A DNA stretch of 64,000 bases from Clostridia bacterium. GTDB lineage: Bacteria > Bacillota > Clostridia > Lutisporales > Lutisporaceae. The stretch is taken from assembly GCA_035628995.1 (NCBI GenBank), contig DASPIR010000029.1:1-64000 (forward strand), given 5' to 3'. The notes under the pieces are model-generated. The model was not told the origin of the DNA and did no database searches. It saw nothing but the letters and a program-made list of their open reading frames with translations. Shown here piece after piece: positions 1-64,000 of the stretch. Position 1 is the first letter of the stretch. Every line of letters starts with the position of its first letter. Made by a program: the position numbers and the translations under genes.

Positions 1-222
1 TTGAGAGTTGAAATCTAAGCATTTTATGGGGATTTAAAGGCATTTAAGAAGATTATGTATCTTAAATGCCTTTGGGCTATTGCATAATTTGTAGTACATT
101 TGTATATTTATTCTAGGCTACGCATTTTTCAGCGGTTTCCCAGGTACAGCAGTTAAGAACTTATTTACTATAATTAACCTAATATGTTCTTTTGTTCTGT
201 ATCTGGCACCTACTCTGCACAG
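1..222. other. Non-coding stretch with 13-bp perfect inverted repeat
   Basis: No gene is visible here. The only structure is a perfect 13-bp inverted repeat with arms at 36-48 (AAAGGCATTTAAG) and 61-73, separated by 12 bases. It lies downstream of the DUF4173 gene stop and could act as a transcription terminator for it, but neither strand has a good run of T after the stem, so that role is only an inference. Confidence 0.5.
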
Positions 223-1824
223 CTAGTTATGCACTGCAAACTCCGAAGTCTTTTGACGGACAAGCATGTTCTGCAAACTGTCCTGCGAGTGCCCCAATGC
301 CTTTAAGCTCTCTTGCTGTTGATCACATATATAGGCTTTAAGCTCCGCTTTTAGTTCCTCGTCGACCGTCTGTGCATAAACTTTTAATGCAGGGTCAACT
401 CCTGCCGGGCCTGATTGATATAATATCTGTACATCAAAGCTGTCCAGTGTTCCCGAAAGATAACGGTCCCCATTGTAGCGGGCAACAAAGCCGTCCGGAT
501 TAAGCAAACAAAGTGTGCAGAGCATCATAGCGCCTACAAAAGCCGAAAGCCGAACAATTGAGAATTGCCATTTCTGTAATGCAATCACACCGCCGCAAAC
601 AACAGCGAGAAAAACCATGAACAAGCATGGCAGCAGTCGGCGGATGGAAAGCCCATATGCCCCGATATACAGTGCCATTTTGCTGAATGCGGTAGCGATA
701 AGTACTAAAGTCAGTATAGAAAGCAGACAATTGAGTATTCTCAAAATGTAATTTTCTCTCTGAGGCTTTTTGCAAAAAAGATTTGCTAATGTCAATAAGG
801 ATAGATTGATAGCCGCAATTTGGCACAGCTCAAAAAATCCGCTGCGGGCATATTCGGAATAAATCTGCCATCCCTCCGGTCTCTGTCCAAGGAATGCCGA
901 GAAAAAATAGGGCAGCTGGCTGCATATGAATACTAAATATAGACAGCACATTAAACCGAGTACAATATAAACAGTAGCCGATGCGAGTAACCGCAAGGAT
1001 TCGACCGCATGCTGAGTGCCCTCCTTTTTGAATGTCCGGCAGCCTCTGCTGTGGGCGCAGCCTGCCACAAGCCCAAATAGATAAGCTGCGATTGGAACCG
1101 CAAGAATACCGTGAAGTATAAGATCCTCAAACTGATTTTGCACCCATTGGTAGTATTCATAGATTCCCTTTGCGATTCTGGAGAAACCTCCGCTGTCCGC
1201 TCGCATCAGTAATGGTAAAACCATACCTGCGACCAATAACGCAAGCAGTAGGCCGAGTGCAATGGACAAAATCTGCCTTCCCGCGTTTCTTTTTATATAT
1301 TGGGGTGAAGAAAGACTTTTATACTGGCAGCCGAAGTTTTTAAACGGAATAATAAACATGCCGTTAATGCCGTCCAGGAAAAGCCAATTACTGGTACTGC
1401 CCAGTATTAGCCGGTCTGTGGCGCACATTACAAAATAAACGGCTGCGCAGAACAAAAACAAACTGCGCCATGGCTCTAAACCATTGTTTGCATAAAGAGA
1501 ATAGCTGATTCCGGTCAGTACAACCGCTGTAAGCCAAAAGTATCCTGAACGCGGAATGCTTACCCCTTTTTTTATAAGATATATAGTAACTGCAAAGCAA
1601 TAGCTAATGGTGAACACCGTAACACCCCAACCCTGCCATGAAAACATTACCCACCGGGCGAAGAAGAACCCCAGGACAAAGGTAAAAAGCGCAAGAATGC
1701 TGTCCTTCCGGTCCGCTTCAAAGGGTTCTTTGAGCTTAAAACCCATGGGTGCTTCCACTACAGCAGCCTGAGATGTGTCATCAGTAAATGGTGCTTTGCT
1801 ATCACTGGAAAAATGCCCGTTCAT
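223..1824 (-). CDS. DUF4173 family multi-pass membrane protein
   Basis: A 533-residue protein with a hydrophilic N-terminus of about 40 residues, followed by many hydrophobic segments from about residue 43 to 440 and a hydrophilic C-terminal tail of about 90 residues. The composition and context match the DUF4173 membrane family, whose function is unknown. The ATG start has AAGGAGG 8 bases upstream. It is the last gene of a three-gene set: the DUF2975 protein gene, the Cro-type regulator (24 bp upstream) and this gene. DUF4173, DUF2975 and a small HTH protein are frequently neighbours in Firmicutes, which supports one functional unit. Family assignment rests on recognition and context rather than a catalytic motif. 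Confidence 0.7.
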   Translation of the reverse strand: MNGHFSSDSKAPFTDDTSQAAVVEAPMGFKLKEPFEADRKDSILALFTFVLGFFFARWVMFSWQGWGVTVFTISYCFAVTIYLIKKGVSIPRSGYFWLTAVVLTGISYSLYANNGLEPWRSLFLFCAAVYFVMCATDRLILGSTSNWLFLDGINGMFIIPFKNFGCQYKSLSSPQYIKRNAGRQILSIALGLLLALLVAGMVLPLLMRADSGGFSRIAKGIYEYYQWVQNQFEDLILHGILAVPIAAYLFGLVAGCAHSRGCRTFKKEGTQHAVESLRLLASATVYIVLGLMCCLYLVFICSQLPYFFSAFLGQRPEGWQIYSEYARSGFFELCQIAAINLSLLTLANLFCKKPQRENYILRILNCLLSILTLVLIATAFSKMALYIGAYGLSIRRLLPCLFMVFLAVVCGGVIALQKWQFSIVRLSAFVGAMMLCTLCLLNPDGFVARYNGDRYLSGTLDSFDVQILYQSGPAGVDPALKVYAQTVDEELKAELKAYICDQQQESLKALGHSQDSLQNMLVRQKTSEFAVHN

Positions 1825-1848
1825 ATGCCCTGCCTCCTTATTTTAGTC

Positions 1849-2052
1849 TTATTCATTGAATTCCAGAATGTCACCGGGCTGGCATTCAAGCGCCTTACAG
1901 ATTGCCTCCAATGTGGAGAAACGTATTGCTTTAGCCTTTCCGGTTTTAAGTATGGAGAGATTCGCCTGACTGATACCGATTTTTTCAGACAGTTCGCCAG
2001 ACGACATCTTTCTCTTTGCCATCATCACATCCAAATTCACTACAATTGGCAT
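1849..2052 (-). CDS. Small Cro/CI (XRE) family HTH regulator, YozG-like
   Basis: A 67-residue protein that is essentially one helix-turn-helix domain. The segment SSGELSEKIGISQANLSILK gives the two HTH helices and LEAICKALECQPGDILEF is the typical C-terminal helix and strand. I chose the ATG at 2052 because a GGGGG ribosome binding site lies just upstream, immediately after the DUF2975 stop codon; an upstream in-frame start would overlap that gene. It probably controls its own operon with the DUF2975 and DUF4173 membrane proteins. Such stand-alone HTH proteins next to DUF2975 are common in Firmicutes, but the signal sensed is unknown. Confidence 0.85.
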   Translation of the reverse strand: MPIVVNLDVMMAKRKMSSGELSEKIGISQANLSILKTGKAKAIRFSTLEAICKALECQPGDILEFNE

Positions 2053-2068
2053 GTCGTTTCTGCCCCCT

Positions 2069-2518
2069 TTATACCGTGAATTCCGTCTCATTTTTTAGTT
2101 CCACTGCTTGAGCAATAACATTTTTGACAACCCGCACAATCAGCCCCATGAATGCAGCAGCTACCGCCACAAATATCCAAGGGAAATAATATGGTATTGA
2201 AACAAAGCAGATAATTGCTCCTGCAAAACAGCTCCAGGAAATCCGTCTTAAATACTCCACATTCTCTGTAATAAATACCTGCTCAATCTCAATGTGATGG
2301 AGTAAACGGTAAAGGCAGAAAAGCAGTACCGCTGCCGGAACACTTCCTGAATAAATGGTTGATAGGAAGAAAGCTTCCGTCCCAACTAAATCAGCCCGTG
2401 AAAAATCTAGAAACCGCCGCACAAGCCATGGTGCTGATAAAGCGGTGCCGATTAACATAACCGTGAAAATTAGAACGCAAAATTTACTAAGACTAATTGA
2501 TTTCTTGCCATTCCACAT
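2069..2518 (-). CDS. DUF2975 family small membrane protein
   Basis: A 149-residue protein with about four membrane-spanning segments, near residues 10-30, 45-65, 95-112 and 114-135, and a short charged cytoplasmic end. This pattern and the adjacent HTH gene fit DUF2975. The ATG at 2518 is preferred over an in-frame TTG 15 bases upstream because the GGAGG motif lies 8 bases before the ATG and overlaps the TTG. It is the first gene of the operon and has a near-consensus promoter 50-75 bases upstream. Function unknown; a membrane partner of the small regulator is a plausible inference. Confidence 0.75.
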   Translation of the reverse strand: MWNGKKSISLSKFCVLIFTVMLIGTALSAPWLVRRFLDFSRADLVGTEAFFLSTIYSGSVPAAVLLFCLYRLLHHIEIEQVFITENVEYLRRISWSCFAGAIICFVSIPYYFPWIFVAVAAAFMGLIVRVVKNVIAQAVELKNETEFTV

Positions 2519-2566
2519 AAAATCATCCTCCAAAATATTATGGGAAATTCCCTTTCATTGGTTGTA

Positions 2567-2595
2567 GTATAGCATATGCTTTGTTGATATACAAT
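2567..2595 (-). promoter_or_regulatory. Sigma-A type promoter of the DUF2975 operon
   Basis: On the minus strand TTGTAT (2590-2595) and TATACT (2567-2572) are separated by exactly 17 bases. This is a good housekeeping promoter about 50 bases upstream of the DUF2975 start. The IS30 element lies only about 45 bp upstream of the -35 box, so the insertion replaced whatever lay further upstream. Confidence 0.6.
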
Positions 2596-2654
2596 ATTAT
2601 ATTATTGTTTTTCGATATATTTTTTATGTTTTATTAAATTTTTAATTAAGGTAA

Positions 2655-2678
2655 CTCAATTGAAAGGCGAGATGCCAC
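2655..2678 (+). repeat. Left terminal inverted repeat of the IS30 element
   Basis: The core AATTGAAAGGCGAGATGC at 2658-2675 matches the right end (4399-4423, other strand) apart from two adjacent bases within this core, and the match continues past it to AC with one further mismatch. The inner part CGAGATGCCAC recurs in the adjacent tandem array. Confidence 0.7.
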
Positions 2679-2803
2679 TTTGTAAACTGAAATGCAATGT
2701 TTGTAATCGACAACTGAATATTTGTAAACGAAACGCCACTTTTGTAACCGAGATGCCAGTTTTGTAAATGAAACGCCACTTTTGTAACCCAAATGCAGTT
2801 TGA
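2668..2803 (+). repeat. Tandem ~20-bp degenerate repeats at the IS30 left end
   Basis: About six and a half units of 19-21 bp follow each other. Examples are CGAGATGCCACTTTGTAAA (2668-2686), CGAAACGCCACTTTTGTAAC (2729-2748) and TGAAACGCCACTTTTGTAAC (2769-2788). The unit contains the core of the terminal inverted repeat (CGAGATGCCAC), so these are probably extra transposase-binding sites. One further unit lies near the right end at about 4324-4344. There are no unique spacers, so this is not a CRISPR array. Confidence 0.7.
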
Positions 2804-2939
2804 TTTTATACATTTTCTGATGTATGATAATAGAAAACTGCATGCCAAACGGAGGTCGACTCCCTCTCGATGTTTTTGTAATCGGAGAATCCACCCCTGA
2901 TAGATTTTCTAGATGGGCTGTTGGCGGCATGGCTTCATA

Positions 2940-4238
2940 TTATTTTTTGAGAAGAGCTGGTTTTAACACAATGTCACTGGAGGCAACCGGTGAACATTCA
3001 AGTTTCTGCAAGATCTCTTCTCCATGATAAAAGCTGAACGTTTCGTATGGGCTATGATTGTTCAGCTTTTTTCTTTTGTAAGAGTTGATATGGTTCATCA
3101 TGAGATTGATATCTTCCTGTGTCAGTTCATTAAAGCCGGTTCCTTTTGGAAGTATCCTGCGAATCAATTCATGATTAACCTCAATAGAACCTTTCTGATA
3201 AGGACTGCCGGCATCACAATAGAATACTCTTGTATGCATTCCCCTGTAGTTCCCGGTACCGTACTCTATTGCTTTTGGATTCGAGAATTCGCTTCCGTTA
3301 TCGGTCAAGATTATCGGGAACAGCCTTTTAAAGGCTTCGCATCCAAGTCGATCAAATAGCATTTCAAAGATATCCGTTACTGATTTCGAAGTATTGGCAT
3401 CCCGGAGATATGCCAGCATGAAGCTGCTGTCTACGAAATGGATGGTAAGAAGGCATTTTCCGCCTTTGCTGCCAATGACAGAATCCATTTGAACAACAGC
3501 TGTGTCAGGATTTTTATCCAGAAATGTATTGAACTCCTGATAATTACGTCCGATGCGGCATCCTTTGTCCACTTTGAATTCCGGCTTTTTGTAGCGTTCA
3601 CGGAATTTCACTTTTCTTGGAAGATCAATGTTGCGTATTTCCAGAAGGCAGGCATCTATGTAGTTATAAATGGTTTTCTCACTGCACATCAGTTCATCTT
3701 CATGGGTAACATATATCTGATGTATTGACTGACCATTCCGTACCAACGGACTAATAATAGCGTTAAGTCTTGCTATTTCTTCTTCGGAAATACATAGACC
3801 ACTACGGGATTCCGAAATCATCTCATGTGCTTTGATATGGGCATGCTCTGCATCATAAATGTTTTTGAGAAGAGTACACTTTCCGATGGTTTCACAGCCA
3901 TTGCAGACATAGGGTACACGGTATCTGGCAGTACAGATCTCCTCAACATAATCTGAACAGTTATCATTACAATAAGGACATATTTTACAATACTGTGTTG
4001 CGGATCGCTTACATTCATTTCCACAGATATCCTTCTTCCTACATGTAAAGCGGTTCTTACATGCATTATACGGATACCCTGGATACCCTGTGGCAACTTC
4101 AGAATAATGATTCTGAAGTTCTCTTGAGATAGTGGTTGGATTCTTATCCAGCCTGCGGCTGATTTCTTTAAAAGAAAGACATTCTTTCAGGAACTTCTGT
4201 AATTCAAGCCTTTCTTCATAAGTAAAAAATTTAGACAT
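2940..4238 (-). CDS. IS30-family transposase (DDE)
   Basis: A 432-residue transposase. It begins with a helix-turn-helix (about residues 6-42, with LSFKEISRRLDKNPTTISRE typical of IS30). A cysteine-rich stretch (about residues 60-121, with many CxxC-like pairs) may bind zinc. The integrase-like catalytic core follows. The DDE residues are visible as D252 (QMDSVIG), D313 (LTDNGSEF) and E353 (KGSIEVNHELIR). The ATG start has GGAGG 4 bases upstream. The length is slightly above the usual 320-400 because of the cysteine-rich insert. No frameshift is seen, so the enzyme is probably functional. Confidence 0.92.
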   Translation of the reverse strand: MSKFFTYEERLELQKFLKECLSFKEISRRLDKNPTTISRELQNHYSEVATGYPGYPYNACKNRFTCRKKDICGNECKRSATQYCKICPYCNDNCSDYVEEICTARYRVPYVCNGCETIGKCTLLKNIYDAEHAHIKAHEMISESRSGLCISEEEIARLNAIISPLVRNGQSIHQIYVTHEDELMCSEKTIYNYIDACLLEIRNIDLPRKVKFRERYKKPEFKVDKGCRIGRNYQEFNTFLDKNPDTAVVQMDSVIGSKGGKCLLTIHFVDSSFMLAYLRDANTSKSVTDIFEMLFDRLGCEAFKRLFPIILTDNGSEFSNPKAIEYGTGNYRGMHTRVFYCDAGSPYQKGSIEVNHELIRRILPKGTGFNELTQEDINLMMNHINSYKRKKLNNHSPYETFSFYHGEEILQKLECSPVASSDIVLKPALLKK

Positions 4239-4398
4239 ATATCCTCCGTTTTTGCCGCCAACATTTCTAGGATATATGATTTTAGAACATAGGAAAATAA
4301 AAAGACTGGCTTATCACCAATCTTTTTGTAAGCCGGGATGCAACCTCCCGGCCATAAATATATATCACATTAAAATCACTTAATTTTAATCGATGAGG

Positions 4399-4423
4399 GT
4401 TGCATCTCGATTTTCAATTAAGG
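4399..4423 (-). repeat. Right terminal inverted repeat of the IS30 element
   Basis: Reads inward on the minus strand as AATTGAAAATCGAGATGC followed by AAC, matching the left end. Just inside it, 4332-4352 forms a perfect 7-bp GCCGGGA/TCCCGGC hairpin. Confidence 0.65.
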
Positions 4424-4437
4424 TTTAATTAAGGTAA

Positions 4438-4746
4438 GATTTGTGATTTTTCTCAAGCATATACTTTGCTATTTATACTTACAGCTCGTGCGAAATGTAA
4501 TTCTTATGAGACAAAAAGACATAAGTGTCAGACACGACTGATAGACGGTTAATATAGCTCCATTATTCTATATGTGTCAAGCTGTCGTGTCCGGCACCAT
4601 ATTCTGAGCAAGCCGTATTACATTGAAGTCTTTGCCACTACTGAATATTAATGGTAATATTATATTTGAATGAGTATGCCTGAAGTCCAAGTGCTCTGAA
4701 ATACCAAAACCAAAATAGAACTTGAGACCGTGGAAATGTGGGGTAA
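4438..4746. other. Intergenic region upstream of the AraC-type gene
   Basis: No gene is supported here. It holds the REP-like inverted repeat at 4525-4597 and, presumably, the promoter of the AraC-type regulator. I see no convincing -35/-10 pair. Confidence 0.4.
4525..4597. repeat. REP-like imperfect inverted repeat (GTGTC.GACACGAC type)
   Basis: The arms GTGTCAGACACGAC (4525-4538) and GTCGTGTCCGGCAC (4584-4597) pair at 12 of 14 positions with a 45-base loop. The left arm itself is a small palindrome (GTGTC AGACAC). Similar GTGTC/GACAC motifs are known from REP-type palindromes mobilised by Y1 (IS200-like) transposases. None of those is encoded nearby, so this would be a non-autonomous copy. 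Confidence 0.5.
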
Positions 4747-5589
4747 ATGATGTATCAGGACAGATTCAGAATTGATGATTATGAAAAATGGCGAAAAGTG
4801 GATTTCAAGTATCCTATGATATTTAAGCCATGTCGTATACTTGAGCCGTATGTCAGCTACTACTGGCTTTCGATTTTTACCGGTACAGAAAATGAGGCAC
4901 AGCGGCTGAAGCCAAAAACTGTTACCTTGATCCCTGATGGCGGCTCCAGCATTATCTTTGATATCAATTATAAGCAGAACTGGCACCATGAGAGTATCTG
5001 GGGAGTCATGGACAAACCGATGGTGGTATACAACCAGCATAGTATAAGCAAAGGAGAGACTATGACCTTTGGGGTGGATTTCAAGCCCATTGGGTTGTAC
5101 CGCTTCCTGAATATACCTATGTGGGAGTTCACCAATAATTCACCGGAGCTTAATTCAGTTTCTTATTCCACTTTCCATCAGCTTGCAGAAAGTATGGTAA
5201 ATGCCGAATCCATAGGAGAGCAGATTCATACAGTTGAATCATTCCTGATTAAGCAGCTCAATAAAGTAAAAAGTTCTCAATCCCCGGTTATGGAGGCTTT
5301 ATATACCATATGTGAAACCTCTGGAAGTATAAGGGTAAGTGAACTTGCAAGCAGGCTTTTTATCAGCGAGAGAAGCCTGCGCCGCCTGTTCCGTGATTGT
5401 GTTGGGATCTCTCCCAAAACTCTATGCAGGATAACAAGGCTGCAAAGTGTGATGAAGAATTGTATGGGAGATAAACAGCTGAACTTTCTTATGGCTGCGT
5501 ATGATAACGGGTATTTTGACCAATCCCATTTTATAAAGGATTTTAGGGAATTTTGCGGCTATACTCCCGGCCAATATAAAAAGCTATGA
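4747..5589 (+). CDS. AraC family transcriptional regulator
   Basis: A 280-residue protein. The C-terminal 100 residues form the double helix-turn-helix of AraC proteins: IRVSELASRLFISERSLRRL is the first HTH and DQSHFIKDFREFCGYTPGQY the conserved end of the second. The N-terminal half (about residues 1-170) resembles the DUF6597-type sensor domain found in AraC proteins with no known ligand. Two adjacent ATG codons (4747 and 4750) are possible starts; GGGG lies directly upstream. It is followed in the same direction by a flavin reductase 74 bp later, which it may regulate. Confidence 0.88.
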   Translation: MMYQDRFRIDDYEKWRKVDFKYPMIFKPCRILEPYVSYYWLSIFTGTENEAQRLKPKTVTLIPDGGSSIIFDINYKQNWHHESIWGVMDKPMVVYNQHSISKGETMTFGVDFKPIGLYRFLNIPMWEFTNNSPELNSVSYSTFHQLAESMVNAESIGEQIHTVESFLIKQLNKVKSSQSPVMEALYTICETSGSIRVSELASRLFISERSLRRLFRDCVGISPKTLCRITRLQSVMKNCMGDKQLNFLMAAYDNGYFDQSHFIKDFREFCGYTPGQYKKL

Positions 5590-5663
5590 TGTCCGATTTT
5601 TACAATAAATCAAAGCATTTATTGTTTAAGATATAGTTAAATTAAGCTTAGGGAGGGGTTCAA

Positions 5664-6326
5664 ATGAAAATGGAACTACCGGTTCAGGCACCGGATTGGA
5701 TTAAAGAATCGTGGGAAGGCCAGTTCGAAGTTTTTCCCTGGTACTATTTCGCCATTGATCTGCCTTCGCCGATTTTTATTGTCACTACTCTCAAAGAAAA
5801 CGGACTGGCGAATGCACAGCTAAGTACATGGGGTATGATTGCAGGGTCAGGAAATGAGCCAAAATTCATACTTATGGTGCATAACTATACCGAGACCAGA
5901 AAACTGATTGAGAAAACCGGTGAATTTGTTATTAATTTTCCGGACATAAGCCTGAAGGACAAATTCAGGAACACTATCAGCCGATTTGATAATGATACCG
6001 ATGAGATACTGGCATCCGGATTACAGCATGATGCATCCGCAAAAGTCAAGCCTCTACGTGTTAAGGAGTGTTTTGCACATTTTGAGTGCAAGCTGGATTG
6101 GATACAGGATATAGAAAAAGTAACAAAATCCACATCCCTTGTACAGGGCAGTATAGTACATGCTGCCATAGAAGAAAATGTACTGTCTGACGATTTGAAG
6201 ACAACCTGCGAGAACAGGAAATGGGTATTTAGTGTCCATGAGATGGTGAATCCCAAAACGGGCAACCATGACAGCGGCTTCTTAGCTAAACTGGACATGA
6301 ATTCAGGGATAAAAATTGATGTATAA
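5664..6326 (+). CDS. Flavin reductase family (FMN-binding split-barrel) protein
   Basis: A 220-residue protein of the flavin reductase-like split-barrel family. The N-terminal region FAIDLPSPIFIVTTLKENGL and the following NAQLSTWGMIAG are the usual flavin-binding strand and loop, and FVINFPDISLKDKF fits the conserved NFP segment. The start is preceded by AGGGAGGGG. These proteins reduce flavins with NAD(P)H or carry tightly bound FMN in small redox reactions; the substrate here cannot be told. The gene follows the AraC regulator and ends in a strong terminator, so the pair looks like an isolated plus-strand unit. Confidence 0.85.
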   Translation: MKMELPVQAPDWIKESWEGQFEVFPWYYFAIDLPSPIFIVTTLKENGLANAQLSTWGMIAGSGNEPKFILMVHNYTETRKLIEKTGEFVINFPDISLKDKFRNTISRFDNDTDEILASGLQHDASAKVKPLRVKECFAHFECKLDWIQDIEKVTKSTSLVQGSIVHAAIEENVLSDDLKTTCENRKWVFSVHEMVNPKTGNHDSGFLAKLDMNSGIKIDV

Positions 6327-6333
6327 AAAACAT

Positions 6334-6370
6334 AAATCCTGTGATTATGCACAATCACAGGATTTTCTAT
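6334..6370 (+). terminator. Intrinsic terminator after flavin reductase gene
   Basis: A 13-bp perfect stem, AAATCCTGTGATT (6334-6346) with AATCACAGGATTT (6353-6365), followed by a short T-rich tail. It separates the plus-strand unit from the converging tmRNA gene. Confidence 0.8.
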
Positions 6371-6387
6371 TTAATTCAAATTATTTT

Positions 6388-6734
6388 TGGTGGAGGCGAG
6401 GGGAATCGAACCCCTGTCCGAAAGTATCTTGGTCACAGCTTCTCCGAGCGCAGTCAGTGATTTAAAATTCCCTCTACCGTACGCCCGCTGACAGGCTTAC
6501 AGTGTTAGTAGCTTCATAATGCGTCAGTTACCTCAAAGCTTTGGTAGTGACGGACCCCGCTAAATGACGCCCAATCCTAAAGTGCGGGAACTAAAGGTTG
6601 AACGAGCAGCCTTAGGCTGCTAACGCGTAATCGTTGTTAGCGTTTAAATTAATTTTCCAGCTTTTTATGGTGCCGCTGGGACCACCGCTCGCTTCCATGG
6701 CCTCAACTACCCCCGTCGAAACCTTTACGCCCCC
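6388..6734 (-). ncRNA. ssrA: tmRNA (transfer-messenger RNA)
   Basis: The RNA starts with GGGGGCGUAAAGG and ends with the T-arm GGGGUUCGAUUCCCCUC and CGCCUCC plus ACCA, so the tRNA-like acceptor stem closes (seven pairs including one G-U). The internal reading frame at 6612-6641 encodes the tag ANNDYALAA followed by UAA, which has the LAA end that directs proteolysis. It rescues stalled ribosomes together with SmpB, whose gene lies 134 bp upstream on the same strand and may share its transcript. Confidence 0.96.
6612..6641 (-). CDS. tmRNA tag peptide reading frame (ANNDYALAA)
   Basis: Within ssrA, the codons GCU AAC AAC GAU UAC GCG UUA GCA GCC UAA follow the upstream A/U-rich determinant. They give a nine-residue degradation tag ending in ALAA as in other Firmicutes. 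The choice of GCU as the resume codon is by analogy. Confidence 0.8.
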   Translation of the reverse strand, partial: ANNDYALAA

Positions 6735-6787
6735 GTAAATAATTGCCTAATGGGTATTCCTACTGGGTCCTGCCACGTGGCTCGTGC

Positions 6788-6868
6788 AAAGTCTTATGTT
6801 TGTTCTTCGAAGCCTATGCTGGCGAACATTGTTCGCCCCTACTCCTCGAAACCCCGAAACCTCGCAAC
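6788..6868 (-). repeat. Octad-periodic GC-rich repeat with GGCGAACA palindrome
   Basis: In the ssrA-smpB spacer the minus strand reads GGTTGCGA, GGTTTCGG, GGTTTCGA in tandem. These are followed by GGAGTAGG and a perfect 8-bp palindrome, GGCGAACA and TGTTCGCC around one base (about 6819-6835). The unit resembles the heptad repeats at 30.5 and 32.3 kb. No protein can be supported here. Confidence 0.55.
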
Positions 6869-7333
6869 CTAGTATTCTTTCCCTCTAAATTGCCTTTCCA
6901 CTTCTCTTTTGGCATCGCGTTCTATGATGTCCTGGCGCTTGTCATGAAGTTCTTTGCCTTTTGCTATGGCAAGCTGAACCTTTACCAAGCTGCCTTTAAG
7001 ATAAATCGAAAGTGGTATAAGAGTGTAGCCTTTTTGCTGAACATAGCCTATGAGTTTGTTTATCTCATACTTATGCAAAAGCAGTCTTCTTGTCCTCATA
7101 GGGTCCTTGTTGAATATATTGCCCTGCTCGTATGGACTTATGTGCATGTTGTAAACAAAGACCTGACCTTTGTCTACTATTGCATAGCTATCCTTAAGGT
7201 TGACACTGCCCTTTCTTATGGATTTCACTTCTGTGCCGGAAAGTTCTATTCCAGCTTCGTAAGCATCCTCAATAAAGTATTCGTGTCTTGCTTTTTTATT
7301 TTGTGCAACTGTCTTTGTGCTGCTATTTGCCAT
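6869..7333 (-). CDS. smpB: SsrA-binding protein SmpB
   Basis: A 154-residue protein that binds tmRNA and delivers it to stalled ribosomes. The signature [20 protein letters not shown] and [17 protein letters not shown] near the N-terminus, and the basic C-terminal tail ([20 protein letters not shown]), are characteristic of SmpB. I chose the ATG at 7333 because GGAG lies 9 bases upstream; an earlier TTG would sit on the ribosome binding site. It has a consensus promoter of its own and is followed by ssrA, the usual clostridial arrangement. Confidence 0.96.
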
Positions 7334-7410
7334 ACTATCCAACTCCGCAATATATTCTACAGTATTCCGGCATGTATCAATTTCCCAGCCGGATTTGAAC
7401 GTGTATATAT

Positions 7411-7438
7411 ATTATATCATCCTTCAAATCAGTGTCAA
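7411..7438 (-). promoter_or_regulatory. Consensus sigma-A promoter of smpB-ssrA
   Basis: On the minus strand TTGACA (7433-7438) and TATAAT (7411-7416) are both perfect consensus boxes with a 16-base spacer, about 80 bases upstream of the smpB start. A perfect promoter fits the high constant need for tmRNA. Confidence 0.8.
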
Positions 7439-7489
7439 CTTATATAGTATAATGAAATGCAAATGTAATATCAATGGTATATAAAGTAT

Positions 7490-7531
7490 AAAGATTGCAG
7501 AAGTGCAGTACGTATATCTCCTGCAATCTTT
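7490..7531 (-). terminator. Hairpin downstream of rnr
   Basis: AAAGATTGCAG and CTGCAATCTTT (7490-7500, 7521-7531) pair perfectly over 11 bp with a 20-base loop, just after the rnr stop. The downstream T run is broken (TTTATACTTT), so termination may be partial. Confidence 0.5.
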
Positions 7532-7539
7532 TCACCTTC

Positions 7540-9708
7540 TTAATCTTCCCTTTTATTGCGTTTTGCCTCAACCAGAACAAAATCTATAGTTCTACTGGAG
7601 ATATCAGCATTCAGAACCCTTATTCGTGCATTGTCACCTATCCTGTAGATCTTTTTCAGCCTTTCGCCAATTAGCATGTGATGTACCTCATCATACTGAT
7701 AGTAGTCATCCTCAATGTTGCTGATGTGCACTAAACCTTCAATAGTATTTTCCAGTTCAATAAACATTCCAAAGGAAGTGACATTGGATATTATTCCGTC
7801 ATATTCCTCCCCTATCCTGTCCTTCATATACTCCGCTTTCTTGAGGTCTTCGACAGCTCTTTCCGCTTCATCCGCTGCCCGCTCTCTGATAGAACACTGC
7901 TCTGCAATACTCTCAATTATCGACTGCAGATGCTTCACTCTCTTTTCCGTGAGCTTCCCATGGATACCCTCTTTTATAATCCTGTGTATCATAAGGTCAG
8001 GATACCTTCTTATAGGCGAAGTGAAGTGGCAGTAATACTTTGCAGCAAGTCCAAAATGCCCCATGCTGGTGGAAGTATATCTTGCCTTTTTAAGAGAACG
8101 CAGCATCAATGTATTTATAATTCGCTCTTCTTTCGTCCCCTTAATCTGATCTGTAAGCTGCTGCAGTGCTTTCGGGTGAATCTCCGCGATTCCCTTAAGA
8201 TGGTATCCAAAGTTGAATATAAATTCATTAAAAGCCTGAAGCTTTTCTGCATTAGGGTCTTCATGCACTCTGTAAACGAAAGGCAGCTCTTTCCAGAACA
8301 TATCCTCAGCAATGGTTTCATTGCACACAAGCATAAATTCCTCAATTATCCGCTCAGATATTCCTCGTTCGTAAGGTCTTATTTCTATGGGCTTGCCCTT
8401 TTCATCCAGTATGATTTTGGATTCCTCAAATTCAAAATCGATGCTTCCTCTCGTGCGTCTCCTTTTGTGCAGTATTTGCATGAGGTTCTCCATTTGCTTG
8501 AAGTTATCTGCAAGATCACTGTACCTTGCCATTACTTCGGGATCATTGTCGGTAAGTATCTTGTTTACATTCTTATATGTCATTCTTTCTTTTGTCTTTA
8601 TGACACTTTCATATATCTCATATCTCTGCACCTTGCCCTTTTTGTCTATCTCCATATCACAGCTCAAGGTCAGCCTTTCTATTTGAGGATTCAAGCTGCA
8701 GATACCATTGGAAAGTCTTCTTGGCAGCATTGGCACCACCCTGTCAACCAAATATACGCTTGTGCCTCTCTTAAAAGCTTCCTTATCAAGATACGAATTT
8801 TCAAAAACATATTGAGTTACGTCAGCAATATGTACACCCAGCAAGTAATTGCCATTTGGAAGCAGCTCTACGGATACAGCATCATCCAGGTCTTTCGCAT
8901 CCTCCCCGTCTATCGTGACAATGACTTTATCCCTCAAGTCTCTTCTCTTTGCAATGTCTTCTTCGGAAACCTTCTCCGGTATTTTCTCGGCTTGGCCTTC
9001 CACCTCAGATGGGAATTCTTCCGGCAGATTGTGTCCTCTTATGATTGATATAATGTCTGTACCTACATCATCTTTATGTCCTAAAATTTCTACAACTACA
9101 CCCTCAGGGTTTCTCCTTGCCTCCGGCCATTGTGTTATCTCAACTACTACCTTATGTCCATCCTTTGCACCATTAAAGTCAGATTTGGATATGAATACAT
9201 CCTGATATATCCTCGGATCGTCAGGCACCACAAAACCAAAGCCTTTGCCATTCTCAAAGGTTCCTACAACCTTTTCGTTTGCCCGCTTCAGTATCTTGAT
9301 TACCTCGCCCTCGCTCTTCTTGGTGCCTATTTCACCTGAAGTAAGTCTTGCAATTACTCTATCATTGTTCATTGCACCATTAAGGCCTTCTGCGGGTATA
9401 AAAAGGTCATATATATCCTTGTTGTCCGGTATGAGAAAACCAAAGCCTTTTTTATTGCCTTGAATTCGACCTGCTACAAGATTCATTTTTTCAGTCACGC
9501 CATACTTATTCTTTCTTGTGACTATTATACTTCCGTCCTCAAGCAGTGAATTTATTACTTCATCAAATTCCGATGTCTGTTGAAAGTCTTGCTGAAACTC
9601 TTGAATCAGTTCATTATATGACAGGGGTTTGTACGTGTCCTCCTTCATGAAGGACAACAACTTATTCTTCATTTCCAGATTTACTTCTTTTTCTTGATTA
9701 TCCAACAC
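7540..9708 (-). CDS. rnr: Ribonuclease R (3'-5' exoribonuclease)
   Basis: A 722-residue processive 3'-to-5' exoribonuclease that degrades structured RNA and works with tmRNA in removing damaged mRNA. In order: an N-terminal winged-helix segment (about 10-80), two cold-shock/OB domains (about 80-135 and 145-215), the RNB catalytic domain (about 255-580) and an S1 domain (about 630-710). The catalytic acidic cluster is at about 267-276 (DGEDAKDLDD), and RRLSNGICSLNP and HFTSPIRRYPDL are typical RNB motifs. The start is GTG at 9708 with AGAGGTG upstream. Length and synteny (esterase-rnr-smpB-ssrA) are as in Bacillus. Confidence 0.96.
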   Translation of the reverse strand: MLDNQEKEVNLEMKNKLLSFMKEDTYKPLSYNELIQEFQQDFQQTSEFDEVINSLLEDGSIIVTRKNKYGVTEKMNLVAGRIQGNKKGFGFLIPDNKDIYDLFIPAEGLNGAMNNDRVIARLTSGEIGTKKSEGEVIKILKRANEKVVGTFENGKGFGFVVPDDPRIYQDVFISKSDFNGAKDGHKVVVEITQWPEARRNPEGVVVEILGHKDDVGTDIISIIRGHNLPEEFPSEVEGQAEKIPEKVSEEDIAKRRDLRDKVIVTIDGEDAKDLDDAVSVELLPNGNYLLGVHIADVTQYVFENSYLDKEAFKRGTSVYLVDRVVPMLPRRLSNGICSLNPQIERLTLSCDMEIDKKGKVQRYEIYESVIKTKERMTYKNVNKILTDNDPEVMARYSDLADNFKQMENLMQILHKRRRTRGSIDFEFEESKIILDEKGKPIEIRPYERGISERIIEEFMLVCNETIAEDMFWKELPFVYRVHEDPNAEKLQAFNEFIFNFGYHLKGIAEIHPKALQQLTDQIKGTKEERIINTLMLRSLKKARYTSTSMGHFGLAAKYYCHFTSPIRRYPDLMIHRIIKEGIHGKLTEKRVKHLQSIIESIAEQCSIRERAADEAERAVEDLKKAEYMKDRIGEEYDGIISNVTSFGMFIELENTIEGLVHISNIEDDYYQYDEVHHMLIGERLKKIYRIGDNARIRVLNADISSRTIDFVLVEAKRNKRED

Positions 9709-9726
9709 TGCTGCACCTCTCTTCTA

Positions 9727-9835
9727 AATATTTCACGAAATACATTTTCATCTTTATTCGAACTTCGCGTAAATGTTTCATTGGTTGTTATTGAGTTTGC
9801 ACTATGCCCAAGGGGAATACATTTGTGCACTCAAT
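9727..9835 (-). repeat. Two-hairpin dispersed element, copy A
   Basis: The minus-strand sequence starts ATTGAGTGCA (9835 downward), and its partner arm TGCA-AA-CTCAAT lies at 9790-9801. A second stem is formed by CGCGAA (9764-9769) and TTCGTG (within 9734-9740). It aligns over its whole length with copies B (47550-47660) and C (10609-10714). The first stem differs from B and C at two positions, and in both the pairing partner has changed too. It overlaps the 3' end of the esterase gene, supplying its last codons and stop. Confidence 0.75.
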
Positions 9836-10594
9836 ATTTTTTTCCTTTTCTCTTTTGAAAGCTGATTTGGTCTTTATAAAACTGTATACTTCCTCAAAAA
9901 CCTGCTCCTTTTCCTTATCGCAGGTTATTAAATGACCACTTTTTCGGAGATAAATAATGCTCTTATCTTTAGACCCTATATTGTTGTATATTATATTCGC
10001 ACTCATAGGACTGACTGTCCTGTCTCCATAGGATTGCATAACAAGCACAGGCTTTTCAATATATTTAAGGTTTGTTTTTACATATCTTATTAACTTGAAC
10101 AGATTATGCACGCTTATTATGGGGGATCTGTCATAGCTTATTATATTAATATCCTTCTTTTCCTGGTTTCTTAGTATGTATGTCTTAAAATTCCTTTCAA
10201 TAAATGAGAAGGCAGCTAATCTGCCATGTATTCTTATAGGTGCTGAAAGGGTAGCAACACCTCTGACATCATAATTTCTTGCAAGATATAGTGATAACAG
10301 TCCTCCCATGGAAAGCCCCACAGAAAATACCTCATCACACTCCTGCTTAAGTGACTTATAACCCTCCACAGCTCCGCGTATCCAATCCCTATAACCACAC
10401 CTTTTCATATCTTCAGGTGTTGTCCCGTGTCCTTTTAGAAGAATTCCCTTTACTGTATATCCTTTGTCCCGGAGGAATTCGCCCAGAAAACGCACTTCAG
10501 AGGGAGTTCCTGTGAATCCGTGAATTAGCAGTACGCCTGTATTGTTGCCTTTATAATAAAATTCTTTTGCAAATTCACTATTCATATCGTTCAA
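9788..10594 (-). CDS. Alpha/beta hydrolase, Est30/YvaK-type carboxylesterase
   Basis: A 268-residue serine hydrolase. The HGFTGTPSE motif forms the oxyanion region, GLSMGG holds the nucleophilic serine, SYGDRTV the acid and KSGHLITCD the catalytic histidine. These match the monoacylglycerol lipase / Est30 carboxylesterase family, whose gene lies between secG and rnr in many Firmicutes as here. I prefer the TTG at 10594, 8 bases after AGGAGG, over a GTG at 10603 that overlaps it. The C-terminus is odd: after the final helix a tail of about 15 residues ending PLGIVQTQ is encoded by repeat copy A. The natural substrate is unknown. Confidence 0.88.
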   Translation of the reverse strand: MNDMNSEFAKEFYYKGNNTGVLLIHGFTGTPSEVRFLGEFLRDKGYTVKGILLKGHGTTPEDMKRCGYRDWIRGAVEGYKSLKQECDEVFSVGLSMGGLLSLYLARNYDVRGVATLSAPIRIHGRLAAFSFIERNFKTYILRNQEKKDINIISYDRSPIISVHNLFKLIRYVKTNLKYIEKPVLVMQSYGDRTVSPMSANIIYNNIGSKDKSIIYLRKSGHLITCDKEKEQVFEEVYSFIKTKSAFKREKEKNIECTNVFPLGIVQTQ

Positions 10595-10608
10595 AAAAAC
10601 CACCTCCT

Positions 10609-10714
10609 AGCGTTTTAAAAAAAACATTTTTCAAACCAATTCAAATTTCATAAAACGTTTCCTTAGCGTTATTGAATTCGCACACCGCCCTATAAACATT
10701 CTGTTGCGTTCAAT
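10609..10714 (-). repeat. Two-hairpin dispersed element, copy C
   Basis: The minus strand starts ATTGAACGCA (10714 downward), paired with TGCG-AA-TTCAAT at 10671-10682. The second stem is CGTTTTA (10651-10657) with TAAAACG (10611-10617). This stem has a different sequence from copies A and B but the same position. The element ends directly against the AGGAGG ribosome binding site of the esterase gene, so it would be in that gene's 5' leader. Confidence 0.75.
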
Positions 10715-10807
10715 ACTACAATTATTATGGACATATTTGCACTATTACATTCAGAAGGCTTTTTCTGCAATTTAGATAATCAGCATCACCAGAAAACTGT
10801 TTCTTTT

Positions 10808-11077
10808 TTATTTGAGCTTTTGCAGCAGATACCCGAACGATACAATATTCGCAAGCACTACCAACGGGATTCCCAGTGTAAATTTCAAATGCTTGGTTTT
10901 GTGGTGGAAAAGGCTCATTCCCAGGAGTACGCCTAACCCGCCTCCCAAAAGTCCCACAATGAAAATGCTGCTCTCTCTGATCCTCCATTTGTGCCTGTGC
11001 GCTTTATGCTTATCTATTCCCATAATCGCTAAAGCTGATATATTGATAACAAAAAGATATATAAATAATACTTTCAT
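10808..11077 (-). CDS. DUF1294 family small membrane protein
   Basis: An 89-residue protein with two or three hydrophobic helices. The pattern MGIDKHKAHRHKWRIRES, then GLLGGGLGVLLGM, then HKTKHLKFTLGIP is the conserved core of DUF1294. Function is unknown. The second of two adjacent ATG codons (11077) is 6 bases from GGAG and is preferred. It lies downstream of hppA, but a terminator at 11096-11131 separates them. Confidence 0.85.
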   Translation of the reverse strand: MKVLFIYLFVINISALAIMGIDKHKAHRHKWRIRESSIFIVGLLGGGLGVLLGMSLFHHKTKHLKFTLGIPLVVLANIVSFGYLLQKLK

Positions 11078-11095
11078 CATAATCTCCTTTGCTAT

Positions 11096-11131
11096 AAAAA
11101 ATAAAAAGATGATAATTTCTACCATCTCTTT
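11096..11131 (-). terminator. Intrinsic terminator downstream of hppA
   Basis: On the minus strand an 8-bp stem (AGATGGTA / TATCATCT, one G-U pair) with a GAAAT loop is followed by TTTTATTTTTT. Confidence 0.7.
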
Positions 11132-11185
11132 AATATTACATGATTATATGTTTATTATCAAATCAGACTCTGTATACGTAGAATA

Positions 11186-13150
11186 CTACAGGAATAATGG
11201 TGCAAATACCAATGAAACTATAGTCATGAGCTTTATAAGTATATTCATAGAAGGTCCTGCTGTATCTTTAAATGGGTCTCCTACAGTATCTCCTACAATT
11301 GCGGCTTTATGTGGTTCGCCGCCCTTTCCGCCATGCTCGCCGGACTCTATATATTTCTTGGCATTATCCCATGCGCCACCTGAGTTTGCCATCATAATTG
11401 CCAGGAGCACCCCTGTAACAACCGCGCCGGCTATCAGTCCTCCAAGAGCACCTTTGCCAAGTAATAATCCTACAAGAATTGGAGCTGCTACAGCCAGAAC
11501 TCCCGGTATTATCATTTCTTTTAGAGCTGCTTTTGTTGAAATATCAACGCACGTTGCATAATCTGGTTTTGTTTTGCCTTCCATGATGCCCGGCATCTCC
11601 TTGAACTGTCTCCTAACCTCTTCAATCATCTGATAAGCAGCTTTGCCCACAGCTTCCATAGTAAGTGCGGCAAAGAGGAAAGGCAGCATGCCTCCGATAA
11701 ACAAGCCTATCATTACATTAGGATCAAGTATGTCAATTCTGTCAAGCTGCACAGCCTGTGAGTAAGATGCAAAAAGTGCAAGGGCTGTCAATGCTGCAGA
11801 ACCAATAGCAAAGCCCTTTCCTATTGCAGCTGTTGTATTTCCTACTGAATCGAGCTTATCAGTTATTGCTCTGACTGACTTGGGAAGGCCTGCCATTTCC
11901 GCGATGCCCCCTGCATTGTCAGCTATAGGTCCATAAGCATCTACCGCAACTGTCATACCGGTTGTCGAAAGCATTCCAACTGCTGCAAGGGCTATACCAT
12001 AAAGACCTGCAGCCTTATATGATACAAGTATTGCTAAAGCAATGAACAGTACTGGAGCTACAGTGGAGAGCATACCTACTCCTAGTCCGCTTATTATTGT
12101 TGTAGCTGCCCCAGTATTTGACTGCTGGGCTATTTTCTTTACATATTTGTAATCACCTGAAGTATATATTTCAGTAAGATAGCCTATTATCATACCTACA
12201 ATAAGTCCTGCGGCAATCGCCCAGAACGCATTCAAATTGCCGAACATATAACGGCTTAATACAAAAGATGCAATTATTACTATAATTGCGCTGCCGTAAG
12301 TTCCATTTCTAAGAGCACTCTGAGGATTGCTCTTCTCATCAGTCCTTACAAAGGCTGTTCCTATTATAGAAGCCACAATGCCTATAGCTGATAGAAGCAG
12401 CGGGAATAATACACCCTCTACCCTGCCTGCATAAAAAACAGCACCAAGAGTTATAGCAGAAATAATCGATCCCACATATGATTCAAACAAGTCTGCTCCC
12501 ATACCGGCAACATCACCCACATTGTCACCAACGTTATCTGCTATAACAGCTGGGTTTCTCGGGTCATCCTCCGGTATGCCGGCTTCCACCTTACCCACAA
12601 GGTCTGCGCCAACGTCAGCTGCTTTTGTAAAAATACCGCCGCCGACACGGGCAAATAGCGCAATGGAGCTTGCTCCCAAGCCAAAACCTGTTACTATGTT
12701 AGCATCCCTGATTATCATATATAAAGCACCCACACCCAGGAGACCCAGCCCCACAACACACATACCCATTACAGCTCCGCCCTTGAAAGCAATACCAAGT
12801 GCTTCATTCTGTCCACTTTGCGCTGCGTTCGCAGTCCTGGCATTTGCCTTTGTAGCCACCTGCATTCCGATAAAGCCTGCAAGTACTGAGCAGCCTGCTC
12901 CAGCAACGAAACATATGGCTGTTAGCCAGCTTTTAAGGAAAATACCTAATATGACAGACATAACTACGACGAACACGGCAAGTACCTTATACTCCCTGAA
13001 CAGGAATGCCATGGCCCCTTCATGAATAAAACCCATTATTTCCTTCATCCTGTCGTTACCGGGGTCTTTCTTAATTATGCTGGCAGCCAAAACCCATGCA
13101 AAAATCAAAGCAAGCACTCCTGACAGCGGAGCCAGAATCATTAAATCCAT
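11186..13150 (-). CDS. hppA: K+-dependent membrane-bound pyrophosphatase (H+ or Na+ pumping)
   Basis: A 654-residue integral membrane protein with about 16 transmembrane helices that couples pyrophosphate hydrolysis to ion pumping. The substrate site is clear: [19 protein letters not shown] at about 171-189 and DNVGDNVGD at about 205-213. The segment GNTTAA at about 437-442 has the alanine typical of the potassium-dependent subgroup. Whether it pumps protons or sodium cannot be decided by eye. Energy saving through pyrophosphate is common in anaerobic amino-acid fermenters. Start ATG with a good AGGAGGG upstream. It follows secG but has a hairpin in between. Confidence 0.95.
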
Positions 13151-13214
13151 TCAATAACCCTCCTAATACATTAATGTGATATACTATAATACTGTATACA
13201 TGCCTGGGACATAA

Positions 13215-13241
13215 TATAGCCTAACAAAATGTCAGGCTATA
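13215..13241 (-). terminator. Hairpin between secG and hppA
   Basis: TATAGCCTAACA (13215-13226) and TGTCAGGCTATA (13230-13241) pair at 11 of 12 positions. The following T run on the minus strand is poor, so it may be an attenuator or an RNA-processing signal rather than a full terminator. Confidence 0.5.
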
Positions 13242-13253
13242 ATTATCAAAATA

Positions 13254-13484
13254 TTATTTTACAAGTACCAATACAACAGATAAAATCATGAACACAATTG
13301 CAGTTACTGTTGTCAGCTTCGAAAACAATGCTTCGTATCCTTTGCTTGCTTTCTTTCCGAAAAGCTGCTCTGCTCCCCCAGCTATTGAACCGGACAAACC
13401 GGCACTTCTTCCCGGCTGTAGAAGCACGCTTACAATCAGCGTCACACAAACAATGTACTGTAAAATTACTAAAGCTATTCTCAC
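13254..13484 (-). CDS. secG: Preprotein translocase subunit SecG
   Basis: A 76-residue protein with two hydrophobic helices (about residues 2-20 and 52-74) around a conserved polar loop. The loop contains VSVLLQPGRSAGLSGSIAGG and GAEQLFGKK, the hallmark of SecG, a non-essential subunit of the SecYEG channel. The start is GTG at 13484, 6 bases after GGGAGGTG; upstream starts would precede this ribosome binding site. It lies between eno and hppA, with a terminator-like hairpin on each side. Confidence 0.93.
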   Translation of the reverse strand: MRIALVILQYIVCVTLIVSVLLQPGRSAGLSGSIAGGAEQLFGKKASKGYEALFSKLTTVTAIVFMILSVVLVLVK

Positions 13485-13629
13485 TCCCAGCACCTCCCAT
13501 CTTACTGTAGTTATCATCACATTGTGCTAAAAGAACGCGAAGGTTATTACTATTCTTTCGCTCTTTCTGCCTTTTATGCGCCTAATCATTAGGCGAAATC
13601 CTATAAACAACATTTTAACACATAGAGAG

Positions 13630-13675
13630 ATAAAATACAATAATGGGATATTTACTATACCCCATTATTGTATCA
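13630..13675 (-). terminator. Strong intrinsic terminator after eno
   Basis: ATACAATAATGGG (13637-13649) and CCCATTATTGTAT (13663-13675) pair perfectly over 13 bp. On the minus strand the stem is followed by TTTTATC. It marks the end of the glycolytic transcript. Confidence 0.75.
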
Positions 13676-13698
13676 CATATTTTTATATTGTATAGCAC

Positions 13699-15003
<1,305 letters not shown>

Positions 15004-15033
15004 TCATTATCCTCCTTAAAGTTAATATATTTA

Positions 15034-15786
15034 TTATAGGTTATAATTAACAATCTTAGAAAACTCGGCTGCATCCAAGCTTGCTCCGCCTACCAGGGCT
15101 CCGTCGATTTCGGGCATATCCATAAGCTCCCTTGTGTTTGAAGCCTTTACGCTGCCTCCATAAAGTATTCGAGTCTTATCAGCTGCTTCATTCCCGAGCT
15201 TTTCTATGAGTTGTTTTCTTATGAAGCCTATCACTTCATTGGCATCCTGGCTGGTGGCAGTTTTGCCTGTTCCTATTGCCCAAACTGGCTCGTAAGCTAT
15301 TACAAGGTCATCGAGATTTCTGTTCTCCAAGCCTTCAAGACAGCCATTCAACTGAGTGGCAATTACATCGAAGGCTGCTCCTGTTTCTCTTTGTTCGAGA
15401 GTCTCTCCTACACAGAGAATTGGTTTTAGTCCGTGGTCTAATGCAGCAATGACCTTCTTGTTTATTTCGGAATCATCCTCCTTGAAATACTGTCTGCGCT
15501 CAGAATGACCCAGTATTACATATTCAATCTTTATATCCTTTAAAAAAACTGGAGAAATCTCGCCTGTATACGCACCGCTGTCCTTATAGTGCATATTCTG
15601 TGCTCCGACACCTATGTTGCTCCCACTTGCAGCTTTAACTGCTTCATTGAGACATACAAAGGTCGGACATACAACTACTTCAGCATCCGAACCCTTTACA
15701 AGTGGCTTTAGATCCTCTACAAGCTTAATTGCTTCGCTGACAGTTTTGTTCATTTTCCAGTTGCCAGCTATTAATGGTCTACGCAT
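15034..15786 (-). CDS. tpiA: Triose-phosphate isomerase
   Basis: A 250-residue TIM-barrel enzyme that interconverts dihydroxyacetone phosphate and glyceraldehyde 3-phosphate. Catalytic residues are visible: K11 in AGNWKMN, the histidine in [12 protein letters not shown] (near 95) and the glutamate in [13 protein letters not shown] (near 167). The phosphate-binding loop ILYGGSVK is near the end. It sits 14 bp after pgk and 33 bp before eno in one transcription unit. Confidence 0.98.
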
Positions 15787-15800
15787 AATTTATACCTCAC

Positions 15801-16988
15801 TTATTTTTCGTTTATCACATCGATGCCCGGGAGTATCTTGCCCTCGAGAAATTCAAGGGAAGCCCCGCCGCCAGTAGATATATGGGTTATTTTATCTGCA
15901 AAGCCCAGTTGTTCGATTGCTGCAGCAGAATCGCCGCCTCCGACAATCGTGGTGCCCTTGCATTCAGACATTGCCTCAGCTAGTGCAAAGGTACCCTTGG
16001 CAAAGTTCGACATTTCAAACACACCCATTGGTCCATTCCATACAACCGTCTTTGCATGCTTAACTATATCGGCAAAAACCTCTCTTGTATGTTCTCCAAT
16101 ATCCAGGCCTAGCTGATCCTCAGGTATCATATTTGCTGTTACTGTACGCCTGTGTGCATCATTATTAAATTCAGAAGCAACTACTATATCAATGGGAAGC
16201 AGCAGTTTAACACGCTTCTCCTCAGCTTTTCTGAGTATCTCCCCTGCCAGCTCCACCTTGTCGGCCTCGAGTATTGACTTTCCTATTTCATAGCCCATCG
16301 CTTTATAGAAGGTAAACGCCATACCCCCCCCGATTAGAAGTGCATCAACCTTATCCATAAGGTTCTCTATGACTCCTATCTTATCAGAGACCTTAGCTCC
16401 TCCCAATATAGCCACAAATGGCCTGACCGGTGAAGTAAGGGCTTTACCCATGATGTCCAGTTCCTTCTTTATCAGGAATCCTATAGCTGAAGGCAGATAT
16501 TCTGCAATTCCTGCTGTTGTGGCATGTGCTCTGTGTGCTGTACCGAAAGCATCATTGACATATATATCACCGAGTGCCGCAAGCTTCTTTGAAAATTCCT
16601 TGTCGTTCTTTTCTTCCTCTTCATAGAACCTTACATTCTCAAGCAGCATGACCTCGCTTTCCTTAAGACTGTTAACCATTGCCAGCACTTCATCTCCAAT
16701 GACATCACCAGCAAGCTTGACATCAGCTCCGAGCTTTTGGGCTAATCTTTCAGCCACCGGCTTCAGAGAATACTTCATATTGAACTTTCCCTTAGGTCTT
16801 CCAAGATGGGACATCAATATTACTTTAGCATTGTGCTCCCTTAAGTACTTGATTGTAGGAAGCGCCTCTCTTATTCTCCTGTCGTCTGTAATGCTTCCAT
16901 TTTCATCTATTGGCACATTAAAGTCAACCCTTACAAGCACTTTTTTTCCATTAACATCTATATCCTGTATGGATTTTTTGTTCAGCAC
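15801..16988 (-). CDS. pgk: Phosphoglycerate kinase
   Basis: A 395-residue enzyme that makes ATP from 1,3-bisphosphoglycerate. The N-terminal [14 protein letters not shown] and MSHLGRPKG bind the phosphoglycerate and the C-terminal [13 protein letters not shown] binds the nucleotide. The start is GTG at 16988, 6 bases after GGAGGG. Full length for the family. It lies 87 bp after gap and directly before tpiA. Confidence 0.98.
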
Positions 16989-17075
16989 GAGAATCCCTCC
17001 TAATCCATCAAATTATCTTTAAATATATTTAGCCCGGCTTTGAGGTTACCTGCAAAACCGGACTATAGTGTAGAC

Positions 17076-19117
<2,042 letters not shown>

Positions 19118-19142
19118 CTTTTTACCTCTATGGCCAAATTTT

Positions 19143-19168
19143 ATCCCACATACATTAATAACGTCCCG
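19143..19168 (-). promoter_or_regulatory. Probable CggR operator (two direct half-sites 20 bp apart)
   Basis: Minus strand: CGGGAC (19163-19168) and TGGGAT (19143-19148), with start-to-start distance 20 bp. The second half-site is followed after six bases by TGGC, comparable with TGTC. This is the spacing of the Bacillus CggR operator as I recall it, CGGGAC-N6-TGTC-N4 repeated. The first half-site lies at the predicted transcription start. Confidence 0.6.
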
Positions 19169-19176
19169 TCTAGATA

Positions 19177-19205
19177 ATTATATTATATGCAAATCCCAAT
19201 TTCAA
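19177..19205 (-). promoter_or_regulatory. Sigma-A promoter of the glycolytic operon
   Basis: TTGAAA (19200-19205) and TATAAT (19177-19182) on the minus strand are separated by 17 bases, about 60 bases before cggR. Confidence 0.8.
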
Positions 19206-19268
19206 TATATAAATGTATTATTTGTTATTTTTTTAAAACTTATTAAGAGAGTATTGTGCAAAATTGCG

Positions 19269-19296
19269 AAAAATAAAAAAGCGGCTTACACCGCTT
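19269..19296 (-). terminator. Intrinsic terminator of rpoN
   Basis: AAGCGG/CCGCTT stem (19279-19296) followed on the minus strand by TTTTTTATTTTT. It overlaps the last two bases of the rpoN stop codon and isolates cggR from rpoN. Confidence 0.85.
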
Positions 19297-20692
19297 AATA
19301 TCTTTTTCTCTTTGATGACGACAGAATTCCTAGCTCATCCCTGTACTTGGCAACTGTCCTTCTTGATATCGTATATCCTTCTTTCACAAGGGAATCTGCT
19401 ATGTGCTGATCGCTTATAGGCTTGCTGGCATCCTCACCGGTTACATAATTTTTAATCATTTTCTTAATGCTTTCGGAGGAAATTGCTTCACCATCCTGGT
19501 TATCCACCCCGCTCTTGAAGAAATATTTTATCTCAAATATTCCTCGCGGTGTCTGCACATATTTGCCGCTTATTGCCCTGCTTACCGTTGATTCATGCAC
19601 ATTCACCATATCTGCAATCCTCTTCAAGGTCATGGTTCTAAGATACATGGGCCCTTTTTCAAAGAAATCCATCTGATATTCCAATATAGCTTTCACTACA
19701 CTATAAAGTGTGTTCTTCCTGTGCTCAAGACTCTTAATAAGCCACATTGCCGAAGACAGCTTATTGTTGATGAAAGCGGAGGCGTTGGAGGACTTATCCT
19801 CAGACCTCAATATATTCTTATAGTATTGGTTGATCATAAGTCTGGAGCCATAATGGTCATTAATTATGACAACATACTCTTTACCTATTTTTTCAATATA
19901 CACATCAGGTGTTACATACTTTGTTGAGGAGCTTCCCTCAAATGCCCGTCCGGGTTTTGGCTCAAGGTTCTTTATAATGTCGCTGTAGTTTTGTGTTTCT
20001 TCTATACTTATTGAAAGTTTTTTTGAAATATTGTTCAGCCTGTTACATGCAATATCATCCAAGTGATTCTTCACAATTGCTTCTATTTTTTCATTATGAA
20101 TATCCTTATATTTGAGCTGTATCAGCAGACATTCCTTCAGGTCAATTGCACCTACGCCAAAAGGCTCAAAGCTCTGAATTATGTTAAGGGCATCTCTCAC
20201 TGCTTCAATATCAACAGCAAGAATGTCAGCCATGTCTTCCTGAGTAGTGATGAGATATCCGTTTTCATCAAGGCTTTCGATAATATATTCACCGATATCC
20301 CTAATTTTCTCGCTTATAGGTGATACTCTCAGCTGAGAAATAAGGTGTTCCTTTAATGTATATGAATAGGTAATGAAATTCTCATAAGAGAATTCAGAGC
20401 CTTCATCACTGTCAAAACCCTCGAGGGAATAGCTCTTACCTTGATACTGCAGATATTCCTTCCAATCAATCTCTTTTTCCTTTTCTTTTTTTTCTTGTTT
20501 TTGCTGAAGTTCCGTTTTTTCATCCCGATTATCATCTACCAGGTCAAGAACAGGATTAGCTTCCAGCTCATTCTGTATCAGCTCTTCAAGTTCAACTGCC
20601 GGCAGCTGAAGTATTTTAAGAGCCAGCTTGAGCTCCGGCGTCATTATAAGCTTTTGCTGCTGTTCTAAGACCAACTCATATCCCATTCTCAT
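19295..20692 (-). CDS. rpoN: RNA polymerase sigma-54 factor
   Basis: A 465-residue alternative sigma factor. The N-terminal glutamine/leucine-rich activator region (LVLEQQQKLIMTPELKLALK and following) is typical, as are the acidic linker with a poly-charged stretch near residues 60-76, the core-binding domain, an HTH (ESTVSRAISGKYVQTPRG) and the C-terminal RpoN box (SRRTVAKYRDELGI). It recognises -24/-12 promoters and needs an enhancer-binding ATPase; none is encoded in this window. The ATG has GGGGGTG upstream. The position next to cggR is common in clostridia. Confidence 0.96.
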   Translation of the reverse strand: MRMGYELVLEQQQKLIMTPELKLALKILQLPAVELEELIQNELEANPVLDLVDDNRDEKTELQQKQEKKEKEKEIDWKEYLQYQGKSYSLEGFDSDEGSEFSYENFITYSYTLKEHLISQLRVSPISEKIRDIGEYIIESLDENGYLITTQEDMADILAVDIEAVRDALNIIQSFEPFGVGAIDLKECLLIQLKYKDIHNEKIEAIVKNHLDDIACNRLNNISKKLSISIEETQNYSDIIKNLEPKPGRAFEGSSSTKYVTPDVYIEKIGKEYVVIINDHYGSRLMINQYYKNILRSEDKSSNASAFINNKLSSAMWLIKSLEHRKNTLYSVVKAILEYQMDFFEKGPMYLRTMTLKRIADMVNVHESTVSRAISGKYVQTPRGIFEIKYFFKSGVDNQDGEAISSESIKKMIKNYVTGEDASKPISDQHIADSLVKEGYTISRRTVAKYRDELGILSSSKRKRY

Positions 20693-20825
20693 TCCATCAC
20701 CCCCAGATCGATGAAAATTTATGTGAAAAATAATAAATAATCTTTTTAATTGTTGATAAATCTACATATATTATAGCACATTTGCAGCCTGTATCATATT
20801 TATTTGAGGTGTTAATAGCTGGATA

Positions 20826-20853
20826 AAAAAAATGCGCCGAAGCGCATTTTTTT
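20826..20853 (-). terminator. Terminator of the BMP-type importer operon
   Basis: The stem ATGCGC / GCGCAT is extended by A6-T7 tracts on each side of a CGAA tetraloop. It can work in both directions and lies 12 bp after the last permease gene. Confidence 0.85.
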
Positions 20854-20864
20854 GTATATAATAA

Positions 20865-21764
20865 TTATTTTTCGCCTTTTTCATAAGGTATTCCACCCGC
20901 TGCAGGACCAACAGATTTGCCCACGAATCCTGAAACCGCGAGCATTGTCAATATATAAGGCAGTGCAAACAGAAACTCCTTTGGAACGGGAAGGTTTGTT
21001 GCAATTGTCTGCAGAGCATCTGCGAAGCCAAAGAAAAGACATGCAAGTGCAGCACCAATCGGATTCCATTTGCCAAAAATCAAAGCTGCTAATGCGATAA
21101 AGCCTTTACCTGCAATCATGCCTTCTTTGAAAAGACTCAAGGATCCTATCGAAAGTGAAGCTCCTCCAATACCAGCCAGTATTCCGCTTAAAGTAACGCA
21201 TATATATCTTATTGCATAAACATTTACTCCAAGTGTATCAGCAGCTCTCGGATGTTCTCCAACAGCACGTATCCTTAATCCGAAAGGAGTTTTATACATT
21301 ACGTAATAACATACTATGACCATTACAAATGCCAAGTAAGTAAAAAAACTGAACGGTCCCCAGGCTTGAAAGTACTCTACATTATCAGTCTGGCCTGGTC
21401 TTCCCCATATTTCAACCAGAAGGAAGGTTGTAAGACTGGCTGCCAAAATATTTATGGCAGTACCCACAATAACCTGGTTTGCTTTGAAGTATATGCTTAA
21501 GAATGCCAGGAGTAATCCGAACAGTCCACCAACAACCATGGCCCCTACCAAGCCTGCCCAAGGCGAGCCTGTCTTAAACGAGAAGAAAACTGCACTGAAA
21601 GCACCAACTGTCATTATACCTTCAAGGCCTATATTAAACACACCTGATCTTTCAGAAAAGTTGCCCCCAAGTGAAGCGAATATCAATGGTGTGGCAGATC
21701 TTATGCTGGCTGTTATTATTATTCCCAGTATCGTCAAAATACCTACGCCTTCCATTCTATTCAA
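20865..21764 (-). CDS. ABC transporter permease, BMP/nucleoside type (second permease)
   Basis: A 299-residue membrane protein of the BPD_transp_2 family with 8-10 hydrophobic segments. The conserved stretch ERSGVFNIGLEGIMTVGAF near residue 38 and RAVGEHPRAADTLGVNVYAI near 170 are typical of nucleoside permeases such as NupQ/YufQ. It overlaps the upstream permease gene by 8 bp and forms the channel with it. As last gene of the operon it is followed by a strong terminator. Confidence 0.9.
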   Translation of the reverse strand: MNRMEGVGILTILGIIITASIRSATPLIFASLGGNFSERSGVFNIGLEGIMTVGAFSAVFFSFKTGSPWAGLVGAMVVGGLFGLLLAFLSIYFKANQVIVGTAINILAASLTTFLLVEIWGRPGQTDNVEYFQAWGPFSFFTYLAFVMVIVCYYVMYKTPFGLRIRAVGEHPRAADTLGVNVYAIRYICVTLSGILAGIGGASLSIGSLSLFKEGMIAGKGFIALAALIFGKWNPIGAALACLFFGFADALQTIATNLPVPKEFLFALPYILTMLAVSGFVGKSVGPAAGGIPYEKGEK

Positions 21765-22869
21765 CCTCCTCTTTCACTGTAGTTCTCTTCAATTCCTTAT
21801 TCTGTTTCACATTTTCTGTAATCACTTTTACAAAATTAGCTGCTACGAATAATATTATTATTCCTTGTATTATACCAACAACTTCTTTAGGGATTCCTTG
21901 TATCTGCATGAGCGGTCCACCTTTTTGCAATATACCGAAAAGAAGCGCCGATAGTATAACTCCGATTGGGTGATTATTACCAACCAGTGCTACAGCAATT
22001 CCGTCCAGACCATAGCCTGTGAAGCTAAACAGATTGTTTACCCTGTATTGTACTCCTGTAGTCATTATTGCTCCAGCAAAGCCTGCAAAAATACCGGATA
22101 CGACCATAGCAAGAATAATATTTTTCTTTACACTTATTCCACCGTATTCAGCTGCATAAGGATTAAAACCTACTGCCCTGATCTCATATCCACTTACGGT
22201 CTTGTTCAAAATATAATAAGCTAATACAGCAACTATCAAAGAAAAAATAATACCTATGTTCAATCTGGAGTGGTTGAACTGTGTAAAAGCTTCAGAGAAT
22301 CTCCATAGCTTTGCAGTATCTGCTATAGCAAAAGAATATGCTTTTTGCGGTTCATTAAGAAAAGTCATAACAAGGAAATTGCTCATATACATCGCAATAT
22401 AATTCATCATTATTCCATTAATAACTTCATGGGAGCCTACCTTTGCTTTCAACCAGCCGATAACCGAAGCCCATAGCCCTCCTGCTACCGCGCCTACAAG
22501 CAATGTCAGTGTAACATGCAATATTGCCGGCAAACCTGCAAAAGCCCAACCCGCCCATACTGCAGCTATTGAGCCCATTATAAACTGTCCCTCTGCACCG
22601 ATGTTAAAGAGTCCACATCTGAATCCAAACGCAATAGACAAGCCTGTTAAAATAAGCGGTGTAACAGTAACCAGAGTCTCTCCAAATTTATTCCAATCCC
22701 CAAGGCTTCCTTTTATTAATGCAGTATATGCTACTACTGGGTTCTTCCCGAAGGAATATACCAAGATGCCTCCAACAATAAATGAAATTAATATTGCAAT
22801 AAGGGGATATGCTATTCCTTTTAGGGTTTTTATAAGGTCTTCTTTAAACTCACTCATTTTCAATTCCAT
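21757..22869 (-). CDS. ABC transporter permease, BMP/nucleoside type (first permease)
   Basis: A 370-residue membrane protein of the same family as the next gene. FGFRCGLFNIGAEGQFIMGS near residue 81 and RAVGFNPYAAEYGGISVKKN near 230 are the matching signature segments. The N-terminus (about 20 residues) and C-terminus are charged and cytoplasmic. ATG with GGAGG 7 bases upstream. It follows the ATPase gene by 12 bp. Confidence 0.9.
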   Translation of the reverse strand: MELKMSEFKEDLIKTLKGIAYPLIAILISFIVGGILVYSFGKNPVVAYTALIKGSLGDWNKFGETLVTVTPLILTGLSIAFGFRCGLFNIGAEGQFIMGSIAAVWAGWAFAGLPAILHVTLTLLVGAVAGGLWASVIGWLKAKVGSHEVINGIMMNYIAMYMSNFLVMTFLNEPQKAYSFAIADTAKLWRFSEAFTQFNHSRLNIGIIFSLIVAVLAYYILNKTVSGYEIRAVGFNPYAAEYGGISVKKNIILAMVVSGIFAGFAGAIMTTGVQYRVNNLFSFTGYGLDGIAVALVGNNHPIGVILSALLFGILQKGGPLMQIQGIPKEVVGIIQGIIILFVAANFVKVITENVKQNKELKRTTVKEEVE

Positions 22870-22881
22870 TTCGCATCCTCC

Positions 22882-24414
22882 TTATTCAGCATCCTGGACG
22901 TTTCCGCCAGCCATCATTATACCAAGCTTCTTCTCAGTAGCATCCTTTGCATCAAGAATGCCTACAATTTTGCCATCATACATTACCGCTATTCTATCCG
23001 AAAGTGACATTATCTCGTCCAATTCAAGGGATACAAGCAGCACTGCCTTACCCTCGTCACGGAGTTCAACCAGCTTCTTATGAACAAACTCGATAGCTCC
23101 GACATCCAGTCCTCTTGTAGGCTGCGAAGCTATGCAAAGGCTCGGGTCTCTGTCAATCTCCCTTGCGACAATGAGTTTTTGCTGGTTCCCACCTGAAAGA
23201 GACTTGGCAAGGACCTTTTCACTCGGTGTTCTGACATCATATTCTTTTATAAGCTTTCTGCAATATTCTCTTATCTTTTGATAGTTCAGTCCCAGACCCT
23301 TTCTAAACTGCTTCGAATAATGATTGCCCAGTATTGCATTTTCAGCCAGGGTATAGCTAAGTACAAGACCGCGCTTATGTCTGTCCTCCGGTATATGTCC
23401 GACCCCGCTTGCAATTACCTCTCTTGGCGAAAGATTGGTTATTTCTTTGCCATTAATGAGGATTTCCCCTGCTTGCGATTTTGAAAGTCCAGTTATGGCT
23501 TGAACAAGGTCATTCTGTCCATTTCCATCCACCCCTGCAATACCGAGTATTTCACCTCCATGTACCTGTAGGTCAACTCCTCTAACAGCTTCAAGCTTTC
23601 TGTTGTCCAATACCTTTAAACCTTTAATTTCCAATACGGGAGCAGCGAAAGTCGTCTCCTTCTTATCAACTGTAAGATTTACCTTCCTGCCTACCATCTT
23701 TTCTGCAAGATCATCTATATTTGTATCTTTTGTATTCAGGGTGTCAATAACTTTACCCCTTCTGATAATTGTAACCCTGTCGCTCATCGACATAACTTCT
23801 TTGAGCTTGTGGGTAATGAGTATTATTGACTTACCTTGATTTACAAGACTCTCCAAAATAATACCCAGTTCCTCAATTTCCTGTGGTATCAGCACCGCTG
23901 TCGGTTCATCAAGTATAAGTATCTCTGCACCTCTGTACAAGGTCTTCAAAATCTCAACCCTCTGCTGCATTCCTACGGAAATATCCTGAACCAAGGCTCG
24001 TGCGTCCACCTTTAATTCATATTTTTTAGAAATCTCTTCTACATCTTTTATTGCCTTTTCAAGGTCAAGAGTCATACCCTTGCTTGGCTCCATGCCGAGT
24101 ATTATATTCTCAGCAACAGTAAAGGGTGGAACCAGCATGAAGTGCTGATGCACCATACCGATACCATGTGCTATTGCAACATTAGGATTGGTGATTTTAA
24201 CAGGCTCACCTTTTATGAATATCTGCCCTTCATCCGGTTGGTAAAGGCCGTATAATATATTCATAAGGGTTGACTTACCTGCACCGTTTTCACCTAGTAA
24301 TACATGTATTTCTCCCTGTTCTACAGTTAAGCTTATATTGTCATTTGCCCGTATCCCGGGAAAGGACTTACCTATTCCTTTCATCTCTATAACTGCCGGC
24401 AATTTATATCCCAC
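22882..24414 (-). CDS. ABC transporter ATP-binding protein with two nucleotide-binding domains (nucleoside type)
   Basis: A 510-residue double ATPase like RbsA/NupO. The first domain has a good Walker A (GENGAGKST, about 40-48) and Walker B ([12 protein letters not shown]), but its signature is the divergent [11 protein letters not shown]. The second has a degenerate Walker A (GVDGNGQND) and a canonical signature (LSGGNQQK). Such asymmetry is normal in this family, where one site is the main catalytic one. It energises the two permeases encoded downstream. A hairpin lies between it and the upstream binding-protein gene. Confidence 0.93.
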
Positions 24415-24516
24415 CTCTCACAGTGAATTCTAAAAAACAAATAATGACATATTTTAATTATACATATTATGAATGATTTCATCAATTAAAATAATTAAAC
24501 TCTTAATGAAGCAAAA

Positions 24517-24545
24517 GCTAGATGCAGCAACGCATCTAGCTTTAA
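24517..24545 (-). terminator. Attenuator-like hairpin between BMP and ATPase genes
   Basis: A perfect 12-bp stem, AAAGCTAGATGC with GCATCTAGCTTT, and a 5-base loop. The following T tract is short. Partial termination would give more binding protein than transporter, a common arrangement in ABC operons. Confidence 0.65.
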
Positions 24546-24571
24546 TCCATCATTTTTTACTGTGGTTTTGC

Positions 24572-25642
24572 TTATTTTACTTCTACTGGCTTGAATGCTT
24601 TGTACTCATCTCTTGTTGATGGTACTACTATAGTTCCGCCAATTATTGCTGCTTTGTATTTATCAGCTGCTGCTTTGAGTTCCACAGATAAGTTATTGCC
24701 ATTATCGCTGTAACCTACGCCTTCTTCCTTTACTCCCAACTCGATAGCTTTTCCGCCTTCGAACTTGTTGTCAGCATAAGCCTTGGTTATTGTATATGTA
24801 CCTACGTCAACTCTCTTTATCATGCTGCAAAGAACTTTGTTGTTCTTTGATATAGCGGACTGATCCTGGTCAACACCTATTGCCCAGAAGCCTTTTTCGT
24901 CAGCTGCCTGTATAACACCTATACCACAAGCTCCGGAAGCGTGGTATATAACGTCAGCCTTCTGCTTGAACTGCGCAAGTGCAATTTCCTTACCCTTGTC
25001 AGGATTGTCGAATGCACCAGTGTAGTTTATAAGAACTTTTGCCTTTGGATTTACAGATGCAACACCAGCTCTGAAACCAACTTCAAATTTCTGTATGAGT
25101 CCAAAGTCCATACCGCCAACAAAACCAACAACGTTGGACTTTGTTGTAAGACCTGCAATAACACCTACCAGGAATGAACCTTCATGCTCTTTGAATGTAA
25201 CGGACATGACGTTTGGTGTAGGAACCACTGCATCTATTATACCGAATTTCTTATCTGCATACTGCTCAGATCCTGTTTTCATAGCCTGTTCCATCAAGAA
25301 ACCAACAGCTACTGAAAGGTCAACTGACTGAGCCATGTTTCCTATATTAGCTTCATAATCTTCCTGCTTTGTTGACTGAAGTATAACCGGTTCTACACCG
25401 AGTTCTTTTCCAGCCTTCTGCAGTCCTTCCCATGCTGAGTCGTTGAAGGACTTATCTCCAAGACCACCAACGTCAGTGATCATACCAAATGACAATGCTG
25501 GCTTTGGAGCCTCTGTTGGAGCCACTGTAACTTCTGGAGCCGGTGCAGCAGCTGGTGCTGGTGCTGGCTTAGCACAGCCTGTGAACACTGTAAGAACCAT
25601 TACAAGTGCTAAAACAAGTATTAAACCTTTCTTAAACATCAA
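24572..25642 (-). CDS. BMP-family lipoprotein, ABC importer substrate-binding protein
   Basis: A 356-residue lipoprotein. A signal peptide is followed by a lipobox with the lipidated cysteine at C23 (VFTGC), then an Ala/Pro-rich linker (about 24-50) and the Bmp domain, with SFGMITDVGGLGDKSFND as its typical beginning. PnrA-like proteins of this family bind purine nucleosides; the specificity here is inferred from the family. The first gene of the importer operon, preceded by a promoter and an unusual 11-bp tandem repeat. Confidence 0.92.
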   Translation of the reverse strand: MMFKKGLILVLALVMVLTVFTGCAKPAPAPAAAPAPEVTVAPTEAPKPALSFGMITDVGGLGDKSFNDSAWEGLQKAGKELGVEPVILQSTKQEDYEANIGNMAQSVDLSVAVGFLMEQAMKTGSEQYADKKFGIIDAVVPTPNVMSVTFKEHEGSFLVGVIAGLTTKSNVVGFVGGMDFGLIQKFEVGFRAGVASVNPKAKVLINYTGAFDNPDKGKEIALAQFKQKADVIYHASGACGIGVIQAADEKGFWAIGVDQDQSAISKNNKVLCSMIKRVDVGTYTITKAYADNKFEGGKAIELGVKEEGVGYSDNGNNLSVELKAAADKYKAAIIGGTIVVPSTRDEYKAFKPVEVK

Positions 25643-25666
25643 TCTTCCCCCTTAATATTTTGTTTT

Positions 25667-25699
25667 GTACATTACAATTGAGTTACAATTGCATTACAA
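25667..25699 (-). promoter_or_regulatory. Three-unit 11-bp tandem repeat over the BMP transcription start
   Basis: Minus strand: TTGTAATGCAA (25689-25699), TTGTAACTCAA (25678-25688), TTGTAATGTAC (25667-25677), with no gap. It starts 4 bases after the -10 box, so it covers the predicted start site. A period of one DNA helical turn suggests cooperative binding of a repressor. Confidence 0.6.
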
Positions 25700-25703
25700 A
25701 TCT

Positions 25704-25732
25704 ATTATAGTATGCAACAATAAATATTTCTA
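25704..25732 (-). promoter_or_regulatory. Promoter of the BMP importer operon
   Basis: TATAAT at 25704-25709 on the minus strand is a perfect -10 box. The best -35 at 17-base spacing is TAGAAA, which is weak and would fit a regulated promoter. Confidence 0.5.
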
Positions 25733-25782
25733 CATAATTTTAATATTTCCTGCTATATTTTCTATATTATTTTACTTATTTT

Positions 25783-25826
25783 AGAAAATAAAAGACCTTA
25801 TTACATTTCAAACTGTAATAAGGTCT
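25783..25826 (-). terminator. Terminator of the grd operon
   Basis: AGACCTTATTACA (25793-25805) pairs perfectly with TGTAATAAGGTCT (25814-25826). On the minus strand it is followed by TTTATTTTC. It lies just after grdD. Confidence 0.85.
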
Positions 25827-25834
25827 AGTAATTT

Positions 25835-27031
25835 CTAGCAGTTGCAATCCAATGGTCTTTCGCTGATATATTTCTTAGCAAAAAGTATGTCAATAGCTTT
25901 GACGTAATCTTCATCAGCCACAAGGACTATAGGTCCTGTGCAGCCCATTCCGCTTTCAGAGTAGATTCCCTCTTCAGCAAGAGATGCCACTGCGTTTTCA
26001 AGCTCAAGTATATCTATTCCTGCTGCAGACTTTGTTACCGGCTTCTTGTCAAGCTGCTTCACTTCAGCCTTTGGTGCAGCTTTCTTGCTCTCAGCGGTAA
26101 GTGCGCTTAGGATAGTATCAAGTCCTGCTTTTCTTGCCTTTTCAAACTCTTCTTTTGCTACCTTGGTAAGTCCGCCTCTTGCACAGCTTGCGGCATATCT
26201 AAGTGCCTCGCATACCACTGGCGCTCCTGAAGCCCTTGACAGTATGCATATGATTTTGCCGTAGTTGTCGCCGACACCAGGTCCATAGCCATATCCCAGG
26301 GACTCATAGCTGCCCCCTGTTGTAAATGAGGAGAACATCTTCATCATAATGTTGCCGGTCAAGGTATCCATTACCATGATGTCAGAAGCAGCCGCCAACA
26401 GGTCGTTGCCTCTCATAACCACCCCGCCATCTGCCCTAACAGACTCTGAGAAGTTGATATCATAACCGTTGCTCTTAAGTTCCCTAAGAGCCCTTTCTAC
26501 CTGTCTGGCACCGTCAACATTAAGTATTCCGACTGTGGGCTTCTTCATTCCCAGAGCTTTCGCAGTAATTATGCCATAAAGTGCGTTCTTGACCATTCCT
26601 TCAACCCTATGGGTTGACGAAGTCCCTGTAGTAGTTGCAAGTATCAGCTCCTTGCCGAAGCCTGGAGTTATTACCCTGCCCACTGTAGATACACCTATGG
26701 GAAAGCTGTAATGCATAGTGACAGCCGCATCCAATTCACCTTTTTCCAAGAGCTCATCCATTTTCTTGTACATTTCTTCTTCATCATTTACTTCAACTAT
26801 TCTAAGGGTTGTATCTACCTTAGGGCCTATCAGCACTATTTCAAAGTCGCTGTATTTATTGGCAGCCATTTCTGCCCCCTTTACAAGCTCCTCAGTCCCG
26901 TGCTCGCTTCCCAAAGTAGTCAAGCCTACTTTTACCCTTTTTCCGAATTCACCGGTCATTATAGCATCAGCAATCTCGTTGAACACTTCACCTATCATTG
27001 ACTTAACTTGTTTTTCCGACATTAATACCAC
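25835..27031 (-). CDS. grdD: Glycine/sarcosine/betaine reductase complex protein C, alpha subunit
   Basis: A 398-residue protein of the phosphate-acyltransferase (PlsX-like) type. With GrdC it releases acetyl phosphate from the acetyl-selenoether carried by GrdA. The N-terminal VKVGLTTLGSEHGTEELVKG and TTTGTSSTHRVEGMVKNALYG segments and the C-terminal GCTGPIVLVADEDY are characteristic of GrdD. It follows grdC by 2 bp and ends the operon. An Ala/Lys-rich linker near residue 310-330 separates a short C-terminal extension. Confidence 0.93.
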   Translation of the reverse strand: MVLMSEKQVKSMIGEVFNEIADAIMTGEFGKRVKVGLTTLGSEHGTEELVKGAEMAANKYSDFEIVLIGPKVDTTLRIVEVNDEEEMYKKMDELLEKGELDAAVTMHYSFPIGVSTVGRVITPGFGKELILATTTGTSSTHRVEGMVKNALYGIITAKALGMKKPTVGILNVDGARQVERALRELKSNGYDINFSESVRADGGVVMRGNDLLAAASDIMVMDTLTGNIMMKMFSSFTTGGSYESLGYGYGPGVGDNYGKIICILSRASGAPVVCEALRYAASCARGGLTKVAKEEFEKARKAGLDTILSALTAESKKAAPKAEVKQLDKKPVTKSAAGIDILELENAVASLAEEGIYSESGMGCTGPIVLVADEDYVKAIDILFAKKYISERPLDCNC

Positions 27032-27033
27032 CC

Positions 27034-28572
27034 CTACTTTCTATCCAGTAAGAAGGATGCGAAATCTTTCATTGCTTCTGCTACCATTCCCTTGACCTCT
27101 TCTTTGGAAACAGCACCTGCTGCTTCTTCCTTGCCTGCGTTTCTTTCCATGATTATGGATACACCGTCGAACTGGTTAGTCATTCTGCCAAGAAACAAGC
27201 TTCCTTTTCCTACTATCATTGCTCTTTCAATGGCGCCTGACATCATCATTTCCCTTCCCGCTCCAACAAAAGGCACTCCGGAAGGTATATGTCCCTGCGT
27301 AGGTGCAAAGCCTATCATGCCGTGTTCTTTGATAAATGCCGCCATAGCTGTCTTATCAATATCGCCCCTCTTTGCTCCAAGTGCAGCTATCATCTTGAAG
27401 TTTGCAAGAGGAACATCCCCGGCTCCGGCCGGTTCAGTTATTTCAGGGTTCTGCATTTCCACAGAATACTTGTCTACATCTGTTATTTTCATTCCGACCT
27501 TATCTAAAGGCTTGGTAATTAAAGCTTCCATAACAGCCTGAGGTGATGAGCCGGTACCTACCGTATGTCTTCCAACTATATCAGTTCTTAGTATCGGAGA
27601 GACGAAGTCATTTTCTGTAACGAGTATTGCAAAGCCTCCAAGACAATCCTCCAGTACAGGCAACCCCTTGTTCACATGATCTCTGGCGTTCATTCCAAGC
27701 TTTGCTGTTGCTCCACCGGCAACTATTGCCACACTCTTGTACACCCCTGACTTTACTAATGCAGAAGCATTTATCAATGCATGAGTCGGTGCTGCACAGA
27801 AGCCTCTTGTATCTGAACCGGTAGCACCTGTAGCACCAGCTACTTCACTTATAGCTTTGGCAAAGTTGCCGCCGCCTCGCTGATTCATATCTCCGCAAGC
27901 TTCTTCAGAGCACTCTATCACGTACTCTATGGAATCGGCAGGTATATTGCTCCTGTATATAAGATTCTTGAGCGCTATTACCCCAGAAGCCTTTACTACA
28001 AGATTCTCAGTCATTATATGAGCTGTAAGGTTCTTATCCTTATCATGGGCAGCCTTTACACATCCAACCAGCTTATTACCCTTGTAAAGAGGTTCTGCTC
28101 CGTCCTTAACTTTGCTTTCTATTTCAGACTGCTCTACTCCTTCCTTAAGCTTTGCAAGCTCAGCTTCAGTGTAGAGAGGCTTTTTTGCCAGCTTTGTCTT
28201 TGTTTCAGCAAGGAAACTCTTTTCCAGCATAACAAGATCAAATGCATCACTGAGCTTTAAAGTTACATAGAACTCATCCTGATCTACTATCTCTCCCATT
28301 TTGCTTTCTGCTTTGGCATCCTGGATAAGGTTCTTATGCCACGGCCTCTCGATATTCTCAAGGGCATTGGGAAGTATGTTTCCTATGTATACCTGGTTGG
28401 GAGCATATTTTACTACTTCCTCATAGCTTCTTATAAATTCGGGAAGCTTCGCCAAAAATTCCGAGCTGGGATTAGTCTCGTGCTCTGAAGCACAGGTAGT
28501 GCCATAATGCATTATCATATCCGGTGTATGAACAAGCACATATGCCGCCCCTTTTACTACTGGTGCAGTCAT
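27034..28572 (-). CDS. grdC: Glycine/sarcosine/betaine reductase complex protein C, beta subunit
   Basis: A 512-residue thiolase/ketoacyl-synthase-like protein (FabH fold) that accepts the acetyl group from selenoprotein A and, with GrdD, produces acetyl phosphate. The active-site region is GFCAAPTHALINASALVKSG, and IECSEEACGDMNQRGGGNFA also matches GrdC. Full length. It lies about 50 bp after grdB. Confidence 0.94.
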   Translation of the reverse strand: MTAPVVKGAAYVLVHTPDMIMHYGTTCASEHETNPSSEFLAKLPEFIRSYEEVVKYAPNQVYIGNILPNALENIERPWHKNLIQDAKAESKMGEIVDQDEFYVTLKLSDAFDLVMLEKSFLAETKTKLAKKPLYTEAELAKLKEGVEQSEIESKVKDGAEPLYKGNKLVGCVKAAHDKDKNLTAHIMTENLVVKASGVIALKNLIYRSNIPADSIEYVIECSEEACGDMNQRGGGNFAKAISEVAGATGATGSDTRGFCAAPTHALINASALVKSGVYKSVAIVAGGATAKLGMNARDHVNKGLPVLEDCLGGFAILVTENDFVSPILRTDIVGRHTVGTGSSPQAVMEALITKPLDKVGMKITDVDKYSVEMQNPEITEPAGAGDVPLANFKMIAALGAKRGDIDKTAMAAFIKEHGMIGFAPTQGHIPSGVPFVGAGREMMMSGAIERAMIVGKGSLFLGRMTNQFDGVSIIMERNAGKEEAAGAVSKEEVKGMVAEAMKDFASFLLDRK

Positions 28573-28624
28573 TTATATTTACACCTCCGTTAAAACAAGG
28601 GTGGTTTGCACCACCCTCGTCGTT

Positions 28625-29929
28625 TTATTTATCAAAAACTGTCTGTCCATGTACTTCCGTTTCAAGGGCTTTAAGTGCTTTTAACACTATGCCTCTTCTC
28701 AGTGTCTTTTCATCTTCCTTGCTCAGCACTGGATTTCCAAGCGGATGTGGTATTGCAATCGCTGGAACTATCCTATTCGCACCAACTGTCAAGGAAATCG
28801 GAACAACGGTACAAATGTGCACTACCGGAATTCCTGCTCTTTCAATTTCTTTTACCATCGTTGCACCGCAACGCGTACAGGTACCTCAGGTCGAAGTGAG
28901 TACAACAGCCTGCACTCCGTCCTTTATAAGTTCCTGGGCAAATGTTGCAGCAAACTTCTTTGAATTTGCAACTGAGGTTCCGTTACCTGTTGTTGTATAG
29001 AAATATCTATGGAGCTCTCCAATGATACCTTCCTTTTCCATATCTCTCAATACGTCCACAGGAAGCACTCTGTCTGAATCCTGGTTAGCATACGTTGGGT
29101 CATATCCGCCGTGAGCTGTCTCATAAGTCTCTGCGGTCAAATCATTAACCCCTTTAATATCATACTTTCCATATTTAGAAGCACTTGAGGACTCTATTCT
29201 GTCAGGATTGCCCTTTGGCACTATACCACCTGAAGTAACAAGCGCTACCTTAGCTTTCTTTATATCCAGCACTGGAGGATTTGGAGCTACTCTATCAAAG
29301 TTAGGCATTGGGTACTCAGTTTCAAACGCTTCTCCCTTAAGCTTGGCTACAAGCATGTTTACAGCCCTCTTGGAGCCTCTTTCTGATTTGAATACGTTCT
29401 TTCTAATTCCCCTTGGCAGATATCCTTCCTCAGCCGGAGCCCCGATGCTCTCATTTTTAGCCAGTTTCAGAGCCAGCTTTGCAATTGCAGGGATAGCCTG
29501 CCTCATGCCAGTTGCAGCATTTGCTGTTCCAACTATATGAAGGTCTTTCTTGAACATGTCTACTCCGGGATTTTCTACATACATACCTGTTACTGCCGGA
29601 ATATTCAATTTTTCTTTAACTGCTTTACAGATTGATCCACATGCTACTCCGTATCTTCCTGCATTGAAAGCCGGACCGGCAATGAATAAATCCGGATTGT
29701 ACTTCTTAACCATTCCCAATACTTCTGCAGAAGCTTCTTCGATATTTTCATTGAAATATGAGTCCCCGCAGATTACTGTGGCTACTATCTCAGCATCAGT
29801 TCCCAGTGCTGCCTTGAGAGCCATCCCGGGACCAACAATGCCTTCTCTAACTTCTGGTTTGACATCAGCTTTTTCTTCACCGCCAATACCACCATAGAAT
29901 TGATTTATATAATGTACAACTCTAATCAT
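28625..29929 (-). CDS. grdB: Glycine reductase complex protein B, selenoprotein subunit (selenocysteine at UGA)
   Basis: A 434-residue substrate-activating subunit that attacks glycine to form a selenoether. The reading frame is interrupted by UGA at 28886-28888 (residue 348). The flanking sequence VVLTST-U-GTCTRCGATMV, and the perfect continuation of the family sequence through LTVGANRIVPAIAIPHPLGN to the stop at 28625, show that UGA encodes selenocysteine and not a stop. A hairpin suited as a bacterial SECIS follows 12 bases later. ATG with GGAGGG upstream. GrdB acts with the cleaved GrdE subunits. SelA-D are not in this window and must lie elsewhere. Confidence 0.96.
28859..28873 (-). promoter_or_regulatory. 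Likely bSECIS hairpin of grdB
   Basis: CGTTGC-GGT-GCAACG forms a perfect 6-bp stem with a G-containing apical loop, starting 12 bases after the UGA. This is the distance and shape expected for a SelB-binding bacterial SECIS. Confidence 0.65.
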
Positions 29930-29957
29930 TTAGAAGTTTCCCTCCTCTCATATATTC

Positions 29958-29995
29958 CGCACTTAATCCTATATACTATAGCTTATATAAGTGCG
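29958..29995 (-). other. Hairpin in the grdA-grdB spacer
   Basis: CGCACTTA (29958-29965) and TAAGTGCG (29988-29995) pair over 8 bp around a 22-base AT-rich loop. It has no T run, so mRNA processing or stability control is more likely than termination. Confidence 0.45.
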
Positions 29996-30005
29996 AAATG
30001 TTTTA

Positions 30006-30470
30006 TCAATCTTTAAACTGGCAGTACTGGTCTCTTATTGATTTAACTTCACTATTAATAGCATCAACATCAAGAACCATTTCCATCATACCGCACTGCT
30101 CATCATATACAGTTGCATCAACCTGATCTTTTAATTCAAATATGTGATATACCCTGAGTCCCAACGAGACTCCTGCCAAAGGACCTGCGAAGGTTGGGTC
30201 TCCTGCTGTAACTGTCTCAGCAGTAAGCCCTGCAGATTCAGCTTCGGAAGTACCAAGAACTACAGCCATGTTTTCCTTGCCGTATTTTTCTGATAAATCC
30301 AAAACTCTTTTCTGGTTTTCGAGATCCATTGCTCCTGCAGCTGTTCAGACAAAGCACTCTGTAGATGCAAATACTACTTCAGCGCCGATTGACTTTATGC
30401 ACTCTTCTATCGCAGGACCGGGGATACCATCTCTGTCACCGATGATGATAACTTTTTTATCCTGTAACAT
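30006..30470 (-). CDS. grdA: Glycine reductase selenoprotein A (selenocysteine at UGA)
   Basis: A 154-residue selenoprotein that carries the carboxymethyl-selenoether between proteins B and C and is reduced by thioredoxin. UGA at 30345-30347 is codon 42 in the redox motif C39-F-V-U42, and the family sequence continues to the stop at 30006. The start at 30470 ([19 protein letters not shown]) has AAAGG 9 bases upstream; an in-frame ATG at 30479 lies on that ribosome binding site. The downstream part alone is open as a separate frame and could be misread as a truncated gene. Confidence 0.96.
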
Positions 30471-30497
30471 CTCGTTCATCCTTTCAAAATTTAATTG

Positions 30498-30590
30498 TTA
30501 CGGGTTTCGCGTTTCGCGTTACGTGATTAAGTATGCACTTCGAAGCATTACATTCAGGCTTGCAACTCGTAACTCGCAACCATACCCCAT
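30498..30590 (-). repeat. Heptad-periodic inverted repeat in the grdE-grdA spacer
   Basis: On the minus strand the left arm is GTTGCGA, GTTACGA, GTTGCAA. After a loop of about 35-40 bases the right arm is ACGTAAC, GCGAAAC, GCGAAAC, CCGTAAC. Each right heptad is roughly the reverse complement of a left heptad (about 5 of 7). The spacer of about 140 bp is unusually long for this operon. Confidence 0.6.
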
Positions 30591-30611
30591 AGGACTGCCC
30601 TGGGGTTTATT

Positions 30612-31898
30612 CTAATATTCTATAGCTGATAATTTATTGAAGCCTATTTCACTTGTTGCGCCGGTAATTACCTGAAGTTCGGCTATTATACTTCCATCAG
30701 GCTTAAGGCTTCCCGCAAATCCACCTGCTATTGTATCTGCAGGTTCAAGATATCCTAATACCTTCTTCATTGGCGGCAATGAAACAACCTCATTTGCGTT
30801 ACCGCCTGTCACTACTGCATCAGCTGATTTATCTGCATCTGCAAGGGACTGTGAAGCACCATCCCTGCCTGCATACTCGTCTGTTATCAGTACAGTCTTG
30901 ATACCCTTCGCAGTGATTTTTTTGCAGTTCATCATAAGGTCTGTGTCCGGATTTCCAAAACCTTCCTCAGATATTATAACTGCATCAAGGTTCATGAATT
31001 CTGCCAGCTTTGCTGTCCAGTTGGAGGACCTTTCCTTGTCCGCGAGAGTAACATTTTCATTTGTAATTATTACGCCTACAAAGTTATAGTCCTTGCCATG
31101 CCTTTCATAAAGGTCTTCAATTACCGGATTATTCATATGATTGTATGTCGGGTTCTTGTCACAAGCTGAAACACAGTTCCCGCTTGCTATAGCCCCATCC
31201 ATAACTTCTGTAGGATATATCATTGTAGGTACAATTTTCTTTGCATCAACACCGTATACATAAGTATCGTGAAGCAGTCCTTGTGTCTGAAGCATGTATA
31301 TATAAGCAACTCTTGGAAGATTTGGATACTGCTTTATGCCTTCCATTAAAGTTGGAGTCTCATATACCTTTACTTCGTCAGGTGTTACACTTCTTCCTGC
31401 TTCTCCCAGGTAAGCTGCTGCTTTGAAGCCTACCATTCTGACTGCCTGCTCATGTTCATGCTGCAGCAGTTTTTCAACTGGTGTGCAGACAATTACGATG
31501 TTCAACGTCTTTGAGAATGGGGTGTAATCAGCTCCAGGACCGCTCATGTCTATTATGCCTTCCTGAAATCCGACGATTTTACCTGCAGTAACAACTGCAG
31601 CACCTTTAAGTACGTGGGTTCTGCCTGAACCAACTACATCTACTTTGCTGATCATGCCTGGGAGTATACCTCCTGGGCCTTCAACTTTAACTCTGGGCTC
31701 GATTACGTCTTTTACAGGCATTATTCTGGTTTCTTCACCCGGCTTTGCGATATCTATTTCGATTTTTGTAAGTCTTGGATCACCACCAACCGCTGCAAGG
31801 AGTTCAGTTTTATTGACATATAAAGTTCCTTTTTCAACCTTGGTGGCATTACCGAATTGCACATCTTTAATGAATATATTGCCCAACTCTAAACGCAA
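30612..31898 (-). CDS. grdE: Glycine reductase complex protein B, proprotein GrdE
   Basis: A 428-residue proprotein that is cleaved into alpha and beta subunits. The cleavage generates a carbonyl (pyruvoyl-type) group that binds the glycine amino group. The candidate cleavage residue is C242 in ASGNCVSACDKN, the same number as I recall for the well-studied clostridial GrdE. The start is TTG at 31898, 8 bases after GGGAGG, giving (M)RLELGNIFIKDVQFG as in relatives; an upstream in-frame ATG at 31952 precedes the ribosome binding site. It lies after trxA. Confidence 0.95.
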   Translation of the reverse strand: MRLELGNIFIKDVQFGNATKVEKGTLYVNKTELLAAVGGDPRLTKIEIDIAKPGEETRIMPVKDVIEPRVKVEGPGGILPGMISKVDVVGSGRTHVLKGAAVVTAGKIVGFQEGIIDMSGPGADYTPFSKTLNIVIVCTPVEKLLQHEHEQAVRMVGFKAAAYLGEAGRSVTPDEVKVYETPTLMEGIKQYPNLPRVAYIYMLQTQGLLHDTYVYGVDAKKIVPTMIYPTEVMDGAIASGNCVSACDKNPTYNHMNNPVIEDLYERHGKDYNFVGVIITNENVTLADKERSSNWTAKLAEFMNLDAVIISEEGFGNPDTDLMMNCKKITAKGIKTVLITDEYAGRDGASQSLADADKSADAVVTGGNANEVVSLPPMKKVLGYLEPADTIAGGFAGSLKPDGSIIAELQVITGATSEIGFNKLSAIEY

Positions 31899-31964
31899 AA
31901 CGTTCACCTCCCTAATAATATAAATAATTTTTTTACGAGTACGCGGTTGCAATTTAGCTTTTCC

Positions 31965-32285
31965 TTATATGTTTTCTTTTATAAGATTTTCAATGGCCTC
32001 AGGTGTGCAGTTTTCTGCCCCGCTGATTTCCTTTACCTTTTCGCCATTTTTGTAGACTATGAAGGTTGGCAGTCCTAACACTTTCTGTCCTATCGCAAGT
32101 CTTCTGTTTTCGGTAGTGTTCAGCTTGCACATCATCATCTTGCCGTTATATTTTTCTGCCAATGCATGTACCTCAGGCATCAATGCCTTACATGGCTCAC
32201 ACTTCTCTCCCCAGAAATCAACAAGAACTGGACCTTTGGCTTGAAGTACCTCAGCATCAAAATTTTCTTTATTTAGCTCTAACAT
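31965..32285 (-). CDS. trxA: Thioredoxin of the glycine reductase system
   Basis: A 106-residue thioredoxin that transfers electrons from TrxB to protein A. The redox site is C29-E-P-C32 in FWGEKCEPCKALMPE rather than the canonical WCGPC. Atypical CxPC motifs are known for thioredoxins encoded in grd operons of amino-acid fermenters. ATG with a good AGGGAGG upstream. It is separated from trxB by a heptad repeat element and lies just before grdE. Confidence 0.94.
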   Translation of the reverse strand: MLELNKENFDAEVLQAKGPVLVDFWGEKCEPCKALMPEVHALAEKYNGKMMMCKLNTTENRRLAIGQKVLGLPTFIVYKNGEKVKEISGAENCTPEAIENLIKENI

Positions 32286-32321
32286 TTTTTCACCTCCCTC
32301 TAATATTTCGCTGCGCTAAAA

Positions 32322-32414
32322 TCCTGGTTCGGGGTTCGTGGTTCGGGGTTCGGGGGGACTCAAGGCTTCAAAGTACTGCCCAAGTCCTCGTACCTCGCAC
32401 CTCGCACCTCGCAC
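32322..32414 (-). repeat. Heptad-periodic inverted repeat in the trxB-trxA spacer
   Basis: The minus strand carries GGTGCGA three times and GGTACGA once. These are followed by GGACTTGGGC, an 11-base loop and GCCTTGAGTCC, and then CCCCGAA, CCACGAA, CCCCGAA and CC. The centre pairs well and the heptad arms pair imperfectly, giving a long hairpin. The architecture is the same as at 30498-30590. Confidence 0.65.
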
Positions 32415-32423
32415 CAAATGCAA

Positions 32424-33356
32424 TTAATGTCCAAAATTCTTTTCAATATACTTTTCTGCATTGACTGCAGCTATTGCACCATCTGAAGCTGCTGTTATAA
32501 CTTGTCTTAATGATTTTATCCTTACGTCTCCGGCAGCGAATATCCCTTCAACCGATGTCCTCATTTCTTCATCTGCCTTTATATATCCCTTTTGATCCAT
32601 CTCAACTACGCCTTTGGCAAACTCAGATATTGGCTTAGTACCTACGAACATGAAAACTCCATCTGTCCTAAAATCAGTTACTTCACCTGTCTTCACATTT
32701 TTAAGCCTTATACCTTCAACTATTCCATCTCCGTATATCTCTTCCACCACTGTGTTCCATATTATGTTTACCTTATCATTGCTCATTGCTTTCTCTACAA
32801 TAGACTTAGCAGCCCTGAATTCTTCTCTTCTATGTATTATAGTGACTTTCTCTGCAAACTTAGTAAGGTATATTGCTTCCTCTACTGCCGCATCTCCACC
32901 GCCAACAACTACTACTTCCAACTCTGTGAAGAAGTCAGCATCGCAGGTTGCACAATAGGATACGCCCTTGCCTCTAAGTTCTAATTCCCCAGGAGCCCCT
33001 AATAACATCGGCTGTGCTCCAGTCGCTATTATTATTGTTTTTGCATTTATATCCTTGCCGCTTCCAAGTTTAACTGCTTTAACTTTGTCCGACAAATCAA
33101 AGCCTGTCACTTCATCCTTTACAAGCTCTGTGCCAAAAGCCTCGGCCTGGCTTTTCATTCTTTCTATAAGCTTTGGGCCTGTAGGCATTTCAATGGAACC
33201 CGGATAGTTTTCCAATTCTTCTGTAGTGCCCGCCTGTCCACCCCATTTTGCTTTTTCAATTATAATGGCATTCATTCTGGACCTTGAAGCATATAAACCG
33301 GCTGCAAGACCTGCAGGTCCTCCACCTATTATCGCTACATCATATAACTTGCTCAT
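32424..33356 (-). CDS. trxB: Thioredoxin reductase (NADPH)
   Basis: A 310-residue FAD enzyme. GGGPAGLAAG (11-20) binds FAD, C135-A-T-C138 (GVSYCATCDADFF) is the redox disulfide, VVVGGGDAAVEEA binds the pyridine nucleotide and GIFAAGDVR closes the FAD domain. It supplies electrons to the operon's thioredoxin. ATG with GGAGGG upstream. It follows grdX by 11 bp. Confidence 0.96.
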   Translation of the reverse strand: MSKLYDVAIIGGGPAGLAAGLYASRSRMNAIIIEKAKWGGQAGTTEELENYPGSIEMPTGPKLIERMKSQAEAFGTELVKDEVTGFDLSDKVKAVKLGSGKDINAKTIIIATGAQPMLLGAPGELELRGKGVSYCATCDADFFTELEVVVVGGGDAAVEEAIYLTKFAEKVTIIHRREEFRAAKSIVEKAMSNDKVNIIWNTVVEEIYGDGIVEGIRLKNVKTGEVTDFRTDGVFMFVGTKPISEFAKGVVEMDQKGYIKADEEMRTSVEGIFAAGDVRIKSLRQVITAASDGAIAAVNAEKYIEKNFGH

Positions 33357-33367
33357 ACAACACCCTC

Positions 33368-33751
33368 CTATTTTACAATACTCTCCAAAGCACTTTCAAA
33401 AAGCTTCAGATCCACAAACCGAAAATCACCTAACACATTTTCATTCCAGCATGGCACTTTATTGTCACGCTGAAACTTCTCAGTCGCAGCTATACTGCTC
33501 TCTATAATATTAAGAGACTCGATATCCAGAGTTGTACCCTCTGACATAATGATGCTTCTGAATGGGGTCTCATTTGGCTTGATGCTTCCCATCAATGGGT
33601 GGGTTATCAGCCTTGAACCTTTGTGCACCATATCTCTCGCTGATTTTAGCACATCAATATATTGCCCAGCTACAAAGGTAATATCCAAATCTTTGCCGTA
33701 CTTTTCCTTTATCAGACTGTTGTTTGTTAATACATTAACACTGTAGTTCAG
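33368..33751 (-). CDS. grdX: GrdX family protein (probable CUG start)
   Basis: A 127-residue protein of unknown function that is the usual first gene of grd operons. The core KGSRLITHPLMGSIKPNETP fits the GrdX family. The reading frame upstream of a TTG at 33688 still encodes family-like sequence, (M)NYSVNVLTNNSLIKEKYGKD. The only start-like codon there is CTG at 33751, placed 6 bases after GGGGGG. I therefore favour a CUG start; beginning at the TTG would remove 21 conserved-looking residues and has no ribosome binding site. Weak start use may keep the protein scarce. Confidence 0.82.
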   Translation of the reverse strand: MNYSVNVLTNNSLIKEKYGKDLDITFVAGQYIDVLKSARDMVHKGSRLITHPLMGSIKPNETPFRSIIMSEGTTLDIESLNIIESSIAATEKFQRDNKVPCWNENVLGDFRFVDLKLFESALESIVK

Positions 33752-33798
33752 ATTTATCCCCCCGCAATTCTTTATATTACCTTTAATCTCATTCCAGT

Positions 33799-33841
33799 AA
33801 AAATAAAAACAGAGTTAGAGACTATATGCCCCTAACTCTGT
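33799..33841 (-). terminator. Riboswitch-controlled terminator of the grd operon
   Basis: ACAGAGTTAG and CTAACTCTGT (33809-33818, 33832-33841) form a perfect 10-bp stem, followed on the minus strand by TTTTTATTTTT. The CAGAG in its 5' arm is also the 3' strand of the second aptamer's basal stem, so ligand binding should prevent terminator formation. Confidence 0.85.
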
Positions 33842-34014
33842 CCTAAACCTGAGATATTCTTCGAATATGAGCTTATAATCTCACATAACGAGTTGATCCT
33901 TCGGTGCTTTCGCTTTCCAGAGGTGCGTCCATTCTTCGGTCCTTTTGCCTGAGAGCTTCGTCATACAGCATTTTGATATGACTTCTTCCTTCGGCGCCAT
34001 ATTGGTCTCTCCCG
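33836..34014 (-). promoter_or_regulatory. Tandem glycine riboswitch (gcvT type) upstream of grdX
   Basis: The minus strand contains two successive glycine aptamers. The first (34014 to about 33937) has GGGAGAGACC, GGCGCCGAAGGA and CTCTCAGGCAAAAGGACCG. The second (about 33928 to 33836) has CCTCTGGAAAGC, GCACCGAAGGATCAA and ATCTCAGGTTTAGGACAGAG. The short linker and order are those of tandem gcvT-type riboswitches. With the overlapping terminator this predicts an ON switch: glycine allows transcription of the glycine reductase genes. Confidence 0.92.
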
Positions 34015-34110
34015 AAAAACATCTACCGCAGTATTCACTTTTTCTATAGCTATAATACATACTATATGAATTATCTATTCATTCAATAATTTGGTTTATA
34101 TTGCATTTAT

Positions 34111-34139
34111 AATATACAACAAATTCTGCTCATTGTCAA
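34111..34139 (-). promoter_or_regulatory. Sigma-A promoter of the grd operon
   Basis: TTGACA (34134-34139) and TATATT (34111-34116) on the minus strand with a 17-base spacer. It lies about 90 bases upstream of the first aptamer and directly after the degV stop. The leader to grdX is thus about 350 bases. Confidence 0.7.
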
Positions 34140-34160
34140 ATTTTTATCAACCCGTACTCC

Positions 34161-35000
34161 TTAAATTTCAAAATGTACTGCTACTGCGCCGGGGCCTCCA
34201 TGGGTAGCTACTACCGAACCCACCTCTCCCCTTATAATCTCTTTTATGCTGTATTCTCTCTTAAGCTCCTCCTCTAGCAACCTCATGTGCTCCGGATCAG
34301 CTATATGATTTATTCCTACTATCTTGCCGTCCAATGACCAGCCGTTCTCCTTTATGGTCTTCAGCAGAGAGGATATAGCCTTTTTCATACCTCTGGACTT
34401 TTCAGACAGCTCTAATTTGCCGTGTACTACGGTGAGTATTGGCTTAATATTTAGTATGGAACCCAGCATCGAAGCAGACATCGACAGTCTTCCACCTTTT
34501 TGAAGGTACTTAAGGGTATCCAATATGAAAAAGTACTTCATCTTTTCTTTGCTAGCTTCAATCTCTTTAACAATTTCTATTGCTTCCAGACCTTCTTCCA
34601 GCAGCCTGGCAGCTTTTATCACAAGCATTCCTGCGCCAAGGCTGACTCCCATTGAATCTATAATATGTATATCAGGCTCTCCAATTTGTTCCTTGGCCAT
34701 TACAGCAGAATTATATGTACCGCTCAGCTGTGATGAGCCATGTATAGAGATAACCTTGTTCCCTAAAGCTATTTCCTCTCTATATGCTTTAAAAAATTCA
34801 GCCGGAGGTACCTGGGACGTTGTCGGGAGCACTTCTGATTTTTCAAGCATAGCCAAGAATTCCATCAATGTCAGGTCAATACCGTCTTTGAAGGATTCAT
34901 CTCCGAAATTAACAGTCAGAGGCATCACCCTTATGCCATACCTCTCTACATACTCATCGGGAACATCACAGATTGAGTCCGTAAATATTTTTATCCCCAT
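34161..35000 (-). CDS. DegV family fatty-acid-binding protein
   Basis: A 279-residue protein of the DegV family, which binds fatty acids; in several Firmicutes members (FakB) present them to a kinase for phospholipid synthesis. Typical motifs are FTDSICDVP at the start, TTSQVPPAEF in the lipid loop, IHGSSQLSGTYNSA and the terminal GPGAVAVHF. The ATG at 35000 has GGGAGGAG 5 bases upstream and is preferred to an earlier start. No FakA-like kinase is in the window. It follows trmL by about 24 bp. Confidence 0.92.
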   Translation of the reverse strand: MGIKIFTDSICDVPDEYVERYGIRVMPLTVNFGDESFKDGIDLTLMEFLAMLEKSEVLPTTSQVPPAEFFKAYREEIALGNKVISIHGSSQLSGTYNSAVMAKEQIGEPDIHIIDSMGVSLGAGMLVIKAARLLEEGLEAIEIVKEIEASKEKMKYFFILDTLKYLQKGGRLSMSASMLGSILNIKPILTVVHGKLELSEKSRGMKKAISSLLKTIKENGWSLDGKIVGINHIADPEHMRLLEEELKREYSIKEIIRGEVGSVVATHGGPGAVAVHFEI

Positions 35001-35024
35001 ATATTCTCCTCCCATAGGCGAATT

Positions 35025-35489
35025 TTACAGCAAGTCAGGAAATCCGATCTGCCTCAGTGCTTCATATACTACTATTGCAACCGAGTTTGCAAGATTCAAT
35101 GAACGGGCATCATTTATCATCGGGACCCTTATGCAAAACTCCTTATTCTCTTCAAGCAGCTGCTTTGGCAAACCAGCAGTCTCTTTGCCGAATACTATAA
35201 AGCAGTCTTTTTGATATGCGGCATCCGTATGCTTCTTCTTTCCTTTTGTAGTAGAGAAAAAGAACAGCCCATCGGGATATTTGCTCTTCAGCTCTTCAAA
35301 AGAATCATGGTAATGTATATCCACCAGGCTCCAATAATCCAGTCCTGCCCTTTTCAAATGCTTATCATCTACCGAAAACCCAAGGGGTTTTACAAGGTGA
35401 AGTGTACAGCCTGTTGCTGCACAGGTCCTTGCAATATTTCCCGTGTTCTGAGGTATCTCCGGCTCAACCAATACAATATTAAGGCTCAA
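35025..35489 (-). CDS. trmL: tRNA (cytidine(34)-2'-O)-methyltransferase TrmL
   Basis: A 154-residue SPOUT methyltransferase that 2'-O-methylates the wobble base of tRNA-Leu species. IVLVEPEIPQNTGNIARTCA at the start, FIVFGKETAGLP and MINDARSLNLANSVAIVVYE at the end are the three SpoU motifs forming the knotted SAM site. Full length for TrmL. Probably co-transcribed with degV. Confidence 0.95.
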   Translation of the reverse strand: MSLNIVLVEPEIPQNTGNIARTCAATGCTLHLVKPLGFSVDDKHLKRAGLDYWSLVDIHYHDSFEELKSKYPDGLFFFSTTKGKKKHTDAAYQKDCFIVFGKETAGLPKQLLEENKEFCIRVPMINDARSLNLANSVAIVVYEALRQIGFPDLL

Positions 35490-35565
35490 GCTAACAACTC
35501 CTGTAAGTAAAAGTATTTTTCACTTTTTCACAAATATATAATACAGTAACATTTGAAGAACTGCA

Positions 35566-35619
35566 ATAAAAAAGCAATCTGCTAATATAGTTATCCATTA
35601 ATTATATAGCAAAATTGCT
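35566..35619 (-). terminator. Terminator of cheX
   Basis: AGCAAT...TGCTA and TAGCA...ATTGCT form a two-part stem; the minus-strand continuation is TTTTTTATT. It lies about 35 bp after the cheX stop. Confidence 0.6.
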
Positions 35620-35653
35620 CTCCCATTCATATTATTATTTTTTATTGCTTTGA

Positions 35654-36118
35654 TTATTCTGTAACCGCAACGTCTATTTCAATCTTTCCGATATTCTCCA
35701 ATATAAGCGGTACACAAATAGTCTTAACGCCTTTTGTTGAAACAGCTATATCACTGCCTACCAGAACGGTTGGGGGAGTAATATCTATTTTGATTCCACT
35801 ATTAGAGAATTCAGTGGAAACATTGCCCATAATCATATTCCCGAGCTCTGCTATTGCACTTTTAGCCATATCCTCCAGCGCATTTACTTCCATCCCAAAC
35901 ATCATTGCTGAGGCAATTTTACATGCAGTGCTTTCATCCATGCTGAAGAACACCTGGCCTTTAAATTCTCCCGCAATACCGATTATTATTACAACATTTT
36001 CAGCCATGAAAGTCGAGCTTTTGACAAATATCTGCCCACGTTCGGCTTTAACATTGCATACCATTTGTACTAGATTAATTGATACATTTATAAATGGATT
36101 TATGTATTCTACATTCAA
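35654..36118 (-). CDS. cheX: CheX/CheC-type chemotaxis phosphatase
   Basis: A 154-residue protein with the CheX fold. The consensus phosphatase motif is seen as KSAIAELGNMIMGN near residue 87 (E..N pattern), followed by DITPPTVLVGSDIAVS. CheX dephosphorylates CheY-P. There are no chemotaxis genes nearby, so it is an orphan copy; some orphan CheX-like proteins act with other response regulators. Confidence 0.88.
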   Translation of the reverse strand: MNVEYINPFINVSINLVQMVCNVKAERGQIFVKSSTFMAENVVIIIGIAGEFKGQVFFSMDESTACKIASAMMFGMEVNALEDMAKSAIAELGNMIMGNVSTEFSNSGIKIDITPPTVLVGSDIAVSTKGVKTICVPLILENIGKIEIDVAVTE

Positions 36119-36248
36119 AGCTGCATCCTCCTTGTCTACTGGATTAAACTATATTCTACATAAAACAACGATATTCCTCCTATTTTTTAAATAAAAAATT
36201 TATGTTAATTTTAAATCAGCAATGTTTATCCAGCGGACGCTTCAAAAT

Positions 36249-36282
36249 AATATAAGGGAAGGCTAGTGCCTTCCCTTATATT
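36249..36282 (-). terminator. Terminator of the double 5'-nucleotidase gene
   Basis: AATATAAGGGAAGGC and GCCTTCCCTTATATT form a perfect 15-bp stem with a 4-base loop, followed by ATTTTG on the minus strand. Confidence 0.85.
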
Positions 36283-36291
36283 GTACCTTGG

Positions 36292-39200
36292 TTATGCAGC
36301 CATTCTGAACATTATCATGCTGGTCTTGTTTACATCTGTGAGTCTATTGTCATCTACTGGAGTTATTGTTCCCTGAGCTTTAATCTCATTTACAAGTACA
36401 TCTCTCACGGGAATGTTAGTATTATAACGATTCTGGCCATCTTTGAACATTATGTACTTGTCACCGCCGTCAGCCTGGAAGTCGTTTGTAACAACCTTGT
36501 AGAGTTTTTCATCTTGTAAAGGTGTTCCGTCAGCAAGAGTAATTTCGATTATTCTTTCTCCCGCTGGCTTTTTGGAATCATATTTTACCATTAAGCCGGA
36601 GAACTGACCTGGGTGAAAGTCAGGCGACATGATGCCGTGTTCAATTGAAGCCTTGACCTGTTTGCCTGTTAAATCCATAGTGAACAGTGTATTATCAAAA
36701 GGCATAATCTCATACAACAATCCCATCGTAACAACACCTGCCGGTAAGTCTCTTCTTAAGCCGCCGCCATTCTGGATGGCTATATCAGCCTTAACTGCTT
36801 TTTTCATAACATCACATGCCCAGTTCCCGAGGAGTGTTGTCTGAGTATCCTTTGGGCTGTGTGTGAAGTCAGCTGCAGCTTTGCCAAGTACTTCATTCTT
36901 GATTGGACCTATCACTGACTGAATATAATTAAACCATACAGTTGTATTCACATCTGCTGAAGCTTTAGTTATGCTGCCATCAACTGAAGGAATCACTTCA
37001 ACAACCTTCTTGTCCTTTATGTCAAAGTATATGTCTAAATGACCCACGGATCTGCCGTTTTTATATGCTTGAACTATCGGAATGTTATTTACAGTACCGG
37101 ATACAGTAGTATGTGTATGTCCAGAAATAATTGCGTCAACACCTGTCACTGCCTTTGCAAGGTCAGCAGCTTCACCTGTTATCTCGCCTGTCTTGCTATC
37201 CTGGAATGCTCCAAGATGCGATAATACAACTACTACTTCAGCACCTGCTGCTTTAACTTCTGGTACTAAAGCATTGACTACTACTGCAGAATCTCTGAAT
37301 TCATATGGTGCTACCATTTCAGGTTTTGTTTTAGTAGCTGTATCAGGTGTTACAATACCGATTATACCAACATTTATCCCGTTCTTGTTAACGATAGTAT
37401 ATGGCTTTACAAAATCAGCAGTTTTTCCTGTAGCTTTGTCAATCAGATTCGCACCAAGGTATGAGAAATTTGAGCTTGCTATTCTTGCTTTGAGCTTATC
37501 AAGGCCCCAGTCAAATTCATGGTTTCCCAATACCATTGCATCGAATCCTGCAGTGTTCATAGCTGCAACTACAGGCTTACCATACATGAGGTTGGAATCT
37601 GCACTGCCCTGGAACATATCACCAGCGGAAAGTATCAATGTGCCCTCCTTGTTCAACTTTTCCTGAGCTTTCAAGTTACCAACCAACTTTGCTATTCCAG
37701 GATCACTTCCGCCTCCAGCCAGTAGGCCGTGGAAATCGTTAGAGGTCAATATACTTATTTTCTTTACAGTCTTTTCTTTAGGAATAAATATGACTCTACC
37801 TGCTAAAAGAGCTGTATTTGCGTCTTTTGCTGTCATATTGTTAACTGATAGCAGTTCCTCTGCAGTCTTTCCATATTTTTTCGCTACTGATTCAAGAGTA
37901 TCACCTGCTATTGCTGTGTACCTGTCTGTAGGTACTGTAATCAGATTATAGTTGTTATCAACTACTGGGCTTATAGTTTTGTTTTCCTTTATATAATTGA
38001 TAATAAGTGTTCTTATCTGTCCGTCATCACCTAAGGTAACCTGTGAATCATAAAGATTCTTCGGCTGAGTTAAACCGATAGCTGCCATATGGCCGCCGCC
38101 GCCGCCAAATCTGTAATTGTTCAATGCTACTTTGAATGTCAGAGTATCTGATACAGGTTGACCTTTGAACGTTAGGTTAACAACCCTTTTTCCTGCGGGT
38201 TGAGTTATATCCAGCTGATAATTGACACCCTGAATCATATCGTAGTTATATCCCGGGACATTAGGATCAAAGGTTATCAATTCATCTCCCGGCTTTATCT
38301 GGTTAAAGTAATTAGCTGAGAATTCAATATAATCCTTTAACTGCTTTCCGGTCATTTCAGTTACATTCAACCAATTCTCATATACATAAAGGGCGTTAAT
38401 ATCGCTTACCTTAACGTCACCCTTAGGTATTCTGCTGCTGTCGTTGAATGATGCTGCGATGGATACATCCGCTTTTCCATAATACATTTGCACATTCTGT
38501 ATCAGGTCAACCAGTGCTGTATCTTTGATCTGCTGATCAATACCACTGAACTCCTCCGTTGATTTACCGATTATTGTATTTACCATTGTATCAACAACAT
38601 CAATGTCTGTTTTTACTATATCAAGAACTTCCTTTGCAGGTTCGTAATCTTTAACGTCGATGTTCTTTGAATCCTTCTTTGTGACAGCCCATTTTCCATC
38701 AGCCTTTTCAAATGTCAGGTCAATTTCAGATACCTTCTGTCCCCACTTTTTAGGCTGAACTATTAGGACTCCATTTTCTGTCTGTCCGCCAATATCACTG
38801 TGCGCATGACCGGATAGTATCGCAGTAATCTCCGGGCATGCAGCAGCCAATGCTTTAACCTGATCTTCATTCAATACGTCGCCTTTTTTTTCAATTCCTG
38901 AATGTGCAGATACGACTATAGCATCCACTTTTTCAGTCTCTTTCAACACTTTGACCCATTTCTTGCCTTCTTCAACTATATCCTTGAATTGAAGATCCTT
39001 TACATTGTTTTTATCCCAAGTTGAAACACCGGTAGTTGTAAAACCAAGAATACCAATTTTTATTCCGTTTATTTCCTTTATTATGTATGGTTTTACATAG
39101 TTTGTACCATCTGTATTGTAAATGTTAGCAGATATTACTGGGAACTTTGCATCACCCATTATCTTTTCAAGAAGCTTCACGCCGTAATTAAACTCGTGAT

Positions 39201-39597
39201 TACCCAATGTCCATGAATCATACTTCATCATGTTCATTATCTTCATCATTGGATGTTCAATTTTTGCTTCAGTTTTAGAATTGAAATTGTCCAGATAATA
39301 CTGGGCAAACGGTGTCCCCTGAATCGTGTCACCATTGTCAATTAAAATGGTGTTCGGATTCTTACCCCTTACATCTTTTACCACTGAATAAACCTTTGCT
39401 ATGCCCTGCTGCGCCTCTTTCTGAGTGTAGTAATCGAAAGTAGCTATGTTTGCATGCAAATCGCTTGTACCTAAGATTGTTACTGTTACTGCATTGCTGT
39501 CTTCTGCCCAGATACTGCCCATGGGCAGCAGCATTGAGAGGATCATGATCAGAGTAAGCATCCAGCTTAGTCGTTTGGAAACCTGTTTCATCTTCAT
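36292..39597 (-). CDS. Secreted double 5'-nucleotidase / cyclic phosphodiesterase with central LysM domain
   Basis: A 1101-residue exported protein made of two nucleotidase modules. After a signal peptide (about 1-31) comes a CpdB-like metallophosphatase (about 38-280: GTSDLHAN, IDNGDTIQGTP, LGNHEFNYG, LSGHAHSD) and its 5'-nucleotidase C domain (about 345-525). A LysM peptidoglycan-binding motif follows (about 561-608: YTAIAGDTLESVAKKYGKTA). Then comes a second metallophosphatase (about 617-860: TSNDFHG, SAGDMFQGS, LGNHEFDWG, SGHTHT) and a second C domain (about 895-1075). It would degrade extracellular nucleotides while held in the cell wall. The two modules differ in sequence, so they may have different substrates. 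Full-length, no frameshift. Confidence 0.93.
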   Translation of the reverse strand: MKMKQVSKRLSWMLTLIMILSMLLPMGSIWAEDSNAVTVTILGTSDLHANIATFDYYTQKEAQQGIAKVYSVVKDVRGKNPNTILIDNGDTIQGTPFAQYYLDNFNSKTEAKIEHPMMKIMNMMKYDSWTLGNHEFNYGVKLLEKIMGDAKFPVISANIYNTDGTNYVKPYIIKEINGIKIGILGFTTTGVSTWDKNNVKDLQFKDIVEEGKKWVKVLKETEKVDAIVVSAHSGIEKKGDVLNEDQVKALAAACPEITAILSGHAHSDIGGQTENGVLIVQPKKWGQKVSEIDLTFEKADGKWAVTKKDSKNIDVKDYEPAKEVLDIVKTDIDVVDTMVNTIIGKSTEEFSGIDQQIKDTALVDLIQNVQMYYGKADVSIAASFNDSSRIPKGDVKVSDINALYVYENWLNVTEMTGKQLKDYIEFSANYFNQIKPGDELITFDPNVPGYNYDMIQGVNYQLDITQPAGKRVVNLTFKGQPVSDTLTFKVALNNYRFGGGGGHMAAIGLTQPKNLYDSQVTLGDDGQIRTLIINYIKENKTISPVVDNNYNLITVPTDRYTAIAGDTLESVAKKYGKTAEELLSVNNMTAKDANTALLAGRVIFIPKEKTVKKISILTSNDFHGLLAGGGSDPGIAKLVGNLKAQEKLNKEGTLILSAGDMFQGSADSNLMYGKPVVAAMNTAGFDAMVLGNHEFDWGLDKLKARIASSNFSYLGANLIDKATGKTADFVKPYTIVNKNGINVGIIGIVTPDTATKTKPEMVAPYEFRDSAVVVNALVPEVKAAGAEVVVVLSHLGAFQDSKTGEITGEAADLAKAVTGVDAIISGHTHTTVSGTVNNIPIVQAYKNGRSVGHLDIYFDIKDKKVVEVIPSVDGSITKASADVNTTVWFNYIQSVIGPIKNEVLGKAAADFTHSPKDTQTTLLGNWACDVMKKAVKADIAIQNGGGLRRDLPAGVVTMGLLYEIMPFDNTLFTMDLTGKQVKASIEHGIMSPDFHPGQFSGLMVKYDSKKPAGERIIEITLADGTPLQDEKLYKVVTNDFQADGGDKYIMFKDGQNRYNTNIPVRDVLVNEIKAQGTITPVDDNRLTDVNKTSMIMFRMAA

Positions 39598-39687
39598 ACC
39601 CCCAAATCATTTTTTGCATCTTAACCATAATTTAGGCTAACATGCATGTACTACCATTATATCATAATTATGGTATTCGAATAAATA

Positions 39688-40710
39688 CTATATCACATAA
39701 TCTATCTTACTATTAGGAAAAATTTCTGCTATTCTGCTCCGAAAAAAACCTTCCATATCTGAGAGTTCTTCTTTTTTATATACATATTTACCGTAACCGA
39801 ACTGCCCGTATTTGAAACGCCTGTCTTCCTCATTCATTGGTACATCATTATCAGGAAATATCTCATTTATATTTTTCTTTGCCCTTGAGGTAAACCTGTG
39901 CGATATTATTTCAAAGCTTATACTTCTGTCCCTATACTGTCCAAGCTTAACTTCCAGCTCATGGAGCAATTCATCATAGTCCTTCTTCCATCCTTCATAA
40001 AGCATAACGGGTGCTATTATAAACCCTAAAGGATAGTCATGTTCGACAATTTTCTGCGCTGCTGCCACCCGCTCCTCCATACTTGCTGTTTTATGCTCGT
40101 ACTTTCTAATCACATTTGCAGAATTGAGGCTAAACCTTATAGTGGTATGTCCATTATGTTCAGCATTAAGTATGCCTTCAACATCAGTGAATTTGGTTAC
40201 AAACCTGAACCTTCCCAGCTCCTGCTTCCCGAAAAAATCGATAGTCTTCAAAAGCGAGCCGGTATATGGCTCTACCGGTATCGGATCGGAGGTAGCAGCT
40301 CCCTCAAAATATGTGATGTCCGGTTCACGTTCCTTAATATAATCAGCCGCTTTCGATAGTATTTCATCTATATTTACGTATACCCTCATATATGGCTTTT
40401 TCCCTAGCTGCGTATTCAGATAGCAGTACATGCACATACCCATACAACCTGTAGCAAGTGGAAGCTGATAATGTGCGGATGGCTTGCAGCTTTCAAAATT
40501 CAAGGTACGTCTTATCCCCACTACAAGAGTGCTCTTGCCTTCCGAGTATGCCTGCTGCGGTGTCTTGCCAGGTATATCCGTAACCCTGTTGTGGGATTTC
40601 AGCATATTTATTTCAATATCCTTATTACTAAACTGATCGAAGAGCTGACCTCCAAGGGGGTATTTAAGAGCATCCTGCTCAAACAATACTCTTTTGGGAT
40701 TAAAAGGCAT
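39688..40710 (-). CDS. splB: Spore photoproduct lyase (radical SAM)
   Basis: A 340-residue radical SAM enzyme that repairs the spore-specific thymine dimer during germination. The iron-sulfur cysteines are C89, C93 and C96 in ATGCMGMCMYCYL. The ATG at 40710 is used; AAAGG lies 11 bases upstream, and earlier in-frame starts would run into the repeat-like spacer. The position equal to the Bacillus hydrogen-donor cysteine (EAACTSD) is alanine here (EGAATSDP, A139), while C75 (NFESCKPS) fits the alternative cysteine described for a clostridial enzyme. It indicates a spore-former. Confidence 0.94.
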   Translation of the reverse strand: MPFNPKRVLFEQDALKYPLGGQLFDQFSNKDIEINMLKSHNRVTDIPGKTPQQAYSEGKSTLVVGIRRTLNFESCKPSAHYQLPLATGCMGMCMYCYLNTQLGKKPYMRVYVNIDEILSKAADYIKEREPDITYFEGAATSDPIPVEPYTGSLLKTIDFFGKQELGRFRFVTKFTDVEGILNAEHNGHTTIRFSLNSANVIRKYEHKTASMEERVAAAQKIVEHDYPLGFIIAPVMLYEGWKKDYDELLHELEVKLGQYRDRSISFEIISHRFTSRAKKNINEIFPDNDVPMNEEDRRFKYGQFGYGKYVYKKEELSDMEGFFRSRIAEIFPNSKIDYVI

Positions 40711-40786
40711 AAAAATCAAATCCTTTCTTTCAAATGATATGTATAGTATAGAATGCCCCAAATCAGTGTTTCTCAAAACTTTTTGC

Positions 40787-40829
40787 CACGAGGCACGGAG
40801 CACGAAGCACGAGACAGATATCCTTATCA
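40787..40829 (-). repeat. Single-arm heptad repeat upstream of splB
   Basis: The minus strand reads CTCGTGC, TTCGTGC, TCCGTGC, CTCGTGG, four heptads in direct order. It shares the 7-base period and CG core with the inverted heptad elements of the grd operon but lacks an opposing arm. Confidence 0.5.
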
Positions 40830-40853
40830 TCTGCAAAAAAAAATTGACTTGCG

Positions 40854-41678
40854 TCAATTTTTCAACTCTATTATACTTACTACTGGGTAATGGTCCGATG
40901 CATCTGATATAGGCACATTATATGATTTTACCTCAAAACCCTTTGAAGTAAATATATAATCTATGCGTTCACTTATGCCTTCATTTTCAAAAGTAGCTTT
41001 ACTGTCATTATTTTCAAAGCTGGCGCAATCTCCATACTTTTGGGTAATGGCACCAAGCTTGTCCACTTTCTCGTTAAAATCTCCGGCCAATATGAGGTTA
41101 TTGCCATCACCTGCTATTTTTAAAATTGCTTCAATCTGCTTGTCTCTTTCACTCTGCTTGAGTCCCAGATGAGTATTATAAAAGGATATCTTATATCCGT
41201 ACACATCCAGTTGAGCTCTTAAAAGTGTTCTATTTTCACCCTCCGAAGGCAATTCCCTTACTTCGTATTCTTCTATAGGATATTTGCTCAATATGGCATT
41301 TCCAAATTGTCCATTTAGGATGTTTACACTTTTCCCAAAAACATACTGCATTGATAGTTTATCTGCAATATATCTGATCTGGTCTTGAAATTTGGTTCTT
41401 ACCGAGTACCTTTCCACCTCTTGAAGCGCGATTATCTCAGCTCCAGAATTCTTTACAGCCTCTACTATCCCATCCAGGTTCAACTCGTTGTCCCGGTTTA
41501 CTCCCCGATGAATATTGTAAGTCATTACCTTTATAGTGGGCATAACCTCAGCTACGCTGCTATCATTCTCTTTATAAATAAGCTTTTTTTCCACAGAAGC
41601 AGATATGCTGGTGTACTTGAACTCCACATATATCATAAGCATTATTGCAGCAACAATTAAAAGCAACAGCTTCTTCAT
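40854..41678 (-). CDS. Endonuclease/exonuclease/phosphatase family protein, membrane-anchored
   Basis: A 274-residue EEP-fold hydrolase. A single N-terminal hydrophobic segment (about 3-20) exports or anchors it. The catalytic motifs are MTYNIHRG, ALQEVERYS (metal-binding glutamate), NTHLGLKQSERDKQ, LAGDFNEK and DASDHYPV (catalytic histidine). Family members cut phosphodiesters in DNA, lipids or inositol phosphates; being extracytoplasmic, a phospholipid or extracellular DNA substrate is conceivable. The spacer to splB holds a heptad repeat. Confidence 0.88.
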   Translation of the reverse strand: MKKLLLLIVAAIMLMIYVEFKYTSISASVEKKLIYKENDSSVAEVMPTIKVMTYNIHRGVNRDNELNLDGIVEAVKNSGAEIIALQEVERYSVRTKFQDQIRYIADKLSMQYVFGKSVNILNGQFGNAILSKYPIEEYEVRELPSEGENRTLLRAQLDVYGYKISFYNTHLGLKQSERDKQIEAILKIAGDGNNLILAGDFNEKVDKLGAITQKYGDCASFENNDSKATFENEGISERIDYIFTSKGFEVKSYNVPISDASDHYPVVSIIELKN

Positions 41679-41812
41679 GTTTGTATCCCTTTCAAAATAG
41701 TATTTTACTGGACCTGCTCATTTGCTATACACTTATGTTAACATAATATATATGCCCAGTAAATTAAATATTTTGAAAAGTCAAATATAACATGTTTTGT
41801 GAAATATCCCTA

Positions 41813-42667
41813 TTACAATATAAACCTTTTTATGGCCTCAGCCACCCCATCCTCCTGGTAGTCACCGGTAATGTGATTCGCTACGCTTTTCAGGGACTCT
41901 TCAGCATTTCCCATTGCGATTCCCATGCCTGCATATTCAATCATACTTATATCGTTTTCGTTATCTCCTATTGCAATTATTTCTTCTCTTTTTATCCCAT
42001 ACATCTCTGCAAGCATCTTAACGGCATTACCCTTTGTAACCCCCTGGTTCATTACTTCCAGATTATCCTTCATGGACTGGGTTACCGATACAATTCCAGT
42101 CTCTACTATACTATCCCTTAACCTCTGAATTTTTTCACTATCCCTGTCCACTGCCACAGCCTTCAAGATTTGTACCTTGTCTTCTGCAACAGCCTTTTCC
42201 ACATCCTCAACTATCTTGATTTTCACTTGGTCTTCCACCCCAAGGAACTTGTTCCACTCGGTATACCTCATCGACACATTTACGAGTTTCTCAGCATAAA
42301 TTGTGTCATCTGTGAAAAAGTGACTGAAAATCCCGTATTTGTGGGACAATCTTATCATTTCGTTTACCGCTTCCATAGGCAAAATGTTTCTATATATGGT
42401 TTTTTCGGTGTCCATCGGATTATTAAAGACAGCTTCTCTTATAATCGCTCCATTGCTTGCTATTATCGGCGTACATACTCCCAGCAGCTTGGCATACACT
42501 CTTGCAGAGGTATAAATCCTGCCGGTTGCAACTACTATATGCACACCTTTTTCAATTGCCTTCCTTATTGCTTCTCTGTTCTTTTCAGAAACCGTCTTCT
42601 CCTTGTTGAGAAGTGTATAGTCCATGTCTGAAACCAGCATTTTGTACTTTAGATTGCTTATATTCAA
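41813..42667 (-). CDS. Cof-type HAD family phosphatase
   Basis: A 284-residue HAD hydrolase. The nucleophile motif is SDMDYTLLNKE near residue 13, the second motif ATGR near 46, and the metal site GDNENDISMIEYAGMGIAMGN near 232-252, with a C2B cap between. Relatives dephosphorylate sugar phosphates or flavin and pyridoxal precursors; the substrate here is open. Confidence 0.92.
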   Translation of the reverse strand: MNISNLKYKMLVSDMDYTLLNKEKTVSEKNREAIRKAIEKGVHIVVATGRIYTSARVYAKLLGVCTPIIASNGAIIREAVFNNPMDTEKTIYRNILPMEAVNEMIRLSHKYGIFSHFFTDDTIYAEKLVNVSMRYTEWNKFLGVEDQVKIKIVEDVEKAVAEDKVQILKAVAVDRDSEKIQRLRDSIVETGIVSVTQSMKDNLEVMNQGVTKGNAVKMLAEMYGIKREEIIAIGDNENDISMIEYAGMGIAMGNAEESLKSVANHITGDYQEDGVAEAIKRFIL

Positions 42668-42768
42668 TGTAATCTCTCCCTGAAAATATTATTATTATTA
42701 TCCCCTTTATATTTTATATCAACAGTCAATATTTTCAAAGTCATAAAATGACATCAATTTTTGTGAAC

Positions 42769-42806
42769 AAAAAATAAAAAACCATCTGAATAAATCAGAT
42801 GATTTT
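42769..42806 (-). terminator. Terminator of tRNA-Leu
   Basis: CATCTGA/TCAGATG stem followed on the minus strand by GTTTTTTATTTTTTG. Confidence 0.85.
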
Positions 42807-42821
42807 AATTGCTTATTAAAA

Positions 42822-42907
42822 TGGTGCGCGAGGCGGGATTTGAACCCGCACATTCTTGCGAACGCTAGGACCTGAACCTAGTGCGTCTGCCGTTCCGCCA
42901 CTCACGC
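42822..42907 (-). tRNA. tRNA-Leu (anticodon CAG)
   Basis: An 86-base class II tRNA with a long variable arm. The acceptor stem GCGTGAG pairs with CTCGCGC, the anticodon loop is TTCAGGT (anticodon CAG, codon CUG) and the T-arm is GCGGGTTCAAATCCCGC. CCA is encoded. It is transcribed alone, with its own terminator. Confidence 0.96.
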
Positions 42908-42962
42908 CAACGAATCTATTATATCACGTTAAGTTTTTGATATCAACATGTATTTTATGCAT

Positions 42963-45206
42963 TTATTTGCCTGTCAAATACAAACTTATGAAGAACTGCA
43001 ATACTCCTGCCTTTTTAAGCGCAAGCTTCTTCACTTTTTTTCTAAATACCTCCAAAAGCCTTCTCTCTTCAGCGCTAACATCGCTATCACTGTATCTTAT
43101 CTTCTCTAGTATCTGTGTAACATTGGAGATATCGGAAAATCTTTCCTCATAATTATATTTGACTCTTTTCAGGAATTCCCTTATAGTCTCTTCCTTGCCT
43201 ATTGTGAAGCCTGCATGGCGCAAGTACCAAATTACGTCCTTGATATAATCCATAGCATATCTTCGCCCTTTACTGTGCCCGAGACTTACTTCCTTTACAG
43301 CCCATACCAGGTACATAAAGCCAAATCTTATTATTAGCAGTGATAAAAGCACAAACAATGCAGTATTCCCGATATGAGAGCTTCTTTTCTCTTCGCTTCC
43401 ATTTGCTGTCCCTGCAGCGCTTCCCTCTTCAATCTCCATGTCTCTACGGCGTCTTGACATATCGGACCTGTCAATACTATCTGCTGCAGTACCCTCCTGA
43501 GTGTCTATATTCGTTTCCTGCAGCGCTTCCCGTGCTGCCTTAAGCTCAATTGCGGGATATTGAGGAGTAGGCTCAAAAGTCACCCAGCCATAGTCATCAA
43601 AATACACCTCCACCCATGCATGGGCATCTGTACCCCTGACCTCCCTTACTTCAGCCCCTCCATATCTTGATACAAAGCCTTCAACATACCTGCAAGGAAT
43701 GCCGGAAGCTCTGAGCAATACTGCCATGGAAGTGGCAAAGTAAGTGCAGTAGCCCTCTTTGCCCTCGAAGAGAAAATGGTCAGTAAATTCAACTTTTGAA
43801 GGCACCTTTTGGGGTTTTAGCGTGTATTTATAGTTCTGGCGCAGATAGCTTTCTATAGCCTTCACTTTATCATAATCATTGTTTTGTACTTTTGTTATTT
43901 CCCACGCAAGGGTCTTGGCCCTTCCTGAAATGTCTGAAGGCAGGGCCGTATATACTTTAAACTCATTGCCTCCTAAACTTTCAGTCTTTGCTTGCCTCAA
44001 TTTTTCAACATCTATATATGGCATTATACTTTTTACTGTATATGGTTCATCTCTCATTATCATTTTAGGAGTGTATACCTCTGAATCCTCATCTGCAAAT
44101 ATTCTTTTGAAGCTATGCTGCACCTGATAAACTGAGTACGGTGCAAATATTGTGGAGGTCAAAAGCTTTTTGTAGGTAATCTCCAAGGCGGCTTCCCGGG
44201 TCGTCACGCTGCTTCCGTAAGGCAGAGGCATTGCATATCCCGGGCTGTACTCCTTATAGCTCTTGCTTGACTTGCTCCAGCTGTTGTCTGAATATTTGTC
44301 CTTTACTGCTCCCCTGAGATATAACGTCTCCTCGCCCAGCGTTTTTACAGTCATCATAACCGATTCATCCAGCAGCACTTCCCCGCCAAGCTTCTTGCTC
44401 CTGTAACCGGCAGAGCTCAGGCTGTACCTGGAGTTAAACCCATAACTGAAAGATTCCAGCGTATCATTTCGCCAATCTGCGATAAAAGGAAACAGGCTTA
44501 CTACTTTGTCGTTGAACCATGGCCATCTTACAGCGCTGATATTCAAAGGAAGTGCAAGGGAAAGAATCAAGGAAATTGAAACGACAATAGCGGAACAAAG
44601 CATCCAGTTACGTCCAACATCATACTCAACGCTGCTGCCTGCTTTCCTCCACTCCTTGAGCTTTCTTTTGTATATTTGATAGGAATAAAGCAATATTGAC
44701 GCGGATAGGTAAAGCACCAGGTACAGCCTTGCCTTTCCCACATAAATGAACCAGAAGAAGGAAAGCACTGCAGTGCCGAGTGTAATAAGCATAAAGCCTG
44801 CCCTTCCGCTATATACAATAATTGAAACAATAAGTGTTATGAAAGCAGTGTACATTATTGCAAATACTAAGGAATAACCGGGCTCAAAATTGTTATATCC
44901 CACTGTATATCCATATAGCCAATAGAAAAAGCCAAGTATTTTCTGTACATAGAGATTTATCAATGCTGCATCCGTATAGTACAGATAAAGGATCCGGCAT
45001 ATTCCCGGAATCAAGAAAACAAGAAGACTTATGGGGAATATTAATATTACGGATACTGCAGCTGTTGTTATCAGTGTAAAAAACGCCATCCTGACAAGAG
45101 GCAGATTCATCCCCGTAGAGTCCATAATCGCAAGATTCAAGCTCATAACCATTATGAATATCAGGCTGAAATAAAAGAGTATTTCTTTAATATTCTTATT
45201 TTTCAT
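42963..45206 (-). CDS. Transglutaminase-like membrane protein (TgpA type)
   Basis: A 747-residue protein. The first 210 residues contain about six transmembrane segments; a large external part follows with a transglutaminase-like domain (about 460-560), then a low-complexity charged linker, another membrane helix (about 630-650) and a C-terminal DUF4129-like tail. The cysteine-histidine-aspartate triad is visible in GKEGYCTYFATSMAVLLRAS, GTDAHAWVEVYFDDYG and FEPTP. It is the last gene of the MoxR-DUF58-transglutaminase set, overlapping the DUF58 gene by 11 bp. The role is unknown; a cell-envelope function is likely. Confidence 0.9.
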   Translation of the reverse strand: MKNKNIKEILFYFSLIFIMVMSLNLAIMDSTGMNLPLVRMAFFTLITTAAVSVILIFPISLLVFLIPGICRILYLYYTDAALINLYVQKILGFFYWLYGYTVGYNNFEPGYSLVFAIMYTAFITLIVSIIVYSGRAGFMLITLGTAVLSFFWFIYVGKARLYLVLYLSASILLYSYQIYKRKLKEWRKAGSSVEYDVGRNWMLCSAIVVSISLILSLALPLNISAVRWPWFNDKVVSLFPFIADWRNDTLESFSYGFNSRYSLSSAGYRSKKLGGEVLLDESVMMTVKTLGEETLYLRGAVKDKYSDNSWSKSSKSYKEYSPGYAMPLPYGSSVTTREAALEITYKKLLTSTIFAPYSVYQVQHSFKRIFADEDSEVYTPKMIMRDEPYTVKSIMPYIDVEKLRQAKTESLGGNEFKVYTALPSDISGRAKTLAWEITKVQNNDYDKVKAIESYLRQNYKYTLKPQKVPSKVEFTDHFLFEGKEGYCTYFATSMAVLLRASGIPCRYVEGFVSRYGGAEVREVRGTDAHAWVEVYFDDYGWVTFEPTPQYPAIELKAAREALQETNIDTQEGTAADSIDRSDMSRRRRDMEIEEGSAAGTANGSEEKRSSHIGNTALFVLLSLLIIRFGFMYLVWAVKEVSLGHSKGRRYAMDYIKDVIWYLRHAGFTIGKEETIREFLKRVKYNYEERFSDISNVTQILEKIRYSDSDVSAEERRLLEVFRKKVKKLALKKAGVLQFFISLYLTGK

Positions 45207-46389
45207 AGTGACCTCCCAGCACCTGCTTCAAATCGTCCTCCAGATCAACCACGAATACTTTGAATTCGTTGTTCCTGAGCAATTCAATGCTTTCACTGCG
45301 CTCTTCCTTGTCTTTGCATAAGTATACAACCACAAACTCTATTCCTGAGGTTTTCAAGGAGAGGTAGGTTTCTGCGGATGCCTTGTCGATACAAGGAGTT
45401 ATCACCATCACAGTAGCATCCCAGTCCAGCTTCCGCGCTTCTCTTCTGACCAAATCAGCAATAGGCATATCTCCTTTTGCAGTCAGCTTGCTTATTGCAT
45501 CAAGGAACTGGCTGAACCGATCCACCTTTTTTGCAGCAAGAGTTACAGACTTATCGCCCTTAGCTATGAAATTCACTGACATCGAATGGGAAAGCGCATA
45601 TCTGATGATGGACGCTGCACATTCAGCCCCTTTCTCTTCCAAGTCGAAGGCCGTCTCGTCATCAAAGCCGTAATCATATAAATCAAGAAAAATATTCAAA
45701 TCCGCAGAGGCATTGAGTTCAACATTCCTTACGAAAAAATCCCCTCTATGGGCAGTCACTTTCCAATGTATCTTCTTGAAGCTGTCCCCGATGTTGTATT
45801 TCCTGATATCCCTGGTACTGGCGTAATCCTCGTATGCGTTATGTTTGACAGCAACAGTACCGAACTGCTGCCTCATAGGAATATCAAGATGCTTTAGCAA
45901 ATGCACCTTTGGGTATACAAAAATATATATTTCTTCGTCAAAAATCTTCTTCCATTTGAAAATACCTAATATATCGCCAAACTCCGTTTCGACATAACCG
46001 ATTTTATAGACCCCTTTATGCCTGCAGATAAAATCTCTGGACACGGTCGCTTTAACACCGGGCATCAAAGAATATATCTTCTGTTTTTGCTCTTCACCGA
46101 CAAGCTTTTGGGGAAGGCTGGCGGTGACCTTCAAATACGGAATCGGCATATAGCCCGAATTATAGAGGTCCATGTTCAAGCTTACCCTGTCCCCTGTAAC
46201 TGCTTTATCACTGTTTTTCCAAACCAGATTCACCAGATTCTTATAGGTGCTTCTGCCAGTCGCATAAGAGGTTAGCATCAAGAAAAGGCCTATAAAGAAA
46301 AGCCCGTAAATAAATACGCCCCCTACGAACAGCGCCACGGTAAAAAGCACCATAATCAAGGCTAGTGCTTTATAATTTATCTTAGCCAT
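45196..46389 (-). CDS. DUF58 domain protein
   Basis: A 397-residue protein with two N-terminal membrane helices (about 8-45). Its DUF58 core is around YASTRDIRKYNIGDSFKKIH (about 190-210), followed by a von Willebrand A-like half. DUF58 proteins are encoded with MoxR ATPases and transglutaminases, as here, where the gene overlaps both neighbours (8 and 11 bp). Probably an adaptor on which the MoxR ATPase acts. Confidence 0.92.
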   Translation of the reverse strand: MAKINYKALALIMVLFTVALFVGGVFIYGLFFIGLFLMLTSYATGRSTYKNLVNLVWKNSDKAVTGDRVSLNMDLYNSGYMPIPYLKVTASLPQKLVGEEQKQKIYSLMPGVKATVSRDFICRHKGVYKIGYVETEFGDILGIFKWKKIFDEEIYIFVYPKVHLLKHLDIPMRQQFGTVAVKHNAYEDYASTRDIRKYNIGDSFKKIHWKVTAHRGDFFVRNVELNASADLNIFLDLYDYGFDDETAFDLEEKGAECAASIIRYALSHSMSVNFIAKGDKSVTLAAKKVDRFSQFLDAISKLTAKGDMPIADLVRREARKLDWDATVMVITPCIDKASAETYLSLKTSGIEFVVVYLCKDKEERSESIELLRNNEFKVFVVDLEDDLKQVLGGHYEK

Positions 46390-47332
46390 TGGTATTCACC
46401 ACTGGCACTCTTATATTTTTTAAAATTTCTGCAAGCACCGAATCCTGGTCCTTTCCCTGTATTCTTGCTTCAGACTTCAGTATGATTCTGTGAGCCAGCG
46501 TACACAGTGCAAGCTCTTTTACATCATCGGGAATTACATACTCCCTTCCTCGTATAAAAGCCAGTGCGCGGCAGTTATTGAAAAGTGACAGGGTCCCCCT
46601 TGGACTGCAGCCCAGATAAACATCCTTATGTCCTCTTGTCGCCTGAACAATCTGCACAATATAATCCTGAATAGAATCGTCCACATGCACCTGCTCCACG
46701 CTTTTCTGTATTTCCAGCACATTCTCCACGCTTATAACCGGTTCCATCTTCACTAACGGGTTATCAGCCTTGTATTTATTCAGAATGCTTTTTTCTTCAG
46801 TGTAGGTTGGATAACCCATGGATATCCTCATTGTGAACCTGTCTATCTGCGCTTCAGGCAGAGGAAATGTACCCTCATATTCTATAGGGTTCTGAGTTGC
46901 AAGCACCATAAAGGGCTCCGGCAGCTTGTAGGTGTTGCCGTCCACAGTTACCTGCCGCTCCTGCATAGCTTCAAGAAGACTCGACTGCGTTTTGGGAGAG
47001 CTTCTATTTATCTCATCAGCCAGTATTATGTTTGAAGTTATCGGGCCTTGCTTGAACTCGAACTCCCCCTGCTTCACATTATAGACAGTGACCCCGGTAA
47101 TATCCGATGGAAGCAGATCAGGAGTAAATTGTATCCTCTTGAAGCTGCAGCTTATCGACTTGGCAACTGCATGCACTAACGTAGTCTTGCCAACTCCCGG
47201 AACATCCTCAATAAGTACATGTCCGCCCGCAAGCAGAGCTACCAGGAGCTTCTCCACAGTATCCCGCTTGCCTACTATAGCCTTTGATACACTTTCTTCA
47301 ATCTTTCTGATAGCCTCGTTATTATATCCCAT
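46382..47332 (-). CDS. MoxR family AAA+ ATPase
   Basis: A 316-residue AAA+ ATPase. Walker A is EDVPGVGKTTLVHA (about 38-51), Walker B is ILADEINRSSPKTQSSLLEA and the sensor region is VLATQNPIEYEGTFPLPEAQ, all typical of MoxR. MoxR proteins are chaperone-like and help activate partner proteins with metal-ion-dependent sites. It is the first gene of a three-gene operon with DUF58 and transglutaminase proteins. Confidence 0.95.
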   Translation of the reverse strand: MGYNNEAIRKIEESVSKAIVGKRDTVEKLLVALLAGGHVLIEDVPGVGKTTLVHAVAKSISCSFKRIQFTPDLLPSDITGVTVYNVKQGEFEFKQGPITSNIILADEINRSSPKTQSSLLEAMQERQVTVDGNTYKLPEPFMVLATQNPIEYEGTFPLPEAQIDRFTMRISMGYPTYTEEKSILNKYKADNPLVKMEPVISVENVLEIQKSVEQVHVDDSIQDYIVQIVQATRGHKDVYLGCSPRGTLSLFNNCRALAFIRGREYVIPDDVKELALCTLAHRIILKSEARIQGKDQDSVLAEILKNIRVPVVNTNG

Positions 47333-47472
47333 AACCTGTCCCCCACTCGTAAAAAATTCATAATAGTCGATTTTCCGTACTTTTAACTACTTATTAATAT
47401 TTTATTTAATATCGTCTGATAATTCAATTAATTAACAGTGAAATAATTCCAAAGATTTTTTCACAATTATTA

Positions 47473-47510
47473 CAAAAGGGCTTAACGCATTTTAGCGCTA
47501 AGCCCTTTTG
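47473..47510 (-). terminator. Terminator-like hairpin after the DUF2225 gene
   Basis: CAAAAGGGCTTAACGC and GCGCTAAGCCCTTTTG pair at 15 of 16 positions with a 6-base loop; both strands end the stem with TTTT. It may serve either strand. Confidence 0.65.
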
Positions 47511-47549
47511 TAATTTAATACCGTATTTATAAGTAATCATTAATTCTAT

Positions 47550-47660
47550 ATTGAACGCAGATCAGAAATTACATTGGGTATAGTGCGAATTCAATAACAA
47601 CTAAGGAAATATCTACGCGAAATTTGAATGAAGATTATTAAATGTTTTTCGCGAAATATA
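47550..47660 (+). repeat. Two-hairpin dispersed element, copy B
   Basis: Plus strand: ATTGAACGCA (47550-47559) pairs with TGCG-AA-TTCAAT (47584-47595) and CGCGAAA (47616-47622) with TTTCGCG (47647-47653). Between the stems AATAACAACTAAGGAAA is shared with the other copies. It is oriented opposite to the flanking genes, so here it would not be in the sense of a transcript from them. Confidence 0.75.
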
Positions 47661-47663
47661 TAA

Positions 47664-48350
47664 CTATACTGCTTTTTCATTTTTCTTATACTGCTCTTTG
47701 GCTAATATCCACTGATCCCTGGCCAGCCTCTCTATCTTGGGGTTTGCATTCTTCTCAGGGCTCGCAACAGCTTTACCGAACCATACTACTGCATCGTTGA
47801 ACTTCCCAAGTCTTCTAGACAGCTCACCCAGAAGATACATCATCGATATCTCATTCAAGTTGCCTATTGGAAGCTCTTCCTTGTCGAAAGCCTCCGAATA
47901 ATTCTGCAGCGCATAATTTAGGAATATTTCTTCCTGCTTGTCGTCTGCAAACCTGTAAAGCCATGCAAGCTTGAGGCACAAGCCGGCTAGTATACTGGAC
48001 TTTGCATTTCTGAGCTCTGCTGTATGAATAGCTAATTTGAATGTGGCTATTGCAGCATTCCAGTCTCTCTCTGTGCAGAAACTCCTGCCTACTGTCCTTC
48101 CTGAAAAGGCCTCCTTAAGAAGATTGACTTCCCTTTCGTTAATCACTTCAAATGAGTTCTCAGATGCTGAATATGCGCAAAAGGGACATACAAATATATC
48201 ATAGTATATTGGATTTAAATCCACATAGTGAGTGCAGAAATCCTCATCCTTCTTTTCTACCTTGCAGGAATTCACCTTAGCTTTCATGGAAGAAAACTGC
48301 TTACCGCAGATTGGACATGTAACCTTCTTGGAATAAAGCGAATCGTTCAT
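47664..48350 (-). CDS. DUF2225 (TPR-like, zinc-binding) protein
   Basis: A 228-residue protein. It begins with a zinc-ribbon-like CPICGKQF, paired with a second FVCPFCAYSASEN near residue 55. The rest is helical with TPR-like repeats (about 95-215; WNAAIATFKLAIHTAEL and NDAVVWFGKAVASPEKN). This is the DUF2225 family of Firmicutes, of unknown function. It is a single gene with its own hairpin downstream. Confidence 0.87.
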   Translation of the reverse strand: MNDSLYSKKVTCPICGKQFSSMKAKVNSCKVEKKDEDFCTHYVDLNPIYYDIFVCPFCAYSASENSFEVINEREVNLLKEAFSGRTVGRSFCTERDWNAAIATFKLAIHTAELRNAKSSILAGLCLKLAWLYRFADDKQEEIFLNYALQNYSEAFDKEELPIGNLNEISMMYLLGELSRRLGKFNDAVVWFGKAVASPEKNANPKIERLARDQWILAKEQYKKNEKAV

Positions 48351-48476
48351 TCAATTGTCTCCTGTCTAAGTGCTTATTAACATCACAGATTATAATTCAA
48401 TCAAAATGTTAATAATGCACTTCATTATTTTTGTGCCCTGCTTCTTAAAACGAATTCTATCACAGGGCGCCTGAGT

Positions 48477-49856
48477 TTATTGTGTTATTTCTAGCAAACC
48501 TTCATTATCTGTAGGAGGGGGATCAACCTTCTTAGTTCCGACCCTCTTTACTCCGTTTGCAACCCTGTAGGTACTCAATGGAAGCTCCTCAACCGATACT
48601 TCCTTGCCATTTTCCATTATTACTCTCCAGCTTTTTACCACATACCCTGTATATGCCTTCTTTTCTTCGACCTCTGTACCTTCCGGCAAGGCAGGGTCTT
48701 CAATTATTTTTATCTGAGGCTCGGTCTTCTTTATCATTTCAGTTTTAATTTTTACTGATCTTCCCGAATTTTCATTTCGTCCATATAAGCTGAACTTGAC
48801 CCAGCTGCCCTTAACTTCTCCATAGAGATATATTGGATATTGAGTAGTATTTTGAAATTTAAAATCAATATAGTCCTCAGATATAGTCGCGTCTCTTCCA
48901 AGGGGTACATAAGCGGACGGAAGAGAGTGGTTTCTGCGCTCCACTATTTTCATGTTTGAAAGCAATGCTACGTTATATAAGGTGGAGGATACCTGACATA
49001 CTCCGCCGCCGATTCCAGGCACCAACTCATTATTTATTATAACCTTGGCTTCCTTATACCCGAACTTTGCAAGTCTCGGTCCTACCATCTCATTGACCGA
49101 GAAGGTCTGTCCGGGCTTTATAAGTATATTTGACGCACTGATGGTGGCTATTTTAATATTATGAGTCCTGTCAACATCTGCAGCATTAAACTTTGTAGAG
49201 TATTCTCCCAGTTTATCCTTTATATTCTCAAGATCTGCCCTCTTTATTTCGGGCTGTGTAGTACCAACGACCAACTCCACATCCTCAAATGCAACCTTCT
49301 CAATCTGGGCTTTTATAAGGTCGTAGGATTGATTGACGTCCAGCTTTCTGCCTTCAACTTCATCAGTAATGACAAAGACTTGATCCTTCAACACAACAGT
49401 AGCATCTTTGGCTTCCTGGCCTATCTCCTCAAATATATCCACAAGCTTGTTTCTGATATACTCTGAATCATAAGAGAAATTGAGCTTTATATCTTCTCTT
49501 CCAAGCTGTGCGGTCACTACATCTGCCACTCTCTTGAATAAATTACCCTTATGCCCGATGTCGTAAGCCTTAGTCACAGCATCTTCATACTCATATTTGA
49601 AATTTATGTCGCTATACTTGAGTTTCCATGCTTTTTCCCTGAATTTAAGTGCAATAGCGGCACTATCAATAGTCGGCTGCATTTTTGCCTTCAGCATACT
49701 ATCTGCTTGTGAGGGTGTAAGGCCCCCAACATTAATTCCGCTGATTGTAATATTCGAGTGTATTTTTTCTCCGTTTACCATTGCAATGCTAAGAGCTACA
49801 ATTGCCAATAACAGTATTATAATAATGCCGATACCTATTTTCATACCCTTGCTCAA
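48477..49856 (-). CDS. VanW family protein with peptidoglycan-binding-like and G5 domains
   Basis: A 459-residue exported protein. A signal anchor (about 6-28) is followed by a PG_binding_4-type region (about 65-185), the VanW domain (about 225-350; NMVGPR-like motif SVNEMVGPRLAKFGYKEA, then GIGGGVCQVSSTLYN) and a C-terminal G5-like domain (about 375-440). It is probably attached to or acts on the cell wall. I use the TTG at 49856, 6 bases after GGGAGGT; the upstream ATG at 49880 would precede this ribosome binding site. Confidence 0.9.
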   Translation of the reverse strand: MSKGMKIGIGIIIILLLAIVALSIAMVNGEKIHSNITISGINVGGLTPSQADSMLKAKMQPTIDSAAIALKFREKAWKLKYSDINFKYEYEDAVTKAYDIGHKGNLFKRVADVVTAQLGREDIKLNFSYDSEYIRNKLVDIFEEIGQEAKDATVVLKDQVFVITDEVEGRKLDVNQSYDLIKAQIEKVAFEDVELVVGTTQPEIKRADLENIKDKLGEYSTKFNAADVDRTHNIKIATISASNILIKPGQTFSVNEMVGPRLAKFGYKEAKVIINNELVPGIGGGVCQVSSTLYNVALLSNMKIVERRNHSLPSAYVPLGRDATISEDYIDFKFQNTTQYPIYLYGEVKGSWVKFSLYGRNENSGRSVKIKTEMIKKTEPQIKIIEDPALPEGTEVEEKKAYTGYVVKSWRVIMENGKEVSVEELPLSTYRVANGVKRVGTKKVDPPPTDNEGLLEITQ

Positions 49857-49884
49857 TATATAACCTCCCACACTATACATTAAA

Positions 49885-49930
49885 AACAGTTATGCGTCGC
49901 GTGTTACGAGAGTTAAACCACGTAACAAAT
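49885..49930. repeat. Short heptad-type inverted repeat upstream of the VanW gene
   Basis: GTTACGA and ACGTAAC form an inverted pair with a loop of about 10 bases, next to GTCGCGT. This resembles the arms of the grd-operon heptad elements but is reduced to one or two units. Confidence 0.4.
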
Positions 49931-50021
49931 AATCTAATAAATCACTACTTGTACAAGACGCATTAATATATTATATACATTTCCCCTACTCTTTAATTCC
50001 ATCGAATTGAAAATAAAAAAT

Positions 50022-52013
50022 CTATTTTTCATCCCAATGAAGTTCTATTCTGTCTCCATCTTGTATGACGTCTGTATAGTTGGCTTTGTTCCCGTTTAAA
50101 AACATGTCAATTGTTCCCTTGACACTCCTTACATCAATATCTATGTAATTGAAAACATCCACAAACAAAAACTGTGATTTATTAGTTTGAAGTACGACCG
50201 ACTTACCATTCAAAATCACATTTACGCTGTTGCCTTCTACAGGGCTGCTCGGCTGACTGCCGGATTTTGCTTTCTCCAAAGCTTTGTAAGTAATGTAATC
50301 ACCATTGCCAATAGTTTCATCCAGTGCAGCTTTCCTGCCGTTTATACTTATCTCTGTGTCATAATAGCTTAAATCCAAATGTTCTAAAAGCTCAAGAACC
50401 CTTTCTATACACTTGATGCTTACTTCATCCCCATCTTTTATTGGCGAGTCCATATCGCTTTCAGTACCATTTATGAACACTTCAGGCTTTATGGCATATG
50501 GATCATCGTTTATATAAATAGTCTTTTCTGCATAGTTATCCATGTAGTCTCTCACAAATAGTTCTGCAGGCTTTCCCTCGACTGCCGGCTCCACTACTAT
50601 CCTGTCTCCACTTGCTATTGGCTTGTCGAGCCCGGATACGCGGTCGTTAAGATATATGACTGCAGGTTCTCCCGATTCTCCTCTTACAATTTCTGCTTTA
50701 CCATTAAGCTTAAAGTTTACTGTGCTTCCTCTCCTGCCTATAAGGTTTCGGGGATTATATCCAACCAGTATAAGGCTGTCTGCTATTGTAAGAGTCTTTG
50801 AATTAAACAGCTTTACATTTACCCCGTTGACAGTAACATGAAGAAAATCTTTTTGTCTGTTCAAATGTGCGGTTACCGCAATTCCAATAGGTGTTATAAA
50901 TTCCGGTCCCGAAAGCTTTTTGCTCTTTATATCTACATCCTTGATGATATCTGTACTTCGTACCCCTACCCTTTCTACGGGCAGCTGAAGAAACTCGGCA
51001 ATATATTCTGTGAGCTTAGGTATCTGGCTTCCTCCGCCTACCAGGAATACTGCGCTGGGTGCCTTCCCGTTGTATTCCATTATTTTATTGCTGATCTCTT
51101 TAGCCAGGTTCCTTATAGCGGAATCAATATCCTTTACAATTTCCGCTGTGCTTTTCTCATAGGTCATCCCCATAATATCCTTGTACTTAACCGTTTCTTT
51201 ATTGTTAAGGCATACTTTAACTCTTTCCGCTTGCTCAAAATCAAGCAGTAGAACCTCTGCTACCTTCTCAGTAATCTCATCTCCTGCTATAGGAGCCATT
51301 GCGAAGGCAAAAACTGTGCCGCCCTTTGTCAGAGCGATATCCGATGTCCCCGCCCCAATATCTACAAGCGCAAGATTTAATAACCTCAAGCTGCTGTAAA
51401 TAGATACGTTCATAGCTGCGATTGGCTCCAGAGTGAGGCTTGCAACCTCTAATCCGGCTCTTGAAACTACCGCATAAAGGCTTTCCACAACAACTCTCGG
51501 AAGGAAGGTAGCAAGCACTTCCACCCCGGCCCTCTTTGCCTTGTGCCCTTCAAGATTGCCTATTATGCTTCCATTAAGATACTGGTTCACAACAGCATAA
51601 CCTACGCAGAAGTATGACTGGTCATCCTCATTGTTCAGCTCTTCTATTTCCTTCTGAGCCTGTTGGATGGCTTCAATTTCAAGACTGCTTACAAGCTCGC
51701 TGTCAACCTCCAAGGAAGGATCCGCATCCCTCTCCACAAAAACCTTGCAGGTCTTTAGCGATCTTCCTGCAGCTGCAATGGATACTCTCTTAAGCTCCAA
51801 GCCTGCCATTTTCTCAAGCTTTTCCTTGACCTTCAAAACAGCCTTGGCAACCAGATCAATATCATGAACCTGTCCGTCATACATAGCCCTTTCCTTGTGT
51901 TCTTCCACATGAAAGGCCTGAATCTTGAATCTCTGTCCGTCATGATAGCCAACAATACCAACTACAGTTCTTGTACCGATATCCAACGAGAATAACAAAT
52001 CCTGTTCAGTCAT
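50022..52013 (-). CDS. FtsA-like actin-fold protein with C-terminal repeat extension
   Basis: A 663-residue protein. The first 390 residues are an FtsA-like actin ATPase: SLDIGTRTVVGIVGY (phosphate 1), an SHS2-like subdomain (about 80-170), LALVDIGAGTSDIALTKGG (phosphate 2) and FLVGGGSQIPKLTEYIAEFL (adenosine). The last 250 residues contain four similar strand-NG-strand-GD units: IYLNDRVSGLDKPIASGDRI, VFINGTESDMDSPIKDGDEV, ISINGRKAALDETIGNGDYI and MFLNGNKANYTDVIQDGDRI. It lacks the membrane-targeting helix of FtsA, and no FtsZ gene is close. A link to cell envelope or division is an inference. Confidence 0.88.
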   Translation of the reverse strand: MTEQDLLFSLDIGTRTVVGIVGYHDGQRFKIQAFHVEEHKERAMYDGQVHDIDLVAKAVLKVKEKLEKMAGLELKRVSIAAAGRSLKTCKVFVERDADPSLEVDSELVSSLEIEAIQQAQKEIEELNNEDDQSYFCVGYAVVNQYLNGSIIGNLEGHKAKRAGVEVLATFLPRVVVESLYAVVSRAGLEVASLTLEPIAAMNVSIYSSLRLLNLALVDIGAGTSDIALTKGGTVFAFAMAPIAGDEITEKVAEVLLLDFEQAERVKVCLNNKETVKYKDIMGMTYEKSTAEIVKDIDSAIRNLAKEISNKIMEYNGKAPSAVFLVGGGSQIPKLTEYIAEFLQLPVERVGVRSTDIIKDVDIKSKKLSGPEFITPIGIAVTAHLNRQKDFLHVTVNGVNVKLFNSKTLTIADSLILVGYNPRNLIGRRGSTVNFKLNGKAEIVRGESGEPAVIYLNDRVSGLDKPIASGDRIVVEPAVEGKPAELFVRDYMDNYAEKTIYINDDPYAIKPEVFINGTESDMDSPIKDGDEVSIKCIERVLELLEHLDLSYYDTEISINGRKAALDETIGNGDYITYKALEKAKSGSQPSSPVEGNSVNVILNGKSVVLQTNKSQFLFVDVFNYIDIDVRSVKGTIDMFLNGNKANYTDVIQDGDRIELHWDEK

Positions 52014-52196
52014 TAACCCTCACCCTTGCATTTTTATATATTATTATACAAATTTCTTGCATTTTCTTACCTTTTTAAATTATTCTATAAATAACTGAAT
52101 AAATCCTTCAAAATTCTATTTCGATATGATTTAATATTTTCAGTACCATAAGGGCAAATATTATTCATTACTCATTGTAAAGAAAGGAATCTCAGT

Positions 52197-53105
52197 ATGC
52201 AGGAAATATTAAGAAACTGTAGAATCTGTCCGCGGCAGTGCGGTGTCAATAGATTTGAAAAAGCAGGCGTCTGTGGTGCAGGTGCTGAAGTGCTGGCAGC
52301 AAAGGCATTCCTCCACCAGTGGGAAGAACCGTGCATATCAGGTGAAAAAGGCTCAGGCACTATTTTCTTCAGTGGCTGCAATATGAAATGCGTGTTTTGC
52401 CAGAACCATGAAATTAGCCAAAATACCTCAGGTACATTTCTCGGAAAGAAAATCTCCACCGAGCGGTTGGCGGAAATATTCCTCCAGCTGCAAGCACAAG
52501 GAGCGCACAATATTAACCTGGTCTCGCCTTCACCATACGCCTTTCATATCATAGAGGCTGTCAAAAAGGCGAAAGCTGTCGGCTTGCACTTGCCGGTTAT
52601 ATACAATACCAATGGTTATGAGCTTGAGGAAACTATTGAAGCCTTAAACGGAATTGTAGATGTGTATCTTCCTGATATCAAATATTTCAATGATTCGTAT
52701 TCCCTGAAATATTCCGGTGCAAGTGATTACTTCAAGCAAGCCTCAAAAGCAGTCAAAGCAATGTATGACCAGGTAGGCTATCCTGAGTTCGACGAAAATG
52801 GAATGATTAGAAAGGGCCTTATTATAAGACATCTCATCCTTCCAGGTTTAATAGAGGATTCAAAAAAAGTATTCAGGTGGATACGTGAAAATATAGGAAA
52901 GTATGCATATGTAAGCATAATGTGCCAATACACGCCGATGTACCGGTCTCATGAATACAAAGAGATTAATAGAAAAATAAGCTCGGTCGAATATGAAGAA
53001 GTGCTTGATTGCTTCTTTGAAGCAGGTTTGGAGAATGGGTTCACGCAAGAGCTTGAAGCTGCAAGCAGTGACTTCACTCCCAGCTTTGACTTGCTGGGGA
53101 TTTAA
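52197..53105 (+). CDS. Radical SAM protein, PflX / pyruvate-formate-lyase-activase-like
   Basis: A 302-residue radical SAM protein. The N-terminal CRICPRQCGVNRFEKAGVCG gives an extra four-cysteine site. The radical SAM cluster motif is C-N-M-K-C-V-F-C in FFSGCNMKCVFCQNHEIS (about 60-67), followed by NLVSPSPYAF and RHLILPG. This is the PflX type, whose target is unknown. The gene is divergent from the FtsA-like gene. Start ATG with AAAGG upstream. Confidence 0.92.
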   Translation: MQEILRNCRICPRQCGVNRFEKAGVCGAGAEVLAAKAFLHQWEEPCISGEKGSGTIFFSGCNMKCVFCQNHEISQNTSGTFLGKKISTERLAEIFLQLQAQGAHNINLVSPSPYAFHIIEAVKKAKAVGLHLPVIYNTNGYELEETIEALNGIVDVYLPDIKYFNDSYSLKYSGASDYFKQASKAVKAMYDQVGYPEFDENGMIRKGLIIRHLILPGLIEDSKKVFRWIRENIGKYAYVSIMCQYTPMYRSHEYKEINRKISSVEYEEVLDCFFEAGLENGFTQELEAASSDFTPSFDLLGI

Positions 53106-53194
53106 AAAATTCTATTATTTTCATGGTTTAATAAATATAAAAAAAAGCACCCTATTAATATAACATTAAAAACCTGAAAGGAAGTGCTATCGTT

Positions 53195-53371
53195 ATGCGA
53201 AAAGCCTCCAGAAGCATGATGACTTGGGGAGCTGTAGGCGCACTGGCAGGAATGGTTCTAATCCCTGCGTTAAATTCGAAATCTCGTAAAAAGGTTTCAC
53301 GTTCAGCGAGAAATGCATATTTCAGAGTTTCAGACATGATGCAGGACATGAAGGATATGGGTAACAAATAG
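53195..53371 (+). CDS. Small membrane protein (58 aa), YtxH-like
   Basis: A 58-residue ORF starting at ATG 53195 with AAAGGAAGTG upstream and ending with TAG. It begins with a basic end (MRKASRSM) and has one hydrophobic segment (about 9-26, TWGAVGALAGMVLIPAL). The rest is basic and amphipathic with KSRKKVSRSA and a methionine-rich end MMQDMKDMGNK. This pattern resembles short YtxH-like stress proteins. It has a proper ribosome binding site and terminator and begins about 90 bp after the radical SAM gene. The reading frame is short, so the call is moderate. Confidence 0.72.
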   Translation: MRKASRSMMTWGAVGALAGMVLIPALNSKSRKKVSRSARNAYFRVSDMMQDMKDMGNK

Positions 53372-53395
53372 ACTTGTCAATGACAAGTCTATTTT
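53370..53395. terminator. Bidirectional terminator between small ORF and GNAT gene
   Basis: AGACTTGTCA and TGACAAGTCT pair over 10 bp, then ATTTTCTT on the plus strand. It separates converging genes. Confidence 0.7.
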
Positions 53396-53405
53396 CTTAT
53401 TAGTC

Positions 53406-54314
53406 TTATTTTTGCTTCATAAAATCACTTTTCAGAGCCCCCATTATTATCTCATCATAGAATTTACCGTCTATGTAGGCTGACTGCCTCGTCCTGCCCT
53501 CGTACTGGAAGCCGCATTTAAGATAGCATTTGACTGCTCTTTCATTATATTCATACACTTTCAAGGTCACCCTGTATATATCAATTTTCATAAAAGCATA
53601 TTTCAGCAGCGTTTTTACAGCATCCTCACCATAGCTCTTACCCCAGTAGTCCTTGTCTCCAATTCTTATACCCAGCTTGCAGCATTTGTCCTGCTCATTA
53701 AAATCATAGAGCTGTATTGTGCCTATAGGCGTTCCCTCTTCATTATCTATCATCAGGTTCATGGGATCGTATCCAAAGCTCCTGGACATGTTGTACCTGA
53801 GTTTGTCTGCCGAGACCTTCGAATCACTCCAGCCTGCAAGCTTATTCAATTCTGTATTGTTGTACCACTTTAGCAGCAGATAGAGATCGCTATCCACTCC
53901 AGGCCGCAAGGACACTTTACTTCCTATAAGAACATCGTCCCTAAATTTTCTGTTGTCTATAGACACTGATTTCAGAAAAGCAGGAAAAAACTTAATCAGC
54001 TTATATGGCTTCTCCATATACCTTCTCCTGTTCTGCATCATATCTTCGTAATGCTTTCTATTAAGCGTGAACTTGACAGTAATTCCATCTTCTATACCTT
54101 CTTTTACAATATTGCCTTCGGTGCTGTGAAAAACAGAAAACTTACCGGAAACTATTCCCTCTTCCTTGATGATAATTCCAAAATTATCTGAGCTGAACAG
54201 GAAGATATTCATGAGAAAAGGCTTCATAAATGGATAACTTCTAAAAAAAAGGGTATAGAATTCTGATACCATGTCAGAGAAGTTCTTCATATTTTCTATC
54301 GTGATAGTGCTCAT
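53406..54314 (-). CDS. GNAT family N-acetyltransferase with N-terminal extra domain
   Basis: A 302-residue protein. Residues about 130-295 form a RimJ/RimL-like GNAT domain (VSLRPGVDSDLYLLLKWYNN, then IGTIQLYDF and GIRIGDKDYWGKSYGEDAVK, the acetyl-CoA site, and NERAVKCYLKCGFQYEGR). The first 125 residues are not part of the usual fold and resemble a small alpha/beta lipid-binding or SCP2-like domain; I cannot assign it. The acetylated substrate is unknown. Single gene. Confidence 0.85.
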   Translation of the reverse strand: MSTITIENMKNFSDMVSEFYTLFFRSYPFMKPFLMNIFLFSSDNFGIIIKEEGIVSGKFSVFHSTEGNIVKEGIEDGITVKFTLNRKHYEDMMQNRRRYMEKPYKLIKFFPAFLKSVSIDNRKFRDDVLIGSKVSLRPGVDSDLYLLLKWYNNTELNKLAGWSDSKVSADKLRYNMSRSFGYDPMNLMIDNEEGTPIGTIQLYDFNEQDKCCKLGIRIGDKDYWGKSYGEDAVKTLLKYAFMKIDIYRVTLKVYEYNERAVKCYLKCGFQYEGRTRQSAYIDGKFYDEIIMGALKSDFMKQK

Positions 54315-54398
54315 ATATAACTCCTGTTAACAATAACTATGATTATTTACATAAAAACATTATAGCATATATGAATTTCATAAAACAGATTTTTGTAC

Positions 54399-56765
54399 TT
54401 AACCATTCCAGAACTTACCAAGTATCAGCCCAAGCTCTTCCGGACTTTTTACTCTATTATTATGCAGCCATTCCTGAGGAAACATGCTGGTATAGCGGTT
54501 ACTGCCAAACCTTTCGTCAATGAGCAATACAGCCCCGCGATCGAGTTCTGACCTTATGACCCGTCCCGCTGCCTGCATGACCTTGTTCATCCCCGGGTAC
54601 ATGTACGCGTATTCAAAACCCGCGCTGTTCTTATTCTTAAAGAAATCCATAATAATATCTCTTTCGAAGCAAACCTGTGGAAGACCCACGCCTACAACAA
54701 CAGCTCCTATAAGCCTGTCTCCCACAAGGTCTATTCCCTCAGAAAACATGCCGCCCATCACTGCGAAGGCAACCAAGCCCGTCTCAGTATCCGGCTGAAA
54801 GCATTGGAGGAAGCTCTCTTTTTCCTCCTCCTGCATGGTTGGCTGCTGAAGCATTGCTTCTATATGGGGATATTTATCGGCAAAAAGCGTGTACACCTCA
54901 TTCATATATTTATATGAGGGGAAGAACACCATATAATTCCCCCTCTTACCATCAATAAAAGTTTTAATATAATCTGCTATATCAGAAAGGCTGTTCTCCC
55001 TGTTCATGTATTTTGTAGATACATTCTGCGCTATTGTCAGGCACAGATTGGAATCCTCGAAGGGCGAGGCAAGCTTCATGTTATAGTCCTCCCGACTGCC
55101 GCCCAGTATGTCCTTGAAGTAATTCAGCGGAGTCAATGTGGCAGAGTAGAACACAGCGGACTTAACCTTCCCGGTTATATCCCCCAGAAGCTTTGATGGG
55201 TCAAGGCAAAAAAGCTTGAGCTTCACATCACTTCTGGAAAGCTCAATATATGTCGTATATCTCTCATCGAATATTTCATAAATTCTTAGAAATGCGATAG
55301 CTTCAAAATAAAGCTCCAAAACATCACGATGACCCTCCACGCCATTGTTTGATCCCAACCACTCCTCGCCTTTACTAACGAAATCCTTTAGTGCCGGGTA
55401 TAGCTCTTTGAGTTTCTCTATTTCAATGCAGCAGCTCCTGTCTTCGCTTTTCTTTTTCAAAGCCAGCAATACAGAATCGACTCTGCCCGCAGCTTTTGAT
55501 ATATATGGTGCTGTCGTTTTCATAGATCTCTTTATATCAAGAAAGGGCTTCTTGTGAAGCTCAGCGGAGAACATTTCCCGGGCGCGGTCCACAAGATTAT
55601 GGGCTTCATCTATAAGAAGCACATAGTTGCTTTCCTTATCCAAGAAAAACCTCTTGAGGCTTGCCCTTGGATCAAATACATAATTATAATCGCATATAAT
55701 GCAATCCATCCAGTAAGCCAGGTCAAGAGAAAGCTCGAAAGGACATACCGTGTGCTGCCTTGCATACTCCTCCACTATTTCCCGGGTTATTATTCCTTCC
55801 TTTGCAAAGACCTCTTTCAATACGATATTCACCTTGTCAAAGTATCCCCTTGCGTACTCGCAGTATTCGGGATTGCAGTTTGTTTCTTCTTTGAAGCATA
55901 TCTTATCCTTCGCTGTCAGCACTATGGCTTTAAGGCGAAGGCCTCTCTCCCACATCTTTCTTATAGCATCCAAAGCAACCTGTCTTGTTATGGTTTTTGC
56001 TGTAAGGTAGAATATTCTGCCTGTATTGCCTTCTCCTAAAGCCTTAATAGCAGGAAAAAGCGCGGAAATTGTCTTGCCTGTCCCGGTTGGAGCCTGTATG
56101 AAAATCCTTTTGGAAGCTTCTATAGTCTTATATACTGCAACCGCAAGCTTCCTCTGATTCTTACGATATTCGACGTATGGAAATTCAAGCTTCTTAATAG
56201 TACTATCCCTCAGACTGCTCCATTCATACATTGCAAAAGCCCAGTTGTAATACTTCTCCAGCAACTCCATGAAGTAGCCCAAAAGCTCGCTGATTTCCAC
56301 AGACTTAACAAACATCTTCATCTCCCCGCTGTCAGTATTGAAGTAAGTAAGCTGGATATTGGCAATCTCAGTATTATGCTCCGATGCGTACATGTAGGCA
56401 TAGCACTTGGCCTGTGCCCAATGCACAGGATAAGTGTCTTCTTCTATATACTCCAAAGGGCTCACAGTAGTCTTTATCTCCTCCAGGGTAATGCCCTGGC
56501 TATTCTCAATAAGCCCGTCAATCCTGCCCGAAATAGCAAAAGTAAGGTTGTTGTAGTTAATTGTACTGGATATACTTACTTCCTTTTGATAGACTTCTCC
56601 AGCTTCTGCTGCTTCACCTTTCCTAAGCCCCTGGATTTTCTGATGCAGTCTGGCTCCCTCAAGGGCTCTTCCCATTCCCACAAATCTTGAATCCAAATCT
56701 CCTGAACGGTAGGAATACTCCACCAAATCCCTTACAGATATTCTTATTTCTTTTTCAATAGTCAT
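54399..56765 (-). CDS. PD-(D/E)XK nuclease fused to DinG/XPD-type Fe-S helicase
   Basis: A 788-residue fusion. The N-terminal 200 residues resemble a RecB-like PD-(D/E)XK nuclease (GRIDGLIENSQGITLEEIKT, HWAQAKCYAYMYA). The rest is a superfamily 2 helicase of the Rad3/XPD/DinG type: Walker A QAPTGTGKTISALF (about 225), an Fe-S cluster region with four cysteines (ICFKEETNCNPEYCEYARGY), the DEAH box (LIDEAHNLVDR) and the C-terminal motifs (MQAAGRVIRSELDRG). It is probably a DNA repair helicase with nuclease. Start ATG 56765 is preferred to ATG 56771 because of spacing from AAAGG. Confidence 0.9.
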   Translation of the reverse strand: MTIEKEIRISVRDLVEYSYRSGDLDSRFVGMGRALEGARLHQKIQGLRKGEAAEAGEVYQKEVSISSTINYNNLTFAISGRIDGLIENSQGITLEEIKTTVSPLEYIEEDTYPVHWAQAKCYAYMYASEHNTEIANIQLTYFNTDSGEMKMFVKSVEISELLGYFMELLEKYYNWAFAMYEWSSLRDSTIKKLEFPYVEYRKNQRKLAVAVYKTIEASKRIFIQAPTGTGKTISALFPAIKALGEGNTGRIFYLTAKTITRQVALDAIRKMWERGLRLKAIVLTAKDKICFKEETNCNPEYCEYARGYFDKVNIVLKEVFAKEGIITREIVEEYARQHTVCPFELSLDLAYWMDCIICDYNYVFDPRASLKRFFLDKESNYVLLIDEAHNLVDRAREMFSAELHKKPFLDIKRSMKTTAPYISKAAGRVDSVLLALKKKSEDRSCCIEIEKLKELYPALKDFVSKGEEWLGSNNGVEGHRDVLELYFEAIAFLRIYEIFDERYTTYIELSRSDVKLKLFCLDPSKLLGDITGKVKSAVFYSATLTPLNYFKDILGGSREDYNMKLASPFEDSNLCLTIAQNVSTKYMNRENSLSDIADYIKTFIDGKRGNYMVFFPSYKYMNEVYTLFADKYPHIEAMLQQPTMQEEEKESFLQCFQPDTETGLVAFAVMGGMFSEGIDLVGDRLIGAVVVGVGLPQVCFERDIIMDFFKNKNSAGFEYAYMYPGMNKVMQAAGRVIRSELDRGAVLLIDERFGSNRYTSMFPQEWLHNNRVKSPEELGLILGKFWNG

Positions 56766-56807
56766 ACACATCAGCCTTTACAAATTATAATATACTCTAA
56801 TGATAGC

Positions 56808-56840
56808 AAAACCCGCCTGTATTTACTACAGGCAGGTTTT
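56808..56840 (-). terminator. Terminator of the GH18 gene
   Basis: AAAACCCGCCTGTA and TACAGGCAGGTTTT pair (one mismatch) around a 5-base loop, just after the stop. Confidence 0.7.
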
Positions 56841-56843
56841 ATT

Positions 56844-58565
56844 CTAATTAGCCACTGTATTCGCTGTCTTATTGGCATTTGCCCATTGAGCATAGTTCTG
56901 CTTGACCTTTAGATTATCCTGAAGCACAGCCCAGATATCATCCGATTCAAAGCCTTTCCTCCAGGAAGCAGCTCCTGCCAGGTCATATTTGTGCACTAGA
57001 GAGGATTTCAAGTTTATAGACTTATCATCCTCTATCCAAATTTTATTTGTGACCTTGCCCACCTTATACTCAACATAATTTTGGCCGCTTTCCTCATCCC
57101 ATATGATTGCGGGCTTCTTTTCTGACAGTATTTTTTCCACCGAATCCATTGATACAGCTGTAGAAGACACTTTTACCCTGCCATCTACCAGTTCCTCCTT
57201 CCACACCCTGGTGTAAAAAGGAAGTCCCAGCAGAACCTTTTCACTTGGAACCTCTTCAAGAATCCTCTTAAGGTTGCTTTCAACCCAGCCGAACTCCGCT
57301 ACAGAGCCGGCCACAGGGCTTGAAGCCCAATGCTGATCATATGCCATTACTGCGATATAATCCACTACCTCAGACAAAGCCTTTCTGTCATAGCACATGG
57401 ACCAATTTTCGCTGGAGGATCTGAAGGTTACATCTATTGAAACCACCAACCCCTGTTCCCTTATTAAAGGTGCCAGCTCCCTCATAAACTGAGTCAGCAT
57501 GTCTCTGTCCTTCATATATATGTTTTCAAAATCTATATTGATGCCGTCAAGCTTGTAAAGCTTTGCATAAATCAACAACTGCTGAATTATCTTTTCTCTG
57601 ATGTCAGTATTGTTAAGAAAGCCATGGGTTATGTCCGGATCAGATCCATTTCCCACAAGAGCCCATACTTTTTGGCCGTTGCTGTGTGCCCATTTTACAT
57701 AGCCACTGTCAGCCTTGTTTGTTACTGTTCCCTGCTTGTCCACTATGTTGAACCAGGTTGGAGACACCACGTCAAGGCCATTAATGCTTTTCAGCTTTGA
57801 AACATCGGGATTCTTGTTTCCAACATATTCCCAAGTCATATTTACCTTACCCTGCTTCGGCTTCCAGGCCGCACCGCTGCCGGTCGGCTCAGTTACATCT
57901 GTCCCGGAAGCTATAAGCTCGGTCTTAACATGCTTTTTTTCGATATATCCCACAAAACCTTCCTCGCTTCGCACCTTGTACCATTTCCCGTTCTCCCCGA
58001 ATACTCTTAGAGTTTCGCCGTTCTTAATATCTTTCTTCACTGCTGGAGACCATACAGTAGGTTTCATTCTCATTACCCTGTTGTCTGCCTGCACTACTGC
58101 AACCTGAATAGTATTCTTCCTATAATCAAGCACTGCCACATTGTTTTTCTCAATCCATTGAAGCTCAATTCCAAACATATCCTCTAGCATCTGTATGGGT
58201 ATATAAGGCTTGTCATCAACCAGTTTAGCCGGAATATTGAGGTCCACCGGACGAGCATTCACCATTGCTGTAAGCTTGCCTGTCTTCATTATGAGCACCT
58301 TGTCTTTGGTAGTCAAAACCACCTTGCTTGCTTTTTCATCCCAATACACATTAGGGTCGATATACTTTTTCACCGTATCTAAAGGAAAAAGCAGCTGTCC
58401 GTTTTCCGCTATAGGTGAATCTTCTTCTGCAATGCTTCCCTCAACAACGAGATGCACTTTATCAGGAGTGTATTGAGTGGTTGTCCAAAAAAGCGGAAAA
58501 ACAAAATAAACTGCCACTGCTGCAAGCATAAACGCTGCTGCCATAATTGCCATATATTTTTTCAC
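56844..58565 (-). CDS. GH18 glycoside hydrolase with copper-amine-oxidase-like N-terminal and SH3 domains (CwlL/YaaH-like)
   Basis: A 573-residue exported protein. A signal anchor (about 4-24) is followed by a copper-amine-oxidase-like N-terminal domain (about 40-150), a bacterial SH3 domain (about 160-215) and a GH18 barrel (about 240-555). The catalytic motif is DGINIDFEN (E the acid), with YDQHW later and a final segment with a tryptophan. Such proteins act on peptidoglycan in spore germination or cell-wall remodelling, but the substrate is inferred. The start is GTG 58565, after GGGGGTG. Confidence 0.88.
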   Translation of the reverse strand: MKKYMAIMAAAFMLAAVAVYFVFPLFWTTTQYTPDKVHLVVEGSIAEEDSPIAENGQLLFPLDTVKKYIDPNVYWDEKASKVVLTTKDKVLIMKTGKLTAMVNARPVDLNIPAKLVDDKPYIPIQMLEDMFGIELQWIEKNNVAVLDYRKNTIQVAVVQADNRVMRMKPTVWSPAVKKDIKNGETLRVFGENGKWYKVRSEEGFVGYIEKKHVKTELIASGTDVTEPTGSGAAWKPKQGKVNMTWEYVGNKNPDVSKLKSINGLDVVSPTWFNIVDKQGTVTNKADSGYVKWAHSNGQKVWALVGNGSDPDITHGFLNNTDIREKIIQQLLIYAKLYKLDGINIDFENIYMKDRDMLTQFMRELAPLIREQGLVVSIDVTFRSSSENWSMCYDRKALSEVVDYIAVMAYDQHWASSPVAGSVAEFGWVESNLKRILEEVPSEKVLLGLPFYTRVWKEELVDGRVKVSSTAVSMDSVEKILSEKKPAIIWDEESGQNYVEYKVGKVTNKIWIEDDKSINLKSSLVHKYDLAGAASWRKGFESDDIWAVLQDNLKVKQNYAQWANANKTANTVAN

Positions 58566-58654
58566 ATCTACACCCCCGGCCTTTTCTAATAATTATATCA
58601 TTTATAATGACGTAATATCGCTGGTAAAAGTTTCAGCAGCGCAGAAGTACAACA

Positions 58655-58680
58655 AAAGAGCACCTGGTCAGGTGCTCTTT
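58655..58680 (-). terminator. Terminator of tdh-kbl
   Basis: AAAGAGCACCTG and CAGGTGCTCTTT form a perfect 12-bp stem with a 2-base gap; the minus strand continues with TGTTG. It lies 15 bp after the kbl stop. Confidence 0.75.
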
Positions 58681-58695
58681 AACTACAATGTTATA

Positions 58696-59883
58696 TCATT
58701 TTATGAGCCCGAGCTCTCTTCCTACCTTTGCAAATGCCGCTACAGCCTCATCAAGGTCAGCCTTTGTATGTGCCGCTGTAACTATTGTCCTTACCCTTGC
58801 TCCACCCTTTGCAACTGTTGGGAATACTATGCTCTGTGCAAACACTCCTTCTTCAAAGAGTCTCTTGCTAAGTTCAACAGCCTTCTTGTCATCTCCAGTG
58901 ATTACAGGAGTGATTGGTGTTTCACTTCTTCCAGTGTTGAAACCTAGTTCCTGAAGTTTCTTCTTGAAGTAATTTGCATTGTCCCACATTCTGTCTGTGA
59001 GTTCTCTGCTTTCTGAAAGTATATTGATTGCTTCAATACAAGCTGCTGCCACTGCTGGTGGAGCTGCAGTACTGAATAGGAATGGTCTGCCTCTGTGGTT
59101 CAACCAGTCTATAAGGTTTCTCCTGCCAGCTACATATCCGCCAACAACACCAATAGCCTTTGAAAGAGTTCCTATCTGCACATCAATTCTGTCACTTAAG
59201 CCGAAGTGGTGAGCAGATCCCTGTCCATTGGTTCCAAGCACTCCGCTGGAATGTGCATCGTCAACATATGTGAGGCAGCCGTACTTCTCAGCTATTTCAA
59301 CAATTTCAGGAAGCTTTGCTATATCACCGTCCATGCTGAAAACGCCATCGGTGATAATAAGCTTTGTATTGTAATTGTCTTTAACTTCACTGATTACTCT
59401 TTCCAAGTCTTCCATATCGCTGTGCTTGTATCTGACTACATCAGCTTTGCTGAGTCTGCAGCCGTCGATGATTGAAGCATGGTTGAGCTCATCGCTTATA
59501 ACCACATCGCCCTTGTCTACTATGCCCGGAATAGCCGCAGCATTTGCAGTAAAACCAGACTGGAATACCAGAACTGCTTCTACATGCTTGAACTTTGCAA
59601 GCTTCTCTTCCAATTCCTCGTGTATGCCCATAGTACCTATGATTGTTCTTACAGCACCTGCACCCATGCCCCATTTGTCAATTGCCTTCTTGCCGGCTTC
59701 CTTAAGTCTCGGGTGGTTGGCCAAGCCCAGGTAATTGTTGGAAGAAAGGTTTATTACATTCTTACCATTGATCACACTTCTTGGGCCTGAAGGTCCTCCA
59801 AGTACAGGCAGCTTCCTGTAAAGGCCTTGTTCCTTGAGTGCATTAAGTCTTTGAGTAATAAAGTCTAAATCATGCAAACCCAT
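58696..59883 (-). CDS. kbl: Glycine C-acetyltransferase (2-amino-3-ketobutyrate CoA ligase)
   Basis: A 395-residue PLP enzyme of the alpha-oxoamine synthase family that cleaves 2-amino-3-ketobutyrate with CoA to glycine and acetyl-CoA. [54 protein letters not shown] and the PLP lysine in [17 protein letters not shown] are present. It lies after tdh, 71 bp apart. Together they make glycine, the substrate of the glycine reductase genes in this window. Confidence 0.95.
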
Positions 59884-59954
59884 TTTTTTACCTCCTCATA
59901 GGTGAATTTGGAATTAGATATTCTTTTCCCAAAACACCGTTATTATAATAGTTT

Positions 59955-60914
59955 TTATCTGTTTATGTTTAATTTTACAGTTAACTTCTCCAGCATATCT
60001 TTTGTCATAGATGCTAAATTATGCTTAGGATTCCATCCCCATTCCTTCCTTGCAGCACTGTCGTCCAGGGAATTAGGCCAACTATTTGCAATAGCCTGTC
60101 TTACCGGGTCAACATCATAAGTAAGTACAAATTCAGGAATGTGTTTCCTAATTTCAGCAGCCAGCATTTCAGGATCAAAGCTCATTGCAGTTACGTTGAA
60201 AGCATTTCTGTGCTCAAGCTTGTCTGGATTTGCTTCCATAAGATCATGTATTGCCTTAAGTGTATCCGGCATGTACATCATATCCATGTATGTGCCTGCT
60301 CCTATAAAGGATGCATATTTCTTATTCTTTAATGCTTCATAATATATATGAACTGCATAGTCTGTTGTGCCGCCGCCGGGAAGAGCCGCATAGGAGATTA
60401 TACCAGGAAATCTTACCCCCCTGGTGTCTACTCCAAACCTTTTGTAGTAGTAATCACAGAGAAGTTCGCCTGCGACCTTAGTTACTCCATACATTGTTGA
60501 TGGTCTTTGGATTGTATCCTGAGGAGTATTCTCAACAGGAGTACTTGCTCCGAAAGCCGCTATTGAGCTGGGAGTAAATACCGCTATTCCTTGCTCTCTT
60601 GCCACCTCCAGCACGTTATAAGTTCCGTTCATATTGATATCATAGGCCAGTTGAGGATTCTTCTCTGCATTTGCTGACAGAATCGCAGCTAAATGTATGA
60701 TTTGGTTTATACCATATTTCTTACAAACATCTGCAACCCCTTTTGCATCCACAACGTTAAGCACTTCAAAAGGACCTGCTTCAAAGAAACTGTCGTCACC
60801 GCGCTTGCTTATGTCACTGGCAATAACATTTGCACTGCCATACTGCCCTCTTAGATACGCCGTGAGTTCTGTGCCGATTTGTCCCAATGAGCCGGTAATT
60901 AATATCTTTTTCAT
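59955..60914 (-). CDS. tdh: L-threonine 3-dehydrogenase, NAD-dependent epimerase (SDR) type
   Basis: A 319-residue short-chain (extended SDR) dehydrogenase. GSLGQIGTELTAYL at the start binds NAD; YGVTKVAGELLCDYYYKRFG holds the active-site tyrosine and lysine; GVRFPGIISYAALPGGGTTD is typical of the SDR-type threonine dehydrogenases rather than the zinc enzymes. It oxidises threonine to 2-amino-3-ketobutyrate, which Kbl cleaves. The ATG has GGAGG upstream. Confidence 0.93.
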   Translation of the reverse strand: MKKILITGSLGQIGTELTAYLRGQYGSANVIASDISKRGDDSFFEAGPFEVLNVVDAKGVADVCKKYGINQIIHLAAILSANAEKNPQLAYDINMNGTYNVLEVAREQGIAVFTPSSIAAFGASTPVENTPQDTIQRPSTMYGVTKVAGELLCDYYYKRFGVDTRGVRFPGIISYAALPGGGTTDYAVHIYYEALKNKKYASFIGAGTYMDMMYMPDTLKAIHDLMEANPDKLEHRNAFNVTAMSFDPEMLAAEIRKHIPEFVLTYDVDPVRQAIANSWPNSLDDSAARKEWGWNPKHNLASMTKDMLEKLTVKLNINR

Positions 60915-61099
60915 ATAAATCCTCCATCCGGTATAAATATTAAATATTTCGTTTGTTAATGTTTCGTCATTGTTTTCAATATTATTATATCATCAATATT
61001 TTGAAAGAAAAATAGTTTTGTGCAAATTTTACAGACATTTTTATATCAATGTTCTCCATACGAATACAAACGTTTTTAATTTTCAGACATATTTATCAA

Positions 61100-61135
61100 A
61101 AAAAGGAAATGCCATGTGTACGGCACTTCCTTTTT
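61100..61135 (-). terminator. Terminator of the FAH-family gene
   Basis: AAAAAGGAAATGCC and GGCACTTCCTTTTT pair at 13 of 14 positions; the T6 tail on the minus strand is strong. Confidence 0.85.
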
Positions 61136-61200
61136 GTTGACCTACAAACATCTATTAAATATTCTGCTCATGAGGTAGAATTTTATTCAAACAGGCTAGA

Positions 61201-61953
61201 CTATTCTACGTGGTTTTTGAGCGTTCCTATTCCTTGCAGTCTTACCTCAACGATATCACCCTTTGACATTGGACCAACTCCCGATGGTGTTCCTGTTGCT
61301 ATCACATCCCCAGGGTTCAAGGTCATTACTTTGGATATGTAGCTTACAATTTCTTGAGCTTTGGTAATGAAATATGCAGTGTTGGATTTCTGTTTGACTT
61401 CACCATTAAGTACAAGCTCAATGTCTATGTTGTTGTAATCCGCTCCAGTTACTATGAAAGGTCCCATGGGCGCGAAGGTATCAAACCCTTTTGCTCGTGT
61501 CCACTGCCCGTCTTTATTCTGAAGGTCTCGTGCTGTTACGTCGTTTAAGCAGGTTGCACCCAATACATATTGAAGTGCCTCCGACGGCTCCACATTCTTC
61601 GCCTGTTTTCCTATAACCAGGGCAAGCTCTGCTTCATAATCAACCCTTTTAGACATGGCAGGCATTATTATCTTGTCCTCAGGTCCAATCACCGCAGTAG
61701 CTGGTTTGATAAATATCACCGGGTCCTCCGGAAGGTCATGCTTCATTTCTGTAGCATGGTCTCTGTAATTAATGCCTACAGCAACTATTTTTGAAGGCTT
61801 GCAAGGAGCAAGTATCCTTAATTCTGAAAGTTTATATCTTTCTTCAGTTACTCTGTAATCTCCGAAAATATCCCCCTCAATCCTATAAACAATATTGTCC
61901 TCCACCATGCCGTAGCTGACTGCCCCTTGTCTTTCAAATCTCGTAAATTTCAT
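61201..61953 (-). CDS. Fumarylacetoacetate hydrolase (FAH) family protein
   Basis: A 250-residue protein of the FAH family, whose members act as acylpyruvases, decarboxylases or hydratases on 2-oxo acids. Motifs: KIVAVGINYRDHATEM (start of the FAH fold), VDYEAELALVIGK (metal ligand glutamates), NDVTARDLQNKDGQWTRAKG and DVIATGTPSGVGPM. ATG 61953 is 6 bases after AGGAGGTG. It lies about 20 bp after the nucleoside phosphorylase gene; the link between them is unclear. Confidence 0.93.
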   Translation of the reverse strand: MKFTRFERQGAVSYGMVEDNIVYRIEGDIFGDYRVTEERYKLSELRILAPCKPSKIVAVGINYRDHATEMKHDLPEDPVIFIKPATAVIGPEDKIIMPAMSKRVDYEAELALVIGKQAKNVEPSEALQYVLGATCLNDVTARDLQNKDGQWTRAKGFDTFAPMGPFIVTGADYNNIDIELVLNGEVKQKSNTAYFITKAQEIVSYISKVMTLNPGDVIATGTPSGVGPMSKGDIVEVRLQGIGTLKNHVE

Positions 61954-61972
61954 ACCCCGCACCTCCTAGATT

Positions 61973-62746
61973 TTAGAAGCCTGCTGCGGCCTCCAATAGT
62001 ATTCCTGGTAAATCGAGCTTAATCTCATTATATCTTTTGATATCAATTTCTGTTATACCCTCAAACAAATTCCTGTATTTAAGGGGCAGGTCACTTATAA
62101 GTATCATGGCAGCAGCCTTCTTGCCACCTCTTCTGCATGCCGTGAATACCGCAGATACCTCCATCTCTACCGCATCACAGCCCTTTTCCTGCATATAGTC
62201 GAAGGTATCCTTCCTCTCACCTAGTATAGAGTCTATTGAGAATATCCTGCCTTCATGACTGTTAATCCCATATCTGTTTTCTTTTTTTCTGATTGTCTCC
62301 ATAAGTTTTTGTGCAACCACTTTGTCTCCTGAAACCAAATCTCCAAAACAGTCCTTTTTTATATTCTCACCATGATATCTGGAAAAACCCTCTCCGATAA
62401 CCGCCTCACTCACAGCCAACAGGTCACCGATATTGTAATGTTGATTGATTGCCCCGGCAGAGCCAGAGAATATGACATTCTCACAATCGGTATATCCTAA
62501 GGCCAGAGCACAGTCCCCGGACATGGGAGATCCTATTCCGCTGCTTATCACTGTTATCCTTTTGCCATCAAAAGTAAGGGTTACACCTTTATACCAGCCC
62601 ATAAACTCCGTCAATACAGTATCCGCCTTACTCTTAAAGCCTTCCAGATTCCATATGGGAGTGAGGATTATTGTCTTTGCCATATCCTCGATTTTACAGC
62701 CAAAATGGGTTTTGACCATTGTCTCTTTTGTAATTTTATCATACAT
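61973..62746 (-). CDS. Nucleoside phosphorylase (PNP/UDP family)
   Basis: A 257-residue protein of the uridine/purine nucleoside phosphorylase superfamily. ISSGIGSPMSGDCALALGY and IFSGSAGAINQHYNIGDLLA form the phosphate/ribose binding core and DAVEMEVSAVFTACRRGGKK is the nucleoside-binding helix with the MEVSA motif. It may complete nucleoside uptake and phosphorolysis together with the BMP importer. The preferred nucleoside cannot be deduced. Confidence 0.88.
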   Translation of the reverse strand: MYDKITKETMVKTHFGCKIEDMAKTIILTPIWNLEGFKSKADTVLTEFMGWYKGVTLTFDGKRITVISSGIGSPMSGDCALALGYTDCENVIFSGSAGAINQHYNIGDLLAVSEAVIGEGFSRYHGENIKKDCFGDLVSGDKVVAQKLMETIRKKENRYGINSHEGRIFSIDSILGERKDTFDYMQEKGCDAVEMEVSAVFTACRRGGKKAAAMILISDLPLKYRNLFEGITEIDIKRYNEIKLDLPGILLEAAAGF

Positions 62747-62770
62747 ATGAACACCTCGCTCTACACAATT

Positions 62771-64000
62771 CTACTCCCCGATATACCTTACAGTATGCAC
62801 ATTATCCTGCAGCTCAAAAACCAGCATTCCCTTTTCATCCTTGGATAAGTAGAAATCGTCCAGTTTTGTTTTTGATGTATATTTAATATTATCCTGCAGG
62901 TTTTCATCTATTCGTATTATTGAATTATCCCTGCAAAAATAAATTGTGTCTTTTCCTGCTGATATTAAATAATTCTCACCGTCAATCCAGTGAAGATATT
63001 CGACATTTTCAAAGGTTTTCGCCTCAAGTGTTTCTGTATTCACTATGTGCAGGCTGCTTTCTTCATAGTTTCCTACTGTAAAACTGAGTAAATTCCCCTG
63101 GTTCGAAAACTTGAGATTTCCAAGCTCGATCATAGTCCCATCGCTTGCATCTACATTTGTCTCCAGCCTTTTACTCTTCTTGCTTTCCAGCTCAACAATA
63201 TACACCGAGCTGTAATTAAGCTTCATATACCAGTCCGGCTGGCTCATATCCTTCACACTTATTCCTGCGAAAGCCAGCCTGCTGTCTTTTCCGCCCCAGG
63301 CAATACCTCCTAAAATAAACTCGTCTCCATCGATCTTGAAGACCTCATCATAGCTTCCCTTAGAAATATCATATATACACACTTTCTTTCCCGGATAGGC
63401 AAAAAAGTCCGTCGTAGGAAGCCATTGCTGCGATTCATCCTCCAGTAGAAACGCAATTTTCGAACCGGCAGGCGACCACTGTGAATATGCGGACTTAAGC
63501 TCACCCCTTTGTGAACCGCTGCGTGTATCGTATATATACTTGTCCTGTATTATAACATTGTTCTCATCCGGGGACCAGTTAATAAGATAGTTAAAACCTT
63601 CTATAAGTCCATCACTCTTGATATCCATCAGCTTGATATTCTTTGAAGCATCCATATCATAAATATAGATGCCATACACATCACTGCCCTCCAGAAGTGA
63701 TGTGTAAATAACCTTGCTGGCCTTCGGGGATATTGAAATATTTATTGCGTCAGCTGACCCGATATCCTCTGCTATAACCTTTTCTACTTTATCTCTGCCT
63801 ATGAATTTTAATGTGTTTTTGTAATCCAGCTCTTCCACCACAACAAAACCCCTATTTCCTATAGGCTCATAGTAAATGTATTTGCCGGCCATCTCTGTCA
63901 ATTCACTGTCTGTTACTTGTGTGGAGCTTAAATCTATGTCATAGTACTTAAACTCCTCGCCTTCCTCGGCACTAAGCATCAAGCTATCGTCAGCCCTGTG
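62771..64000 (-). CDS. Beta-propeller (TolB/WD40-like) protein, 5' end beyond the window
   Basis: The reading frame is open to the window edge, so the N-terminus lies outside. The visible 409 residues show repeated blades with alternating hydrophobic and aspartate-rich turns, for example NISISPKASKVIYTSL, LINWSPDENNVIIQDK, AYSQWSPAGSKIAFLLED and GIAWGGKDSRLAFAGI. The SPDG-like turns fit a TolB-type propeller of the cell surface. Function unknown. It ends 24 bp upstream of the phosphorylase gene, which it may precede in an operon. Confidence 0.75.
   Translation of the reverse strand, partial: HRADDSLMLSAEEGEEFKYYDIDLSSTQVTDSELTEMAGKYIYYEPIGNRGFVVVEELDYKNTLKFIGRDKVEKVIAEDIGSADAINISISPKASKVIYTSLLEGSDVYGIYIYDMDASKNIKLMDIKSDGLIEGFNYLINWSPDENNVIIQDKYIYDTRSGSQRGELKSAYSQWSPAGSKIAFLLEDESQQWLPTTDFFAYPGKKVCIYDISKGSYDEVFKIDGDEFILGGIAWGGKDSRLAFAGISVKDMSQPDWYMKLNYSSVYIVELESKKSKRLETNVDASDGTMIELGNLKFSNQGNLLSFTVGNYEESSLHIVNTETLEAKTFENVEYLHWIDGENYLISAGKDTIYFCRDNSIIRIDENLQDNIKYTSKTKLDDFYLSKDEKGMLVFELQDNVHTVRYIGE

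Follow-up and report, generated by a model that had tools for sequence, protein, structure and literature searches.

Two-hairpin repeats of Clostridia: an apparently undescribed family of probably mobile DNA elements

Two-hairpin elements around an esterase-like gene

The window analysed here is a stretch of 64,000 nucleotides from a member of the Lutisporaceae (contig DASPIR010000029.1), whose genome of 3.65 Mb we refer to as the host genome. On its minus strand an RNase R gene follows an esterase-like gene, and two copies (A and C) of a short two-hairpin element flank the latter; a third copy (B) lies about 37 kb away, on the plus strand. The features are listed below with scores of R1, a covariance model whose training set included the three window copies, so that their E-values are to be read accordingly.

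7540 to 9708, minus strand: RNase R gene, downstream of copy A (open reading frame; match to the RNase_R NCBIfam equivalog)
9724 to 9839, minus strand: copy A, whole element, between the genes for the esterase and RNase R (R1, 111.9 bits, E 1.6e-19)
9728 to 9776, minus strand: hairpin 2 of copy A, ACATTT-a-CGCGAAG ... TTTCGTG-AAATAT (sequence and alignment to R1)
9788 to 10603, minus strand: esterase-like gene, between copies C and A (open reading frame set against the coordinates of copy A)
9790 to 9835, minus strand: hairpin 1 of copy A, ATTGAGTGCA ... TGCA-AA-CTCAAT (exact pattern match)
10606 to 10718, minus strand: copy C, whole element, immediately upstream of the esterase gene (R1, 79.2 bits, E 3.7e-13)
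10611 to 10658, minus strand: hairpin 2 of copy C, decayed, with the lower stem CGTTT/AAACG retained and the upper stem weak (sequence and alignment to R1)
10671 to 10714, minus strand: hairpin 1 of copy C, ATTGAACGCA ... TGCG-AA-TTCAAT (exact pattern match)
47546 to 47663, plus strand: copy B, whole element, antisense to the flanking minus-strand genes (R1, 125.9 bits, E 3e-22)
47550 to 47595, plus strand: hairpin 1 of copy B, ATTGAACGCA ... TGCG-AA-TTCAAT (exact pattern match)
47609 to 47659, plus strand: hairpin 2 of copy B, ATATCT-a-CGCGAAA ... TTTCGCG-AAATAT (sequence and alignment to R1)

The three copies had been proposed in a first-pass annotation of the window, which left open whether they represent an undescribed structured RNA or a small mobile, MITE-like element. 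Indeed, the hairpin-1 pattern ATTGARYGCA-N20-40-TGCRAAYTCAAT matched the window exactly three times, at these positions, and was absent from all of 100 shuffled windows. The AA bulge that the annotation described is common to all three copies in the sequence alignment, and the two compensatory pairs that it saw between copy A and copies B and C (A-T to G-C and C-G to T-A) are present in the sequence. Its further claim, that the second stem is kept while changing in sequence, held in part. The full stem of hairpin 2 consists of ACATTT, one unpaired A and CGCGAAA, pairing with TTTCGCG and AAATGT; in copy C the lower stem is retained but the upper one is weak, and the segments compared were not equivalent, being the upper part of the stem in copy B and mainly the lower part in copy C.

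Comparison of the open reading frame with the coordinates of copy A showed that the element supplies the last 16-17 codons and the stop codon of the esterase-like gene (9788-9838). The folding energies of the three window copies were ordinary (z of -0.1, -2.2 and -0.5), so that folding of single sequences would have missed the element. Since single copies are not unusually stable when folded, the evidence for it is comparative.

Copy number, anatomy and covariation

A DNA search of the host genome with copy B as the query gave 43 matches. R1, built from 29 copies, gave 72-73 at E<=0.01 and also matched the host's own genus and a second genus of the family, and a broader covariance model, R2, gave 75 host matches at E<=1e-4, these E-values being rough because calibration was shortened. 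With R2 we found 27 and 18 matches in two genomes of the host's own genus (G004 and G005), and in the second genus 53 (G006), 49 (G019), 40 (G015) and 17 (G012), a fifth genome having 2; in five other genera of the family R2 found none. Class-wide, a match at 1e-6 was found in 5 of 147 genomes and 4 of 106 genera; beyond these two genera and Pseudobacteroides cellulosolvens, the class has almost no copies. A scan of named genomes revealed it in Pseudobacteroides cellulosolvens (55 matches with a hairpin-2 model, about 50 copies) and in several uncultured Clostridia. One copy used as the query against plasmids and against phages gave no match; carriage by a phage or plasmid was rejected as an explanation, short pattern matches in viral contigs proving not to be the element. 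The first-pass annotation had proposed a covariance-model search of the genome and its relatives, with a lack of further copies or of stem covariation counting against its idea; the outcome is about 75 copies in the host, with strong covariation, and tens in relatives.

Every full copy follows one plan: hairpin 1, a linker around AAGGAAA (the shared block already picked out in the window copies), hairpin 2 and sharp ends. The element is about 115 bp long, and 100-155 bp across subfamilies. Conservation starts 2 bases ahead of hairpin 1 and stops in the last few bases past hairpin 2; on either side it is lost within about 2 bases, and the flanks have no sequence in common. The ends read CTAT...ATAG, with the outer two bases little conserved. 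An outer CTAT/ATAG stem closing a three-way junction was considered and rejected, as its pairing (168 of 264) equalled that of shuffled ends (167.7).

The copies fall into subfamilies a (TTGAACGCAC), b (CTATATAAATCGCAC), c (CTATATAGGTTGCA) and d (CTATATATGTTGCG/ACG), the last being about 150 bp long and carrying a further hairpin inside. All have in common the loop of hairpin 2 (TTTGAAT ... TGTAAAATGTTT) and the AAGGAAA linker, and their stems are wholly different. In three of them, b, c and d, inspection shows the outer arms of hairpins 1 and 2 to be similar when read as inverted repeats. In some copies the hairpin-2 module is joined to other 5' modules, and the family is therefore modular. 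At three loci (L033, L084 and L112) a third hairpin, with a TTGAAT-type loop as in hairpin 2, directly follows the element on its 3' side, so that longer mosaics exist. We also noted a second dispersed palindromic module, CCTTCCAGGC...GCCTGTCAGC ... GAATGGACTnATTAAGGAAA, at about ten places in the host genome, sometimes abutting the hairpin-2 module; examples are L028, where it lies upstream of the element, and L157, L159 and L166, the four loci being on host contigs C23, C30, C10 and C33.

Within the host genome, two-sided changes occurred in 11 of the 24 stem pairs, with 30 doubly changed cells against 9.3 ± 2.1 after shuffling. Across genera they occurred in 21 of 24 pairs, with 223 such cells against 81 ± 8 after shuffling and at most 23 for slid structures, and the covariation score was 0.478 against 0.194 (shuffled) and <=0.087 (slid); these cross-genus values lean towards the structure because that alignment, unlike the one within the host genome, was fitted to it.

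Empty sites and candidate mobilisers

For ten host copies we removed the element and searched the genus with the joined flanking sequences. In relatives, single alignments cross the junction unbroken at esterase-rnr (copy A), trmD-rplS, pth, rplM and the ygeY-like gene; the orthologous sites are therefore without the element. At pth, G005 has a diverged copy, and G001, G002 and G004 have none. Conversely, G005 carries a copy in front of a transporter gene, between its start and the preceding stop codon, that is missing from G000, G001, G002, G003 and G012, where about 20 bases separate that stop from that start; in this clean case the host has the empty site. Such presence and absence is most simply read as insertion, loss in every relative being unlikely. 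Together with the many copies, the subfamilies amplified within genomes and the sharp ends, the empty sites bear out the mobile alternative of the first-pass annotation. We consider it probable that the repeat is a non-autonomous mobile DNA element, made of two hairpins and a conserved linker and moved by a putative transposase acting in trans.

The terminal hairpins would be what such a transposase, supplied in trans, recognises, probably in the form of single-stranded DNA, and it would insert copies in intergenic gaps. Selection would purge those that disrupt genes, and many of the remainder would therefore lie squeezed between a stop codon and the Shine-Dalgarno sequence after it. Altered stems that still pair would stay mobile, and in this way subfamilies with new stems could arise and amplify.

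Neither an autonomous partner nor a linked transposase turned up at the Y1_Tnp loci and isolated hairpin-2 copies inspected, and two classes of known mobiliser were weighed. A classical MITE would have arisen by deletion from a DDE insertion sequence and would be recognised through its terminal inverted repeats (CTATATNNNNYGC...). The discrete ends suit such an origin, as does the likeness that the outer arms of the two hairpins bear to each other, as inverted repeats, in members of subfamilies b to d. However, no target-site duplication stood out in 66 copies, where there were few matches at most whichever boundary or length was tested; no full-length insertion sequence with the same ends was seen at the isolated hairpin-2 copies and flanks that we inspected; and DDE MITEs need no separate covarying hairpin at each end. 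A classical MITE is thus, in our judgement, decidedly unlikely.

A REPIN, in which two REP-like hairpins are mobilised by a RAYT (a Y1 tyrosine transposase) of the same genome, would account for the seemingly inverted pair of hairpins with similar outer sequences (CTATAT...), for the extragenic position, the tens of copies, the subfamilies and the compensatory changes, and for the lack of target duplication. The host does have one RAYT-type gene. This gene is flanked by REP-like palindromes of its own, GGGACaGGTACCttGTCCC (L098, 1240-1430 and 2220-2270; host contig C8, about 73.4-74.4 kb), and its locus lacks the two-hairpin element, on which ground we rejected it as the partner. Models R1 and R3 revealed nothing convincing adjoining any of 20 Y1_Tnp loci, and G007 and G011 have a gene of RAYT size yet lack the element. 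We regard the REPIN explanation as highly improbable. A TnpA of the short IS200 type was likewise sought in the host, and none was found.

Orientation and neighbouring genes

Open reading frames were called by a simple script, and the following counts of gene context are therefore approximate: of 72 host copies, 40 lie sense and 11 antisense in gaps between genes of the same direction, 18 in divergent gaps and 3 in convergent ones, the respective numbers for 30 copies of P. cellulosolvens being 14, 2, 9 and 5. The shares of the gap types roughly track the intergenic space available, and a depletion between convergent genes found no support when that space was taken into account. In contrast to what neutral insertion would give, the pooled ratio of sense to antisense copies between same-direction genes was 54:13 (p about 4e-7). 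Such a bias exceeds neutral insertion unless there is selection or strand-specific insertion, and it counts against the mobile-element reading. Replication-strand bias as the source of the orientation bias in P. cellulosolvens was set aside, the association being weak by eye with sparse GC-skew sampling.

In the host, 29 of 57 downstream start codons lie <=25 nt from the end of hairpin 2. In tight operon gaps such proximity is to be expected, room being left only between the stop codon and the Shine-Dalgarno sequence; the sense bias is not explained by that limited room. The stems provide a second point of this kind. Among 54 copies of subfamily a, departures from the majority amounted to 3% of letters in the stem of hairpin 1 and 2% in the bulge, against 26-27% in the loops, and in the most similar pairs of copies (picked by loop distance) the loops differed and the hairpin-1 stems hardly did. 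Stems so nearly unchanged could mean selection at the present sites of the copies, which also counts against the mobile-element reading.

These observations, with the strong covariation, speak for a cis-regulatory leader RNA, akin to a riboswitch or a protein-binding leader, that would have been dispersed to many genes and would work from the 5' untranslated region of each. The genes downstream are, however, unrelated (among them RNase R, L13, aspS, pth, pepT, uppP, a pseudouridine synthase and a sugar kinase), and these housekeeping neighbours form no coherent regulated set. The orthologous sites are empty in relatives, the stem sequences are specific to subfamilies, antisense copies such as copy B occur, only 4 of 30 copies in P. 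cellulosolvens lie <=25 nt from a start codon, and Rfam offers no match. Selection on RNA should moreover favour G.U over A.C mismatches, whereas we counted 26 G.T and 26 A.C in the stems across genera, and 11 and 9 at the inner pairs of the 54 subfamily-a copies; the near equality, in these small numbers, gives no sign of RNA-level selection. As a rough yardstick, G.U made up 6.7% of the pairs drawn in tRNAs from the same loci, by a program that draws no A.C. A leader RNA is accordingly very unlikely, and the structured-RNA alternative of the first-pass annotation is not borne out, given the lack of a G.U excess and of a regulon, the ordinary folding energies and the wholesale differences of stems between subfamilies. 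A common leader peptide was also dismissed, as by inspection the reading frames are not the same between subfamilies.

Given the sense bias and the conservation of the stems, some copies may act in host leaders within the mobile-element reading. On a further reading, a mobile hairpin would have been domesticated as a general 5'-leader device, lying sense and abutting the Shine-Dalgarno sequence, with stems selected at each site; it would protect unrelated operon genes, for example against a 5'-to-3' exonuclease, or set their translation, and a putative hairpin-recognising transposase would exchange its stems between subfamilies. We think this unlikely.

Comparison with known repeats

Palindrome-associated elements derived from IS200/IS605 resemble the present family in their terminal hairpins, the lack of target duplication and a possible strand preference, all features of IS200/IS605 themselves. 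The ends of IS200/IS605 are recognised on the same strand, beside a fixed target of 4-5 nt; here, in contrast, no flank is conserved and no short IS200-type TnpA was found in the host. ERIC and Correia elements are likewise intergenic repeats of about 100-150 bp that form hairpins, and they are transcribed and can alter the neighbouring mRNA. They differ in having a single long palindrome or 26-bp terminal repeats, and occur in other phyla (see also PMC3049150).

In design the closest relatives are REPINs (PMC3116915), and in habit BOX repeats (PMC3049150). REPINs, or BIMEs, are REP doublets mobilised by RAYT (PMC3116915, PMC3733652), and our element shares with them its short extragenic form, the occurrence in tens of copies, subfamilies within a genome and compensatory changes; by inspection it may also share the build from two palindromic units set in inverted orientation about a spacer. 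The units here, however, are long hairpins of about 45-50 nt, each having a large loop of its own, the GTAG or CGTC tag (PMC3733652) is absent from the hairpin foot, the linker is strongly conserved and the element does not lie beside the RAYT of the host. The BOX, RUP and SPRITE repeats of Streptococcus pneumoniae, also a low-GC Firmicute, are modular, structured, non-coding mobile repeats of 100-200 bp that can be co-transcribed with neighbouring genes (PMC3049150), the likeness seen being one of plan. Whereas the pneumococcal repeats are over-represented between convergent genes (PMC3049150), the location of our element tracks intergenic space, and its copies in same-direction gaps are mostly sense.

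Lacking linkage to RAYT, the tag and a target duplication, the element is filed as neither a REPIN nor a classical MITE. Four literal stretches of it occurred in no relevant paper of the open-access literature, in which a search on clostridial miniature elements gave nothing on point; a survey of stem-loop repeats describes small families in C. perfringens and C. tetani (PMC2267715). We thus appear to be dealing with an undescribed family of small, non-autonomous, hairpin-built mobile repeats of the REPIN/BOX/MITE kind. Work on small mobile repeats such as REPINs, BOX and ERIC has gone furthest in Proteobacteria and streptococci; the present family belongs to Clostridia and has one host in culture with a sequenced genome, the cellulose-degrading P. 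cellulosolvens. In this family new stems have taken the place of old ones several times, and the pairing, the linker and the motifs of the loops were kept, a natural experiment on hairpin recognition by a transposase. The family also urges caution: a new regulatory RNA is usually argued from strong covariation together with a position ahead of genes, and mobile DNA can give rise to both.

Known RNAs in the window and host genome

A known RNA was rejected as the identity of the element: no family of Rfam 15 reached its gathering score for the three window copies, copies elsewhere had no Rfam match to the element at E<=1, and the weak matches there were unrelated. The window itself carries a bacterial SECIS element (28848-28885, minus strand) and a glycine riboswitch (33927-34024, minus strand) about 5 kb apart, which suggests genes for a selenoprotein and for glycine metabolism. 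Elsewhere in the host, a candidate 6S RNA at L160 (7451-7640; contig C21) scored 44.5 bits, against an Rfam cut-off of 46.4.
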